Below, piece after piece: positions 1 through 45,174 of a stretch of DNA of 45,174 nt (positions are counted from its first letter, which is position 1; each line of letters begins with the position of its first letter). Under the pieces are notes generated by a model. It was not told where the DNA came from, searched no databases, and saw nothing but the letters and a program-made list of their open reading frames with translations. Origin of the DNA: a virus. Both the position numbers and the translations under genes were made by a program. Location: the IMG/VR virus record IMGVR_UViG_3300033155_000615, positions 1 to 45,174 of that record; one strand, given 5' to 3'.

Positions 1-111
1 GCAGGTGGCAACGTACAAGTAGCACCACAGGAGGTACAGCTTTCAAGTTATATTGTTGGCGGTACCAAACAAGACGTAGATGACGATACGTTTAAAGGTT
101 TCGACCTTTAA
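1..111 (+). CDS. C-terminal end of an unknown phage protein (partial)
   Basis: Frame 1 is open from the window edge to a TAA at 109-111, giving the last 36 residues of a gene whose start lies outside. The tail is polar and acidic near its end (DVDDD, then FKGFDL). It lies 17 bases before the glutaredoxin start, in the same direction, so it is probably the upstream member of the same operon. Too little is present to name a family. Confidence 0.6.
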   Translation, partial: AGGNVQVAPQEVQLSSYIVGGTKQDVDDDTFKGFDL

Positions 112-128
112 TATTATGGAGGAATGAA

Positions 129-389
129 ATGATTAAAGTGTATAGTAAGGAGAGTTGCCCGGATTGTGCGAAAGCCAAAGCGTTATTAACGCGCCATGGG
201 TTTGTATACGATGAAGTACGTATAGATGAAGATGACGCAGCCCGCGAATTTCTAATTAGCGAAGGACATCGTTCAGTACCACAATTATACGTGAACAATT
301 CATTACTTGTTGAGGGTGGATTCTCAGCTTTTAAAGAACTATCAATTAAACAAATACAACAGAGGATTAACAAGATCAATGGAAATTAA
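129..389 (+). CDS. glutaredoxin-like thiol-disulfide oxidoreductase
   Basis: An 86-residue protein with the glutaredoxin fold signature: an N-terminal beta strand followed by the redox motif CPDC (residues 10-13), then the SVPQ cis-proline loop near residue 58 and a GG turn after it. Family members reduce disulfides in the cytoplasm with glutathione or thioredoxin reductase; in T4-like phages they often supply electrons to ribonucleotide reductase. No reductase gene is in this window, so the partner is unknown. GGAGGA at 118-123 sits six bases before the ATG and supports this start; another ATG at 124 reads only two codons. The gene overlaps the next start by 11 bases, implying translational coupling. 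Confidence 0.85.
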   Translation: MIKVYSKESCPDCAKAKALLTRHGFVYDEVRIDEDDAAREFLISEGHRSVPQLYVNNSLLVEGGFSAFKELSIKQIQQRINKINGN

Positions 390-690
390 GAAAGACGAAG
401 TATACGCATTTAAACTAACTTGCGGACAGGAAGTAGTAGCTAGAATTACTGACCTTACAGATGACGGCTACACATTAGAATCACCGTTAACAATTGGCCA
501 GGGTAATAAAGGAATGGAATTCCTGCCTGTGATGTTTACAGCAGAATTTGGAAAACCGGCTGTATTAAAACATATAGGCATAGCAATGATTTTACCATGC
601 CGTGACGATGTTAAAGAAGCATACGAAGAATCAATTAAACCACAGTCAGACATACTAACACCTGGCAACAAGCAAATTATCACTGGATAA
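379..690 (+). CDS. Sm-like (LSm fold) phage protein, function unknown
   Basis: A 103-residue protein. I chose the ATG at 379 over the longer in-frame start at 307 because the longer version would lie mostly inside the glutaredoxin gene and its extra residues look unlike a protein start. The pattern KKDEVYAFKLTCGQEVVARI, followed by short strands with conserved glycines and a final strand near PAVLKHIGIAMIL, recalls the small Sm-like proteins found in marine T4-like phages. Such folds can bind RNA, but no RNA-binding residue set can be confirmed here. The stop codon is embedded in the late-promoter box of the next gene. Confidence 0.6.
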   Translation: MEIKKDEVYAFKLTCGQEVVARITDLTDDGYTLESPLTIGQGNKGMEFLPVMFTAEFGKPAVLKHIGIAMILPCRDDVKEAYEESIKPQSDILTPGNKQIITG

Positions 691-693
691 ATA
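687..693 (+). promoter_or_regulatory. T4-type late promoter box (ATAAATA)
   Basis: GGATAAATAA overlaps the TAA stop of the preceding gene, and the PAAR-protein ATG follows after only five bases. If transcription starts about six bases after the box, as in T4, the PAAR mRNA would be leaderless. Confidence 0.6.
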
Positions 694-698
694 ACTAC

Positions 699-986
699 AT
701 GCCAAACGTAGTTAGAAAAGGAGATGTTAATGCAGCTGGTGGTGTCGCAACCGTTGGCGCAGGAACTGTAAAATGTGAAGGTAGCGCAGTGATGCTACCT
801 GGTAGTCCTGTGACACCACATCCGTGTTACCCGAAAAAAGGATGCTCTAAGCATGGCTCCGCAACTACAGTGGGCGGAAGCTCTACAGTTAAATGTGAGG
901 GCAAACCAGTTCAACATACTGGCAACATCGATACCTGTGGTCATGTACGGACAGCGGGCGCCGGCACTGTAACGGTAGGAGCATAA
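699..986 (+). CDS. PAAR-domain protein, baseplate spike tip
   Basis: A 95-residue protein whose whole length fits the PAAR family: repeated G-x-G-x-V and VNG/VKCEG-type beta turns, conserved Cys and His residues (HPCYP near 46, CSKHG near 53, DTCGH near 82) that could bind the single metal at the tip, and a glycine-rich end. PAAR proteins cap the central spike of contractile tails and help pierce the outer membrane. In T4 the comparable tip is gp5.4. Its position two bases before a large probable virion gene, and behind a late promoter box, fits a baseplate role. The start follows the box directly, with no clear ribosome-binding site. Confidence 0.85.
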   Translation: MPNVVRKGDVNAAGGVATVGAGTVKCEGSAVMLPGSPVTPHPCYPKKGCSKHGSATTVGGSSTVKCEGKPVQHTGNIDTCGHVRTAGAGTVTVGA

Positions 987-987
987 C

Positions 988-2850
988 ATGCCAGGATCAC
1001 TTACTCCATTAATATTAATGGCAGGCGAGGGGCTGATAGATGATACAGCACTCGAAATTAATACGGATTCAAATATTAGTACATACACTAGTCAACCAAT
1101 TGTTGTTAATTACACAAATACAATAGCAGTCCTCCAATCTGACCTCGTTAGTGGAGGAAACCCAGACGGAATTTCACAGGCTAAAATTGATGCTGTTACA
1201 CATGCATTGGATAATACCGTACCGTTCTTAACTAACGTAACACCAACGGCACAAGCTGTTGATACAACAAACTTTGATACACTTCTTAATCAGCACCTAA
1301 CCAACATATTCCCAAGTAACGGTCAGTTTGCACTCTACTTAATGATTGCAATGAGTCAGATGCAAACTGCAAACAAGTATATCAATAGTGCTGTTAATGG
1401 TGCTAAATTAACCGAGCAAACTTTTACCTCAATGGACGCACTAATGTCAGGCAACATTACCGCGGTTAACACAGAGGTCCAGGCATGGGGGACGGAGTTA
1501 ATTAACTCTGGCAATTTGTTTAGCTTCACGAAATTGGGTGCTATCGGAACACCACAAGCTCTAGTAGAATCGTTAATGCGAGTAAACATGTTAACGTCTA
1601 TTGCTGATGAATTAGCATTACAGGGTATCGATGTATTTGACTTACAGAACGTAATTAGCGATGACCAGACGCGTGAATTAAAACCGGCTACACAGAAACG
1701 TTGTTATGATGCGTTCACGCAAGTTACCGGCAGTGGCCTAGAAGAAATTCTAGATGTGTTAGGATTTGTAACTCCGGGTATTGTAGTGTTATCGGATCTA
1801 CTAGACTTAACTAAAGTGTTTCCGGGCACTTTTCAAACGCTAACATCATTGAATAACGGTGTAGTGGAAGATATTTATATTGATACGAACGGCACCATTG
1901 CAGATTATGTTGCAGCCTTTACTACTCCTGCAACGGCATACATGCCAGACACCCAAGCAAAAGCTAACTACGCATTTTGTATTTCGCTAATGCAAATAAA
2001 AGGTATCGCAAAATCTACACCGCAGCTGATTGGTTCGGCAGCATCATCTATAGAAGGGAATGATGGGCTCGATGCGACTGGCGGGTTAACAGAACCACTA
2101 CCAACTGCAACCACTGATGCTATATTGGCAGAATTTGAAGGTGGCACTGGTCCTGATGGAACATTTTATCTTACTGATATTATTGGTGCCGCCGCAGGTT
2201 TGCCGCAGAGCACAAACACTGATATTATGAATACTGTTATTGATATGTTAGAAACTGTCAACGCACTTGATGACATAGAAGAAGTGCTTCTGATCATGCG
2301 TAACGTCGTTACCGGTGTATACGATACTGTAAATCCAGGAGAGGTTGATATTCCACCTGGGCTTCCGGGACAAGGTTTATGGCCGTCGAGAAACTCAGCA
2401 ATGAACATTCTGACACCTGAACTAAACACTGCCGCTCTTGCGCTCATGGCAGCATACCCAACTGAAACTGCTGATGCGACTACAGCATTTCTTAGTTCGA
2501 CTGATTCTGTTGTAAACGAAATTAAGCAATTGTGGGCAGCTGACATACAATTTGAAACTACTTATGTACCTGGCTTCGAAACAGGCGATCCGGCCTTGAA
2601 CGGGCTGCCAAAGGATGATAAGACTACTCGATCTTTTTCAGAAAACTTGCACTCATATGGTAAGAAAACAAACAAGGGTGATATCGCAGTAATACTTGAA
2701 GCAATGGCGACAGACACACAGGGTGGTAACGCTGTTACTGCTTCAATGCGCGAAGGCAGAAACCTATCAAAATTAGCAGAATCTGGAGTACAGTCGGACA
2801 ATCTGATTAACGATCAAAATTCACTAGTAGAACCAGGAAATATCTCCTAA
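988..2850 (+). CDS. large probable virion (baseplate-associated) protein
   Basis: A 620-residue protein I cannot assign to a named family. It is rich in Asn, Thr, Asp and Ala, with long alternating hydrophobic stretches and very few Cys, as is usual for virion proteins. Sequences such as LPGQGLWPSRNSAMNILTP near residue 455 and a C-terminal part rich in Asn and Ser are visible, but no enzymatic motif is. It starts two bases after the PAAR gene with AGGAG eight bases upstream, so the pair is probably co-translated. A baseplate or spike-associated role is inferred from context only. Confidence 0.65.
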   Translation: MPGSLTPLILMAGEGLIDDTALEINTDSNISTYTSQPIVVNYTNTIAVLQSDLVSGGNPDGISQAKIDAVTHALDNTVPFLTNVTPTAQAVDTTNFDTLLNQHLTNIFPSNGQFALYLMIAMSQMQTANKYINSAVNGAKLTEQTFTSMDALMSGNITAVNTEVQAWGTELINSGNLFSFTKLGAIGTPQALVESLMRVNMLTSIADELALQGIDVFDLQNVISDDQTRELKPATQKRCYDAFTQVTGSGLEEILDVLGFVTPGIVVLSDLLDLTKVFPGTFQTLTSLNNGVVEDIYIDTNGTIADYVAAFTTPATAYMPDTQAKANYAFCISLMQIKGIAKSTPQLIGSAASSIEGNDGLDATGGLTEPLPTATTDAILAEFEGGTGPDGTFYLTDIIGAAAGLPQSTNTDIMNTVIDMLETVNALDDIEEVLLIMRNVVTGVYDTVNPGEVDIPPGLPGQGLWPSRNSAMNILTPELNTAALALMAAYPTETADATTAFLSSTDSVVNEIKQLWAADIQFETTYVPGFETGDPALNGLPKDDKTTRSFSENLHSYGKKTNKGDIAVILEAMATDTQGGNAVTASMREGRNLSKLAESGVQSDNLINDQNSLVEPGNIS

Positions 2851-2866
2851 AAATCCCTATAAATGG

Positions 2867-2895
2867 TTGATCTTTTGGTATAGCCCAGCTATAAT
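2867..2895 (+). promoter_or_regulatory. sigma70-like promoter of DNA ligase
   Basis: TTGATC (2867-2872), a 17-base spacer and TATAAT (2890-2895), followed by TACTG. The CTTTTGGTA after the -35 box and GCTATAATTA are shared with the promoters at 29387, 34334, 36324 and 36834, but the inverted repeat over the -35 box is degraded here. Confidence 0.75.
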
Positions 2896-2922
2896 TACTG
2901 AAATAACTAGGAGAAGCTCGCA

Positions 2923-4284
2923 ATGCCACACAATTGGATACACAAGTTAAACGAATCAAACAGCAAATTACATAAACTTGATGTAATTAAGCAAGCATTA
3001 GAAGCCGCTAATATTGGTGCTACTGATGCAGATGACTTCCTGAACCTGGCATGGTACGCTTATAATCCATTCAACGTATACAACACTAAGAAGGTGCCTG
3101 ATACAACTGGCATTTCATCTAACACAGGCACAGTGAACGACTTTATTGATTTGCTCCAGTCATTACAAGCAAGAGAGTTTACAGGTAACGCCGCAATAGC
3201 AGAATTGGAACGTGCGAGCATGGATTACTCAAGTGATTTGTGGAACAGCTTACTCCGTCCAGTTATCCTTAAGGACTTACGTGTTGGCGCAACTATTAGT
3301 TCATTCAACAAAGTACTCAAAGGTACAAAATACGAAATTCCAATTTTTGAATGTCAGCTTGCAACAGACAGCGCAAAGCATCCAAAGAAGCTTATAGGTA
3401 AGAAGATACTTGAACCTAAGCTAGATGGCATCCGCGCATTAGCAATTGTTGATATTTCTTTTCCAGAAAAAACAAAGGTTACTATGCATAGCCGCAACGG
3501 TAAACCTCTTAACAACTTTCCACACATTGAAGCACAGTTGATTGAATGTGTAAAACTTTACACAAACAGTCCGTGGTCCGAGAACAGAATTACAAAGTTT
3601 GTACTTGACGGTGAAATTATAAGTGAAAACTTCCAAGCACTGATGAAGCAAGCACAACGCAAAACAGACATTGATACAACCAGCGCAGTTTACAGCATCT
3701 TTGATGTTATACCGCTTACAGACTTTAACCGCGGCAAGTGGAACGTGCCACAAGGTAAACGCACAACTGATTGGTTGGGATCTATTAAGGATCGCGTCAA
3801 CGCAACATGCCCAAGTCTGCATATCATTAGCGGCATTGAAGTTGATTTAGACACAGCAGAAGGCAATAACATTATGCAACGGTTCGCAGAGGAACAAATC
3901 GAACTTGGATATGAAGGCATAATGATTAAGGACCCAGACGCTCCGTACTTGTGCAAACGACGCACGTCGTGGATGAAGTGGAAGCCTACCATTACAGTAG
4001 ACCTTGAAGTTATCGACTTCGAAGAAGGTACTGGACGCAACGCAGGAAGACTTGGTGCGCTAGTATGTGAAGGTGTTGACGACGGACGCGAAATTAAAGT
4101 TAACGTAGGCGGTGGGTTTAGTGATAAGGACCGCGATGATTTTTGGGCAAGACGTACCGAACTTAAAGGCTTCATTGCTGAAGTGAAAGCAGATGTTGTT
4201 ACACAGAACCAGGACGGTACATACAGCTTACGGTTCCCACGCTTTGAAGGCTTCCGCGGATTTGAGGTAGGCGAAAAGATTTAA
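2923..4284 (+). CDS. ATP-dependent DNA ligase (T4 gp30 type)
   Basis: A 453-residue nick-sealing ligase. The nucleotidyltransferase motifs are in order: motif I EPKLDGIRA with the AMP-accepting Lys at residue 166, motif III LDGEI, motif IV YEGIMIKD, and motif V WMKWKP, followed by an OB-fold-like C-terminal part (about 360-453). An N-terminal helical DNA-binding region of roughly 130 residues precedes the catalytic core, as in T4 gp30 (487 residues). It joins Okazaki fragments and repairs nicks in the host cytoplasm. It has its own host-type promoter at 2867 and a strong GGAG leader, suggesting early expression. The next gene starts on the base after its stop. Confidence 0.93.
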   Translation: MPHNWIHKLNESNSKLHKLDVIKQALEAANIGATDADDFLNLAWYAYNPFNVYNTKKVPDTTGISSNTGTVNDFIDLLQSLQAREFTGNAAIAELERASMDYSSDLWNSLLRPVILKDLRVGATISSFNKVLKGTKYEIPIFECQLATDSAKHPKKLIGKKILEPKLDGIRALAIVDISFPEKTKVTMHSRNGKPLNNFPHIEAQLIECVKLYTNSPWSENRITKFVLDGEIISENFQALMKQAQRKTDIDTTSAVYSIFDVIPLTDFNRGKWNVPQGKRTTDWLGSIKDRVNATCPSLHIISGIEVDLDTAEGNNIMQRFAEEQIELGYEGIMIKDPDAPYLCKRRTSWMKWKPTITVDLEVIDFEEGTGRNAGRLGALVCEGVDDGREIKVNVGGGFSDKDRDDFWARRTELKGFIAEVKADVVTQNQDGTYSLRFPRFEGFRGFEVGEKI

Positions 4285-4950
4285 ATGAAAAATGAGCCCG
4301 ATGTAGTAATAGATTTTTGCAGTGGGCAGCACGGTCATTTTTTAGAATATGTAATGAGCAAGTACATCTATAATATAGATATGACTGACGACTTGTTTGA
4401 TGAAATGGGTACATGCGATGGCTTTGCAGAGGATCCTAATTATCAGCAAGTAATAAGACGGGTTCACAGTACACATGCCACTGTAAGAAAAAGACCAGTA
4501 TCACCAACACTTCCAATTATTTTTATTAAGCATTGTAGCCAGTTAAAATATGATTATATATGGATGGTGAATTTCTTTTTTAAAGTAAATTTTGTCAGAG
4601 ATGGTTACAGAGATCAAACTGAACACCGCACTGAAGAATTAGTAGCCAGACATAAAGAAAATTGGTACGGTAAATTAGAACACAAGCAATTTCACGAAGA
4701 GATAGGATTATATAAAGAGTGTGCTTTACCTAACGTAAAGTTTGATTTTAGATTTGAAGCATTCTTTTCATTGCAGGAGTTTCTAATAGAATTGCAACGG
4801 GTTGCCGAGTTTCTAAACAGGCAGCTTACGATTAATGATTCCCTTATTACACTATGGCACGAGTTCATTAATAAGAATCAAGGTTACACACATTACACAA
4901 CAGCCTCGACATTATTAGATGGTATTGTTAACGGTGAAAGTATAGTATGA
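4285..4950 (+). CDS. hypothetical protein
   Basis: A 221-residue protein with no motif I can assign. It begins with a hydrophobic strand and a small-residue turn (VVIDFCSGQHGHFLEYV), reminiscent of the first strand-loop of nucleotide-binding folds, but no complete signature follows. The rest is rich in aromatic and charged residues and looks like a soluble alpha/beta protein. It starts immediately after the ligase stop (TAAATG) and ends in an ATGA overlap with a 36-codon gene, so it belongs to the ligase operon. A transferase acting on small molecules is possible but not supported. Confidence 0.6.
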   Translation: MKNEPDVVIDFCSGQHGHFLEYVMSKYIYNIDMTDDLFDEMGTCDGFAEDPNYQQVIRRVHSTHATVRKRPVSPTLPIIFIKHCSQLKYDYIWMVNFFFKVNFVRDGYRDQTEHRTEELVARHKENWYGKLEHKQFHEEIGLYKECALPNVKFDFRFEAFFSLQEFLIELQRVAEFLNRQLTINDSLITLWHEFINKNQGYTHYTTASTLLDGIVNGESIV

Positions 4951-5057
4951 ATAGACGGTTAACTTCGATGTTTAATATTTGGGATGGTCGGTTGTTTGAC
5001 GACGTGCCGTACCCAACAAACACAAAAGAAATACACGACTTAATAAAGGGCATATAA
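4947..5057 (+). CDS. small hypothetical protein (36 aa)
   Basis: A 36-codon frame fills the gap between two longer genes exactly. Its ATG overlaps the upstream stop as ATGA, and its TAA overlaps the downstream ATG as TAATG. Both junctions are typical of translational coupling in this genome, which is the main reason to believe it. The peptide (MNRRLTSMFNIWDGRLFDDV at the start) is mixed in character with no membrane segment. Function unknown. Confidence 0.55.
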   Translation: MNRRLTSMFNIWDGRLFDDVPYPTNTKEIHDLIKGI

Positions 5058-5770
5058 TGTTACACGGAAAGCAACTACTAATCAGAAACATTTACGGCAA
5101 AGAGCCAGAGACTCTTGATGAAATTGCAGAGGCGTGTATAGCTGTAATTAATGCCACCGATTCTGTTCTTGGCTTTGCCTGGGATATCAAATACGATAAA
5201 GCAGTTAGCAATTCACACTACGCGCCTATCGCCGGAGTTACAAACTGGGGCGGTAGAAATGAAGCCGCTAAAGGTGTGCGTAACTATCCAGGGTTTTCTG
5301 GTCGAGTATGGATTCGTTATGCTGATGAAAATGAAGAGACTTTTGGTTCCAGTGGCAACTTTACTAAGACATTAACTTATCCTGGTAGTGGCGGCTGGGG
5401 CGCATATGAAGGCATTTGGGCACCGATTTGTTCTGCATCATATCAATCACAAACACCGCGCAGGCCCGGTCAGCGAGGCCCTAGCAAGCGTAAATACCCA
5501 GAGCCTCGTTGTTTTAGTTGGGACTTCCGTATATTCCTGACAGACTTTCCCCTGTACGCAGAGAAGTTTAATGCTATCATGGATACATTCAATCAGGAAG
5601 TGGAGTGGGATCTACTTAAGAGCCGACACATTCACTCAACATTTGCACTGACACATCGCTTTGCATGGGAAGATCCAGATACTAAAGCAGCTGATGATGC
5701 TTTCATTAAGAAATTCAATAAAAAGAAGAAGATGGACCCTAAGAACAATCCGAGGCATGAGCCAGCATAG
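5057..5770 (+). CDS. hypothetical protein
   Basis: A 237-residue soluble protein with no recognised family. It contains a Gly/Trp-rich centre (GSGGWGAYEGIWAPICSASYQ near residues 112-130), a basic, proline-rich stretch (PRRPGQRGPSKRKYPEPR) that is probably exposed, and a highly charged Lys-rich end. AAAGGG six bases before the ATG supports the start. It is the last gene before the late box at 5773 and is transcribed in line with ligase. The basic loop could contact nucleic acid, but that is only a guess. Confidence 0.6.
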   Translation: MLHGKQLLIRNIYGKEPETLDEIAEACIAVINATDSVLGFAWDIKYDKAVSNSHYAPIAGVTNWGGRNEAAKGVRNYPGFSGRVWIRYADENEETFGSSGNFTKTLTYPGSGGWGAYEGIWAPICSASYQSQTPRRPGQRGPSKRKYPEPRCFSWDFRIFLTDFPLYAEKFNAIMDTFNQEVEWDLLKSRHIHSTFALTHRFAWEDPDTKAADDAFIKKFNKKKKMDPKNNPRHEPA

Positions 5771-5772
5771 CC

Positions 5773-5779
5773 ATAAATA
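5773..5779 (+). promoter_or_regulatory. T4-type late promoter box (ATAAATA)
   Basis: CCATAAATAC lies just after the upstream stop, with the next ATG six bases downstream (5786). There is no room for a ribosome-binding site between an expected start site and the ATG. Confidence 0.6.
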
Positions 5780-5785
5780 CACTAC

Positions 5786-7705
5786 ATGTTAAATAAACAA
5801 CTTGGGTACATAGCCCTATTTTCTGCTCTATTTATTAGTAGCATTGCAATCTATTTTAGTGTCGCTGGACTAGCTGCGATATTCAGCGCGTATGCTATTT
5901 CAATCATTATAATGGGCACATCAATTGAGCTTGGTAAGTTAGTTGCAGTTGTTTGGTTACATTATAATTGGAAAGATCCAAACAAGGTACTGAAGAATGG
6001 ACTATCATTCTTTGTGATAGGCACCATGTTTATCACGTCCATGGGTATCTTTGGATACCTATCAAAGTCACATGTTGAACAGACAGCACAGTCGCAGGAA
6101 AGTGTAGCACAAGTTGGCCGCATTAACTCTGAGATAGCACGTAACAATGCTATCATCGCCCGCTCTGATCAAAAGATTACAAGCTATGAAAATAATGGCA
6201 GTGGTGTAGATGCAAGTCTTAATTCACAAATTGATAAAGAACAAAAGCGTATAGACTCAGCGTACGATAGAGTTAAACCAGTTATCCAAGTCCAGATAGA
6301 TATCATTGCTACAGATGAAACGAAAACAGCCAGTCGGAGTAAACCTTATACGTCTGAACTTGATGGGATTAACAAACAACTAGGAGACTTACAGGCAGCA
6401 CTCAGTGACAGGAAGATTAAGATAGCCCAGGGCATAGTTGGCACAAGGCCAGATGGTTCGTACAGAGAAAAGACCCAAGCAGCTATCAGAGATTTTCGTA
6501 CACGTAAAGAAACAAGACGCAACGAGCTACTACAGAAAATTGATAGCATTAGAGGAGTTCCTTCAGTAGCGGTAAAAGCAGCACAGCAAGAAATTAATCG
6601 CATACGCGCTTCTGTACAATCAGAGATTGACGAAAGTAATGCAACTATTAAAAGTTTACGGTCGCGTATGGGCAAGTCAAATGCTAACGATATTGAAACG
6701 TTAATTACAGTTGAGCGAGATAAGTCTAAGGTAGCAAACAATGAACTTGATACATTAACACAAGAGAAATATAAACTTGAAGCAAGTACTCGCAAGTTGG
6801 AAGCAGAGGTTGGCCCTATTAAATACATTGCAGAATTTGCATACGGTAGAAAAGCAGATGCTGACCTACTTGAGAAAGCAGTTCAGTGGCTTATCATTAT
6901 TATTATATTTGTGTTTGATCCGTTTGCTATATTCTTACTAATAGCAGCACAACACTCATTCGACAGGCACCGCGAAGAGAATCCAGTTCGTAAGAAGAGG
7001 GTACTTGGCAATCCAACGCCCGCTGAAGATGCAGCACCAAGAGAGTACGTTGAGCAACAATGGACAACAAACGATGAAGGTGTTGACAGACCTTTCTCAG
7101 CAGCCTTACGGGACCATGGAGGCTATCAACCCACACACGGTGAGTTAGATGATAACGACCCACCGCAGGAAGATGGTGATAGTGTTATACTCGACGAACT
7201 TGAATTTGAGGACGTTGCTGAAGGTATTGAAGAGTTTGATCTCGAAACCCAAACTGAAGAACCATGGAAAGACCTTAACGAGTTAAGTCAGATTGCAAAA
7301 GATATGAACCTTCCACCATATAGCGGCGCAGGCAAAATTGCAATGGCGAAGGTTGGCGAAGACTACATTAACTTTAACGGGAAGGTATATAGAACAGAAG
7401 CACTAACTCAAATGTTTCCAGGCTTAGGTTTTAATTTTAATAAAACGGTTAAATCAGGAACAGAGTTCCCGCCACCTAATAGAGTTGGCATGATGTTCAT
7501 ACGTACTGATTTAGAACCAACGCAGTTGTATATTTTTAATGGCAACGATTGGGACAAAATTGATAAGAATATTTTAAACTTTGGCGCTTATAGTCACGAA
7601 TACACCAAAGCGTTAATTAAAAGGGTCGGCAATGGCGAGTATAATCCAGAGCTATTGAATGAAGCGGAGAAGAAGCATATCGAAGAACTGCTAAGTCGTG
7701 AGTAA
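5786..7705 (+). CDS. membrane protein with long coiled coil
   Basis: A 639-residue protein with three hydrophobic segments at about residues 7-27, 29-50 and 77-97, a long charged helical region at about 105-345 with heptad-like Glu/Lys/Arg/Gln content, and a fourth hydrophobic segment at about 368-392 (LIIIIIFVFDPFAIFLLIAA). An acidic cytosolic or periplasmic tail follows, ending in a globular region with an FNGxxWD-type turn near 595. No enzymatic motif is visible. A late box lies six bases upstream, so it is probably made late and could act in the host membrane or, less likely, be part of the particle. I know of no function for this architecture. Confidence 0.7.
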   Translation: MLNKQLGYIALFSALFISSIAIYFSVAGLAAIFSAYAISIIIMGTSIELGKLVAVVWLHYNWKDPNKVLKNGLSFFVIGTMFITSMGIFGYLSKSHVEQTAQSQESVAQVGRINSEIARNNAIIARSDQKITSYENNGSGVDASLNSQIDKEQKRIDSAYDRVKPVIQVQIDIIATDETKTASRSKPYTSELDGINKQLGDLQAALSDRKIKIAQGIVGTRPDGSYREKTQAAIRDFRTRKETRRNELLQKIDSIRGVPSVAVKAAQQEINRIRASVQSEIDESNATIKSLRSRMGKSNANDIETLITVERDKSKVANNELDTLTQEKYKLEASTRKLEAEVGPIKYIAEFAYGRKADADLLEKAVQWLIIIIIFVFDPFAIFLLIAAQHSFDRHREENPVRKKRVLGNPTPAEDAAPREYVEQQWTTNDEGVDRPFSAALRDHGGYQPTHGELDDNDPPQEDGDSVILDELEFEDVAEGIEEFDLETQTEEPWKDLNELSQIAKDMNLPPYSGAGKIAMAKVGEDYINFNGKVYRTEALTQMFPGLGFNFNKTVKSGTEFPPPNRVGMMFIRTDLEPTQLYIFNGNDWDKIDKNILNFGAYSHEYTKALIKRVGNGEYNPELLNEAEKKHIEELLSRE

Positions 7706-7717
7706 AGAGGTAGTACA

Positions 7718-8815
7718 ATGACTGAGACTTGTAATTTTTGTAACAAAGGACAACACCAGGTTAAGAAGTTGGTATTAGGTGAGACCGCAGGTATATGTGA
7801 TGTGTGCATTAAATTATGCGCCAAGATACTCAATAGCGAAGATATTGATGATACTGAAGAATTAGAAAAGCTCGACGATATCAATCCGATGGAATTGAAA
7901 GATTATCTAGACATGTATGTAACAAGTCAAGATTCTGCGAAGATTGTACTAAGTGTAGCAGTTGCAAATCATGTTAAACGTCTTAATTCAAAGGACACGA
8001 TTTTAGATAAGAGTAATGTAATGTTGCTAGGACCTACAGGATCTGGTAAGACGTTACTTGCAAAAACAATAGCAGGATACTTAGACGTACCTTTTGTAAT
8101 AGCAGATGCAACCACATTAACTGAATCAGGTTATGTAGGTGAAGATGTCGATTCGATATTAATTAAGCTGTTAAATGCAGCAGGTGGTAATGTTGCTGAA
8201 GCCGAGCGCGGTATTATCTTTATTGATGAAATCGACAAGATTGCTAAGAAGGGCCAGTCTGGAGTTAATGGTAAGGAACCAGGCGGCGAAGGTGTACAGC
8301 AAGCACTCTTAAAATTAGTCGAAGGTACAGTGTTTACAGTTGAAACAAGCCGCAGAGAAGAAACCACAGAAGAAATTGATACAAGTAATATATTGTTTAT
8401 CGCTAGTGGTGCATTTGTAGGGTTGGATAAGATTAAAAAGAGAAAGCAGCAACCAAGTCAAATTGGGTTTACTGCTGATGTAGATAACAGGTACATCAAA
8501 GATGCAGAATTTACTGACCTTATTGAGTTTGGTTTAATTCCTGAGTTTGTTAGCAGATTCCCTGTTATTGCAGAAGTACAAGAGTTAACACAAGATGATA
8601 TGCTTAGTGTGTTAATGGAAGTAGAAAATAATTTAAGGCAAGTTGTAAATATTGCTATTGGCAAGAAGACAGGAGCTCGTAGCCTACGCTCAATAATGGA
8701 GAAGGCTTTATTGCCACACATGTTTAATATTAATCAGTACACGTCAGATAACATAAATAAGGTGAGGATTACAAAGTCATTAGTTAATCACCCAACAGAG
8801 GTAAAGAAGAAATAA
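7718..8815 (+). CDS. clpX: ClpX, AAA+ unfoldase of the Clp protease
   Basis: A 365-residue ClpX (E. coli, 424). The N-terminal zinc-binding domain has C5, C8, C27 and C30 with normal spacing. The AAA+ module has Walker A GPTGSGKT (105-112), pore-1 loop GYVG (138-141), Walker B IIFIDEID (166-173), arginine finger R280 and sensor-2 R321 in KTGARSLRS. The ClpP-docking IGF tripeptide is at 249-251, so it should dock a ClpP ring; this phage has its own clpP at 35328. Compared with E. coli ClpX from memory, the RKH loop that binds ssrA-type tags is replaced by SRRE near 211-214, and about 20-25 residues of the small AAA+ subdomain before KTGAR are missing. It unfolds substrates with ATP in the cytoplasm. 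AGAGG seven bases upstream fixes the start. The bS21 gene follows without a gap. Confidence 0.93.
   Translation: MTETCNFCNKGQHQVKKLVLGETAGICDVCIKLCAKILNSEDIDDTEELEKLDDINPMELKDYLDMYVTSQDSAKIVLSVAVANHVKRLNSKDTILDKSNVMLLGPTGSGKTLLAKTIAGYLDVPFVIADATTLTESGYVGEDVDSILIKLLNAAGGNVAEAERGIIFIDEIDKIAKKGQSGVNGKEPGGEGVQQALLKLVEGTVFTVETSRREETTEEIDTSNILFIASGAFVGLDKIKKRKQQPSQIGFTADVDNRYIKDAEFTDLIEFGLIPEFVSRFPVIAEVQELTQDDMLSVLMEVENNLRQVVNIAIGKKTGARSLRSIMEKALLPHMFNINQYTSDNINKVRITKSLVNHPTEVKKK
8753..8759 (+). promoter_or_regulatory. possible late promoter box inside the end of clpX
   Basis: ACATAAATAA lies in the last codons of clpX, 56 bases before the bS21 gene. It could drive bS21 late, but the match lies in coding AT-rich sequence and may be chance. 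Confidence 0.25.
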
Positions 8816-9028
8816 ATGCCATCAGTAAGAGTATATCAGGGCCAGTTTGATAAAGCCCTGCGAAAATTTAAGAAACAAGTATCCAACGCAGGCACCCTAG
8901 AAGAAGTCCGCAGGCGCCAGCATTACGAAAAGCCATCATCAAAGCGTCAACGCATGGCAGGCGCAGCTAAAGCACGTCATCGTAAAAAACTCCGCGAAGA
9001 AGATATCCACCGCCCACGTAAATATTGA
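8816..9028 (+). CDS. rpsU: ribosomal protein bS21 homologue
   Basis: A 70-residue, strongly basic protein that matches bS21 along its whole length: an N-terminal strand with VRVYQGQFDKALRKFKK, the EVRRRQHYEKPSSKRQR centre corresponding to bacterial EVRRREFYEKPTTERKR, and an Arg/Lys-rich helical end with RHRKKLREE and a final Arg-Lys-Tyr. bS21 is a small-subunit protein near the anti-Shine-Dalgarno region of 16S rRNA and helps initiation. bS21 is among the ribosomal proteins known from phages, including a marine pelagiphage. The phage copy could replace the host protein and bias ribosomes to phage mRNA (inference). It starts directly after the clpX stop (TAAATG). Confidence 0.93.
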   Translation: MPSVRVYQGQFDKALRKFKKQVSNAGTLEEVRRRQHYEKPSSKRQRMAGAAKARHRKKLREEDIHRPRKY

Positions 9029-9042
9029 TCTCACCGTTTAAC

Positions 9043-9071
9043 TTGTGAAAATAATAGTTCATTAGTATAAT
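9043..9071 (+). promoter_or_regulatory. sigma70-like promoter of hsp20
   Basis: TTGTGA (9043-9048), a 17-base spacer and TATAAT (9066-9071). A start near 9078 would give a leader of about 74 bases containing the stem-loops at 9089-9144. Confidence 0.65.
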
Positions 9072-9077
9072 ATACGC

Positions 9078-9084
9078 ATAAATA
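9078..9084 (+). promoter_or_regulatory. T4-type late promoter box (ATAAATA)
   Basis: GCATAAATAAAG lies just after the host-type -10 box of hsp20, so the gene may have both a host-type and a late start, the late one giving a leader of about 60 bases. Confidence 0.45.
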
Positions 9085-9088
9085 AAGT

Positions 9089-9144
9089 TATAAGATGCTG
9101 CATAAGGCGGGTCTTATATTTTGATCTTGCTTTAGATAAGGAGA
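9089..9144 (+). promoter_or_regulatory. ROSE-like RNA thermometer in the hsp20 leader
   Basis: Two stem-loops can be drawn. The first pairs TATAAGA (9089-9095) with TCTTATA (9112-9118). The second, next to the ATG, pairs TCTTGCT (9125-9131) with AGGAGA (9139-9144) over a seven-base loop: U-A, C-G, U-A, U-G, one unpaired G at 9129, then C-G and U-A. It covers the ribosome-binding site AAGGAG at 9138-9143. The UUGCU strand opposite AGGA with one unpaired G is the defining feature of ROSE elements, which melt on warming and are typical of hsp20 genes in alpha- and gammaproteobacteria. The leader length also fits. Folding was done by eye only. Confidence 0.6.
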
Positions 9145-9151
9145 ACATATC

Positions 9152-9601
9152 ATGCAAAACAAACACCTCACCACTATAAATCTAGAACCATTCTTGCGTA
9201 ACGCAATTGGCGTTCGTGAATTTATGAACACAATGCAATCCCGCATTGAACACACAAATAACGGAAATTATCCTCCGTACAACGTTATTGCAATAGACGA
9301 CAATCATTACCGTATTGAAATTGCAATCGCAGGCTTTGACAAAGAAGAAATAAGCGTAGTAGTTGAGAATGCCCAGCTTAGTATTTGCGGGTTCCAGGAA
9401 ACTATTACCGATGTAGGCGAAGAAATACCAAATCCAACTTATTTGCATCAAGGTATTAGTGCTCGTTCATTCGAGCGTAATTTTGCGTTAGCAGACCACG
9501 TCGAAGTAACTGGTGCAACCGTAAACAGCGGTATACTTAAAGTTGAACTAGAACGTAATGTTCCGGAAAGTTTAAAGCCGAAAACAATAAAAGTTAAGTA
9601 A
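9152..9601 (+). CDS. hsp20: small heat-shock protein, Hsp20/IbpA family
   Basis: A 149-residue alpha-crystallin chaperone. The YPPYNVI start of the domain, the HYRIEIAIAGFDKEEI strand pair, ISARSFERNFALADHVEV, and the closing GILKVELER strand are all standard IbpA-type sequence; a hydrophobic C-terminal tail follows. It holds unfolding proteins in the cytoplasm for later refolding. Hsp20 is frequent in marine T4-like phages, where it may protect or assemble virion proteins. The leader carries a host-type promoter, a late box and a ROSE-like stem that would mask AAGGAG (9138-9143). It lies beside clpX, bS21 and clpS, forming a protein-homeostasis cluster. Confidence 0.93.
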   Translation: MQNKHLTTINLEPFLRNAIGVREFMNTMQSRIEHTNNGNYPPYNVIAIDDNHYRIEIAIAGFDKEEISVVVENAQLSICGFQETITDVGEEIPNPTYLHQGISARSFERNFALADHVEVTGATVNSGILKVELERNVPESLKPKTIKVK

Positions 9602-9609
9602 ATTAACCG

Positions 9610-9652
9610 TTTAGTATTGTACACGGTTATAAGACCGTGTACACTTACTAAA
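9610..9652 (+). repeat. long perfect-stem hairpin between hsp20 and clpS
   Basis: TTTAGTA (9610-9616) pairs with TACTAAA (9646-9652), and TGTACACGGT (9618-9627) pairs with ACCGTGTACA (9634-9643) around the loop TATAAG. Only one base on one side and two on the other are unpaired. No T-run follows, so this is not a classic terminator; it could be an RNA processing or stability element, or a protein site on DNA. Confidence 0.75.
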
Positions 9653-9674
9653 TACTTATATGAAGGATAAAAAC

Positions 9675-9980
9675 ATGTCAACAAAAACAGAAGTCGCAGT
9701 TAAAACAAGATTAGATCTTAAAGAACCACCTATGTTTAAGGTAGTTTATGTTAATGATAATAAGACCAGTATGCAGTTCGTTATTGATAGTCTTGTTGAA
9801 CACTTCAGCTTTGCAATAGATACCGCCGAGAGAATAGCAAACACTGTACACACAGATGGCGCGGCAGTTGCAGCGATTTTACCGTTTGAAGTAGCTGAGC
9901 AGAAGGGCATTGAAGTTACAGTAGATGCACGTAAGCAGGGCTACCCACTACAAATTCGTATTGAAAAAGAAAAAGACTAA
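9675..9980 (+). CDS. clpS: ClpS, N-degron adaptor of the Clp protease
   Basis: A 101-residue ClpS. The core MFKVVYVNDNKTSMQFVIDSL corresponds to E. coli [21 protein letters not shown], with the Asn-Asp that hold the alpha-amino group of the substrate; the pocket His is in TVHTDGAA, and a FEVAEQKG segment and a hydrophobic last strand follow. One pocket-side Asp of the E. coli NDD is Asn here. ClpS delivers proteins with bulky N-terminal residues to Clp unfoldases, classically ClpA rather than ClpX. I prefer the ATG at 9675, six bases after GAAGGAT, over the upstream one at 9660, which would place the ribosome site inside the gene. It ends four bases inside the convergent neighbour. Confidence 0.9.
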   Translation: MSTKTEVAVKTRLDLKEPPMFKVVYVNDNKTSMQFVIDSLVEHFSFAIDTAERIANTVHTDGAAVAAILPFEVAEQKGIEVTVDARKQGYPLQIRIEKEKD

Positions 9981-10747
9981 GGTTTAATTATTTTTGGATA
10001 GTAGATGCTCAAGTCTTTATTGAGGCCTGGGTTATTTACAAACCGAACACCGTCAATCTCGTAATCTATATCGCCGGGGTATTTTCCAAAAAGCCAAGTC
10101 GACACTTTATTTCTAAAATCATGTTCTAAGCAGGCAACGATGCCACTATTCCCACTAGTGTCGCCGAGTATTGTGCCAGCATAATCATCATCGTGCATTA
10201 TGAAATCTGACTTTGGTACTGAGTTTGTTACAATAATAATCTTTTCGACATCTTCCATGTTTTGAGCAGACTCGACACTGTTATACATGTAATGTTGATC
10301 TGTAACTGCTAACTTAAGAATTTTATCTGAGACACCAAAGGGTACGTTCTCACGCTCTTCAAGGAAGTCTAGTGTTTCATATACAGTGTGGGCACTTGTA
10401 AAGTCAAATGTCGTCCACCCGTTTGTAGCTAGTAATGTTACCCCTGGTAGGATAATAATATTCTCATGTAAGAAAAACACCTTCTCCATCTCATTTAAGT
10501 TATCTCGTATAGAAGCATAACTCCTATCAAAATCACCGTTAAAGTTATCGTGTTCTAGGTCACCATCAATAAAAAATACAGCCTCGTAGTACTCTGCCAT
10601 TGTTTCTAGGAACTCAAAAAGAACATTGTGGTCATTGGATATGTTTCCTGCCACTATGCAAAACAAACTAGTCGCCTTACCTTCCCATGAAACACCATCA
10701 AGTTCGGTTAAGTACAAATCACTAATTAGATCAAAATTTATTGTCAT
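9977..10747 (-). CDS. metallophosphoesterase-fold protein lacking catalytic residues
   Basis: A 256-residue protein that follows the calcineurin-like phosphoesterase plan block by block but has lost its metal ligands. The expected DxH is SDLYL (D10, Y12), GD is AGN (34-35), GNHE is GDLEHD (62-67), THxxPS is IVTNSVPKS, and GHTH near the end is FGKYPGD, while the flanking DYEIDGVRFVNNPG keeps the family pattern. Active members hydrolyse phosphoesters with two metals; this one is probably inactive and may act as a binding protein or decoy. It is the only minus-strand gene in the region, convergent with clpS and divergent from the gene at 10783. The start ATG is at 10745-10747. Confidence 0.7.
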   Translation of the reverse strand: MTINFDLISDLYLTELDGVSWEGKATSLFCIVAGNISNDHNVLFEFLETMAEYYEAVFFIDGDLEHDNFNGDFDRSYASIRDNLNEMEKVFFLHENIIILPGVTLLATNGWTTFDFTSAHTVYETLDFLEERENVPFGVSDKILKLAVTDQHYMYNSVESAQNMEDVEKIIIVTNSVPKSDFIMHDDDYAGTILGDTSGNSGIVACLEHDFRNKVSTWLFGKYPGDIDYEIDGVRFVNNPGLNKDLSIYYPKIIKP

Positions 10748-10782
10748 TGTGTTTTTCTTATAATTATAGTATAGGAGACATT

Positions 10783-11163
10783 ATGTACATAGTTTACGAA
10801 ACCAATAACGTCATCGATTCTCTTCGTTGTAAATATTTAGTGTTAGAACTAGATACCGTAGAGTTTTCGGACGATAAAACTGTTAAAACGTTTGCTGTCG
10901 TTGACAGCGAACATGTATCGCTAAATGAGATGTCAGAGCTTAATACTTTAACGGAATTACACGAAAACCTTATTAAGAATTACCGTTTGCAAAATTGGAA
11001 TTACTGCGGGCAAGCTATAGAACACCTATTAGGTAGTTTCAAAGGCGAACTGGATACATTTTATGAAGCACTTTCTGTACGTATAGCAATACTCGAAGGT
11101 GCTACCATAGCAGATGATTGGACTGGGAATATCTTAGTTGAACAAACAGATCATTCTGAATAA
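10783..11163 (+). CDS. hypothetical protein
   Basis: A 126-residue acidic protein without a recognisable motif. The sequence starts MYIVYETNN and continues with a strand-rich region (KYLVLELDTVEFSD), then helices rich in Leu and Glu. TAGGAGA six bases before the ATG supports this start over an in-frame codon at 10741, which would overlap the divergent gene. The 35 bases between the two divergent genes are AT-rich (TTATAATTATAGTATAG) and could hold start sites in both directions, but no convincing -35 box is visible. The stop overlaps the following late box. Confidence 0.6.
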   Translation: MYIVYETNNVIDSLRCKYLVLELDTVEFSDDKTVKTFAVVDSEHVSLNEMSELNTLTELHENLIKNYRLQNWNYCGQAIEHLLGSFKGELDTFYEALSVRIAILEGATIADDWTGNILVEQTDHSE

Positions 11164-11166
11164 ATA
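11160..11166 (+). promoter_or_regulatory. T4-type late promoter box (ATAAATA)
   Basis: GAATAAATATAG, overlapping the upstream TAA stop. It opens the large structural block; the next ATG is 21 bases downstream with a CAGGA ribosome site between. Confidence 0.65.
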
Positions 11167-11187
11167 TAGTGAACACAGGACAACATT

Positions 11188-11676
11188 ATGCGAATTGGTG
11201 AAATATTAAGGAAAGTAGCAGATCTGGCAGATCAAGTTGATCAAGCAGGTCAAGTAGATCAAGGTCAGGCAGTTGTACAGGCTGAGCCTATTGCAGAGCC
11301 TATAGCGGCAGCCCCAGAACCAGAAATGGACGTAACGGCTACGGTAACTCAGTTAGTGCCAGTTGATACAGACGAGAAACTCGACCCAGAAACAGCGACA
11401 ATGGTGACACCATTGCAACAAGAACACGAGTTGCTTAAAAAGTCACAAGGTGTTGAAAACAACGTAGCGGAATTTGCTAGCCAAGAAGGTGATTACAACG
11501 ACGAACTATCTGCAATGAAGAAATCAGCAGGTATTGGTGAAGAACAACAAGGGCCAGTTGATCATGCAGCAGACATGCAACCAGTAACAATTAACCCTAG
11601 AGCAGTTGCCGCAACAGAAGCAAATCACGGTGAACCAGACCCACGTTTAAAGAATACAGAACGCAGAAGACGCTAA
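11188..11676 (+). CDS. hydrophilic late protein with LLKKSQGVE motif
   Basis: A 162-residue, low-complexity, very acidic protein rich in Gln, Ala, Glu and Pro, with a short Asp-Gln-Val-rich repeat near residues 12-32. It carries HELLKKSQGVENN near 83-95 and a weaker copy DELSAMKKSAGI near 108; a similar element, IELMKKSVGVES, occurs in the small gene at 13937. The shared element suggests that the two proteins bind the same partner or are paralogous fragments. It is the first gene after a late box and is followed by fibre-like genes, so a virion or assembly role is likely. No enzymatic feature. Confidence 0.6.
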   Translation: MRIGEILRKVADLADQVDQAGQVDQGQAVVQAEPIAEPIAAAPEPEMDVTATVTQLVPVDTDEKLDPETATMVTPLQQEHELLKKSQGVENNVAEFASQEGDYNDELSAMKKSAGIGEEQQGPVDHAADMQPVTINPRAVAATEANHGEPDPRLKNTERRRR

Positions 11677-11689
11677 GGAGTTCTAGTCA

Positions 11690-12136
11690 ATGGCTATTAG
11701 AAAAATCAAAGCGTCGCTGGTGCAATCGGACATTAACGATTATGTTGGTGAGTCAACGTACATATTTTATGACGTCGACACCGGGGATCTAAGAGTACAC
11801 AATGGACAGCCGGGTGGCCAGTCACTATTGCAAACAACTACCTTTACTGAAGATAACACAACTTCAACAACAGCAGATTTTATTACAGCAGAAACAGCTA
11901 AATGGACTCTAAGAGTTCAAGAAACCGGTACACCAGACAATGTTGTGACAGAAGAAATTCTAGCTACACACAATGGCACATCAGTTACATTTACTGAGTA
12001 CGCAATTTTAAAGTTAGGTAGCTTGATAACTGGGTTAACAGTTGATGTGACACTAACAGGTGGCGACACTATGAATGTAATAGTCACATCCACTAACCCA
12101 GTAGATGTAAAAATTAACAGAACGGCGATATTTTAA
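11690..12136 (+). CDS. probable virion/fibre protein
   Basis: A 148-residue protein whose N-terminal part includes IFYDVDTGDLRVHNGQPGG (about residues 25-43), a two-strand motif common at the N-termini of phage fibre and decoration proteins; a variant occurs in the gene at 14210. The rest is Thr- and Val-rich beta sequence ending in IKINRTAIF-like strands. AAGGAG ten bases upstream of the ATG supports the start. The stop is immediately followed by the next ATG (TAAATG), which implies tight coupling with the 598-residue neighbour. Confidence 0.65.
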   Translation: MAIRKIKASLVQSDINDYVGESTYIFYDVDTGDLRVHNGQPGGQSLLQTTTFTEDNTTSTTADFITAETAKWTLRVQETGTPDNVVTEEILATHNGTSVTFTEYAILKLGSLITGLTVDVTLTGGDTMNVIVTSTNPVDVKINRTAIF

Positions 12137-13933
12137 ATGGCAGCTAATTTTCCAATTCATAAATTAACACTTGATGACGCAGTCGATATCTTGCAGCTGG
12201 CCGGTGACCCTTCGGTTCTAGGCTATACAGCTAACCAAGGTTCACTTATATTGCAAACCACAGGTCAGCTATGGATTAAAGCCGGCGCCACTGATCTAGA
12301 ATGGGAAAAGTTTAGTGCTGGCCCAGCAGCTGGGCGAGACCAAATCGTTTCAACTAGCCTAATCCAAGGTGGCTTTATAACAGTCAACGCTGATCCAACT
12401 AAGATTGACATTACTTCCGGTATTGGTATAATCGTTGACAATTACACAGATATTCTAAACCCAACAGGAACACTTGTTACATGGAATGCATTTACGGAAG
12501 TTGCAATTACCAATCTTGCAACAGCAACACGTTCATTTATTTCGATTGATATAGATGGCCTCGTTAGCCAAATACCAGAACCTGGCCTGACTAATGCCGA
12601 TCACAAGGATCTTATTTTCCTAGGGCAACTAGGTCATGCAAACTTTTCATCTATTATTGCAGTACGTAACAATCCAGACCCGGGACTTGATGCCACAGCA
12701 CGTTTAGCAGACTTAGCTAGATCAATTGGTACATTTAATGTTAAGGGTAACATATATAGTCCTAACGGAATCAATGTAAACTTAAACAAGAATATAGGCG
12801 ACACTTATAAACTTGGTAACAACTTTGCAGTAGACTTAAAAAATCCAGACACTACTTCGGATCCTGCTGAATTAGTAGTACCGTTTAATTATAGTTACAG
12901 AGATGGTGGCGGCGGTTACACTGTGGAAACCCCAGCAGTTACCGCAGTTGATTCAAATTTTTATGATAATGGGTCTGGTACACTCGTGGCAGTACCAACA
13001 AACGATTGGCAAATACAAGTAATTAAGCATTTCTCGGGAGTCAGCGGGGTAGGCTCAACTCGAATTGAATATGGTCAGGCTACGTATGCAACTAAGGCCG
13101 CGGCATTACTCGCAGTACCTGATCCGCAACATGAACATAACCCAGCATTTGCAGATGGTGTAACAAGAGCGTATATAGTACTAGCCGATGGCGCAACAGA
13201 TTTATCTAGTACCGGTGAATGTGAAATTATCGAAGCTTCAAAGTTTGGCGGCTCGGGCGGTTCTGTTGCTACGTCGGTTGCTACGTTACAGGGTGCATAC
13301 GATAACAGTGTTGATCCAGAAATTGTAACATCTTCCCCACAGGGTGCTCTTACAATTAAAGAAGGCCCGGTAGTAGGCGGAAATTTAATCGCAGGACGAG
13401 ACGATGCTGATACGTTAGTATTTGCAGTCGCAGTAGATGGAACCTTACCTAATACAAGTGTTGATAATCTAAACGATATGACACTTTCAACTATTGCAGG
13501 TAATCCAAGTCCAGCACAAGATCAAACAGTACTCACAACACCAGACTCAGTACGTGTTAAGGATCTGTCAATTGAAACAGAAGTATACCAATTTAGTGCG
13601 GCACAAGTACCACCAAATGCATATTTGTCAGTAGGCGCTGCAATAGATCCGTTAACTGGCATTGCAGTTCCGTTAAACGGCACCATTGTTCGAGCAGTCG
13701 GACATTGTTCATCAACTGGCGGCAATACAAAAGGAATAGATGTATACCTTAACGCCTCCGGCACCAGTACAGTAACACTTGGCACCTTTACTGGATCAGG
13801 TGAACAAACATTTGCGAACAATACATTAAACACTGATGTGGCAGCAGGTGACAAAATTAGATTGCGCGGCAGTGCAGATGCTGGCACAATAGAAGATACA
13901 ATTATAACCTTATATATTAAGTGGAGAGCATAA
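12137..13933 (+). CDS. large virion/tail-fibre-like protein
   Basis: A 598-residue beta-rich protein. The N-terminus (FPIHKLTLDDAVDILQLAGDP, then GQLWIKAG) looks like an attachment module. The centre has a long strand-rich region with ADPTKIDITSG and LDATARLADLARSIGTFNVKGN, which resembles upper-baseplate or receptor-binding proteins. The C-terminal 130 residues (from about 465) form a probable trimeric head domain ending in YIKWRA. I cannot name the family. It sits in the late block between two small proteins that share the KKSxGVE element. Low Cys content and high Asn/Thr content fit a secreted-type, stable virion protein. Confidence 0.65.
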   Translation: MAANFPIHKLTLDDAVDILQLAGDPSVLGYTANQGSLILQTTGQLWIKAGATDLEWEKFSAGPAAGRDQIVSTSLIQGGFITVNADPTKIDITSGIGIIVDNYTDILNPTGTLVTWNAFTEVAITNLATATRSFISIDIDGLVSQIPEPGLTNADHKDLIFLGQLGHANFSSIIAVRNNPDPGLDATARLADLARSIGTFNVKGNIYSPNGINVNLNKNIGDTYKLGNNFAVDLKNPDTTSDPAELVVPFNYSYRDGGGGYTVETPAVTAVDSNFYDNGSGTLVAVPTNDWQIQVIKHFSGVSGVGSTRIEYGQATYATKAAALLAVPDPQHEHNPAFADGVTRAYIVLADGATDLSSTGECEIIEASKFGGSGGSVATSVATLQGAYDNSVDPEIVTSSPQGALTIKEGPVVGGNLIAGRDDADTLVFAVAVDGTLPNTSVDNLNDMTLSTIAGNPSPAQDQTVLTTPDSVRVKDLSIETEVYQFSAAQVPPNAYLSVGAAIDPLTGIAVPLNGTIVRAVGHCSSTGGNTKGIDVYLNASGTSTVTLGTFTGSGEQTFANNTLNTDVAAGDKIRLRGSADAGTIEDTIITLYIKWRA

Positions 13934-13936
13934 CAG

Positions 13937-14200
13937 ATGCGAGCAAAAGAATTTACAATAAACATACCGATCAACATTAAGATCAATAGTGACGGCGACC
14001 CTGAAGTTAGTACGGGCGAAGACGAACCAATTGATGATGCTGTAGGTGAATTTGTGCCACCACTACAGAAAAAGATAGAGCTAATGAAGAAGTCAGTTGG
14101 CGTGGAGTCAGTTTACGATGAAGAAGGTGAACAGCAAAATGGAATAACACCTTCGGTTGATCCGGTATTTGCGGACGACGACGACATATTAGATTCGTAA
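13937..14200 (+). CDS. small acidic protein with MKKSVGVES motif
   Basis: An 87-residue protein with a beta N-terminus (MRAKEFTINIPINIKINSD) and a very acidic remainder. PLQKKIELMKKSVGVESVYDE at about residues 46-66 closely resembles a segment of the protein at 11188, including the PLQ start. GGAG lies 13 bases before the ATG. It is placed between two fibre-type genes and is expected to be late. Function unknown; a chaperone or connector for the neighbouring fibres is one possibility. Confidence 0.55.
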   Translation: MRAKEFTINIPINIKINSDGDPEVSTGEDEPIDDAVGEFVPPLQKKIELMKKSVGVESVYDEEGEQQNGITPSVDPVFADDDDILDS

Positions 14201-14209
14201 GGGGGACTT

Positions 14210-14878
14210 GTGGCTTTTACCCAAGACTTTTTTACTAGTAGAAGAAACAAAGGCGATGGCGAAACTTACGTACATCAGCTAGATCGCCTTTGGTATGATT
14301 CTAATACTAATACTATTAGGATAGGTGATGGTACACCAGGTGGTATAATTGTTTCTAGTGCGACTGGCGGTGGCATAGAAACCGATCCGATATTTATAGC
14401 CAGCCCTGCATTTGGTATTACAGCAGGCGACATAATTAATTGGGATGCCGCAGAAACTGATCCTGTATTTACGGCCAGTGATGCGTTTGGTATTGCAGCT
14501 GGCGATATAACTAATTGGAATACAGCATATGGATGGGGCGACCATTCACTAGCTGGGTATGCACTAACAGCAGATATAAATTTAGAAGGTGGTATAGCTA
14601 ACCAAGTGTTAGTCAAACAAAGCGGTACAAACAATGATTATGTGTGGGAAGATTTGATAACTTACGAACCAGTTTATACAAAATTAATTGATGATGCTTC
14701 GGTATCTCTTACAACTTATCTTGGCGAAGCATTGCCAAATGGTTTAGAGGCAAATGCAGTGTGGCGTATAAAAGAAATAATATTTGATGCCAACTTAGAG
14801 GTTGACTCAGTCCGCTATGCCGCTGGTGGTTTATTTGATCAAATCTGGGATGATAGACTTGGGTTAACATATACATAA
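14210..14878 (+). CDS. tail-fibre-like protein with D-P-x-F / W-x-x-A repeats
   Basis: A 222-residue protein. The N-terminal RLWYDSNTNTIRIGDGTPGG (about 24-43) is the same module as in the gene at 11690. Two tandem repeats follow, ETDPIFIASPAFGITAGDIINW and ETDPVFTASDAFGIAAGDITNW, ending in AYGWGDHSLAGY; this repeat type is widespread in phage tail fibres and collars. I take the GTG at 14210 as the start because GGGGGA lies just upstream and there is no ATG before the module. The C-terminal 60 residues are beta-rich. It is probably part of the host-contact apparatus. Confidence 0.7.
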   Translation: MAFTQDFFTSRRNKGDGETYVHQLDRLWYDSNTNTIRIGDGTPGGIIVSSATGGGIETDPIFIASPAFGITAGDIINWDAAETDPVFTASDAFGIAAGDITNWNTAYGWGDHSLAGYALTADINLEGGIANQVLVKQSGTNNDYVWEDLITYEPVYTKLIDDASVSLTTYLGEALPNGLEANAVWRIKEIIFDANLEVDSVRYAAGGLFDQIWDDRLGLTYT

Positions 14879-14888
14879 AGGAAAGATT

Positions 14889-15182
14889 ATGAGATACAAA
14901 GGTAGAGAACTAAGACAACTATTCGAAGTTGAGATTTACATCGGTGACAAGAACGCTAAAGTTCCTGAGACTAAAATAGAAACTATAGTTGCATGGAATG
15001 GTGTTGACGCGATTCGTCGATGCGCTGGTGACATAGTTAAACAACCACGAGCAACCGCATTTGTTACTTGGCCTGTAGACGGTGACACTGCTGAAAGAGT
15101 TTACATAATAGAAAGCACAGCAGGTCCTACTGATAAAGAAGTTATGCCATCGATTGCAATACCAAAAGAAGATGAATGGTAA
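14889..15182 (+). CDS. hypothetical late protein
   Basis: A 97-residue protein of mixed alpha/beta character with no recognised motif. It reads like a compact single domain: a strand with FEVEIYIGDKN, a helix around VDAIRRCAGDIVKQ, and a final strand AERVYIIES. AAAGGAAAG lies just before the ATG. Its position between fibre genes, within the late block, suggests an assembly factor or minor virion protein, but the sequence does not show which. Confidence 0.55.
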   Translation: MRYKGRELRQLFEVEIYIGDKNAKVPETKIETIVAWNGVDAIRRCAGDIVKQPRATAFVTWPVDGDTAERVYIIESTAGPTDKEVMPSIAIPKEDEW

Positions 15183-15185
15183 GTT

Positions 15186-15686
15186 ATGGCACTAATAACA
15201 AGATACGTGAAATCTCCAGGCAACGCAGTTCTCGACGAATTCGATGACGGCCGTTCGTTCGCGTATTTCAAAGGTCTTTGGTTTGAAGAATTAGTAGTTA
15301 AAATTGCCACTGACAGTTCAACATCTATTATCGCTTCTGGACACCCTGAATGGAGTGAAATTGAAGAGATTGGTTCTAATTCAGTTATTAATTTAGCTGG
15401 GAGATATTCAATGGATGATACTAGGCATTTCAAATGGCGCCTAGTACTTTGGTTTGAAATGTTTTGGTGGCCGCAAATTGGTACAGTATGGCAAACACAT
15501 CTCACCGAAACTAGAGATAACCAAATTCAAATTTTGAAAGGGGCTATGGCATCGTGGTATGTGCCTTCAGCAACAGCTGAGACACTTGCTATAAATCTAG
15601 TAGATAATTTGGTTAAACCAAAATATACAGATATTGTAATAACCGATGTTCCGCTAAATTTTATCAGGTTATCAACGGGTGAATAA
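15186..15686 (+). CDS. hypothetical late protein
   Basis: A 166-residue soluble protein rich in aromatic residues (WRLVLWFEMFWWPQIGTVWQTH near residues 82-103). The Trp-rich patch may form a binding surface. No catalytic motif is visible. It starts four bases after the preceding stop and ends four bases before the 739-residue fibre gene, so it is probably co-translated with them. Tail-associated chaperones commonly occupy this kind of position, but I see no direct support. Confidence 0.55.
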   Translation: MALITRYVKSPGNAVLDEFDDGRSFAYFKGLWFEELVVKIATDSSTSIIASGHPEWSEIEEIGSNSVINLAGRYSMDDTRHFKWRLVLWFEMFWWPQIGTVWQTHLTETRDNQIQILKGAMASWYVPSATAETLAINLVDNLVKPKYTDIVITDVPLNFIRLSTGE

Positions 15687-15690
15687 TTAA

Positions 15691-17910
15691 ATGGCATTAA
15701 CGTATTCAGCTGGTGCAGGCATGGCAGTAACCTCCTTTTGTGTAAGTGAAACATTAGGTGCTCAAACCCAGCAGACTGGTAATAATACAGTTGTGATGTC
15801 TGACGTTCCTTACTCAACTGCTGGCTACGGTGGCAATGGCGGCGACGGCACCAACGGCGCAGGCGATTCGTATGTCAATCGTCGTATCCTTATTGACAGA
15901 GCAGGCACACCTCAAGAACGTATTGTAATCTCTGAGAGTGCCGGCACTGGCGCAACTTGGATTTTAACTGTCCACGAGGACTGGGATACTAATCCAGTGT
16001 CAACAGATACTGCTGATGTCTACTACGAGTACCCAGACATGGAAGACGGCTCAGCTGGTGGTGGTATTGCTCTTAATACTCGTTCAGGTCTTTACGAGTT
16101 GGCTCGTATTATAACCATTGGCAACGGCACCGACCCAGCAGGCATGGCTACGCATGGTGGTCTAGCTTTAGAGTGTGCTGACCGAGGTACAGCAGATTCA
16201 TTCCTGGTCCAGAATAATGGTTATTTCCGTGCTGGATACTATTCAGCCGGCCAGCCAATTGACGGCGGCATCTTTGCGTATATTGCAAAATCCAATGATG
16301 AGCCGAGCGGTACGTATGCTTCTGGCTCAAATGTTCAATACTTAGATAGCTTAATATGGGGACAGGTGGCAATATTAACAACAAGCAGTAACACCGGTAC
16401 ATCGGTTGTTTATGCTAAAACAAAATTACTTAGAGCAACTTTAGAATGCGAACTGTTCGGAGACCAATTAAATGATTTATCAGTGGTTGGCAGTGGCTTA
16501 ACAACCGAGATAGCTCGAGTTGACAATGCCACCACTTGTACCGGTTTAGTACTTGTAAACATGCAAGTTCTTGACACGGTGGCAGATACCACAACAGAAA
16601 CACTCGAATTAGAAGGTGTTGTTTTCGCAGGTGTGCCTGGGTATGTTGATGTACGTCAAAATAAAACTTGGAATCTTATTGATCCTAGTTGGGACGTAAC
16701 AACATACACTGAGTTAACTTGGACGGGAACAAGTACCGGTAATGAATTAAATGACAGACGCTCCATTAAAGTGACGGTGCAGGAAGCCGACGGAACCCTT
16801 TTACAAGATGCTCTTGTCAATGTTTATGAGAATACTCAATTAGCTGATTTGGTATTAGAGTTAACAACTGATGTCAATGGTTATGCCGAAGATTCATTTA
16901 TTTACAAAAAACACGCAACAAATTCAGTTACAACTACATATGGTGGTCATGCATTGCAAGCGGGTAAGTGGTTATACCTTCCGTTCGTTGCAGCTCAATC
17001 GTCTACAGATAACTTTGGGGGTTCGATCGTGTTATCCCCAGATACAGATATTGTAGAAACAACCCAGGCTACAGCATTAACAGATGGTGCAGGCATTGTT
17101 TGGAACGAAGATACTAACCCATCGGAACTGTTTGATTTTACGTTAGGTTCTGGTACTCTAGCTGTTGGAATGATTGTAACCTTTGCGCCTTCAGGAGCGA
17201 TCGGTACGATCACTGATTCGCTCGATGGTGATTCGGTAGCCGGTACAATACATTTAGATACACGTAATGCCACTACTATTGATAGCGGAGACACATTCAG
17301 TAGAACTGGTGGTACCGCTGGAACATTCAGTGGCACATTTACCACAGCATCTAATCAGCAATTTTCCATACACATTGATGGCAATGCTAAGAGCTTTCAA
17401 ACCATCTATGACTACATAGCAGCAAAAACAACAGAAACCACTCTTAGTGCAGATGGAGAACTAATTTGGGAATGGTTAAGAAGCGCACAAACGCAGGCGC
17501 TGTACAGTACAGGTTCTAGCTTTTACACAGAACAATCAAATTCCAAAGGATTAATCATTGTAGACGGCGGTGCCGGAACAGTCGATTACTTCACAGACGA
17601 TACCGGTACAACCTGGACGCCACCTAGTAGTGTAACATTAACCGTGCAAGTCGATGATGCAGATGGCAACGGGGTTTCTGGGGCGAGAGTTAGAATTGAG
17701 AAGACATCCGATGGAAGCCTGATATCAAATGGCAGCACTAATGGTTCCGGGTTATACACAGATTCATTTACGTACACAGCAGATGTAGCAGTTTTAACGA
17801 AGGTTCGACTTAAAGGTTACAGGAATTTCCGCACAGGCGGAACTATAGCAAGCTCAGGGTTAACAGTAGGTGCAACACTTTCAACAGATAAAATCGTAGA
17901 TTTACCATAA
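15691..17910 (+). CDS. large virion protein with carboxypeptidase-regulatory-like beta domains
   Basis: A 739-residue protein. After an N-terminal beta-rich region of about 340 residues with Gly-rich loops, there are two domains of the carboxypeptidase regulatory / Ig-like type: one around 360-410 (KVTVQEADGTLLQDALVNVYE, then TDVNGYAEDSF) and one around 645-705 (VQVDDADGNGVSGARVRIEKT, then TNGSGLYTDSF). Such domains add surface adhesion modules to phage particles. The last 35 residues (VRLKGYRNFR to TDKIVDLP) are paralogous to the end of the 1032-residue neighbour. It probably forms an exposed fibre or decoration. A late box for the next gene lies 20 bases after the stop. Confidence 0.7.
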   Translation: MALTYSAGAGMAVTSFCVSETLGAQTQQTGNNTVVMSDVPYSTAGYGGNGGDGTNGAGDSYVNRRILIDRAGTPQERIVISESAGTGATWILTVHEDWDTNPVSTDTADVYYEYPDMEDGSAGGGIALNTRSGLYELARIITIGNGTDPAGMATHGGLALECADRGTADSFLVQNNGYFRAGYYSAGQPIDGGIFAYIAKSNDEPSGTYASGSNVQYLDSLIWGQVAILTTSSNTGTSVVYAKTKLLRATLECELFGDQLNDLSVVGSGLTTEIARVDNATTCTGLVLVNMQVLDTVADTTTETLELEGVVFAGVPGYVDVRQNKTWNLIDPSWDVTTYTELTWTGTSTGNELNDRRSIKVTVQEADGTLLQDALVNVYENTQLADLVLELTTDVNGYAEDSFIYKKHATNSVTTTYGGHALQAGKWLYLPFVAAQSSTDNFGGSIVLSPDTDIVETTQATALTDGAGIVWNEDTNPSELFDFTLGSGTLAVGMIVTFAPSGAIGTITDSLDGDSVAGTIHLDTRNATTIDSGDTFSRTGGTAGTFSGTFTTASNQQFSIHIDGNAKSFQTIYDYIAAKTTETTLSADGELIWEWLRSAQTQALYSTGSSFYTEQSNSKGLIIVDGGAGTVDYFTDDTGTTWTPPSSVTLTVQVDDADGNGVSGARVRIEKTSDGSLISNGSTNGSGLYTDSFTYTADVAVLTKVRLKGYRNFRTGGTIASSGLTVGATLSTDKIVDLP

Positions 17911-17930
17911 CCAAATTATTTGGCACTTTG

Positions 17931-17938
17931 TATAAATA
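17931..17938 (+). promoter_or_regulatory. T4-type late promoter box, perfect TATAAATA
   Basis: This is the full eight-base T4 consensus, followed 34 bases later by the ATG of the largest gene in the window, with AAGGAG before that ATG. The six-base palindrome arms CCAAAT/ATTTGG (17911-17923) lie just upstream. Confidence 0.75.
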
Positions 17939-17972
17939 TACTTAATAAGTAATTTACAAGGAGATTTTAAAT

Positions 17973-20900
17973 ATGGCGATTGCAGATGATTGGGATTTTG
18001 ATTATCCTAACAAGATTCTTAGTCACATTGACGGCGTACTAACATACGACACCGGCACAGCAGGTCAGGCAGCAGTCGGCGACTACATCATTGGTAGCAC
18101 ATCTGGCGCAACGGCTAAAGTTTTAGCGGTGACAGGTAATGCGGTGACAGGAACATATACACTAACTAATACAGTTGGTTTATTCGAGACAACAGAAACA
18201 ATTAAATTATTATCAGTAGTTGCATTTGATAATGTAACAACTCAAGATAATGGGTTTTCAATAGGAACTACCGTAACAGATTCAAGCACAGGAACAATTG
18301 ACGTAAAAGCAATTGAATACAATGCTGATGGTGCTGGTGGCGGCTTGTTATACGGTGATACCTTTACAGCATTTACTAATGACTTAGTACTTAAAGAAAC
18401 AGGTGGTTCATCAGATATTGCTGATTCAGATACACCTACAGCAAACACCGATAATGATACAGTAATTGACACCGCACAGGCGTTAGGAACTGTAGCTATT
18501 CCAGGAACAGCAAATACAAATGATTCAGTAATTATTCATTATGATGTTGGCACAGTAGCTATTCCAGAACAAGCAATTGTAGAAGATGCTGTAACAGGCG
18601 CTAGAGGACTTGTTGAACAAGTAATTGGTGTAACAACAACTGGATCAGTCCGTCTTGTAGATTATGATTCCAGTGGTGGTGTATTCACTGATGATAACAC
18701 TCTGCAACTAGATCAAGTTATTGCGTATGATACGCAGGTAGCTGGTAAGGTTTTTACAGTTGGTGATGTTATAGTTGGATTAACGTCTGGCGCAACAGGG
18801 CGTGTGTTAGCTGATACCGGTACAGAACTTGTTCTTGCTGATGAATCAGGTACATGGACAACAACAGAATTTTTACAAGTAGGCGGTGTAACAATTGCTA
18901 GTGCTAACGGTACTAATACAGTACTTGCAGTGGCAACACTTGAACTTAGCGAAGGTATTAGAACCTTCCAGCGTCCAACATCAGTTGCAGGCGGTTCAGG
19001 ACAAGGTGGCATTTACGATGCAGCAGATTCGTTAAACGTTGTACGTAAGTTTAACAGCTTGTATACACTATCACAAGATACGTTCGATGAACTACTACAA
19101 ATGGATGACGATGAAGCGTTGGATGCGGCTGTTAAAGGCGGTGCTTATAGTCTAGTGTTTGATTGGAACATTCCAGATGAATCAGTAAGGTTCTTACGAC
19201 AAGGTGGCTTAACAGATACAGCCGGCGCAAACGTATGGGCCAATCCACAAACTGTGGGAACACAAAACAAAATTACAGATACAGGATTTAACTACACTAC
19301 AGGTCAACCATATCGTCAACCACAACTTTATATCGAACAAGATACAGTAGAAATAGCTGGTTGGTGGTTAGAAGGACAAATTGACGTACTAGTTAAAACT
19401 CGTACACGTACAGATAGCCGTTACATTGATCCAGCTACACCGGGTCTAGGACAGTTAATCAACGGTGGTGATCCAGTAGTTGCAGGTGCGTACACTGTAT
19501 TCAATAGAGAATACCATGTAAGTACTTACGATGCTACACAATCTCCAGGTGCTGCGGCGGGTGTTAACACAATCGCGTTGGGTACAGGTGATGATACAAC
19601 TAATAACTTAAACGGTACACATACTATGGACTACACAGGTGGTTCAGGTGCAACATTAAGTGTTGGTGAAGAATTTACAGCTGGTGCAGGCAATGCACTT
19701 AAAGTTGGCTTAGTAGTTACAGATGATGGCGCAGCAGGCGCAACCGGTACATTAGAATATGTATTGAAGTCCGGTACTAACTTTGTTAATACTGATAACT
19801 GTACAGCAGTTATTTCAGGTAAGACATTTGTAGCACCAAATCCAACTACAGTAGTTGCTGGTTACGGTACTAATATTGCCACTCCTGTAGTTGATGTAGC
19901 AGCAGATTCAACTTCATCAACAATTGCTGGTACGTTTTATCCAGGAGAACCATATACACAAGCTGTTACTGGTGCAACAGGTAGAATAGTTTATGCAAAC
20001 GCAACAACCGACATACTTTATCTTGAAACTGATGTAGGTTCAGCAGCGTTGACAGGGCTAAATGTTATAACTGGTACTAATTCGACAGCTACTTGGACGC
20101 CAACAACTACAGCAACTTATAATACTGTTAGTACATTCTTAGCTGACTTAGGTGATGGATCAGGCGCAGAAGCATATACTGGCACATTGTCCGGCGACTT
20201 AACAGGCGGCGCAGCACAAACAGTTCAAAGTATCTATCAGTACACCAAGTACCTAAATAGACACGAAGAGAATACTTATACTGTAAACGGGCCTAGTGTA
20301 TCAGACTTAGGCACAGTTGGTAAATTTTATCGTAAGCTAGAAGATACATTTGCTGAAACAAAACCTGGTTCACCAATTACAACCTATACAGGTTCATTAG
20401 TTGGCGCGCAGGGTTGGTTCTTAGATTCAGATTATATTGATCCAGCAGACATTCGTTCGTTCAGTGTTATTAATAATGCCGGCGCAACACGTAATCCACC
20501 TAACTTGCAATCACTTACCATTACTGGTATCGATACAGGTTGGAGAGTTTCAGCTTATCGTTCAACAGGTGTTGGTCTTACAACTATCTTACGCAACGAG
20601 TTCGACGTAGGTGTTGTTGGTTCTGGTAATAACCAAGCAGGCGATTCAACTGTACTAATTGGTGCTAACAATAGAACAGTTAGCCCGACTCCAGCAGATG
20701 TTCCGGATACAGGTGTGTTAAGAATATTATCACCAAACGATTCCGGCAACTATATTAGAATGCCATATACTTCGGTTGATCGTACTACTAATATCTTTAC
20801 ATTGTCTGGTACAATTGGTTCATTCTTAACCGCAGCTGGTGAAACTTCTACAGACTTAGTCTTAGATGATAATGTTCACGTAGTATTTGTTGAGAAGACT

Positions 20901-21071
20901 TCAACAGGAACTACAGCAACTAATACCATCCAGTACGTAGCAGATATACCGCTTGTATATAAGGGACGTTTGAAAGGGTTCAAACCTTTCAGATCTACTG
21001 CAACATTCGGATCTGGTGGTGCTTCACCTGGTGTTGTACAGACTGCAGATACAATCGTAGATCTACCGTAA
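17973..21071 (+). CDS. very large virion structural protein
   Basis: A 1032-residue protein behind a perfect late promoter, AAGGAG leader and followed by a strong terminator, all consistent with high expression. It contains repeated beta modules of the form VGDxIxGxTSGATxxVLAxTG (near residues 30-50 and 265-285) and related GATGRIV segments near 675. The central part (about 325-500) is different and may be a separate domain (DSLNVVRKFNSLYTLSQDTF). The end (GRLKGFKPFRS to TADTIVDLP) is homologous to the end of the previous gene. Very low Cys and high Thr/Gly/Asn fit a virion surface or fibre protein. Its exact role is not visible. Confidence 0.7.
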   Translation: MAIADDWDFDYPNKILSHIDGVLTYDTGTAGQAAVGDYIIGSTSGATAKVLAVTGNAVTGTYTLTNTVGLFETTETIKLLSVVAFDNVTTQDNGFSIGTTVTDSSTGTIDVKAIEYNADGAGGGLLYGDTFTAFTNDLVLKETGGSSDIADSDTPTANTDNDTVIDTAQALGTVAIPGTANTNDSVIIHYDVGTVAIPEQAIVEDAVTGARGLVEQVIGVTTTGSVRLVDYDSSGGVFTDDNTLQLDQVIAYDTQVAGKVFTVGDVIVGLTSGATGRVLADTGTELVLADESGTWTTTEFLQVGGVTIASANGTNTVLAVATLELSEGIRTFQRPTSVAGGSGQGGIYDAADSLNVVRKFNSLYTLSQDTFDELLQMDDDEALDAAVKGGAYSLVFDWNIPDESVRFLRQGGLTDTAGANVWANPQTVGTQNKITDTGFNYTTGQPYRQPQLYIEQDTVEIAGWWLEGQIDVLVKTRTRTDSRYIDPATPGLGQLINGGDPVVAGAYTVFNREYHVSTYDATQSPGAAAGVNTIALGTGDDTTNNLNGTHTMDYTGGSGATLSVGEEFTAGAGNALKVGLVVTDDGAAGATGTLEYVLKSGTNFVNTDNCTAVISGKTFVAPNPTTVVAGYGTNIATPVVDVAADSTSSTIAGTFYPGEPYTQAVTGATGRIVYANATTDILYLETDVGSAALTGLNVITGTNSTATWTPTTTATYNTVSTFLADLGDGSGAEAYTGTLSGDLTGGAAQTVQSIYQYTKYLNRHEENTYTVNGPSVSDLGTVGKFYRKLEDTFAETKPGSPITTYTGSLVGAQGWFLDSDYIDPADIRSFSVINNAGATRNPPNLQSLTITGIDTGWRVSAYRSTGVGLTTILRNEFDVGVVGSGNNQAGDSTVLIGANNRTVSPTPADVPDTGVLRILSPNDSGNYIRMPYTSVDRTTNIFTLSGTIGSFLTAAGETSTDLVLDDNVHVVFVEKTSTGTTATNTIQYVADIPLVYKGRLKGFKPFRSTATFGSGGASPGVVQTADTIVDLP

Positions 21072-21095
21072 CACCGTAGTAAGTAATAAAACATT

Positions 21096-21119
21096 AAAGG
21101 GCCTAAGCGGCCCTTTTTT
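21096..21119 (+). terminator. rho-independent terminator
   Basis: AAAGGGCC pairs with GGCCCTTT around a TAAGC loop, followed by a run of six T (21114-21119). It lies 25 bases after the stop of the 1032-residue gene and before the next late box. Confidence 0.92.
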
Positions 21120-21139
21120 GTTGGCTGAACATTCGTTCA

Positions 21140-21147
21140 TATAAATA
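21140..21147 (+). promoter_or_regulatory. T4-type late promoter box, perfect TATAAATA
   Basis: TATAAATAGTAA immediately downstream of the terminator, 24 bases before the next ATG. Terminator and promoter together insulate the following gene. Confidence 0.75.
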
Positions 21148-21171
21148 GTAATAACTAAACATTGGAATGTC

Positions 21172-21921
21172 ATGGCAGAAAGAAGCGATATAACAGTAGA
21201 CTGGGGTGTTTCACCAAGAATCATAACAGTCGCAGCACCGTCAGTAGTAGTTACGATTCAAGACTTACACGATACCTTGAATTCAAATACTCTACAAGCA
21301 GGCATGAGTGATGATTCATTAGGCAACATGGACGATGATCCTATTATTGCTTCGGCTGGTAAAGAATCACTGGGTGCTGGTGTACAGGTTGGTATCAGCT
21401 CAACATTATTAGATGCTCAGCTTGCATTTGAAGCACGGACAACAGAACTTCAAGAAGGCGCAGTAACAACCGCTGGCGTATTAGTATTAAATGATTCCAA
21501 TGCTTTATTCCAGACCAATTTAGTAGCCCGTGGCGATCTAGTCTATAATATTACAGATAGCTCACAAGCCACTGTAACAAAAGTAATATCAGAAACCCAG
21601 TTACAGGTTGATGGACTCACTGGCGGCACCGACGATGATTTTGATGTAGCAGATGTTTATGTAATTTACGATGTCGTACAGTGTAATATTGTCGGCGGCA
21701 ACCTTGTTGCGGTTGATTCTCTTGAAGCTGAACTAGACCCTGTGTTTACAACATTCGGTACACAAGTAGTACGAACATCATCATCATCTGCAACACTTCT
21801 TAACGCTGATCCACAAGACGTATGGAACTACCTATTATCAAACTCTTTCCCAGCTGGATCCACAGGCGCAAAACTAAAAGCTGTACTAACAACAGGCAAC
21901 TTTTTAGCACTTAGCAAATAA
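21172..21921 (+). CDS. virion/fibre-associated protein
   Basis: A 249-residue beta-rich protein. A TVDWGVSPRIITV start, an internal strand-rich module around 120-165 (NSNALFQTNLVARGDLVYNITD-like sequence with a VTKVISETQLQVDGL turn) and a C-terminal DPQDVWNYLLSNSFPAGSTGAKLK segment are typical of phage tail or fibre proteins. It has its own late promoter after a terminator, which points to independently regulated expression. The stop overlaps the next late box. No enzymatic residues. Confidence 0.65.
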   Translation: MAERSDITVDWGVSPRIITVAAPSVVVTIQDLHDTLNSNTLQAGMSDDSLGNMDDDPIIASAGKESLGAGVQVGISSTLLDAQLAFEARTTELQEGAVTTAGVLVLNDSNALFQTNLVARGDLVYNITDSSQATVTKVISETQLQVDGLTGGTDDDFDVADVYVIYDVVQCNIVGGNLVAVDSLEAELDPVFTTFGTQVVRTSSSSATLLNADPQDVWNYLLSNSFPAGSTGAKLKAVLTTGNFLALSK

Positions 21922-21924
21922 ATA
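21918..21924 (+). promoter_or_regulatory. T4-type late promoter box (ATAAATA)
   Basis: AAATAAATACAG, formed over the TAA stop of the preceding gene; the DUF1353 gene ATG follows 26 bases later. Confidence 0.6.
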
Positions 21925-21950
21925 CAGTATCAACATAGGATGTGATCACA

Positions 21951-22325
21951 ATGAAAGATACTGTCGTAGTAAAGTTTATTCCTGCAAAATATTGGTGGAA
22001 ACGAGCCAAGTGGGAATTACAAGAAGAATATATTTCGTCTAATGGCGAAGTCAAAGTACCAGCTGGTTTTATAACAGACGGTGCAAGTATACCAATGTTT
22101 GCCCGCGCCTGGTTTTCACCAACAGGACGTTATTTTGGGGCCTCTATTGTTCATGACTATATACTAGTTACAGAACGTGATTGGTCAAAAGCAAATGATC
22201 AGTTTGAAGCTGAACTAAATGCATTAGGCATTACGAAATGGCGTAAAGTATTATTACTAGCGTCTGTGAAACTTTGGGGATGGTTCATTAGAAACGTGCT
22301 ACGAAAGAATTCATACAACGACTAA
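21951..22325 (+). CDS. DUF1353-family phage protein
   Basis: A 124-residue protein matching the DUF1353 pattern: VPAGFITDGASIP near residues 38-50, then ARAWFSPTGRYFGASIVHDYIL and a final helical region with hydrophobic and Trp-rich character. DUF1353 proteins are frequent near phage structural or lysis genes; their function is not established, although a conserved Asp and His suggest a hydrolase-like site. I chose ATG 21951 with AGGA ten bases before it; a GTG three codons upstream is possible. It is followed by the Lys-rich membrane protein, so a link to the cell envelope is plausible. Confidence 0.8.
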   Translation: MKDTVVVKFIPAKYWWKRAKWELQEEYISSNGEVKVPAGFITDGASIPMFARAWFSPTGRYFGASIVHDYILVTERDWSKANDQFEAELNALGITKWRKVLLLASVKLWGWFIRNVLRKNSYND

Positions 22326-22337
22326 AGGAGACATATT

Positions 22338-22691
22338 ATGTCAGACGAAAAAGAGAAAAAGGCTGTAGTTAAAAAGAAAGCGGCAGCCAAGAAGAAAGCA
22401 GTAGCTAAGAAAAAATCTACTGTTAAGAAAAAAGTAGCAAAGAAAGCAGCACCTGCTAAAAAAGCAGTAGCTAAAAAGAAAGCAGTAGCTAAAAAGAAAG
22501 CAGTTGCTAAGAAAGCAGCACCTAGGCCTTTAAACTTGTTGCCACCTGTGGTAGAGACTGCTGAACCTGCTCCAGTAGCAAAGAAATCAAGCAACAAAAG
22601 AAATGGTTTGATTGTTGTAGCAGTGGCAATTGCTGGTGCAATAGCTTACGAACAGGGCGTGTTTGCTGAATTAATTAAATTAGTCCAATAA
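22338..22691 (+). CDS. Lys/Ala-rich H1-like protein with C-terminal membrane segment
   Basis: A 117-residue protein of unusual composition. Residues 7-60 are a run of KKAVAKKK-type units like the tail of histone H1 or bacterial AlgP/HctB proteins. A short Pro-rich linker (62-80) follows, then one hydrophobic segment at about 90-104 and an amphipathic end. Such a basic tail can bind DNA or the acidic inner face of membranes. The combination with a membrane anchor could tether DNA to the envelope, or the protein could act in lysis. AAAGGAGA lies seven bases before the ATG. Its end overlaps the convergent gene by 12 bases. Confidence 0.7.
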   Translation: MSDEKEKKAVVKKKAAAKKKAVAKKKSTVKKKVAKKAAPAKKAVAKKKAVAKKKAVAKKAAPRPLNLLPPVVETAEPAPVAKKSSNKRNGLIVVAVAIAGAIAYEQGVFAELIKLVQ

Positions 22692-23960
22692 GTGTTTAAA
22701 TTTTATCATTAGCTGACGGCCCATCTTAGGGTCGTTAGTTAATAGATATTTTACAATTACTCGATTGCGTTCTATAATATATTCCGGAATCGTTTTACCT
22801 TCATTATATAGTTTATCCAAATACATAAACCATGTGCCGCCTGGCATAGTTTCATATGCTTCATTGCGATCAGCAATTGCAGTCTCTAGGTTAGTATGTA
22901 ATTCTTCAAGTAACACATCCTCAAAGACCCCGGAGAAAAAACGTTGGCGATTGTATTTTGCAATACTGCGGGCGCGCCGCATTAGATTTATGTACGCTGG
23001 CTCCTCGAGTGAAGTTATAGATTTTACAACGTCTATTATCTTTTCCATGCGTAACGTAGGATCAGTTTCTTTATCGTACGACTCATCCCAAAGTTTACCA
23101 AATGTTTCAAATCCATAACTCTTAAGATATTCAAGACTGTTTGGGCAACCAACAATTATAAATGGCTGTTCCATTACAATAGGTTTGAATACTTTTTCGG
23201 TTAAGTGTGTTTTCTGTGTATCAAATAATGTTTCGGGCACAAGTTGGATATCGAATTCTTTACTGTCCTCTGGTACAATAGTTGCACTAGCATCACTATC
23301 GTATTGGATAGGACCATTTTGGTAATGCATGTTAAGTTGTGGTTCAATTTGAAAAATCGGTTCCTGTAAATTATAATACAAATCATCTTTAAATGGAATT
23401 AACTTGTGCAACAAGTCTAAACGGTAAGTCCTGCTACCACTAGCATCGCGACAGTACATGCCCAGACGCTTTGACTCTGTGCCTGGCTCCATGCTATAAT
23501 GTTTCCAGTGCCGGAACCAATCACGAGAAATTAACCCGTGGTAGAAATAATGCACAGGGTGAAAATGATTTTGTTCGAATAATTTCACATCTGGACTATT
23601 GCGTTCCGAATGGCACAATATAGGATTACGAACACTAGCAAAATGTTTAAATACGAAATCTTGTGGTGTTAGGCTTTTATGAAAACTACTATGACTAACA
23701 AACCCATCCTGAGCAGGAAATGAAGCTGGATCATAATTTATCCAATCTTCGAAATACTGAAGTTCAATTGGTTCCTGGTCGAACATTGCAGCATATCCAA
23801 TTACCCGCTTAGGTACTGAACCTAGTAGGGAATGTGAAGTTTTGACAATATCTGTAAATTGACGTGAACCGTGTACGGTAAACGCTTTCATGTTTATATC
23901 TTTTTTGTTGTCGTGGAAGTATTGGTTTAAATAGTTGTAAAAGTTGTCTACGGAAAACAT
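22680..23960 (-). CDS. glycosyltransferase-like protein
   Basis: A 426-residue protein on the minus strand. The region around residues 251-300, with LTEKVFKPIVMEQPFIIVGCPNSL, then LKSYGFETF and LWDESYD, resembles the C-terminal sugar-nucleotide domain of fucosyltransferase/exostosin-like enzymes, in which TEK-x-x-KP-x-x-x-x-x-PF is typical. The N-terminal half is not recognised. Many marine phages carry such proteins, probably to modify surface glycans or virion parts; the substrate is not known. The divergent neighbour encodes a nucleotide-sugar dehydrogenase, which supports a sugar theme. ATG at 23958-23960; the upstream sequence has AGTAGTACT but no late box. Confidence 0.55.
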   Translation of the reverse strand: MFSVDNFYNYLNQYFHDNKKDINMKAFTVHGSRQFTDIVKTSHSLLGSVPKRVIGYAAMFDQEPIELQYFEDWINYDPASFPAQDGFVSHSSFHKSLTPQDFVFKHFASVRNPILCHSERNSPDVKLFEQNHFHPVHYFYHGLISRDWFRHWKHYSMEPGTESKRLGMYCRDASGSRTYRLDLLHKLIPFKDDLYYNLQEPIFQIEPQLNMHYQNGPIQYDSDASATIVPEDSKEFDIQLVPETLFDTQKTHLTEKVFKPIVMEQPFIIVGCPNSLEYLKSYGFETFGKLWDESYDKETDPTLRMEKIIDVVKSITSLEEPAYINLMRRARSIAKYNRQRFFSGVFEDVLLEELHTNLETAIADRNEAYETMPGGTWFMYLDKLYNEGKTIPEYIIERNRVIVKYLLTNDPKMGRQLMIKFKHLLD

Positions 23961-23983
23961 AGTACTACTTATTGGAGGATTTA

Positions 23984-25222
23984 GTGAGAGAAGAAAAAAT
24001 AGGGTTTATTGGACTTGGGAAGTTAGGGATGGATTGTGCCGAAGTATTTGCAGAGCACTACAATACATGCGGTTATGATATAGCGCCAGTGGAATCAGAT
24101 CTAGTAGATGTTAAGGATAGTATCAAAGACGTTCTAGATAATAGTGATTGGATTTTTATTGCAGTTCCTACTCCGCACGATAAGGCGTACGGTGGCGAAA
24201 TTCCATCTTGCCATTTAGAACCAAGAGATTTTGATTACAGCATTGTAAAAAATGTACTAACAGAAATTAATAAACATGCAACGCCAGACAAGAACATTGT
24301 GCTAATCAGCACAGTACTGCCAGGCACGACACGCCGCGAGTTTGATCCACTCTTAGACAATTGTACATTAATTTATAACCCGTACTTAATTGCAATGGGT
24401 TCCACTAAGTGGGATATGGTTAATCCTGAAATGATAATAATTGGTAGCGAGGACGGCGGCGATCCTCGGGTAGATGAGTTAGTTAAAATTTATGGTAGAC
24501 TGAACATGCGAAATAAAACCCGTGTAGAAATTGGCACATGGGAAGAAGCAGAAGGTATTAAGATTTTCTACAATACATACATCAGCGCAAAGATTGGCAT
24601 CGTTAATATGATACAAGACTTTGCAATGAAGATAGGACACATGAATTCAGACGTTGTTGCAGGCGCATTAGCACGTAGCACGATGCGATTGCAAAGTCCA
24701 CAGTACATGGTACCCGGCATGGGTGACTCAGGTGCTTGCCACCCACGTGACAACATTGCACTTCGTTGGTTAGCACAAGAGTATGAAATTGGTTATGACA
24801 TGTTTCAAACTATCATGGGCGCACGTGAAGTACAAGCAGAGAACCTAGCTAAGTTCTTAATCGAACAGGCCACCGAACATAAACTTCCTATTGTAATACA
24901 CGGCAAGGCATACAAACCAGGTGTGCCGTACTTAGATGGTAGTTACAGCACACTCGTTGGTCACTACATTCAGAACCTTAGCGATTATGAATTGTTGTAT
25001 GCTGATCCATTAACAGGTGATGAAATACCACCAACAAAGGCAGTTGTTCTTTGGGCGCATAACAAGAGTATTACTTACGGATATACTGATCTAGATACGC
25101 AGGAAGAACCTGCTTACTTTGAGATGTTGCCAGGTTGCGTTATAGTTGACCCGTGGCGCATGATAAACAAAGAAAACGACATGTACAAGATTGTACATTA
25201 CGGCGATACGCGCGGTGTCTGA
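23984..25222 (+). CDS. UDP-glucose/GDP-mannose dehydrogenase family enzyme
   Basis: A 412-residue NAD-dependent nucleotide-sugar dehydrogenase. The Rossmann motif IGFIGLGKLGMD (about 5-16) opens the protein. IAVPTPHD near 60-67 and STVLPGTTRR near 110-119 are family motifs. The catalytic Cys is C252 in GDSGACHPRDN, and the C-terminal UDP-binding domain has IHGKAYKPGVPYLDGS near 305-320. The family oxidises a sugar-nucleotide alcohol to the acid in two steps. I start at GTG 23984, six bases after GGAGG; an in-frame TTG upstream lacks a ribosome site. It may supply uronic acid for surface glycans. The next gene overlaps it by eight bases. Confidence 0.88.
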   Translation: MREEKIGFIGLGKLGMDCAEVFAEHYNTCGYDIAPVESDLVDVKDSIKDVLDNSDWIFIAVPTPHDKAYGGEIPSCHLEPRDFDYSIVKNVLTEINKHATPDKNIVLISTVLPGTTRREFDPLLDNCTLIYNPYLIAMGSTKWDMVNPEMIIIGSEDGGDPRVDELVKIYGRLNMRNKTRVEIGTWEEAEGIKIFYNTYISAKIGIVNMIQDFAMKIGHMNSDVVAGALARSTMRLQSPQYMVPGMGDSGACHPRDNIALRWLAQEYEIGYDMFQTIMGAREVQAENLAKFLIEQATEHKLPIVIHGKAYKPGVPYLDGSYSTLVGHYIQNLSDYELLYADPLTGDEIPPTKAVVLWAHNKSITYGYTDLDTQEEPAYFEMLPGCVIVDPWRMINKENDMYKIVHYGDTRGV

Positions 25223-25745
25223 TTTCTACTATGAGTTTGGACATATGGATCTACCGTGGACTAACTACGGCCACCGAACTCTTTCTTATAGACGCTCGCC
25301 ATTTAACAATCAGGATGATATTGAAAAATGGAAGTCTCAGGGCCACACACATACACACTACACTGGTGAAATGTATGATATGCAACATCCGTGGCCAGCC
25401 TGGCTCGACATGAAACCATACGAAGAAGAATTTAAATGGGGGCATCTAAGTTGGTCGTTTTATAAAATGACAACAGGTGCAATACTCCCTGAACATGTAG
25501 ATACATTTAAACGCTTTAAGGAACTACACGAAGATTACACAGCTACGATTTATCGCGCGATTATAATGCTCGAGGATTGGGCGCCAGGCCACGTGTTAAC
25601 AGTTGCGGACAAACAATTCCCGCAGTGGAAAGCAGGCGACTTTGTGCGATTTAGAAACGACGTGCCACACATGGCAGCAAACTTAGGATTAGAAGATAGA
25701 TATACACTACAGCTGACAGGATTTATGATTGATGATAATTTCTAG
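25215..25745 (+). CDS. 2OG-Fe(II) oxygenase-like protein
   Basis: A 176-residue protein with the features of the Fe(II)/2-oxoglutarate oxygenase core: HVD at 94-96 (in ILPEHVDTF), a distal His at 152 (DVPHMAANLG) and Arg at 162, which would bind 2-oxoglutarate, with the usual double-stranded helix order. Marine T4-like phages carry many such enzymes, some similar to aspartyl/asparaginyl hydroxylases. A His-rich HTHTHYT segment at 44-50 lies before the core. The start is GTG at 25215, inside the end of the dehydrogenase gene; no ATG fits. It may hydroxylate a protein or small molecule; the substrate is unknown. Confidence 0.75.
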   Translation: MSDFYYEFGHMDLPWTNYGHRTLSYRRSPFNNQDDIEKWKSQGHTHTHYTGEMYDMQHPWPAWLDMKPYEEEFKWGHLSWSFYKMTTGAILPEHVDTFKRFKELHEDYTATIYRAIIMLEDWAPGHVLTVADKQFPQWKAGDFVRFRNDVPHMAANLGLEDRYTLQLTGFMIDDNF

Positions 25746-26727
25746 TTTTAACGAATACGATCCACTTAAATCTGTTCTTGTTGGAATAGCAACACACGCC
25801 AATTTTCCAGTCTCAGATAAGTTATTCCAGCTACAAATGTCGCAAGCAGGGTGGACTGAAACTCCACCACCGTCTGGTCCAGTAGCACAACAAATTATAG
25901 ATGAAACAAATGAAGACTTAGAGAAGTTATGTGAAGTGTTTGATGACCGTGGCATTACTGTATACAGACCAAACGAATCAATTAACTTTCAGTTTACAGA
26001 CGGGCAGTACTCATATTGTCCACGTGACAACTTGTTAGTTGTTGGTAATAGGGTTATTGAAGCACCTATGTCAGTCCGGTCCAGGCAGCACGAAGTACAA
26101 AGTTATGCTGAAGTAAAACGTTGGGCGATACGCACAGGCATTGAATGGGTTGCAGCCCCAGCACCGAATTTAAATTATCAGGAAAATGTAATAGCAGGTA
26201 GTTTCAGACTTACAAATGCTGAACCTATTTTCGATGCTGCAAACATAGCCAGATTTGGATTTGATATATTGTACCTTGTTAGTGATTCTGCAAATATGCG
26301 TGGTGCAGAATGGTTGCAAACTGTACTAGGAGATATGTTTACAGTACACACAACAGATATCTATGATGCAGCGCACATAGACAGCACCATTATACCAATT
26401 GATGAGAACTGGATAGTACTAAATGCTAATCGTGTCAATGATCATAATCTGCCAGAATTCCTCCAGGGCTACAACAAGATTTATATCACTGAGGATATGA
26501 TCAATCCACAATCATTTACAGGATATCCGTATGCAAGTAAGTGGATCGCTATTAACATGCTCTCCATAGGTAACAAGACAATAATCTGCGATAAGAATCA
26601 GCCGCTGATACATGCAGAACTAAAGAAGAACGGGTTTGATGTAATACCACTAGAGCTACGTCACGCACGTACTCTAGGCGGTGGGTTTCATTGTGTAACA
26701 CTTGATTTGCTCCGGGAGGCTAAGTAA
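25732..26727 (+). CDS. glycine amidinotransferase-like enzyme
   Basis: A 331-residue member of the amidinotransferase/arginine deiminase superfamily, closest in motif pattern to glycine:arginine amidinotransferase. The catalytic triad is visible: D168 in EPIFDAA, H215 in AHIDST and the nucleophile C321 in LGGGFHCVT. CPRDN at 96-100 is the substrate-binding PRD element. Such enzymes move an amidino group from arginine to an amine, for example to make guanidinoacetate. It starts at ATG 25732, overlapping the oxygenase by 14 bases, and the two may act in the same pathway, for example a guanidino metabolite or nucleoside modification. A late box follows three bases after the stop. Confidence 0.85.
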   Translation: MIISSFNEYDPLKSVLVGIATHANFPVSDKLFQLQMSQAGWTETPPPSGPVAQQIIDETNEDLEKLCEVFDDRGITVYRPNESINFQFTDGQYSYCPRDNLLVVGNRVIEAPMSVRSRQHEVQSYAEVKRWAIRTGIEWVAAPAPNLNYQENVIAGSFRLTNAEPIFDAANIARFGFDILYLVSDSANMRGAEWLQTVLGDMFTVHTTDIYDAAHIDSTIIPIDENWIVLNANRVNDHNLPEFLQGYNKIYITEDMINPQSFTGYPYASKWIAINMLSIGNKTIICDKNQPLIHAELKKNGFDVIPLELRHARTLGGGFHCVTLDLLREAK

Positions 26728-26729
26728 TC

Positions 26730-26736
26730 ATAAATA
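26730..26736 (+). promoter_or_regulatory. T4-type late promoter box (ATAAATA)
   Basis: TCATAAATACAC three bases after the amidinotransferase stop, 25 bases before the ATG of the fibre gene, with CCGGAGA between. Confidence 0.65.
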
Positions 26737-26761
26737 CACTAAATTGAAACCCGGAGATATC

Positions 26762-28006
26762 ATGATCGACTCAAACGAAATTAATGCCATTGTAGCAGCT
26801 AAAGTCACCGAAACAGTAGCAGAGCAAGTCGCAGACCTTTTTAAGAATGACAAAGCACTAGTAGCAAACCTTAGGAGCCAAGCAGTATCGTTATTGGTAC
26901 GCAACTTTGACCTTGATGACTTAGTTAAGAAAGGCATATCCAAGCAAATAGCAACAGAGGTAGCTGAACTTTTAGTTAGTCCAGACAGTAAACTACTTGA
27001 CTCAGAACTTATCAATTCAGCAGTTGCTAACAGCATTGCAGAAGCAACAAACTCACAAATAGGATCACTCATTGACAATGATCCAAAGCTTCTAGGTTCT
27101 CTTAAGTCGCAGGCAGTTACAACGCTAGTCAGCAGATTAAGCGAAACTAGTAATATTGACAGACTTATTTCTAATAAAATTGCAGAACGATTTGAAGCAG
27201 AGTTTGATGGCATTGGTATTCATAATAGCGCAACGAAACGCGAAATAACTATTATGGAAGATAATGTAGTTGTTGACAATACACTAACATCCACGAACGT
27301 TTCTGTAACTGAAGACCTTTCAACTAATAATATATCCGTCCGCGGTAACTTATCAATTAACGGTAACGTAGATATTACCTCAGGTGCATGGGACGCGCTA
27401 TCTTCAAAAATTACACTTGCCGCAGCAGATGAAATTACACTTGCAGTCAAGAAAGATATGATTGAAGCAGTAATAGCTCAAACTGATAACTTGAACTTTA
27501 CGCAAATAAACATTAATGGTAAGCCAGCGATATCAGGCAACACATTAGGTGCTCAGATAACTGATTCAACATTAACTAAAATTGGTAAATTAAAAGTATT
27601 AACGGTTACCGGAACAGCCACAGTAGGTGTAATACATTCCGAAGATAAGCGAGTTGGTATTAACACCCGCACTCCAAATGCAGCACTTGATGTATGGGAT
27701 GAAGAAGTTGAAATACTAGTTGGCAAATTAAAAGAACAGACAGCGTTCGTTGGCACTAACAGACCACAGAACTTAGTACTTGGTGTTAACCGAAGTGAAG
27801 ACTTAAAAATTGATACTGATGGTGTAGTAACAATCAAGAAACTTAAATTAGGTCACCGCACTATTAAACACGGCGACACACAGCCGGGATATTCAGGCGT
27901 GCCGGGCGACTTAGTATTGAATACAAAACTAACAGTAGAAAACCCAATCTTCGCATGGTATTGTTTGCACGAATATAGTTGGGTGGCACTTAAGGCCACA
28001 ATGTGA
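26762..28006 (+). CDS. tail-fibre-like protein with helical N-terminal repeats
   Basis: A 414-residue protein. Residues 1-145 are helical and hold two diverged copies of an approximately 70-residue unit, each with a LFKNDKALVANLRSQAVSLLV-like or LIDNDPKLLGSLKSQAVTTLV-like centre. From about 155 the protein becomes beta-rich, with VxVTEDLSTNNISVRGNLSINGNVDI repeats, and contains RVGINTRTPNAALDVWD near 300, a motif typical of phage fibres before the receptor-binding tip. The end holds FAWYCLHEYSWVALKATM. I start at ATG 26762, after CCGGAGA. The combination fits a late-expressed trimeric fibre. Confidence 0.75.
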   Translation: MIDSNEINAIVAAKVTETVAEQVADLFKNDKALVANLRSQAVSLLVRNFDLDDLVKKGISKQIATEVAELLVSPDSKLLDSELINSAVANSIAEATNSQIGSLIDNDPKLLGSLKSQAVTTLVSRLSETSNIDRLISNKIAERFEAEFDGIGIHNSATKREITIMEDNVVVDNTLTSTNVSVTEDLSTNNISVRGNLSINGNVDITSGAWDALSSKITLAAADEITLAVKKDMIEAVIAQTDNLNFTQININGKPAISGNTLGAQITDSTLTKIGKLKVLTVTGTATVGVIHSEDKRVGINTRTPNAALDVWDEEVEILVGKLKEQTAFVGTNRPQNLVLGVNRSEDLKIDTDGVVTIKKLKLGHRTIKHGDTQPGYSGVPGDLVLNTKLTVENPIFAWYCLHEYSWVALKATM

Positions 28007-28542
28007 AAATATGCTGGGTAGTTAGTGAAGAGATTCCTTCCAAGCTATTAGATCCAGAAGTTCTTAAAGACACAGCGATATCCTGGGGCAGTTGGAAAAT
28101 TTGGAAAGAATATAAACTAGACAATTGCATCTGTACAGATCCAGACGAAGCTCATAAACTAATCCAACGTGCCTTTCATGCAGTTTGCACCTTGTACATT
28201 ATGCAAGAAAGTTATAAAGCAGTTGGTAGTCCAGGTGGAGTTAAATTATTCAATGGACACTTTAAGAATAATGGCGTTAGTAATAAAGATGACATTGTTG
28301 CATTGAACCTTGCAGTTCCACAATCTGATGTTGTTCTACTGTCAGGATTCAATTTTAGTCCTATCTTAGAAGCAGACCCTAGTCGCGAAGAATACTATTT
28401 TAATGTACGTGAGTTAATGAAAGCAAATGCTACGACGCAATTTGTATTAGTTGATTGTTCAGCTGAATTAGCAAGTTGGGTAGGTGAACTAGACAACGTA
28501 ACACAAGATACTATCGACAGTGTAAAGAAGTTGTTAGGCTAA
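28003..28542 (+). CDS. hypothetical protein
   Basis: A 179-residue protein beginning with GTG inside the fibre stop (ATGTGA), so it is coupled to the fibre. It has an SGF..S-type core with VVLLSGFNFSPIL (about 108-120) and FVLVDCSAE (about 146-154) strands, suggesting an alpha/beta fold with a small-molecule or peptide-binding site. SPGGVKLFNGHFKNNGV at about 74-90 is a distinctive motif but I cannot name its family. It overlaps the convergent EAL gene by 32 bases. A fibre assembly or modification role is suggested by its place. Confidence 0.6.
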   Translation: MKICWVVSEEIPSKLLDPEVLKDTAISWGSWKIWKEYKLDNCICTDPDEAHKLIQRAFHAVCTLYIMQESYKAVGSPGGVKLFNGHFKNNGVSNKDDIVALNLAVPQSDVVLLSGFNFSPILEADPSREEYYFNVRELMKANATTQFVLVDCSAELASWVGELDNVTQDTIDSVKKLLG

Positions 28543-29296
28543 TAGTTTCTTCAATTTCTTCTACAGTTTCCGGCTCACAAAAATAATAACCCTGAAAACA
28601 AGTAAATCCAATATCACGTAATATATTATATTGACAGTTGGTTTCCACTCCTTCGACAACGGTAAATTTATGCAATGCAGTTGTTAATTGAAACATGGCG
28701 GTAAGAAGTGCAACGTCTTGTTCAGAACTTACAACATCATCTACAAATGTTTTGTCTATTTTGATTTCATTAATGGGCAGCATTTTCAATCTACCAAGTG
28801 AACTGTACCCAGTACCAAAGTCATCAATTGAAACATTAATACCAGACGCTGAAAGCCGATATATCTTTGCAATGTTTAAATCATTAATCATTGATGTTTC
28901 GGTAAGTTCTAGAGTTAGCTGATGCGGATGGATTTCTGCGTCTAGCACTATCTCAATTACACGGGCACAAAAACGGCTGTCTTGCAGTTGCTCTGCAGAT
29001 ACGTTAACTGATAGTGAGAATGCATCAGTGACTAATTTTCGATCCATCCATGACCTTAATTGCTGGCAAGCATGCCGCATTATCCAATACCCTAGCTCGA
29101 TCATCTGGTTAGTTTCGATTGCAACACTAAGAAGTTGGTCAATTTGACATACGCTAGTATCTGGTCTGAGTAGTGCCTCTGCTCCAGTCAATACAAAGTG
29201 ATCCAACTCTAGCAAAAACTGTGGTTGGTATTTTATAGTAAACGAATCGTTGCGAATGCCCGTCCTGATGTATTGCTCTATATCTCTGTTCATCAT
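28511..29296 (-). CDS. EAL-domain cyclic-di-GMP phosphodiesterase
   Basis: A 261-residue protein that is almost entirely one EAL domain. The residues that bind two metals and c-di-GMP are present: E40-A41-L42, N98 (SVNVS), E130 in ELTET, D158-D159 in DDFGTGYSSL, K179 in IKIDK, E215 and E218 in VEGVET, and Q235 in QGYYF. No GGDEF, sensory or membrane domain is attached, so it should be a free cytoplasmic enzyme that linearises c-di-GMP to pGpG. That would lower host c-di-GMP and could shift the host from sessile to motile behaviour, or blunt c-di-GMP-dependent defence. A late box lies three bases before the start. The 3' end overlaps the preceding gene by 32 bases. Confidence 0.93.
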   Translation of the reverse strand: MMNRDIEQYIRTGIRNDSFTIKYQPQFLLELDHFVLTGAEALLRPDTSVCQIDQLLSVAIETNQMIELGYWIMRHACQQLRSWMDRKLVTDAFSLSVNVSAEQLQDSRFCARVIEIVLDAEIHPHQLTLELTETSMINDLNIAKIYRLSASGINVSIDDFGTGYSSLGRLKMLPINEIKIDKTFVDDVVSSEQDVALLTAMFQLTTALHKFTVVEGVETNCQYNILRDIGFTCFQGYYFCEPETVEEIEETISLTTSLHCR

Positions 29297-29299
29297 CAG

Positions 29300-29306
29300 T
29301 ATTTAT
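29300..29306 (-). promoter_or_regulatory. T4-type late promoter box on the minus strand (ATAAATA)
   Basis: Read on the minus strand, CCATAAATACTG is followed after three bases by the first of two ATGs of the EAL gene. It is one of the shortest spacings in the window and again suggests a leaderless transcript. Confidence 0.6.
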
Positions 29307-29314
29307 GGGAGGTT

Positions 29315-29372
29315 GCTAAGTCATTGATTTACAGTGGTACACCTCTAATTTGTAAGTCATTGATTTATATAG
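29315..29372 (+). repeat. two copies of a TAAGTCATTGATTTA repeat
   Basis: GCTAAGTCATTGATTTA (29315-29331) and TAAGTCATTGATTTATATAG (29353-29372) lie 36 bases apart in the 156-base gap after the EAL gene. Two more copies lie at 36647-36724. The rest of this gap holds the promoter at 29387 and nothing else I can support. Confidence 0.85.
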
Positions 29373-29386
29373 GCAACTAATTTGCC

Positions 29387-29421
29387 CAAAAGGTAGACCT
29401 TTTGAGTGCATTTGCTATAAT
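29387..29421 (+). promoter_or_regulatory. phage promoter with inverted-repeat operator over the -35 box
   Basis: CAAAAGGT (29387-29394) and ACCTTTTG (29397-29404) are perfect inverted arms around AG. The -35 box TAGACC (29394-29399) lies within them, then a 16-base spacer and TGCTATAAT with TATAAT at 29416-29421 (extended -10). The next ATG is at 29453. Confidence 0.8.
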
Positions 29422-29452
29422 TAGTATAACAGTTAAGCACAGGAGCAACAAA

Positions 29453-29779
29453 ATGCCATACGTTATATACAACAAAGCAACTACAGAAATTTTACTAGCC
29501 CGCGCACGTTCAGTAGGTTGTTATATCCGGAACTACAAAACCGAAGGCGCAGCAAAAGCAGCATTGACCCGCATGGATAAGAAAGGTAAGTTAGGCGGTC
29601 GGTATCAAGGTGCTGATTATGTTAAAGAAGACTTTGCAATTTGTGAAGCTGGTGAGTTCCAGGCTAACGTAGAAAAAACGCACATGGTCCGCAGCGCAAT
29701 GAACGGTGTGATGGTTGAAGAATCCGTTAACACTCCATTTGGTTCTTCGGTAGCTTCTGAAAACTACTGGTGCAGCTAA
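29453..29779 (+). CDS. small hypothetical protein, first gene of the early-type region
   Basis: A 108-residue protein of unknown family with a basic N-terminal half (LLARARSVGCYIRNYKTEGAAKAALTRM) and a more acidic, Ser/Val-rich end. The N-terminal part could be a small nucleic-acid or protein-binding domain. I take the ATG at 29453, seven bases after AGGAG, instead of an in-frame codon at 29402 that would fall inside the promoter. It is the first gene after the operator-bearing promoter, so it should be among the first transcribed in infection. Confidence 0.65.
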   Translation: MPYVIYNKATTEILLARARSVGCYIRNYKTEGAAKAALTRMDKKGKLGGRYQGADYVKEDFAICEAGEFQANVEKTHMVRSAMNGVMVEESVNTPFGSSVASENYWCS

Positions 29780-29780
29780 T

Positions 29781-30053
29781 ATGAAATCAAAGAAAAAATT
29801 GTTTGAAGCCCTTGACAAGCATTTCAAAACTAACCGCTGGTCAGCAAAGGGCCTGAAGCACAGCAACATTTCAGACGAAACATATGGTCGAAGAAGTATG
29901 ATATATGTTAGTTTGAAAACGCCCGATGAGCGCGATGAAGTTGAACGTTTATTAAAGCGCGATGGCTTTGGGGTACAAAGTGGATATTGGCCAGACGGTC
30001 CAGTAGCAGAAATACAAGTTTCATATTTTAAAGGTCATCACTGGGATGAATAA
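29781..30053 (+). CDS. small hypothetical protein
   Basis: A 90-residue protein with a basic N-terminus (MKSKKKLFEALDKHFK) and a C-terminal part with SLKTPDERDEVERLLKRDGFGV, which looks like a strand-helix unit. No family recognised. It follows the previous gene by one base and overlaps the next by eight bases, which places it in a tightly coupled early operon. Such small genes in this position commonly encode host-takeover inhibitors, but nothing in the sequence identifies a target. Confidence 0.6.
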   Translation: MKSKKKLFEALDKHFKTNRWSAKGLKHSNISDETYGRRSMIYVSLKTPDERDEVERLLKRDGFGVQSGYWPDGPVAEIQVSYFKGHHWDE

Positions 30054-30261
30054 GCGTAACTTCCACAAAGAAGGTTTTGAAACCGGCAAAGGCTGGAATG
30101 AGAACTACAGACCCGGCGGCCCGTATCGTTGTGGCGCTGTAGGCCCAGACCACAAGTATTATCAGATGTACAAGCAGGACCAAATAAATTCAATGTTATG
30201 GTTCGACGGATTTGACAAAGGCTTAGAACAGCAAAAAGTTTTTCGGAGGTTACAAGCATGA
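30046..30261 (+). CDS. small Rmf/CrpP-like protein
   Basis: A 71-residue protein with the arrangement of ribosome modulation factor-like phage proteins: an aromatic-Gly element near the N-terminus (FHKEGFETGK), a Pro-Tyr pair (GGPYR), then a helical half ending with WFDGFDKGL. Rmf dimerises or inactivates ribosomes in bacteria, and CrpP-type relatives have other roles; the match here is by pattern only and the protein is longer than E. coli Rmf (55). With bS21 also encoded, a ribosome-directed role is attractive but uncertain. It starts inside the previous gene and is followed by an ATG overlapping its stop. Confidence 0.4.
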   Translation: MNKRNFHKEGFETGKGWNENYRPGGPYRCGAVGPDHKYYQMYKQDQINSMLWFDGFDKGLEQQKVFRRLQA

Positions 30262-30584
30262 TTGATTACACTCCTTTTATAATTGGCGCGCTATTTGGAT
30301 TTGGTGCTGGCTTTATGATTGCACATTATATACACCGCTTGCCTAAACTGACTGCCGCACGTAAAGCGGCAAAGACTCGCAAGCTGAATAAGATTAAAGA
30401 TAATGTCGTAAATCGCGTAGCAAACAAAAATCTTAATCATACAATTGGATCGGCTGTATTATATTACATGGATCTTTCCCCAGAGCTGTTTGTTGGGATA
30501 ACAACTAAAGATCTCGAGCAGCTTGCGGCAGAAATAGGTGAAGAAGAACGCAATCGCAACAAAGGAAATCACAATGCCAGCTAA
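30258..30584 (+). CDS. single-pass membrane protein
   Basis: A 108-residue protein with one N-terminal membrane segment (residues 6-24, FIIGALFGFGAGFMIAHYI), then a basic stretch (about 29-50, AARKAAKTRKLNKIKDNV) and a globular remainder ending in a charged helix. The basic residues after the helix predict the C-terminal part to be cytoplasmic. GGAGG eight bases before the ATG supports the start, which lies inside the end of the previous gene. It could be an inner-membrane effector, for example in superinfection exclusion; no known family recognised. Confidence 0.6.
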   Translation: MIDYTPFIIGALFGFGAGFMIAHYIHRLPKLTAARKAAKTRKLNKIKDNVVNRVANKNLNHTIGSAVLYYMDLSPELFVGITTKDLEQLAAEIGEEERNRNKGNHNAS

Positions 30585-30777
30585 ATCAGAATTATATGTA
30601 GCACATATCGATACCGGCGTTATGTTCACCGGCACTAAAGAAGAGTGCCAGGCGCACCGCGACGCACTACAGTTCAACACAGATTGTTGGCGCGTAAGTT
30701 CTTTAGAAGCATATGGCGCAGCATGTTACGCAGATGGGTACGACGAAGGTTATAATGCAGGTATGGACTGTGACTGA
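30574..30777 (+). CDS. small hypothetical protein
   Basis: A 67-residue protein starting at the ATG at 30574 with AAAGGAAA before it; an earlier in-frame codon at 30538 lies inside the upstream gene. It has a TGVMFTGTKEECQAHRDAL helix-turn and an acidic, aromatic end (YADGYDEGYNAGMDCD) that resembles the GF/GY-xx-G pattern of Rmf-like proteins. No function assigned. It overlaps both neighbours by a few bases. Confidence 0.55.
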   Translation: MPAKSELYVAHIDTGVMFTGTKEECQAHRDALQFNTDCWRVSSLEAYGAACYADGYDEGYNAGMDCD

Positions 30778-30955
30778 TATAACAGAAATCCTCAGAGACA
30801 TTGCTAGAGGCAAAATCAATCGCGTAGGTGATCATTGGTCGCCAAGTTATTGCAATGAGGCAGCGGATGTAATTGAACAACTCCGTGCCGACAATCTGAA
30901 ATTGGAAGAAGAGATCCAATGTATGTGCGACGACGCAGCCGGAGAAGATATTTAA
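30770..30955 (+). CDS. small hypothetical protein
   Basis: A 61-residue protein starting at GTG 30770, formed over the previous stop (GTGACTGA); upstream in-frame ATGs would place about 19 odd residues inside the neighbour. The centre, NEAADVIEQLRADNLKLEEEI, is a short coiled coil seen in many small phage proteins (the CREAADxIxxLR pattern). It is followed by a TAATG overlap with a 42-residue membrane peptide. Probably part of the early operon; function unknown. Confidence 0.5.
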   Translation: MTDITEILRDIARGKINRVGDHWSPSYCNEAADVIEQLRADNLKLEEEIQCMCDDAAGEDI

Positions 30956-31083
30956 TGAAAAAGAAATGGCCAATATTTTTACCAGACATTGAAAATTACA
31001 CAGCTAAGGATTGGCTAGGGTGGTTTAGTCTTGTTATGATAATCGGCGCAATTATGTTTGGCATACTAGGATTGTTAACATGA
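30955..31083 (+). CDS. 42-residue single-pass membrane peptide
   Basis: A short gene joining its neighbours by TAATG at the start and ATGA at the end. The first 20 residues are polar and basic (KKKW, then PDIENYTAKDW); the last 20 (about 22-42) form one hydrophobic segment, LGWFSLVMIIGAIMFGILGLL. The positive N-terminus predicts an in-to-out orientation. Phage peptides of this size often act on the inner membrane, for example as holin-like or exclusion factors; no motif decides. Confidence 0.6.
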   Translation: MKKKWPIFLPDIENYTAKDWLGWFSLVMIIGAIMFGILGLLT

Positions 31084-31547
31084 ATAAGGAATGGTCGCCG
31101 GGCTTCGTGCAAAAAAAGGTGAAGGTGATGTATCATCTTCAGAACGGCTTGTGTGGCTTGTGTGGCACTCCTAATATGTTCTTAAGAGCCGAAGTATCCG
31201 CAAGTTACTACAAAAGCTTCAAGCACTTCGCTGCAACATTTGATCATATTCTTGCTAAGTCGCATGGTGGTACACTGGCTTACTCAAATGGTGTTTGTGC
31301 ATGTAACAGGTGCAACACGATAAAAGGTGATTTATCAATTGAAGAGTTTTTTGAGCAGTACGATGTATTGTTTAAGCGACTGATCGAAAGGCCGCAGCGT
31401 ATAGCAGCAAGACGATTGGCAATGGTGAAGAAAAACGGATATATTATTGCTTGGTTAGCAGCACAGCTTGGTGAAACAGTGGAAGACTTGTTCCTGAAAC
31501 ATGTGTATACTCAGGATGAGATACTTGAAATGGAGAAAGCAGCATGA
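31080..31547 (+). CDS. HNH endonuclease
   Basis: A 155-residue protein with a standard HNH site: zinc-type Cys pairs C25/C28 and C75/C78, the catalytic D55-H56 in ATFDHILAKSHGG, N70 and CNRCNTIKGD. HNH domains nick or cut DNA with one metal. Free-standing copies in phages may be homing endonucleases, packaging cofactors or DNA-degrading factors; there is no intron or split gene around it here. The C-terminal 60 residues are helical and charged, and may bind DNA. It starts in an ATGA overlap and overlaps the next gene by four bases. Confidence 0.85.
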   Translation: MNKEWSPGFVQKKVKVMYHLQNGLCGLCGTPNMFLRAEVSASYYKSFKHFAATFDHILAKSHGGTLAYSNGVCACNRCNTIKGDLSIEEFFEQYDVLFKRLIERPQRIAARRLAMVKKNGYIIAWLAAQLGETVEDLFLKHVYTQDEILEMEKAA

Positions 31548-31744
31548 TTGAAGCACTATTTATATTCACCGCGGTAATGGTTATTACGGCAACGATTAAG
31601 TACATGGGTTTGATACTTGGTAACGACATGACACTGCCATATCTCATTCCGGGCGTTTGCTCCCCGGGGCACTTTTTAATTTGGTATCCATCAGCAATGT
31701 TCCAGGTTTGGTTTTGGACAGATAAATTAGGAGTATTTGTATAA
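31544..31744 (+). CDS. small membrane protein
   Basis: A 66-residue hydrophobic protein. A first membrane segment covers about residues 2-24 (IEALFIFTAVMVITATIKYMGLI), and a second hydrophobic, aromatic-rich stretch covers about 43-65 (LIWYPSAMFQVWFWT). GGAG lies 11 bases before the ATG; the start overlaps the HNH gene and the stop overlaps the next ATG. It forms a pair with the following membrane protein. Function unknown. Confidence 0.6.
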   Translation: MIEALFIFTAVMVITATIKYMGLILGNDMTLPYLIPGVCSPGHFLIWYPSAMFQVWFWTDKLGVFV

Positions 31745-32175
31745 TGTGGAAAACTATATCAAAACACCCAGTATATCTCTTTACGAGATACGTAGTAATC
31801 AACAGTATCTTTGCAGCCGCTTTGTATTACGGCTTTATAGTTGAAGAACCAATTGAAGGTGCAAAGAATATTGCCGTGTTCATGGGTTGGGTCACTGTCG
31901 CTATTAGTCTTTTGTTTATGTTTGCCTTAATGATAGATGGCGCTGAGTCAAATGATAAGAAAGGCGAGATGAAAGAAAAGTTGGCCAGGGAGATGCCAAA
32001 GTCGGTTATACCATTCCCAATCGACGTACTATATGATCTGTGCGTGACAGGAGTGTTTATCTGGTTCGGACATTATGTATTGGCATTCTTTTATATAATA
32101 TCAATATTCGTAGGAAAAGAACTACGCGACATACCAAAGAATTTAGTACTTAAAAATCTTCAGAAGAAGGAATAG
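31744..32175 (+). CDS. integral membrane protein
   Basis: A 143-residue protein with about four hydrophobic segments, at roughly 12-30 (VVINSIFAAALYYGFIV), 40-62 (AVFMGWVTVAISLLFMFALMI), 95-110 and 112-130 (FIWFGHYVLAFFYIISIFV), and a charged loop at 63-90. The basic C-terminus is probably cytoplasmic. TAGGAG 13 bases before the ATG supports the start. No transporter or channel motif is visible. Its coupling to the preceding membrane gene suggests a two-part membrane complex. Confidence 0.6.
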   Translation: MWKTISKHPVYLFTRYVVINSIFAAALYYGFIVEEPIEGAKNIAVFMGWVTVAISLLFMFALMIDGAESNDKKGEMKEKLAREMPKSVIPFPIDVLYDLCVTGVFIWFGHYVLAFFYIISIFVGKELRDIPKNLVLKNLQKKE

Positions 32176-32178
32176 CAA

Positions 32179-32373
32179 ATGTCAGATGTGTTAACAAAAG
32201 GTGAAGCGTTCCTAAATCGCAAGTCATCACTTGAAGCAACCATTGACGATGAATGGCGCAACCCTATAGAAAGGGTTGATGCTTGTTTAGAGTTAGCACA
32301 GTTACTTGAGAAAGATTTGTATCAACGCGCTAAGTTTGTACAGCTGGCGCGCGACTTCCTAAGGAGTTTATAG
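32179..32373 (+). CDS. small hypothetical protein
   Basis: A 64-residue, mainly helical soluble protein (SSLEATIDDEWRNPIERVDACLELAQLLEKD). AAGGAATAGCAA precedes the ATG, and it ends two bases before the next gene. The helical, charged character suits a protein-protein interaction role. No family recognised. Confidence 0.55.
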   Translation: MSDVLTKGEAFLNRKSSLEATIDDEWRNPIERVDACLELAQLLEKDLYQRAKFVQLARDFLRSL

Positions 32374-32375
32374 AA

Positions 32376-32582
32376 ATGGCACTTGTTGATGTTACAAACG
32401 ATTTAACAGACGAACAGAAACTTGTGTTAAGCAACAAGTTAGAAGCCATTATGGCAAAGTACACAAAGATGGCTAGAGGCGATGACTTTGCCAAAGATTA
32501 TTTTACAGGCGTAGCTGATGGACTTAACCATGCTTTTAAATTAACAAATGAAATTGATGATGATTATAATAGTAAGGATTAA
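32376..32582 (+). CDS. small hypothetical protein
   Basis: A 68-residue helical protein with an acidic ending (NEIDDDYNSKD). TAAGGAG 11 bases upstream of the ATG supports it, and its TAA overlaps the ATG of the next gene (TAATG). It has LTDEQKLVLSNKLEAIMAKYTK near the start, a helix with amphipathic spacing. It is likely co-translated with the HD hydrolase that follows. Function unknown. Confidence 0.55.
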   Translation: MALVDVTNDLTDEQKLVLSNKLEAIMAKYTKMARGDDFAKDYFTGVADGLNHAFKLTNEIDDDYNSKD

Positions 32583-33037
32583 TGATGAGCACTAAGATAA
32601 AGTACGCAGGACTTGACAAGGCAATCCGCATTATGGCGGTAGCGTTTGACGGAAAGTTCGACAAGGGTGGAACTCCTTATGCCCTCCACTGCCTTCATGT
32701 TATGCGCGCCGTTGCACATCTAGGCACGGAAGCGATGATCGCTGCGGTACTTCATGACTTAATTGAGGACACGGATTGGACAGCGGAGATGCTTTTAGCC
32801 GAGGGCTTTGACCCTCGTACAGTTAGCATAATCGTATTGCTCAGCCATGCTGATAACGAACCATACATGGATTACATTATGCGGATTTCAGTATCTCTAA
32901 TTGCTCGCGCAATTAAGATGGCTGACTTGCGACACAACAGCGACATTCACAGGATGAAGGGCTTACGTCCAAAGGACCACGAGCGCATCGAGAAGTACCA
33001 CAAGGCCTACGCCTTCTTAAAAGAGGTTAAGGACTAA
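32582..33037 (+). CDS. SpoT/MESH1-like HD hydrolase, probable small alarmone hydrolase
   Basis: A 151-residue protein consisting of one HD domain. The residues that hold the Mn ion and water in SpoT/MESH1 (p)ppGpp hydrolases are in place: H36 in GTPYALHCLHV, H58-D59 and E62-D63 in LHDLIEDT, and D114 with N118 in IKMADLRHN. The size is close to MESH1 and bacterial small alarmone hydrolases, and no synthetase domain is attached. The predicted reaction removes the 3' diphosphate from (p)ppGpp, relieving the stringent response. HD proteins can have other substrates, so this is a strong but unproven call. It is in the early-type region, in line with membrane and helical proteins. Confidence 0.82.
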   Translation: MMSTKIKYAGLDKAIRIMAVAFDGKFDKGGTPYALHCLHVMRAVAHLGTEAMIAAVLHDLIEDTDWTAEMLLAEGFDPRTVSIIVLLSHADNEPYMDYIMRISVSLIARAIKMADLRHNSDIHRMKGLRPKDHERIEKYHKAYAFLKEVKD

Positions 33038-33279
33038 TGTCATCAGACTCAACATTCGATCCTACGAGGACATACGACGAACGATCGTATAATATCACAG
33101 GCGGCGCTCTCAATCAGATTGGCCAAGAAATGCTTGAGTTAAAGCAACAGCTTCTGGATGTCGAAAAAAATGCACTCCAGCTAGAACTCGAGGACCTCCG
33201 GCTTCGCGATAAGAACCCAGCGGTAAAAGATGCGTGGGACAAATACCAAACAGTATTAGGATTAATAAGGAAAGAATAA
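33037..33279 (+). CDS. small coiled-coil protein
   Basis: An 80-residue protein starting in TAATG with the HD gene. Residues about 24-58 are a Leu/Glu/Lys-rich coiled coil (IGQEMLELKQQLLDVEKNALQLELEDL), with short polar ends. Probably an oligomerising accessory protein. Its stop overlaps the next start. Coupling with the alarmone hydrolase suggests co-expression but not necessarily a shared complex. Confidence 0.6.
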   Translation: MSSDSTFDPTRTYDERSYNITGGALNQIGQEMLELKQQLLDVEKNALQLELEDLRLRDKNPAVKDAWDKYQTVLGLIRKE

Positions 33280-33923
33280 TGTCATTAAGTACTATTTTAA
33301 AAAGTTGTGGCGGTGTTAAAATCGAAACAAAAGAATCAAAAGATTGGACCGGCAAAACAGTATACTCCGACAGATTCATTAAGGTCGGGGATATTGTTGT
33401 ACCTGCTGATACGTTTATCGAAATTACTGCTACTGCAACCAAAGGCACTATTGCTAGAGTAATAGGCATTGAAGTTGACACGTACAAGGAAAAAACCAAG
33501 TACAACAATGCTAATCAGATTGTAACATATGGTGCCACACTTATATACAAAGTAGACGGGCGTAAACAAAAAGGCCGTATTCAATGTCAGTACACAAAAG
33601 CACTTGTCGGAAAACATCAAACCGAGTACCTCCGTAACGTTGAAGCACACAAGAAGGTAGAAGTTAAAAATCCTGTTAACAAGTACAAGCAGGAACTCCA
33701 AAAAGGCGATTGGGTCATTGGTGTTATGCCAGGTAAGATATTAGGAATTGGTCGTATTACACGTTGGACCAATCATAATGTGTGGGCAATTAGAGGAGAT
33801 GACCTTAAAGATAAATCTAAAGAATTTAAGTTCGACAGCATAACGCAAACATTCACCATGCCGAATGATGAGCATGTACAACTATTAACATTCGCCGCCC
33901 TTAAAGGATGGAAAGGAAAATAA
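33279..33923 (+). CDS. hypothetical protein
   Basis: A 214-residue, Lys-rich beta-type protein. I chose the ATG at 33279, after AAGGAAAG, over the in-frame codon at 33234 inside the previous gene. A strand-rich N-terminal half (about 30-100, with FIKVGDIVVPADTFIEITATATKGT) is followed by a basic centre, and a second beta unit, KGDWVIGVMPGKILGIGRITRWTN near 140-163, looks like an SH3-type or barrel fold. A nucleic-acid binding role is possible from the charge, but no family was recognised. Confidence 0.6.
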   Translation: MSLSTILKSCGGVKIETKESKDWTGKTVYSDRFIKVGDIVVPADTFIEITATATKGTIARVIGIEVDTYKEKTKYNNANQIVTYGATLIYKVDGRKQKGRIQCQYTKALVGKHQTEYLRNVEAHKKVEVKNPVNKYKQELQKGDWVIGVMPGKILGIGRITRWTNHNVWAIRGDDLKDKSKEFKFDSITQTFTMPNDEHVQLLTFAALKGWKGK

Positions 33924-33927
33924 GATT

Positions 33928-34326
33928 ATGCAGACTGGTAATAATGTAACAGGATCGAAGACAAGAGAGGAACACGAAGCAGAGGTCATGAAGTATGGAA
34001 TTAAAATGGTAGCCATTACTATTATGGTTGTCGTTGTTTCAATGGCATCCTGTTCAATGATGCCAGAATTTATTGATGCAGAGACAGCAAAAGTCGAAAC
34101 AGCAAAAACAAATGGCCAAGTCAAGATTTCGGCACAAAAGCATACAGCGGAAATGGCAAAGATAGCAGCCATTGAAAAACTTATTAAAGAACACAAAGTT
34201 GATCCTGTTGCTGCCCGTTGTGCCGTTGAAGGTTGGGACGACGTATTTTCAAAGGTGTGCATGGCTACTATAACCGGAGAAAAGAAAGAATCTGGTAAAG
34301 TATCAATTTCGATTAAGTCCAAATAA
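33928..34326 (+). CDS. membrane-anchored helical protein
   Basis: A 132-residue protein with one hydrophobic segment at about 25-42 (IKMVAITIMVVVVSMASC), followed by a long charged helix (about 50-95) and a short C-terminal domain with two Cys. The MASC sequence at the end of the segment resembles a lipobox, but the 24-residue polar leader makes a lipoprotein less likely than a plain anchor. A spanin-like or envelope role is possible from the topology, without sequence support. It is the last gene before the operator promoter at 34334. Confidence 0.55.
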   Translation: MQTGNNVTGSKTREEHEAEVMKYGIKMVAITIMVVVVSMASCSMMPEFIDAETAKVETAKTNGQVKISAQKHTAEMAKIAAIEKLIKEHKVDPVAARCAVEGWDDVFSKVCMATITGEKKESGKVSISIKSK

Positions 34327-34333
34327 CCTGATA

Positions 34334-34367
34334 AAAAGGTTGACCTTTTGGATAGTCCTGCTACAAT
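34334..34367 (+). promoter_or_regulatory. phage promoter with inverted-repeat operator over the -35 box
   Basis: AAAAGGT (34334-34340) and ACCTTTT (34343-34349) flank TG; TTGACC (34340-34345), a 16-base spacer and TACAAT (34362-34367) with TGC before it. A 44-base stretch around it is identical at all but one base to the promoter at 36324. Confidence 0.85.
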
Positions 34368-34401
34368 TAGTACATACTAATATAAGAAGGAGCACCGACT
34401 A

Positions 34402-34737
34402 ATGTCACAGAAACTTATTGATGCAGTACTAGAAGTTGAGAAGTACAAGCTGGCCTTACCTAGCTTAGAGGAAATGGTCGAGCAAGGTAACTTTTCAATG
34501 TACATTGCAGCCTCACTTATGATAAAGTACGATCCGGATAAAGATATGGTATCGTTTGAACCTAAGCCAATTGAAGATTACGAAAGCAAGATTATCAGAC
34601 GCGGGCAGTACTTGGTGTCGAAAATTTATGCTAAACACAAAAAAGGATGTCACTACTACGAGACAGCACTAAGTAACATTGAACAGTACGAAAGAATTCA
34701 CGGTCGTGATAGGAGCCGTCAGGCACAGATGCAATAA
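34402..34737 (+). CDS. hypothetical early-type protein
   Basis: A 111-residue soluble protein of helical character with a charged ending rich in Arg and Gln. Residues 12-40 (EKYKLALPSLEEMVEQGNFSMYIAASLM) and 63-95 are probably helices. AAGGAG 12 bases before the ATG and an operator-bearing promoter 35 bases upstream support early expression. It is followed by a 251-base untranslated region. No family recognised. Confidence 0.6.
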   Translation: MSQKLIDAVLEVEKYKLALPSLEEMVEQGNFSMYIAASLMIKYDPDKDMVSFEPKPIEDYESKIIRRGQYLVSKIYAKHKKGCHYYETALSNIEQYERIHGRDRSRQAQMQ

Positions 34738-34988
34738 GCTGATAAAGGCCTTTTAAACCATAAACTATAGAGATGATAAAAAGTAGTACCCCGGAACCCT
34801 TGTACGCTCTGCAAGGTCTACGGAAACCTTAATAAAGGAGTCATGCTATGAGTAATAGTATTAGAGCTTCCCCGGACTAAAAGTTAATAATTTAATACCA
34901 AGAGAATAGTAGGGATGACAATAGACCTATAGAGATTTACAATCCCACTTCAAGGGCCTCCGGGCCCTTGCAAGCTGAAGAGAATACC
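34738..34988 (+). other. structured intergenic region with a 10-codon mini-ORF
   Basis: No gene of normal size lies here. CCTTG/CAAGG (34798-34802, 34812-34816) and AAGGT/ACCTT (34813-34817, 34826-34830) are competing hairpins. AAAGGAG (34834-34840) precedes a 10-codon frame at 34848-34880 (MSNSIRASPD). A perfect stem CAAGGGCC/GGCCCTTG (34951-34970) without a T-run ends just before the next gene. CTATAGAGAT occurs twice (34765, 34927). It may be a structured leader, attenuator or small RNA. No tRNA or known RNA family was recognised. Confidence 0.5.
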
Positions 34989-35246
34989 ATGACAGACTTT
35001 ACAGCAGAAGATACATTCGAAGCCCTTAAGAGAGTTCCTCTCGATATTGATCTTGTTAACGAAAGCTCTTTTGAAGTTGAAGGAGTTGACTTTGGTGACT
35101 ACCCAGATTTCTGTGACGCTTTTATCGGGTATGCAGAATTTAACGATGGTACGGTTGTACCCGAAGAGCAAATGGATGAGCTCAATGAAAAATGTGAAGA
35201 TATGATTAATCAAATAGCAGTCGAAAGTCTTTACCAATTCTCCTAG
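34989..35246 (+). CDS. small acidic protein
   Basis: An 85-residue, strongly acidic protein (about a quarter Asp plus Glu) with two probable helices, one near the start (TAEDTFEALKRVP) and one near the end (EEQMDELNEKCEDMINQIAVESL). It could be a DNA mimic, a common type of phage inhibitor, though that rests only on charge and size. I chose the ATG at 34989, after GAAGAG, rather than an in-frame TTG inside the hairpin. Its own leader is the structured region upstream. Confidence 0.6.
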   Translation: MTDFTAEDTFEALKRVPLDIDLVNESSFEVEGVDFGDYPDFCDAFIGYAEFNDGTVVPEEQMDELNEKCEDMINQIAVESLYQFS

Positions 35247-35272
35247 CACCTCCCGCTTTGGTCTAATTGACA

Positions 35273-35302
35273 TTGCATCTTTTGTATTACCTGTGTTACT
35301 AT
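35273..35302 (+). promoter_or_regulatory. possible promoter of clpP
   Basis: TTGCAT (35273-35278), an 18-base spacer and TACTAT (35297-35302) with TGT before it. TTGACA at 35267 is a better -35 box but is too far away. The clpP ATG follows 25 bases later, with AAGAGGA between. Confidence 0.45.
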
Positions 35303-35327
35303 GTGTTCTTAATTAAGAGGACTCAGC

Positions 35328-35912
35328 ATGACAACATTGGTACCAGTAGTAATAGAAAAGACCCCAAACGGTGAACGCAGTTACGACATTTACAGTCGGT
35401 TGCTTAAAGAACGAATCATTATGCTAAACGGCGTAGTAGATGAGAATAGCTGTAACAGCATTATCGCTCAAATGTTATATTTGGAAAGCGACAACCCAGA
35501 TTCAGAAATCCTATTTTACATCAACAGCCCAGGCGGTTCAGTAACTGACGGCATGGCTGTAATTGATACCATGAACTTCATCAAATGTGATATACGAACT
35601 ATTGTTGCTGGCCAGGCTTGCAGCATGGGGTCATTGTTAGCAGCAAGCGGTACCAAAGGTAAGCGCATGATGTTGAAGCACGGTACACACATGATACACC
35701 AAGTCCTAGCTGGTTACAAAGGTCAGGCGTCCGATTTGGAAATTCACACTAACGAAACATTGCGCTGGAAGAAAGCATTAAACGATGTGTATGTTACTGT
35801 CACCGGTAAGCCGTACACAACAATCGAAAAAGATACAGACCGCGATAATTTTATGACCTCAGAAGAATCTGTAGCATATGGTTTAGCTGACGAGGTTATC
35901 CTTAAGAGATAA
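35328..35912 (+). CDS. clpP: ClpP, serine peptidase of the Clp protease
   Basis: A 194-residue ClpP of normal mature length. The catalytic triad is complete: S99 in GQACSMGSLL, H124 in HMIHQVLAG and D173 in TDRDNF. INSPGGSVTDG (65-75) is the oxyanion-loop motif, and the C-terminal SVAYGLADEVI is standard. ClpP forms a barrel that needs a docked ClpX- or ClpA-type unfoldase, and the phage supplies a clpX with an intact IGF loop at 7718. ClpP without ClpX is common in phages as a prohead-type protease, but presence of all three Clp genes favours regulated proteolysis here. It has its own promoter and AAGAGGA leader. A second promoter follows its stop. Confidence 0.95.
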   Translation: MTTLVPVVIEKTPNGERSYDIYSRLLKERIIMLNGVVDENSCNSIIAQMLYLESDNPDSEILFYINSPGGSVTDGMAVIDTMNFIKCDIRTIVAGQACSMGSLLAASGTKGKRMMLKHGTHMIHQVLAGYKGQASDLEIHTNETLRWKKALNDVYVTVTGKPYTTIEKDTDRDNFMTSEESVAYGLADEVILKR

Positions 35913-35933
35913 CAGTTTCGGCAAAACTGACTA

Positions 35934-35962
35934 TTGACAGATTACGGGAATGACTGTACAAT
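35934..35962 (+). promoter_or_regulatory. sigma70 promoter of the small HTH gene
   Basis: TTGACA (35934-35939), a 17-base spacer and TACAAT (35957-35962). It is close to consensus and lies 61 bases before the ATG at 36024. It lacks the inverted repeat of the operator-type promoters. Confidence 0.85.
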
Positions 35963-36023
35963 CCGTCGTATACATTGTGAAGAGTAAGACCTTTTCAATG
36001 GAACATTTAGAGGAAATATAAAA

Positions 36024-36251
36024 ATGTCATATTATAAAGTAAAGGGCCAAGCAAGATTCTTGGAAAACCATTTACGCGGAACAGGCCGTACGCTTACAGC
36101 TTCTCAAGCAGCAAAGCAATACGGTATCTTGAATTTAACTGCTCGCGTCTTTGACTTACGTAACTTAGGCTTAAACGTTAAAGTTGCTGGCGGCAAGTAT
36201 TCAATCTCATCACGTGATGTTGTAGGTAGCCGCGCTAAAGTACTTGGTTAA
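36024..36251 (+). CDS. small helix-turn-helix protein, candidate regulator
   Basis: A 75-residue basic protein. LTASQAAKQYGILNLTARVFDLRNLGL at about residues 24-50 fits the compact phage HTH_39-type domain, in which a Gln-Ala-Ala-like turn precedes the recognition helix with Ala-Arg-x-x-x-Leu-Arg. The rest is a short C-terminal wing (VKVAGGKYSISS). It would bind DNA as a small transcription factor. It has its own strong promoter with a 60-base leader and a terminator 36 bases after its stop, so it is a single-gene unit. Whether it binds the AAAAGGT-type operators is not known. Confidence 0.7.
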   Translation: MSYYKVKGQARFLENHLRGTGRTLTASQAAKQYGILNLTARVFDLRNLGLNVKVAGGKYSISSRDVVGSRAKVLG

Positions 36252-36287
36252 TATACCCTGGTAGAATAAGCGTATAAGGAAGTACAC

Positions 36288-36313
36288 AAAGCCCGCGTTG
36301 TGCGGGCTTTTTT
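36288..36313 (+). terminator. rho-independent terminator
   Basis: AAAGCCCGC (36288-36296) and GCGGGCTTT (36302-36310) form a nine-base stem around GTTGT, with three more T after it (36311-36313). It closes the HTH unit just before the next operator promoter. Confidence 0.92.
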
Positions 36314-36323
36314 GTGGCTGCAA

Positions 36324-36357
36324 AAAAGGTTGACCTTTTGGGTAGTCCTGCTACAAT
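36324..36357 (+). promoter_or_regulatory. phage promoter with inverted-repeat operator over the -35 box
   Basis: AAAAGGT (36324-36330) and ACCTTTT (36333-36339) around TG, -35 TTGACC (36330-36335), a 16-base spacer and TACAAT (36352-36357). Nearly identical over 44 bases to the promoter at 34334. Confidence 0.85.
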
Positions 36358-36387
36358 TAGTACATAATTTATTGCGAGGTTTTGATT

Positions 36388-36639
36388 ATGATTGAATATG
36401 TTGATTTTATGGGTGTTCCGATTAATGTTGGTGATCATGTATATCGTAACGAAAAACTTCATAAGGTGTTGGCACTATCAAAACCTGACCAATACAATTC
36501 TATCCGGATTAAAGTAGATCTTATCTATCCTAGTACATGGTTAAAACCACAGATACATCGTGCCAGAGAGTTTGTACTAATTTCCCCTTTGCAGATGACA
36601 GCATTTTTAATAACACACAAAATACCAAGTAAAGCGTAG
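36388..36639 (+). CDS. small hypothetical early-type protein
   Basis: An 83-residue protein with a beta-rich start (VDFMGVPINVGDHVYRNEKLHKVLAL) that has the layout of a small KOW/SH3-like barrel, and a C-terminal half with PQIHRAREFVLISPLQM. ATG 36388 is used, with GAGG nine bases before it. It has an operator-type promoter directly upstream and no gene after it for 263 bases, so it stands alone. No function assigned. Confidence 0.6.
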   Translation: MIEYVDFMGVPINVGDHVYRNEKLHKVLALSKPDQYNSIRIKVDLIYPSTWLKPQIHRAREFVLISPLQMTAFLITHKIPSKA

Positions 36640-36646
36640 GCGGTTT

Positions 36647-36724
36647 GCTAAGTCATTGATCTATATAGAGTTATAGGCTCCCAGTTATGTATCACTAAAA
36701 CTGCTAAGTCATTGATTTATATAG
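36647..36724 (+). repeat. two copies of the TAAGTCATTGATTTATATAG repeat
   Basis: GCTAAGTCATTGATCTATATAG (36647-36668) and GCTAAGTCATTGATTTATATAG (36703-36724), 56 bases apart, in the 263-base gap after the small gene. They match the pair at 29315-29372. The gap also holds a promoter at 36834 and a late box at 36891; the remaining 36725-36833 shows nothing I can name. Confidence 0.88.
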
Positions 36725-36833
36725 TAAAAGTGGGAAAAACTTTGCATGTAATCTTTAAATGTGCGTCAATACACACTAGAACGCTTAAAACCACCTGTTT
36801 AGCACCTATTAGGAAATAAATCAAGCAATTTGG

Positions 36834-36861
36834 TAGACCTTTTGGGCTAAGGTGCTATAAT
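36834..36861 (+). promoter_or_regulatory. phage promoter of the shared family, operator arm degraded
   Basis: TAGACC (36834-36839), a 16-base spacer and TGCTATAAT with TATAAT at 36856-36861, followed by TAGTACATA as in the promoters at 34334 and 36324. Only GGT/ACC of the inverted repeat remains. Confidence 0.75.
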
Positions 36862-36890
36862 TAGTACATATTAGATAGAAGGCAACCGGA

Positions 36891-36897
36891 ATAAATA
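36891..36897 (+). promoter_or_regulatory. T4-type late promoter box (ATAAATA)
   Basis: GGAATAAATACTG with the ATG of the next gene five bases on. This gene therefore appears to have both an early-type and a late promoter, the latter with no room for a leader. Confidence 0.5.
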
Positions 36898-36902
36898 CTG
36901 TT

Positions 36903-37106
36903 ATGAAAACCTTTACAGCCAGAGTATATGTACGCAACGGCAACGCCCGTGTACCACATACCGTCCAATTCAACGCACAATCCAGCTTTGCAGCTCAACA
37001 GATGTGCGCGGCACAATATGGATCTGCTAACGTAATTACAGTTCCAACTGAAGTTAAAGGATCAGCAGCTTCTAACTCCGCACCGTGGATGATCAAAATC
37101 GGTTAA
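36903..37106 (+). CDS. small hypothetical protein with two promoters
   Basis: A 67-residue basic protein with an N-terminal strand (TFTARVYVRNGNARVPHTVQFNA) and a Gln/Ala-rich helix (SSFAAQQMCAAQYGSANVI), ending in APWMIKIG. The fold looks like a small alpha/beta domain. Both a shared-family early-type promoter (36834) and a late box (36891) lie upstream, so it may be made throughout infection. No family recognised. Confidence 0.6.
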   Translation: MKTFTARVYVRNGNARVPHTVQFNAQSSFAAQQMCAAQYGSANVITVPTEVKGSAASNSAPWMIKIG

Positions 37107-37124
37107 ATCGAAATATTATTTCGG

Positions 37125-37153
37125 TTGACTATTCTAAAACAAGACCCTATACT
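37125..37153 (+). promoter_or_regulatory. sigma70 promoter
   Basis: TTGACT (37125-37130), a 17-base spacer and TATACT (37148-37153), 32 bases before the ATG at 37186 with GAGGA between. No inverted repeat over the -35 box. Confidence 0.85.
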
Positions 37154-37185
37154 TAACACTTCAACCAATGGTTAGCGAGGATATT

Positions 37186-37404
37186 ATGAATATTCGGACA
37201 AGCAAAGAAGTACAAGACATTCATACTGCTGAGATCGAAAGATCCTTAGACCAGGTCGCAAAAGTCTGGGAAAGCAACGAAGTATTATCTGTTGATGATA
37301 TGTGCAAGCATCTCGAAGCAGTAATTGACGTAATGGATGGCAAGTCCGATTTCAACCAATTCGTAGAATCATCTAACCTCACTAGCCATGTACGGCTAAA
37401 CTAA
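37186..37404 (+). CDS. small hypothetical protein
   Basis: A 72-residue helical, acidic protein (NIRTSKEVQDIHTAEIERSLDQV, then SVDDMCKHLEAVIDVMDG). ATG 37186 with AGCGAGGA just before it is preferred to the in-frame codon at 37168. A good host-type promoter precedes it. Probably interacts with protein partners; no family recognised. Confidence 0.6.
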   Translation: MNIRTSKEVQDIHTAEIERSLDQVAKVWESNEVLSVDDMCKHLEAVIDVMDGKSDFNQFVESSNLTSHVRLN

Positions 37405-37438
37405 ACCTTAATAACTGATCCTGAGGAGGATTAAACAT

Positions 37439-37825
37439 ATGAGTAAAGAGAAAACCTTCACAATCGTAGGTACTGCGATTAACAAAAATGGTACTATCAA
37501 GGTACGTTGGGCGAATGACCTCGTCTCACGCATTAAGATCCTTGACAAGGCCGAGTGTACCGACATTGATCTTATTGAACTGCCAAAAGGAATGACTAAG
37601 TTAAAAGCAGCTCAATATTTCATGGACAACAGGGCTAACCTAACGGGCGCACAGAAAGAAATTCTTGAAGTTAAGATTTCTGAAAAGTCACGTAACGTGA
37701 AACGCGCTAACATGAAGACCACGTTGACCAAGAACGTTAAAACTCGTATCAAAGAAAACAAACCAACCGACCCTCGTGTCGAAACTTTTGTTAAGAAAGC
37801 AACCAAGGTTGCAACTACCGGGTAA
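37439..37825 (+). CDS. Lys-rich hypothetical protein
   Basis: A 128-residue basic protein. An N-terminal beta domain (KTFTIVGTAINKNGTIKVRWANDLVSRIKIL) is followed by a helical stretch and a Lys/Thr-rich tail (about 80-125), so nucleic-acid binding is plausible. GAGGAGG 10 bases upstream is one of the strongest ribosome sites in the window. The stop overlaps the next start (TAATG), coupling it to the very acidic protein that follows. Confidence 0.6.
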   Translation: MSKEKTFTIVGTAINKNGTIKVRWANDLVSRIKILDKAECTDIDLIELPKGMTKLKAAQYFMDNRANLTGAQKEILEVKISEKSRNVKRANMKTTLTKNVKTRIKENKPTDPRVETFVKKATKVATTG

Positions 37826-38121
37826 TGTTCGAAGACCTAGAACCAACCGTTCATCACGCGATCATGAAAATCTTATCGGCCATCTACGAAACTGGAATGG
37901 TTGATACTGTTGACATGAGCGACGTGTTGCGGTTGTTTGGAGTACCGGGCGATCCGGACCAAGTAACTGTATTCTCATTCAATGACCCAGACTGGATCAC
38001 TGCATATGATAACTTCCTAGAGGACCCCGAAACTCCAATTAGTGAAAAAAGCAATACCGACGAAGAATCATTTGACGAATGGGATCTTGGCGATCTGAGT
38101 TCGGATAGAAAGTTACACTAG
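37825..38121 (+). CDS. acidic hypothetical protein
   Basis: A 98-residue acidic protein paired by TAATG overlap with the basic protein upstream. It contains VHHAIMKILSAIYETGMVDTVDMSDVLRLFGV near the start, a helical region, and an Asp/Glu-rich end (DEESFDEWDLGDLSSDRKLH). A basic-acidic gene pair of this kind may form a complex. No family recognised; a DNA-mimic or inhibitor function is possible only from charge. Confidence 0.6.
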   Translation: MFEDLEPTVHHAIMKILSAIYETGMVDTVDMSDVLRLFGVPGDPDQVTVFSFNDPDWITAYDNFLEDPETPISEKSNTDEESFDEWDLGDLSSDRKLH

Positions 38122-38135
38122 TCACCCCCCACACA

Positions 38136-38142
38136 ATAAATA
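38136..38142 (+). promoter_or_regulatory. T4-type late promoter box (ATAAATA)
   Basis: ACAATAAATATATGG: only one base separates the box from the ATG at 38144. A transcript starting about six bases after the box would begin inside the gene, so either the start site is unusual or translation starts further downstream. Confidence 0.5.
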
Positions 38143-38143
38143 T

Positions 38144-38419
38144 ATGGAACGAATAAAAAACGCTTTAGTGCGGAGTTGGCAACATGATCATATCGCATTT
38201 CTATTTGAAATGATTGGTATGTTATTTACAATTGCTGGTTCATTGCTATTAGCACTCACAGCGAAAGATCCAAACATGCTACTCGTTTACCCATTGTTTT
38301 TAGTTGGGGCATCAACGGGCTTGTTTGCTTACTACCGTAGAGAAATGGTATGGACTATTTTGTTAACTGCATATTTTGTAGTCATTAACATCGTAGGCTT
38401 TTTCATAGCTCTAGGTTAA
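38144..38419 (+). CDS. small integral membrane protein
   Basis: A 91-residue protein with three hydrophobic segments at about 19-38 (FLFEMIGMLFTIAGSLLLAL), 46-62 (MLLVYPLFLVGASTGLFAYY) and 68-90 (MVWTILLTAYFVVINIVGFFIAL), joined by short loops with charged residues. The N-terminal RIKNALVRSWQHDH segment is probably cytoplasmic. It lies directly before groES. The size and topology fit a small transporter-like or membrane-stress protein, but I recognise no signature. Confidence 0.65.
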   Translation: MERIKNALVRSWQHDHIAFLFEMIGMLFTIAGSLLLALTAKDPNMLLVYPLFLVGASTGLFAYYRREMVWTILLTAYFVVINIVGFFIALG

Positions 38420-38438
38420 GAATACAATAGGAAAAAAC

Positions 38439-38735
38439 ATGAGCGAAATAAAAATCCGTCCCTTACACGATCGCGTAGTCTTACGCCAATTAGAAGCTGA
38501 AACCACATCCGCCGGTGGTATTGTAATACCGGGCGCCGCAGCAGAAAAACCTGCTGAAGGTATTGTTCTAGCAATAGGCAAGGGCAAGACATTAAACTCC
38601 GGTGAAATCGTACCAATGGACGTTCAAATAGGCGATAAAGTAATGTTTGGCAAATACGTTGGACAGGAAATTACCGTCGACGGCGAAGATCTATTAGTTT
38701 TAAACGAAGAAGAGATTATAGCAATTTTAGTTTAA
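38439..38735 (+). CDS. groES: GroES co-chaperonin (Cpn10)
   Basis: A 98-residue GroES with the full standard sequence: IRPLHDRVVLRQLEAET at the start, the mobile loop region SAGGIVIPGAAAEKPAEG at about 24-41 that contacts GroEL, GKGKTLNSGEIVPMDVQIGDKV, and the final strand LLVLNEEEIIAILV. It caps a GroEL ring and folds proteins in the cytoplasm. No GroEL gene is in this window, so it is likely to work with host GroEL, as T4 gp31 does for the major capsid protein, though gp31 is much more diverged. AATAGGAAAA lies before the ATG. It precedes a late structural block. Confidence 0.95.
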   Translation: MSEIKIRPLHDRVVLRQLEAETTSAGGIVIPGAAAEKPAEGIVLAIGKGKTLNSGEIVPMDVQIGDKVMFGKYVGQEITVDGEDLLVLNEEEIIAILV

Positions 38736-38756
38736 GTAGGCTTCCTTGCCAATGTG

Positions 38757-38763
38757 ATAAATA
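38757..38763 (+). promoter_or_regulatory. T4-type late promoter box (ATAAATA)
   Basis: GTGATAAATATAC, 21 bases after the groES stop and 29 bases before the next ATG, with AGAGGAACAG between. Confidence 0.7.
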
Positions 38764-38792
38764 TACTGTAACTTAACAGAGGAACAGTATAA

Positions 38793-39326
38793 ATGGCAAA
38801 TCAAACAATTAATATCGGTACTACCGCGAACGATGGCACAGGCGATCAACTTCGTGATGCATTCGATAAGACTAACGACAACTTCCTAGAAATCTACACA
38901 GGTGTAGCATCTGTGGTACGCCAAACAGCACCGCCAGCAGACCGCAAGGGGTTATCGGGCGATGTTGCTGGCATGATCGCAATAGATGGTACAGACGGTA
39001 CTAGCATTTGGGTGTGTTACCAAACGTGGACAGACGGCGTCGCAAACATATGGCGCGAGGCTGATATCTTTGCAACTGAGTCACATCTTGCAGATGCAAC
39101 CGTGCATTTCACAGAAGCATCAATTACCATCCTGGAAGCGGCAGTTACTGATTTAAATCAACGCACAATTCCAGCTTTACCACATGGTGTTACAGGCGAT
39201 ACAGCTGGTATGCTTGCATACGAAGACGGATTTTTGTACGTTTGTATCTTAGATTATGTACCAGGTGATGCAACAGTGAGCTGGCAGCGAGTAGCAATAT
39301 CGTCAACAAACCCGACTACTTGGTAA
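38793..39326 (+). CDS. virion/fibre protein with repeated GDxxGM module
   Basis: A 177-residue protein. The N-terminal INIGTTANDGTGDQLRDAFDKTNDNFLEIY (about 6-35) is a common phage fibre/collar N-terminus. Two copies of a module follow: GLSGDVAGMIAIDGT with SIWVCYQ (about 53-80) and GVTGDTAGMLAYEDG with YVCILDY (about 132-155), each ending in W(Q/R)R. A third copy lies at the end of the gene at 41771, so these genes probably share an attachment or tip function. Late box upstream. No enzymatic residues. Confidence 0.7.
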   Translation: MANQTINIGTTANDGTGDQLRDAFDKTNDNFLEIYTGVASVVRQTAPPADRKGLSGDVAGMIAIDGTDGTSIWVCYQTWTDGVANIWREADIFATESHLADATVHFTEASITILEAAVTDLNQRTIPALPHGVTGDTAGMLAYEDGFLYVCILDYVPGDATVSWQRVAISSTNPTTW

Positions 39327-39331
39327 TATAA

Positions 39332-41740
39332 ATGGCATTGGCTCCGGTATGGATTACCGACGCCGGTAGTTTAGGCGTGGTACCAGAAGGGAAGTTTTAC
39401 AGGATTGCATTAGAAGCAGAAGATCCTGATTTCCCCGGTGACCCATCCAAAGTAACCTATTCACTAATAGCTGGCGCATTGCCAGCTGGAGTGCAAGTAA
39501 ACACAAACGGCGTCGTTGAAGGCATTCCTGTTTCAGTAGCAGACTTTAAAGGCGTACCATCCGAGGTATCCGAAGACACAACCTCAAAATTCGCAATACG
39601 TGTTATTGATGAGGAGGACCGTGTTTCCGACAGAACGTTTACTCTCACAATATCAGGACAAGATAAACCAAAGTGGGATACACCGGCTGGCCTAGTAGGT
39701 AAATGGTTCGACGGTGGTGAGGTTAGTTTCCAATTCGAAGCGTCAGATTCAGATCCAAGCGACACTATTGAAATTTCGTTAGTGTCTGGCATACTTCCAC
39801 TGGGATTAACTCTTACGTCAGACGGTCTTTTGAGCGGCTTCGCTCAACCGCTTATTGGTATAGGTGGTGCAGTAGCAGGCTGGGATAGAGACGGCACAAC
39901 GTTCGATGAGTTCCCGTTAGATTTTAGTACAGTATCTATTGATCAGAACTATCAATTTGTATTACAAGTGACAGATGGTAAGGACGTTGTCTTAAGAACA
40001 TTTGAAGTGTTTATATACAGTCGTAATAGCATGACAGCTGACAATGTTGAATTCACAGCTGATAACACTAACGTCACAGCAGATAGCATCGCAATTCGAT
40101 CACCATACATTACAAACAACGTAGATGACTTAGGTACTGTCAGGCACGATAATTATTATGCACATCAGTTCATTGGAATAGATCCAAACGGCGATCAGAT
40201 TCAATACGAGATTGCATGGGGACCGGATACTGCGAGCACTACAGATATTACAGCTGATGACGGTAACTTAACAGCAGATCACGGTATATTACCTGCAGGG
40301 CTAACATTAGATCCTGTAACAGGTTGGTTGTCTGGTCACCTGCCACACGTAGGTTTAACTGAAGTAGAATATACATTTGGCATCAAAACATTTAAAACAA
40401 TAGATCCATCGATTAAATCATTGTTGTACTTAACCTCGCTAACGTTAATTGGTGATATTGAAACTAGTGTCTTCTGGTTAACAGATACCCTAGTAGGCAC
40501 AATTGATAATGGTGCTATTAGCACACTATATGTCGAAGCATCATATCCTGGAACAGTAATAAAGTACAGATTAAAGACCGGCCTTAAAAATAAGTTGCCA
40601 CAGGGGTTATCATTGTTACCTAGTGGTAACATCGTTGGCCAGGTTAGCTTTAAGACGTTTAGCTTTGATGGTGGCACTACAACATTCGACGAAGAATATG
40701 CAACTAGACTTGATGCTAACCCAACTACATTTGACTTAACATACAACTTTACAGTTGAAGCATATAGTACAAATGGCATCGTATCAGTTACTAAAGAATT
40801 TACAATTTTAGTTAATAGAGAATTCGATAGCCCACAGAATATATTATATTGTAAGGCTATGCCACCGCTTGCTGATAGAGATTTACTTAATACATTGCTA
40901 TTGAACGGTAATGTCATTGCACAAGATAATGTGTACAGAGCTGACGACCCAAACTTTGGATCAGCTAACCGAGTTATATACCAGCACGCCTTTGGCCTAA
41001 CACCTGCAACACTTGAAGACTATTTTGCGGCACTTGAATTTAATCACTACAACAAGAACTTGATACTTGGTGAAGTTAAAACTGCAAGAGCATTAGATGA
41101 TAATGACGATGTCATATACGAAGTTGTGTATAGTCAAATTGTAGATAACTTGGTTAATAGCGATGGTGAAAGTATACCACCTTCTGTTTCTATTAAGTAT
41201 CCAGCAATAGATGATGGCGTGCCTGTTACGACTGTTTATCCGAACAGCTTACAAAATATGCGTGAAGAAGTAGTTGATCAAATAGGTCAACTGTCGAAGT
41301 TATTGCCTCGCTGGATGCTATCAAAACAAATAGATGGATCGGTACTAGGATTTACACCTGCCTGGGTTATTGCATACACTCAACCCGGCAAATCAAAACA
41401 AATGCAATACAGCATTACTGAGTTCTTTGGTACTCAACTTAATTTAATTAACTTTGAGATTGATCGATATACGCTTGATGCAACACTATCACAATATTGG
41501 GGTATCACAGCAGACTCGGAGAATATCACAGTTGATAGTGATATGTTAGTATCCGATTCTAATATATGGAAACGTGGTATTGTGACATCGTTTGATAGGA
41601 ATGACGGTATCGACCTTGAGACGATATTTGACGGAGGCGCATGCCGATTTACATCGCCAGTTGATGTCTATAGTAGCTCGGACGCAAACGATCAATATGT
41701 TAAGTTTCCGCAGAAAATGATAATAAACAACGAACAGTAA
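39332..41740 (+). CDS. large virion protein with putative-Ig (He_PIG-like) repeats
   Basis: An 802-residue protein. Several modules contain the ALPAGVQVNTNGVVEGIP, ILPLGLTLTSDGLLSGF, ILPAGLTLDPVTGWLSGH and LPQGLSLLPSGNIVGQV type motif (LPxGLxL...G.xxG), the hallmark of putative Ig domains in surface and fibre proteins. Between them lie acidic loops with TADxxxxTADNTNVTADS-like repeats near 230-250. The C-terminal 250 residues (about 540-800) differ and may be the attachment or tip part. It is probably an exposed virion fibre or decoration that contacts the host surface. The stop overlaps the next late box. Confidence 0.75.
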   Translation: MALAPVWITDAGSLGVVPEGKFYRIALEAEDPDFPGDPSKVTYSLIAGALPAGVQVNTNGVVEGIPVSVADFKGVPSEVSEDTTSKFAIRVIDEEDRVSDRTFTLTISGQDKPKWDTPAGLVGKWFDGGEVSFQFEASDSDPSDTIEISLVSGILPLGLTLTSDGLLSGFAQPLIGIGGAVAGWDRDGTTFDEFPLDFSTVSIDQNYQFVLQVTDGKDVVLRTFEVFIYSRNSMTADNVEFTADNTNVTADSIAIRSPYITNNVDDLGTVRHDNYYAHQFIGIDPNGDQIQYEIAWGPDTASTTDITADDGNLTADHGILPAGLTLDPVTGWLSGHLPHVGLTEVEYTFGIKTFKTIDPSIKSLLYLTSLTLIGDIETSVFWLTDTLVGTIDNGAISTLYVEASYPGTVIKYRLKTGLKNKLPQGLSLLPSGNIVGQVSFKTFSFDGGTTTFDEEYATRLDANPTTFDLTYNFTVEAYSTNGIVSVTKEFTILVNREFDSPQNILYCKAMPPLADRDLLNTLLLNGNVIAQDNVYRADDPNFGSANRVIYQHAFGLTPATLEDYFAALEFNHYNKNLILGEVKTARALDDNDDVIYEVVYSQIVDNLVNSDGESIPPSVSIKYPAIDDGVPVTTVYPNSLQNMREEVVDQIGQLSKLLPRWMLSKQIDGSVLGFTPAWVIAYTQPGKSKQMQYSITEFFGTQLNLINFEIDRYTLDATLSQYWGITADSENITVDSDMLVSDSNIWKRGIVTSFDRNDGIDLETIFDGGACRFTSPVDVYSSSDANDQYVKFPQKMIINNEQ

Positions 41741-41746
41741 TAAATA
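41740..41746 (+). promoter_or_regulatory. T4-type late promoter box (ATAAATA)
   Basis: AGTAATAAATACAG, starting on the last base of the upstream stop, 24 bases before the ATG at 41771 with CCAAGGA between. Confidence 0.65.
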
Positions 41747-41770
41747 CAGTACACCAAGGATTATAATAAT

Positions 41771-42499
41771 ATGACAAGCATAATTAATACAACTAACATC
41801 GATACAGCGTATCCGATAGCAGGCCAGGATAACGATAGTCAAGGCTTCCGAGACAACTTTACTAATACAAATACCAACTTTGTAGCAGCAAAAGATGAGA
41901 TTGAAGACTTGCAGAGTAAGGTAATTCTCAAAGCAGCACTACTTGGTGACACATTAGATAACGACTTTGCAGGCGCAGTAATAAAATCCGCTCAGGTTGA
42001 AGATATGCGCGGAACAGTATTAATTACTACAGGACAAACAGGCCCAACAGATATTACAGTTTCCGCCGCACCGTACCAAAAGATAACACCGGTGGCATCA
42101 GTTAGTTTATCGTTTCTTAGCTTTTCTCCAGTAGCTACGCATAGCACAGTACAACTTGAAATTGAGATTACTAATGTTGGTTACACGGTTACATTACCAG
42201 CCGCAGTATCAATTGGAATTGATGGATTGCAAAACATCGAAGGTCAGGTATTTACGTTTCCTACTGTAGGAACATATATATTTGAATTTGCGTCTAGAGA
42301 TGGTGGTGCTACAATTGTGGTTAATGATTTAACACAAGGTCGCAGACAAATTCTAGTTGCAGCACCAGCAGCATCAATTGGTGCAGCAGGCGATTTAATC
42401 GGTATGGTAGCATTTGACGCTACGTACATTTACCTATGCACAGCCGATTACGACGGTGCTACTTCAATTTGGCATCGTGCCTTAGCAGCATCTTGGTAA
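41771..42499 (+). CDS. virion/fibre protein with N-terminal attachment domain
   Basis: A 242-residue protein. The first 60 residues (NTNIDTAYPIAGQDNDSQGFRDNF, then NTNTNFVAAKDEIEDLQ) are a widespread phage fibre N-terminus. The middle is a beta sandwich-like region (about 100-185) with TVQLEIEITNVGYTVTLPAAVSIG. The end, GAAGDLIGMVAFDATYIYLCTADYDGATSIWHRALAASW, is the same GDxxGM module found twice in the gene at 38793. It is the last member of the second structural block. Late promoter upstream. Confidence 0.72.
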   Translation: MTSIINTTNIDTAYPIAGQDNDSQGFRDNFTNTNTNFVAAKDEIEDLQSKVILKAALLGDTLDNDFAGAVIKSAQVEDMRGTVLITTGQTGPTDITVSAAPYQKITPVASVSLSFLSFSPVATHSTVQLEIEITNVGYTVTLPAAVSIGIDGLQNIEGQVFTFPTVGTYIFEFASRDGGATIVVNDLTQGRRQILVAAPAASIGAAGDLIGMVAFDATYIYLCTADYDGATSIWHRALAASW

Positions 42500-42508
42500 C
42501 CGAATAGC

Positions 42509-42537
42509 TTGATCTTCCACTCGCGTTAGTTTATACT
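42509..42537 (+). promoter_or_regulatory. sigma70 promoter adjacent to an ATG
   Basis: TTGATC (42509-42514), a 17-base spacer and TATACT (42532-42537). The ATG at 42543 is only five bases downstream of the -10 box, so the transcript would start at about the first codon. Confidence 0.75.
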
Positions 42538-42542
42538 AAGTC

Positions 42543-42908
42543 ATGCGCGAAATAACACAAGACGATTGGGATGAAATGACAAAGCTAAGGGAACCTACCG
42601 TTAGTGAACTTGTCTTTTTGGCATCTATGGCTGGGCAATCTGTGTACGAACTAGATTGCCGGGTATACAAACAACACACCGTAGTTCAGTGGGATCCACT
42701 CAACAAACTCGATCAGAATCTAACCCTATTAGGCGCAGTAATATCAAAAGGCGATTGCAAGTTGTTCTATGATGACGGCGTAAATGAATTCTTCATTTAC
42801 CAATATATATCCGGCCCAGAAACCGAACCCCCAATTGCACACAGAACAAATTTAAACGAAGCTGTTATTGAAGCAGCTATGAACTTATGGATTCCTGAGG
42901 AGGAATAA
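42543..42908 (+). CDS. hypothetical protein
   Basis: A 121-residue acidic protein with a mixed alpha/beta layout (TVSELVFLASMAGQSVYELDCRV, then KLFYDDGVNEFFIYQY) and an acidic end. The promoter spacing would give a leaderless mRNA from the ATG at 42543; a second ATG 11 codons later (42576) would be the start if translation needs a leader. The end overlaps the mazG ATG by one base. No family recognised. Confidence 0.6.
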   Translation: MREITQDDWDEMTKLREPTVSELVFLASMAGQSVYELDCRVYKQHTVVQWDPLNKLDQNLTLLGAVISKGDCKLFYDDGVNEFFIYQYISGPETEPPIAHRTNLNEAVIEAAMNLWIPEEE

Positions 42909-43318
42909 TGGCAGATTTAAACGATTACGAAATGTTCGTACAAGGTAAACTATCAAAGCAAAGCAGAGACTTTGATACAATGATTGAGAGCCTGGTCGCT
43001 CTTAAAGAAGATGGCGACGGTATCGGAGTGCAAATTCCAGAGTTACTCACAGCGGCAGTTGGCCTTACTGCCGAAGCAGGCGAGTTTGATGAGATTGTTA
43101 AGAAAATGATCTTTCAGGGCAAGCCACTTGATCTAGCCAACAAGATTCATCTACAAAAAGAGCTTGGCGATTTAATGTTTTATGTGATGGTTGCATGTCT
43201 GGCGTTAGGTGTCACAGCAGACGAAATAATTAAAATGAACCGCGACAAACTGGAAGGTCGTTATAAAGAAGGCTTTACAGTTGAGGAGTCTGAAAATCGC
43301 GCCGAGGCTGATATCTAA
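42908..43318 (+). CDS. mazG: MazG-like NTP pyrophosphohydrolase
   Basis: A 136-residue all-helical protein with the metal-binding motif of MazG/dUTPase-type pyrophosphohydrolases: E56 and E59 in LTAEAGEFDE, then E85 and D88 in KELGDLMFY. GVTADEIIKMNRDKLEGRYKEGF near 101-124 is a standard MazG segment. The enzyme splits (d)NTPs into the monophosphate and diphosphate. MazG is common in cyanophages and was proposed to act on (p)ppGpp; experiments on a cyanophage enzyme favour nucleotide pool processing instead. GAGGAGGA lies a few bases before the ATG. The context with a ppGpp-type hydrolase elsewhere in this phage is noteworthy. Confidence 0.88.
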   Translation: MADLNDYEMFVQGKLSKQSRDFDTMIESLVALKEDGDGIGVQIPELLTAAVGLTAEAGEFDEIVKKMIFQGKPLDLANKIHLQKELGDLMFYVMVACLALGVTADEIIKMNRDKLEGRYKEGFTVEESENRAEADI

Positions 43319-43330
43319 CTAAGTAAGATT

Positions 43331-43576
43331 ATGGAACATCCTGGGGTAGACATATTACAGTTAAAGAGAGATTTGAACCTTGAAGAAATTCAAGTGAAAA
43401 TTCAAGATCTTAATAAGCGTGTAGCGTTTGCATACAGAATAAATAACCAGGATCTTATAAATCAACTCAACATGGTGCTTGAAGTTTACACAAGAGCACA
43501 GCAAGAAATGCTTAACGAAATGTTCGGCAATAGTGGCAAAGACTCGGATCTAGATGAGAAGATCGATATCTCATGA
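43331..43576 (+). CDS. small helical hypothetical protein
   Basis: An 81-residue protein, mostly helix with coiled-coil character (LNLEEIQVKIQDLNKRVAFAYR, then LINQLNMVLEVYTRAQQEMLNEMF), ending in an acidic tail. It overlaps the next gene by four bases (ATGA). Similar small helical proteins occur near replication genes in T4-like phages, but no family was identified. The ATAAATA sequence at 43439 lies within its codons. Confidence 0.6.
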   Translation: MEHPGVDILQLKRDLNLEEIQVKIQDLNKRVAFAYRINNQDLINQLNMVLEVYTRAQQEMLNEMFGNSGKDSDLDEKIDIS

Positions 43577-44046
43577 TAGTCGATGAAGATCGGATAACAG
43601 TTAATTCGCAATTAATAGTCTCACTAGCGAATCAAGCACTAGATAATACAACTCGCTTGTCTATTACAAATTGGTATAAAAAAATGCCAAGTGACCATTA
43701 TCGCAAGGAGTTCGGGACAGTGAAAATTTCAATGCCGCGGCGATCTGGACACACAACAGCGGCCCTTCAGCTATTAGTCGAGCACCCAGATTCGATATGC
43801 TTTGTTTCCAAACACGATCAGAAACTCGGAATGACCCGTATGTTACATGACTACACGTCGGACCGAAAAATTATTAATCGTGTTTGTAATGCTATAATAA
43901 CAGTAAATGATAATTCATTAAAACAAATTAAGGTGGTTAAAAGCAGACCATTTGTTATATTCGACCAAACAGATATGATACGGGAAGATGTATTTGAGTA
44001 CCTTAAAGAAGGATACAACGCTAAGATTGTTGTAGAGTTACAGTAG
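43573..44046 (+). CDS. P-loop-like protein with GHTT in place of GKTT
   Basis: A 157-residue alpha/beta protein. MPRRSGHTTAALQLL at about 54-68 has the position and context of a Walker A motif, but the expected Lys is His. RPFVIFDQTD near 130-139 resembles a Walker B strand. Such GHTT variants occur in small phage P-loop proteins, but nucleotide hydrolysis cannot be assumed. The region between has CFVSKHDQKLGMTRMLHDYT. It lies between a helical gene and an unknown gene, downstream of mazG. Role unknown; a terminase-like or DNA-handling factor is possible. Confidence 0.6.
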   Translation: MIVDEDRITVNSQLIVSLANQALDNTTRLSITNWYKKMPSDHYRKEFGTVKISMPRRSGHTTAALQLLVEHPDSICFVSKHDQKLGMTRMLHDYTSDRKIINRVCNAIITVNDNSLKQIKVVKSRPFVIFDQTDMIREDVFEYLKEGYNAKIVVELQ

Positions 44047-44060
44047 AGGATTTAAAGTAG

Positions 44061-44753
44061 ATGGCTAGAATGAAGAACCAATATGATTTTATGGCAGGCA
44101 TACACTTCGGTGGCGAATTGTATTTTAACAAGTACTCGATGATTATAGATTTTTATTCAGATGGCGAATCAATGCAAGATCAGAATACCGGCATTGATCG
44201 CTTAGGGTATTTTGTATATGAAATAGTACAGCGTAGCGTCTTTGTACAAGAAGATGATCTCCTTGCTATTAAAGGCTACGTAAAAGCAGGTATTCCTGTG
44301 TTAACGGTTGCAGGTCCGGGTCCTTTTGATCCAATAATTCTTGCCACGCTAGTTACGAAGATGAATGCTATACTCGAAGATACACTTGTAATATCGGATG
44401 CAGAAATTACAAGCGCAGTTGGCGGCTTGATGACATACGTTTGGGATTCAACAGACGACGATGACGAAGTGCATGAAATAGTAGCCGACGATGATGAAGT
44501 AAACTGGTGGGCATCACCTGCTCCACGTTTCTTATCATATCCAGTGGGCAGCGACGTAGATGAAATTGAAGCTATTAAACCTTTTCCGTTAACGTGGGAA
44601 GCCTTAGGATTTCCGTGGATGGACGAAGATGCAGATAAAGATACAGACGAGAATGAATTTATGTTAGATCCATCTTTAAAGAAAACCAAAAAAGGAACTG
44701 GTGGAAAAGTTATTAAAGCAGACTTTACTAGCAAAACTAAAAACCCTAAGTAA
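44061..44753 (+). CDS. hypothetical acidic protein
   Basis: A 230-residue protein with an aromatic N-terminal half (YDFMAGIHFGGELYFNKYSMIIDFYSDGE), a hydrophobic centre (TVAGPGPFDPIILATLVTKM) and a long acidic, low-complexity stretch near 135-155 (DSTDDDDEVHEIVADDDEV). The end is basic (KKTKKGTGGKVIKADFTSKTK). TAGAGGA lies 12 bases upstream of the ATG, and the stop overlaps the next start (TAATG). No motif was identified; the charge pattern suggests DNA or protein binding. Confidence 0.6.
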   Translation: MARMKNQYDFMAGIHFGGELYFNKYSMIIDFYSDGESMQDQNTGIDRLGYFVYEIVQRSVFVQEDDLLAIKGYVKAGIPVLTVAGPGPFDPIILATLVTKMNAILEDTLVISDAEITSAVGGLMTYVWDSTDDDDEVHEIVADDDEVNWWASPAPRFLSYPVGSDVDEIEAIKPFPLTWEALGFPWMDEDADKDTDENEFMLDPSLKKTKKGTGGKVIKADFTSKTKNPK

Positions 44754-45174
44754 TGAAAACAGATAAATTTGGACAAATGATTTATGATCAGGACGAAGTG
44801 TTTGATATACTCATGCACGATATTAATCCTGACCCTAATTATCACCCTGGACCGTTTATGATAGAGGACGGACAAACAATAGATGTCAGCCTAGCAAATA
44901 GGGCTGCCGGGTACGAAGCATTAGTCACACACTTAGAAGATGATTTATCTATAGAAGATTTTGATAAGCAAAACCAGGAACTGTGGTACATGCCTGATAG
45001 CTACAAAGAGATGGACATTGCCGCGCATATATTAAGTTTATGCAAAACAGATGCAGAGTTACAACGATGTGGTGAAGAATTAATATTGTACATGGAACGT
45101 GATTTGTTTGATCTCTTACGTTATATGGTTTACTTAGTAGATACAATGGAATTGAATAATGTAGTCTGGGGAGT
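44753..45174 (+). CDS. start of a probable DnaE-like (DNA polymerase III alpha-like) protein, partial
   Basis: The frame opens at ATG 44753 (TAATG with the previous gene) and runs off the window after 140 codons. Residues about 115-140 read ELILYMERDLFDLLRYMVYLVDT, then NNVVWG. In cyanophage proteins annotated as DNA polymerase III alpha this is followed by GVGRGSSVASYVLYLIG; only the WG is present before the edge here. The N-terminal 100 residues are not a recognised domain. If correct, the protein is a short DnaE/PHP-derived phage protein of unknown role, not a full replicase. The call rests on recalled similarity and half a motif. Confidence 0.45.
   Translation, partial: MKTDKFGQMIYDQDEVFDILMHDINPDPNYHPGPFMIEDGQTIDVSLANRAAGYEALVTHLEDDLSIEDFDKQNQELWYMPDSYKEMDIAAHILSLCKTDAELQRCGEELILYMERDLFDLLRYMVYLVDTMELNNVVWG

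Follow-up and report, generated by a model that had tools for sequence, protein, structure and literature searches.

What would a phage do with a protein in which a long coiled coil has membrane segments at both ends? This question is raised by the open reading frame (ORF) at positions 5786–7705 of the window, the whole 45,174 bp virus record that was analysed. The window carries glutaredoxin, DNA ligase, ClpX, Hsp20, ClpS, bS21 and ClpP genes together with a gene resembling those of baseplate-wedge/tail-fibre connectors. It reads as a fragment of a tailed phage, which its gene content and late-type boxes suggest to be T4-like. Two further window genes are recorded here for themselves: one at 22338–22691 for a repetitive, very lysine- and alanine-rich protein of 117 residues, which we take to have a histone H1-like look, and a phage gene at 23972–25222 that resembles UDP-glucose dehydrogenase (phrog_9148, E 1.1e-81).

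Membrane segments were called from Kyte–Doolittle hydropathy in 19-residue windows with a threshold of 1.5. The four segments, and the coiled coil of about 240 residues with membrane segments at both ends, that a preliminary description had read from the ORF are both borne out (Table 1); the stretch between TM3 and TM4 (residues 98–342) measures 245 residues. The same procedure gives four segments in 64 of the 65 aligned members of the family, the window protein included, and three in the remaining one. Hydrophobic residues recur with a period of 3.4–3.66 residues in both arms of the coil more strongly than in residue shuffles (p = 0.022 and 0.006; 2000 shuffles). The acidic tail of the same description is present at residues 412–500, where 29 Asp/Glu stand against four Lys/Arg and the most acidic 89-residue window has a net charge of −25 (at most −21 in 1000 shuffles). 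The tail is not purely acidic, however: beyond this stretch residues 520–638 are predicted by AlphaFold to fold into strands and helices.

Table 1. Features of the hairpin-protein locus and its Clp/bS21 neighbourhood in the window.
Feature	Position	Strand	Basis or remark
Late-promoter-like box CATAAATA	5772..5779	+	Begins 14 nt before ATG
639-residue four-TM coiled-coil hairpin protein (predicted)	5786..7705	+	ATG start; segment scan and AlphaFold
TM1, residues 15–33	5828..5884	+	Kyte–Doolittle; conservation
TM2, residues 38–56	5897..5953	+	Kyte–Doolittle; conservation
TM3, residues 72–90	5999..6055	+	Kyte–Doolittle; conservation
Coiled-coil arm 1, residues 97–207	6074..6406	+	AlphaFold and periodicity
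Hairpin tip region, residues 208–227	6407..6466	+	AlphaFold
Coiled-coil arm 2, residues 228–342	6467..6811	+	AlphaFold and periodicity
Conserved GP-x-x-Y segment, base of arm 2, residues 343–353	6812..6844	+	Conservation
TM4, residues 369–387	6890..6946	+	Kyte–Doolittle; conservation
Acidic low-confidence stretch (probably disordered), residues 412–500	7019..7285	+	AlphaFold and composition
C-terminal module, residues 520–639	7343..7702	+	AlphaFold and sequence comparison
ClpX (zinc finger and AAA domain), next gene, 12 nt downstream	7718..8815	+	
Ribosomal protein bS21, abuts ClpX (0 nt gap)	8816..9028	+	
Hsp20	9152..9601	+	
ClpS	9660..9980	+	
ClpP, elsewhere in the window	35328..35912	+	

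Structure prediction, which had been proposed as a check, was carried out with AlphaFold. The model of the window protein (65 sequences; pLDDT 79.1, pTM 0.41) shows the coil as long helices, with pLDDT above 90 in most ten-residue blocks, interrupted by a turn region at residues 208–227 and by short breaks at 258–260 and 296–299 in the second arm. The model of the short relative L089 (58 sequences; pLDDT 88.0, pTM 0.71) consists of helices at residues 2–28, 30–56, 63–136, 139–187, 189–199 and 205–253. In both models the two arms are near-equal in length (97–207 and 228–342 in the window protein, about 92–136 and 139–187 in L089) and thus fit one antiparallel hairpin, which requires such arms. 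Further, the L089 model superposes on the Smc coiled coil (residues 99–183; 72 aligned, r.m.s.d. 1.0, Z 10.2) and on the LipC soluble domain (residues 98–189; 92 aligned, r.m.s.d. 2.4, Z 10.5), both of which we take to be antiparallel hairpins; the superpositions support the predicted hairpin shape, not kinship. The predicted architecture has a single antiparallel coiled-coil hairpin set between three membrane helices on its N-terminal side and a fourth on its C-terminal side. A rise of 0.15 nm per residue predicts a rod of about 16 nm for the window protein and 7 nm for L089. By a motif-based estimate the coil ranges from 79 to 488 residues over 288 members (median 118) and has 250 in the window protein.

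The loop between TM2 and TM3 carries a net positive charge in all 65 aligned members, which under the positive-inside rule places both termini inside, the hairpin in the periplasm and the tail in the cytoplasm; downstream of TM4, just 28 of the 65 have a positive net charge over the next 25 residues, which adds no support to this topology. The hairpin most likely stands in the periplasm as a stiff rod anchored in the inner membrane. Because both ends of the coil would lie in one membrane, the protein would reach outward and would not bridge two membranes alone, and the hairpin tip could be the sole part able to reach the wall or the outer membrane. The earlier suggestion that the protein spans or bridges host membranes is therefore at odds with the predicted topology.

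Relatives were found by tblastn in 13 phage records, namely Pelagibacter phage Mosig, Stenotrophomonas phages CM1 and RAS14, Xanthomonas phage XacN1, Salicola phage SCTP-2, four Flavobacterium immuto records, Microcystis Mel-JY01 and three uncultured phages. Two other members used as tblastn queries returned 13 and 12 of the same records. Alignment scans of IMG/VR confirmed at least 590, at least 581 and at least 596 stretches from 600 candidates each (the three sets overlap); a scan of viral contigs with the single protein gave no relatives, whereas the alignment query did. The scan of bacterial and archaeal genomes gave 50 loci, many of them on short MAG contigs that may be phage, and loci were counted as cellular where the neighbours look bacterial in our reading or where they lie on long chromosomes. 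Chromosomal copies, which occur notably in Bdellovibrionota, include one on a 3.3 Mb contig of Bdellovibrio sp. qaytius and one on a 2.0 Mb contig of Polynucleobacter alcilacus. A profile made mostly of Bdellovibrionota members matched 11 of 191 genomes in the phylum of B. qaytius, three of 299 in that of Polynucleobacter and one of 199 in that of a Phycisphaera MAG, while the Polynucleobacter protein as query matched two of 61 genomes of its own genus and the qaytius protein alone matched nine of 144. These tallies are low, with the starting genome counted in each, and indicate a patchy distribution in bacteria.

Phage and genome rows are interleaved in a tree of 107 representatives (selected with a greedy 60% identity filter; quick tree method). 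One set of eight rows comprises seven Bdellovibrionota and one Myxococcota-labelled MAG, and in this quick tree a Halobacteriovorax MAG (L269) sits apart, among phage rows. The Planctomycetota and Verrucomicrobiota copies (L275, L264, L288 and L291) are 883–1107 residues long with a long region after TM4, in which Pfam gave no domain in the two copies scanned. No paper describing the family was found in the literature searched. To judge from sequence comparison, the hairpin family is common to many environmental phages and some bacteria and has neither a name nor a library model. We have little doubt about the membership of the family and its anatomy as drawn from conservation and prediction.

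Among Pfam, PHROG and NCBIfam models, none gives convincing coverage of the core. Matches of the window protein to ANIS5, CENPH and ApoO are weak and lie on the coil, and a weak match of a holin profile to residues 19–110 was discarded. Tetraspanin (PF00335) was likewise rejected; its matches cover the N-terminal membrane part and reach 23.9 bits at best against a cut-off of 32.1 (in a separate scan, two of nine members with a best E of 6.7e-4). Lone members match Rz-like spanins, hemolysin, tape measure and other models in the tallies of weak matches, and three of 65 match phrog_77 (SbcC-like; best E 2.7e-8), all of which we provisionally take as coil similarity. The best match in the PDB sequence search, 8qox (E 1e-5), aligns the coil and ends before the DP motif, and was set aside; the best match with the 65-member alignment (E 0.0029) is also on the coil. 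Foldseek gave no PDB match at E ≤ 0.001 for the model of the window protein or of L089. The best VIA matches (Z 11.9 with 303 aligned and r.m.s.d. 11.3; Z 10.9 with 167 aligned and r.m.s.d. 9.6), as well as those of the fold searches, are long-helix proteins of many kinds, probably lookalikes. The best five BFVD matches (E 3.3e-19 to 9.9e-6) are uncharacterised or unnamed phage proteins and probably belong to the family. The bacterial DUF4407 (PF14362) may have the same order of three TM segments, coil and TM segment, to judge by eye from one DUF4407 sequence. It is matched by one of 18 members scanned (L068; residues 102–245, E 7.2e-5, 22.7 bits, below the cut-off of 31.3), and profile–profile comparison gives a probability of 12 over 27 columns. 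Homology is not claimed, as the hhalign P value of 0.0024 covers just these 27 columns.

In the L089 alignment the mean column identity is 0.31–0.33 in the arms versus 0.52–0.67 in the TM segments and the GP-x-x-Y segment. Two residues of TM2 stand out, Glu48 in 290 of 291 members (the exception, L010, has Gly) and Lys51 in all 291; both lie outside the patterns used to fetch loci, so that their conservation is free of such bias. Ser25, Gly28 and Phe33 of TM1 are each present in 289 of 291 members, and Thr84, Ser85, Gly87 and Gly90 of TM3 and Asp378, Pro379 and Ala381 of TM4 in all 291, an invariance that is partly built in because the fetching patterns included TSxG-x-[FY]G, VGP, S-x-x-G-x-x-x-LF and DP-x-A, and a DP motif served as the cutting point for members. 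Over 58 diverse rows, L089 residues Glu44, Lys47, Thr80, Ser81, Gly83, Gly86, Asp225, Pro226 and Ala228 are invariant; these correspond to Glu48, Lys51, Thr84, Ser85, Gly87, Gly90, Asp378, Pro379 and Ala381 of the window protein. Nine members found by tblastn, with no motif pattern, share these nine window residues as well as Ser25, Gly28, Phe33, Gly343 and Pro344. The contrast between a conserved core and variable arms suggests that the functional site is probably the membrane core, with the coil acting as a spacer or lever.

The preliminary description placed the ORF behind a late box with no leader. This stands as a sequence pattern, with CATAAATA ahead of the ATG and none of six Shine–Dalgarno-like strings in the 20 nt upstream, but not as a statement about the transcript. 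The absence of a Shine–Dalgarno-like string is not special, since 26 of 51 listed window genes lack one in the same test. Exact TATAAATA is not enriched in the window (five occurrences versus 4.8 expected), and CATAAATAC occurs three times versus 1.05 expected, a number reached in eight of 100 shuffles. NATAAATA lies at most 60 nt upstream of nine of 52 plus-strand genes (at least 80 residues, our own gene calls) versus 0.33 from gene interiors, and 9–14 nt before the start of four window ORFs. Across the family, a late box is found within 60 nt upstream at 21 of 86 loci (L001–L008 and most of L010–L089, a count without a control set), at 10–14 nt in 11 of these. It is the box, by itself, that supports a putative late expression of the ORF.

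Two gene linkages of the family exceed those of random genes, with lysis genes upstream and ClpX/ClpP downstream; the window has the latter only. The lysis set comprised glucosaminidase, Hydrolase_2/SleB type, holin 4_1, putative chitinase and GH108, the last two being labels from record annotation. A member of this set occupies position −1 at 46 of 293 loci and none of 1282 positions from +1 to +5; one member each was checked for three gene types at −1, glucosaminidase (Pfam), Hydrolase_2 and holin 4_1 (Pfam). Among the 107 representatives a lysis gene lies at −1 in seven versus 1.57 for random genes (1000 draws, largest 6) and within −3 in 12 versus 4.4 (largest draw 11), an enrichment that is partly circular because the seed families were picked after being seen near the gene, and optimistic in that the loci are centred on the gene and the lysis and Clp sets were both chosen after looking. 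At a distance of up to five genes, a lysis gene is present in just 78 of 299 loci, and at up to six in just 18 of the 107 representatives; in the window none is recognised up to five genes from the ORF. In phage XacN1 the family gene lies among replication genes, and in phage SCTP-2 it adjoins topoisomerase and ClpX genes. Among the 50 genome loci, six that look like phage contigs have a lysis gene no more than five genes away; the seed profiles found none within that distance at the Bdellovibrionota, Planctomycetota, Verrucomicrobiota and Polynucleobacter loci. A dedicated lysis role can therefore not hold for the whole family. Of 262 plus-strand neighbours at −1, 12 were called as lipobox genes, and 11 of these belong to one cluster; none was called in the window, and the enrichment of a lipoprotein partner, of the kind that the o-spanin is to an i-spanin, is confined to one lineage. 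CsgG, a candidate neighbour suggested by a passage in PMC9004378, was found in eight of 40 records searched, about 5–8 kb away in the four for which the distance was worked out.

Downstream of the hairpin gene the window order is ClpX, bS21, Hsp20 and ClpS. At least one of ClpX, ClpP, ClpS, S21 and Hsp20 is present at +1 to +7 in 97 of 299 loci and 32 of 107 representatives. ClpX or ClpP lies at +1 to +3 in 21 of the 107 versus 5.9 for random genes of the same loci (500 draws, largest 11), or in 19 by a stricter count that omits L264 and L288, where the gene has in our reading a MoxR-type AAA ATPase look; the test is not blind, its gene set having come from the window. This link is as strong as the lysis link, or stronger. 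In 900 phages with bS21, the neighbours include Hsp20 (127), two Clp proteases (50 and 47) and lysozyme (29), and the passages of PMC9723584 on this neighbourhood make no mention of a membrane hairpin protein. Two clusters from relatives are recorded here. A 133-residue protein (L018 7705–8106) directly follows the hairpin gene in 40 of 41 occurrences, is absent from the window and has no Pfam, PHROG or NCBIfam match in the one member scanned; a phage IF3 (L023 8677–9210; Pfam, one member) lies near ClpX, S21, Hsp20 and ClpS in some relatives.

We propose that the ORF encodes a late, non-virion envelope protein that serves as an accessory of lysis, a reading to which we assign a probability of roughly one in three. 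The late box, the predicted envelope topology and the lysis genes upstream in several lineages favour a late envelope role, and the gene context, with lysis genes upstream in some lineages other than that of the window and Clp genes downstream, points to these processes rather than to assembly. The protein would act in the inner membrane through its conserved Glu/Lys/Thr-Ser/Asp-Pro core, the hairpin tip would extend to the cell wall or to a partner in the outer membrane, and the protein would contribute to weakening or opening the envelope as infection ends, beside the phage wall hydrolase and holin. As the gene is packed with ClpX and S21 in the window, phage proteolysis may set the timing there. 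The Clp link and the bacterial copies nevertheless keep two rivals alive.

The first rival is that the protein is a membrane platform of the phage Clp system, its acidic cytoplasmic tail recruiting ClpX/ClpP, or a membrane sensor controlling them, by analogy with HflKC, which controls FtsH at the membrane. We consider this possible, although well short of probable. Besides the excess of ClpX/ClpP at +1 to +3, the order protein–ClpX–S21–ClpS is kept in the distant phage SCTP-2, the spacing in the window is tight, at 12 nt from the gene to ClpX and 0 nt from ClpX to S21, and five representatives on the other main tree branch have ClpP within +1 to +3. However, ClpP alone (5 versus 1.76, largest draw 7) is not beyond chance, and at +1 to +7 the five cassette genes are all absent from 202 of 299 loci, with many contigs ending earlier. 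Tails of 23 to 618 residues in the 65-member alignment make a common docking segment unlikely, and S21–Hsp20–Clp clusters form a late-gene neighbourhood in their own right, as described in PMC9723584.

The second rival, which we regard as doubtful, is that the protein excludes superinfecting phages or otherwise blocks the entry of DNA at the inner membrane, or else is a general envelope-stress protein of bacterial origin. Recurring neighbours of the bacterial copies argue for a use outside lysis: in nine loci (eight with Bdellovibrionota-type labels and one from another bacterium) the next gene belongs to one unassigned, membrane-protein-like cluster, and in four of these bacterial neighbourhoods the preceding gene is presumably cyclophilin-like. 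A gate or sensor would be in keeping with the charged and polar residues conserved in the membrane segments. One of the 65 aligned members matches phrog_4980 (superinfection exclusion; E 1.8e-4), but this single match stands among scattered ones, and exclusion would call for expression earlier than a late promoter gives. A separate observation concerns Polynucleobacter, where the next gene after the hairpin gene encodes a secreted-looking protein (L266 7044–8087) with an SPGG motif, which we take to be like that of ClpP-class proteases; this protein has a weak ClpP profile score and no Pfam or NCBIfam match.

The preliminary description had called the layout unlike known structural proteins, which applies to the core and its lack of convincing matches but less well to the C-terminal module, in view of its weak likeness to phrog_11591 (virion structural protein). 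The last ~80 residues of this module are common to 16 of 85 member tails (four members were without the motif used for cutting the tail). The phrog_11591 match of the window protein (E 3.6e-4) pairs residues 552–608 with 412–470 of the 497 profile positions and so falls short of the whole profile; at E ≤ 0.001 the profile is matched by ten of 65 members, a minority and in this module only. Stretches of tail-fibre and virion proteins of other phages are also similar (best E about 1e-3; the search gave 33 records at E up to 1). In one relative the module is a separate ORF past the stop of the hairpin gene and in another frame (L042 7346–7564), either a split gene or a sequencing error. That the module anchors an assembling virion at the inner membrane is improbable, in spite of these resemblances, because they are weak and short, the module is present in so few tails and the relatives on bacterial chromosomes, as far as seen, presumably have no virion to assemble.

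The family is conserved in many large environmental phages, has bacterial copies and falls outside the copies of Pfam, PHROG and NCBIfam that were searched. The function can be tested directly thanks to the conserved membrane residues and to carriers in culture (Flavobacterium, Pelagibacter and Stenotrophomonas phages), and a known function would name a recurrent 'hypothetical protein' beside lysis, Clp and bS21 genes. A double-anchored periplasmic hairpin machine, in which the charged and polar core drives or gates the hairpin, would be a third kind of phage envelope disruptor, timed by Clp; we rate this as unlikely. If true, a machine common to phages and bacterial chromosomes would stand beside the two-component and one-component spanins.

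Phage lysis proteins of the inner membrane with a coiled coil are already a known kind. Two-component i-spanins (lambda Rz and T4 PseT.3) are also inner-membrane proteins, with a periplasmic coiled coil in Rz, and share a lysis-gene neighbourhood with some lineages of the hairpin family. Lambda Rz has an N-in, C-out topology with one N-terminal TM segment, and more than 120 i-spanins have no predicted coiled coil, according to passages of PMC6139136. The hairpin family resembles the i-spanins in its periplasmic coiled coil, as predicted, but differs from Rz in having four TM segments (in 64 of 65 members) instead of one, both ends inside and a coil anchored at both ends, and from i-spanins in having relatives on bacterial chromosomes as well. 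Phage_holin_4_1, like the hairpin family, has several TM segments and lies near endolysin genes; the two differ in that some Bacteroidota-type phages carry a separate holin-like gene just upstream of the hairpin gene (one representative identified by Pfam and the rest by profile).

Follow-up and report, generated by a model that had tools for sequence, protein, structure and literature searches.

The closest described relative of the element reported here is the short ROSE-like thermometer of Pseudomonas ibpA (ROSE_3, RF02523; PMC3669281), a leader of about 60 nt with two hairpins and a small heat-shock protein (sHsp) gene downstream. Its hairpin I has a bulged-G YGCC/GGG core, and in its hairpin II the sequence U(U/C)GCU pairs with the Shine-Dalgarno (SD) sequence. 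In Pseudomonas ROSE elements of this architecture hairpin II melts, and the leaders confer temperature control (PMC3669281). The phage element is alike in all of these features of layout but is viral, has shorter and A/U-richer stems, scores below the Rfam gathering level, probably has a late promoter upstream, and is also found ahead of dnaK. The ROSE leaders of Escherichia coli ibpA and ibpB are similar as well, with a CUCGCU..AGGAG hairpin and an ACGCGCC..GGGUGUU hairpin. The ibpB leader (L459) gave a weak match to R1, a covariance model built from phage leaders, and the ibpA leader differs from the phage element in having additional hairpins. In the lambda cIII RNA thermometer a phage RNA fold also controls ribosome access by temperature (PMC4166951), but through two alternative conformations, with the opposite temperature response and in an unrelated sequence and gene. 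The Synechocystis hsp17 thermometer is likewise an sHsp leader under temperature control, in a cyanobacterium, but it is a single 46-nt hairpin (PMC4166951) and not the ROSE layout of cyanophages. The hsp20 gene is a core gene of T4-like cyanophages, and its role, heat protection or capsid scaffolding, is debated (PMC7674155). In the open-licence full-text literature, no description of the element was found for ROSE or RNA thermometers in combination with phage, cyanophage or phage Hsp20, and two papers on cyanophage sHsps mention neither the leader nor thermometers.

The window analysed here is a whole 45,174-base virus record from IMG/VR (IMGVR_UViG_3300033155_000615). Its ClpX, S21, Hsp20 and ClpS genes (7718-9980) run in the same direction and form a small phage proteostasis/translation cluster. 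Hsp20 and ClpS are also encoded near each other in Sinorhizobium phage Phosso. The features of the cluster and of the hsp20 leader are the following.

7718-8815, + strand: ClpX-like gene, with zf-C4_ClpX and AAA_2 matches; upstream neighbour of hsp20
8816-9028, + strand: ribosomal protein S21 homologue (PF01165, E 6.8e-16); upstream neighbour of hsp20
9078-9084, + strand: ATAAATA, a T4-type late-promoter-like box read from the sequence, 11 nt from the hairpin I core
9089-9118, + strand: hairpin I, the ROSE_3 consensus hairpin, present in the minimum-free-energy (MFE) structure at all temperatures used; across phages, the covariation of stem pairs 1-5 greatly exceeds that in shuffles
9089-9183, + strand: exact 95-nt identity with a related phage (L001), running through the element and into hsp20 as far as codon 10-11
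9125-9132, + strand: anti-SD strand UCUUGCUU, with bulged G9129 and the ROSE motif UUGCU (from sequence, ROSE_3, R1 and covariation)
9138-9144, + strand: SD strand AAGGAGA, partner of 9125-9132 in hairpin II (from sequence, ROSE_3, R1 and covariation)
9152-9601, + strand: hsp20, the regulated gene, 149 aa (Hsp20 PF00011, E 7.7e-17)
9660-9980, + strand: ClpS homologue (PF02617, E 2.3e-19); downstream neighbour of hsp20

The outer stem of hairpin I (UAUAAGA/UCUUAUA) encloses the core U-G-C-U / G-G-G, in which G9097 is bulged and the pairs are U9096.G9111, C9098-G9110 and U9099.G9109; above the core lie GC/GC and then the loop AUAAG. In hairpin II, the outer pairs U9125-A9144, C9126-G9143, U9127-A9142 and U9128.G9141 are followed by the inner pairs C9130-G9140, U9131-A9139 and U9132-A9138 and a loop at 9133-9137. 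The original prediction had proposed that UCUUGCU (9125-9131) pairs with AGGAGA (9139-9144) around one unpaired G and that a second stem lies upstream. That pairing is present in the bases, and the upstream stem is real, since 9089-9118 forms in the MFE structure throughout the temperatures tried. The features of ROSE-like thermometers found in the leader include G9129 as the sole unpaired base in the hairpin II stem, U(U/C)GCU facing the SD in the 3'-proximal hairpin (CUUGCUU 9126-9132 / AAGGAG 9138-9143) and a further 5' hairpin (hairpin I). The location is the leader of a small heat-shock gene, with hsp20 beginning 8 nt past the SD strand.

The SD-closing hairpin of the window is supported by sequence comparison and not by the energy model, because RNAfold favours another pairing of 9127-9157. 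In the nearest-neighbour model this alternative fold, in which the SD lies largely within a loop and the AUG is partially paired, is preferred by 4.5 kcal/mol at 10 °C and by 2.2 kcal/mol at 45 °C, and from 4 to 55 °C the window SD is predicted to be mostly unpaired. Nearest-neighbour folding was given little weight because E. coli ibpA is a proven thermometer, yet the same model barely melts its SD over the range 10-55 °C. Predicted SD accessibility differed little between phage leaders and shuffled upstream sequence. Taken in isolation, hairpin II of the window has, with nearest-neighbour parameters, a dG37 of about -1.2 kcal/mol and a two-state Tm of about 46 °C, which is also the median for phages; for the isolated E. 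coli ibpA hairpin the values are -4.1 kcal/mol and 68 °C. The absence of the SD hairpin from the window's own MFE structure speaks for a chance pairing in an A/U-rich leader that has no functional structure, a reading to be judged against the comparative results.

A permissive Rfam scan of 8900-9300 gave a full-length match to ROSE_3 (RF02523) at 9089-9157, with 25.1 bits and an E value of 0.0037; the other three matches listed had E values of 3.9-5.3. The score is lower than the gathering level of 43 bits, and the site is therefore no called member of ROSE_3 as the family is now modelled. A gathering-level Rfam scan of the entire window gave no match. When 17 other phage loci (65 kb) were scanned permissively, seven matches were obtained at E <=5, five of them to ROSE_3, and all five lay exactly on leaders already flagged by the SD motif. 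Sub-gathering ROSE_3 scores were found for hsp20 leaders of unrelated phages, namely Melnitz-3 (34.1 bits), C48C1 (26.8 bits) and three IMG/VR contigs. The proposed match to a ROSE covariance model thus held as to place, being full-length at exactly the right position and recurring in several unrelated phages, and fell short as to the gathering score. A loose first-pass genome search with RF02523 missed the window site yet matched all 14 control genomes, and is uninformative for ROSE_3.

The model R1 was built from 13 hsp20 leaders of other phages, with the window phage excluded. Its sole significant match in the 45 kb was at 9090-9145 (24.8 bits, E 2e-5), and the next-best match in the window had an E value of 0.73. 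R1 sites were present in 19 out of 20 whole phage genomes or records, almost always as a single site corresponding to the hsp20 leader. A second match in one of them (G008, L480) lacks the ROSE motif at that place and was taken as probable chance. Apart from the Rfam score threshold, each structural feature tested places the window leader among the ROSE-type elements.

Hsp20 was detected by tblastn in 508 phage records. Nearly all of the leaders read, from Kyanoviridae cyanophages, pelagiphages, methylophages and the rhizobial jumbo phage Phosso, share a common layout, in the order hairpin core (U/C)GCC-loop-GGG, A/U-rich spacer, C-U-Y-G-C-U, short loop, AGGAG and AUG. For the counts that follow, leaders were picked by Hsp20 protein only. 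The strict motif YTYGCT ahead of the SD was present in 100/139 leaders and in 3/517 controls. A structure-based detector that accepted any outer pairs found the bulged-G SD hairpin in 150 of 156 distinct phage hsp20 leaders, compared with three of 412 controls, taken from the remaining SD-preceded ORFs of those contigs. Under a stricter stem test both hairpins were found in 127 of the 156 leaders and in none of the 412 controls, and the hairpin I core motif was present in 149 of the 156. An RNA-only pattern scan was also run on 2.9 million viral contigs, and an Hsp20 ORF lay directly downstream at 72 of the 81 places read; among the nine remaining sites, three were at a contig end or had a very short frame near one, and two preceded dnaK. 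A chaperone leader switch had been expected to be unusual for a phage, an expectation that these counts reverse, as a ROSE-type leader is the rule for phage hsp20 (150/156). By itself the window copy adds one member; what is new is the class as a whole, which is spread across phages and reaches dnaK as well. Phages appear to carry a bacterial temperature/stress switch on their own chaperones. The conserved leader indicates how cyanophage hsp20 is controlled and makes the question of its role testable by temperature, and it bears on the response of phages to warming water.

The RNA-only pattern was also found directly upstream of hsp20 in 30/80 matches from a genome collection, in SAR11, SAR86 and other marine bacteria. 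These leaders are alike in pattern but cellular, and could be donors to or recipients from phages. Eight alphaproteobacterial plasmid Hsp20 starts matched by the 121-nt leader (blast, E 0.09) were treated as chance, because the four that were opened were copies of one mobile hsp20 cluster and matched the SD-to-start region only. The Hsp20 of 'Campylobacter phage A11a', which matches the E. coli IbpA query at 100% identity, was judged to be host contamination and was kept solely as an E. coli control. The records MG065691 and MG065686 (Campylobacter phages A11a and A18a), with their IbpA-identical Hsp20, look contaminated by E. coli chromosome.

MAFFT alignments of leaders with mixed loop lengths misplaced the SD and were rejected; for this reason pairs were counted on a motif-anchored and on a model-fitted alignment. 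In the former, anchored on the core motifs alone, the outer stem of hairpin I showed four or five pair types per position, with pairing at position 2 in 137/149 leaders (shuffle mean 72.6) and at position 4 in 130/149 (66.3). The model-fitted alignment (89 matches) leans toward its model, unlike the motif-anchored count, and gave 92.7% paired cells against 49-58% when slid, and 214 double-changed cells against 15-43 when slid, with none of 500 shuffles as high. Individual replacements could be followed in both hairpins. In one cyanophage group an SD pair changes from C-G to G-C (CUYGCUU/AAGGAG to GUCGCUU/AAGGAC), and in freshwater cyanophages (AGACGCU...AGGAGGUCU) the outer pairs are replaced wholesale (AGAC/GUCU). 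Changes in the hairpin I core are paired too, for example GCC/GGG to GCU/AGG. The compensatory changes that had been named as support are abundant in related phages in both hairpins, and together with the covariance-model matches they uphold the ROSE-like identity of the leader. The bulged G is invariant in most leaders and is replaced in a pelagiphage subgroup (CUGUCU). In pelagiphage relatives L036-L043 a variant SD hairpin, AACUGUCU...AGGAGGUU, stands in place of the CUYGCU motif. One module, in which YGCY faces RGG and a G is bulged, recurs in both hairpins. Against a chance pairing stand the match to an independent model, the control rate of 3/412, the covariation and the genomic specificity; for the window that reading is hardly credible, and for the phage family these comparisons already refute it.

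The late-promoter-like box recurs in the phage set. Of 143 phage hsp20 leaders, 70 have NTAAATA no more than 35 nt ahead of the hairpin I core (shuffled mean 7.6, maximum 15), and the spacing of the motif to the core was always 8-11 nt. In the window as a whole there was no enrichment of TATAAATA. The ATAAATA at 9078-9084 may therefore be read, from its position and sequence, as a candidate late promoter from which transcription would begin at roughly the element's first base.

The reading that we favour, with a probability of about 0.72, is that 9089-9151 is the 5' leader of the hsp20 mRNA and a short two-hairpin ROSE-type translational control element that is opened by warming. With the phage late promoter upstream, the mRNA would probably begin at hairpin I or immediately ahead of it, and the stable hairpin I would set up hairpin II, in which, as the covariation shows, U(U/C)GCU holds the SD through a marginal, bulged-G pairing. 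Warming, and possibly also the loss of a bound Hsp20 repressor, would then open hairpin II and allow ribosomes to make the chaperone, as in proven ROSE elements. Heat or proteotoxic stress in the infected cell would turn on the synthesis of Hsp20, which would otherwise be held down. The temperature response of the window leader is proposed by analogy with the ROSE family.

SD hairpins that tune expression are common, and hairpin II is only marginally stable, as might be expected of a hairpin that senses nothing and simply keeps translation low or postpones Hsp20 production in infection. Such a hairpin has no need to keep one motif, yet U(U/C)GCU, the bulged G and the hairpin I core are retained in phages that infect cyanobacteria, SAR11, methylotrophs and rhizobia, and it is chaperone genes in particular that carry them. 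We regard this non-sensing role as improbable.

The E. coli IbpA protein represses its own translation via the ROSE leader, for which it needs R93 and, at position 34, an aromatic residue (PMC10474464). The phage leader might in the same way be mainly an operator for autorepression, with free Hsp20 binding the two bulged-G hairpins and blocking translation. Clients released in infection would titrate Hsp20, so that misfolding would be sensed more than temperature; this could coexist with a thermometer. Among 164 phage Hsp20s, the equivalent of R93 is R in 154 and K in 10, and the equivalent of Y34 is Y in 150 and F in 14; by alignment, the window Hsp20 has equivalents of both Y34 and R93. The hairpin I core (YGCC/GGG, with its bulged G) is fixed within a freely varying stem, which suggests recognition through a protein or tertiary contact, and the YGCY/RGG module common to the two hairpins points the same way. 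However, sHsps of the proteobacterial type generally have R93 and Y34, whose retention may reflect chaperone structure. Moreover, R93K abolishes repression (PMC10474464), yet 10 phage proteins have K, and K98 is not retained as a basic residue in phages. As the main function of the leader, autorepression is possible but not favoured; we infer that it may be a serious companion mechanism to the thermometer.

The 95-nt identity was assessed in a comparison of two phage lineages (L001-L003 look like one phage). In the 3 kb compared with L001, the next longest exact run is 26 nt. DNA identity is 76% for ClpX, 70% for S21 and 84% for ClpS, and 41% just upstream of the element, and the two Hsp20 proteins are 66% identical. 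At 9152-9183 the hsp20 sequence is identical to that of L001 at the DNA level, third positions included. The coding start of hsp20 may belong to the RNA element, or the identity may mark recombination. That the leader and the start of the gene were recently exchanged, rather than held by constraint, has somewhat less than an even chance: the identity has sharp ends and extends into the coding region, but it begins exactly at the ROSE_3 boundary (9089). Such an exchange would concern the history of this copy and not its ROSE identity.

The two RNA-only sites before DnaK are on contigs with phage genes, read by eye as ribonucleotide reductase, DNA ligase, HNH endonuclease and a relative of the membrane protein encoded at 5786-7705 of the window. 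In 60 distinct viral-contig dnaK leaders fetched by protein, the SD hairpin was found in 51 (52/61 by motif count) and both hairpins by the strict rule in 25. Covariation of hairpin I was weaker in these leaders, partly owing to the narrow set. The hsp20 gene was about 2 kb from dnaK in 13 out of 14 such records, and in six dnaK records R1 found two elements, one ahead of each gene, in dnaK-hsp20 tandems. A T4-type major capsid gene was above the cut-off in four of 16 records searched, two of them among the dnaK records. In a broader scheme, phages would run their own chaperone regulon, with ROSE elements on hsp20 and dnaK behind late promoters, read by temperature and by phage Hsp20, and folding stress in virion assembly would switch on both chaperones; we consider this scheme doubtful.

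Within the dnaK set (L481-L560; G011, G013, G015, G016, G022, G024), some leaders have a third hairpin of the GGGCAUGGUGCCC type between the two. The same RNA pattern is ahead of dnaK on L351, a 3 kb contig of an alphaproteobacterial MAG; this contig, binned as bacterial, may be phage or may carry a true bacterial ROSE-dnaK. R1 also matched L255 (~2303-2358, minus strand, 27.6 bits) and L297 (12915-12965, 30.6 bits). The gene after these matches encodes a protein of 71-72 aa that starts M..YADMAIDAIQ/VQ and has no Pfam match, and is a possible third target of the ROSE-like element.
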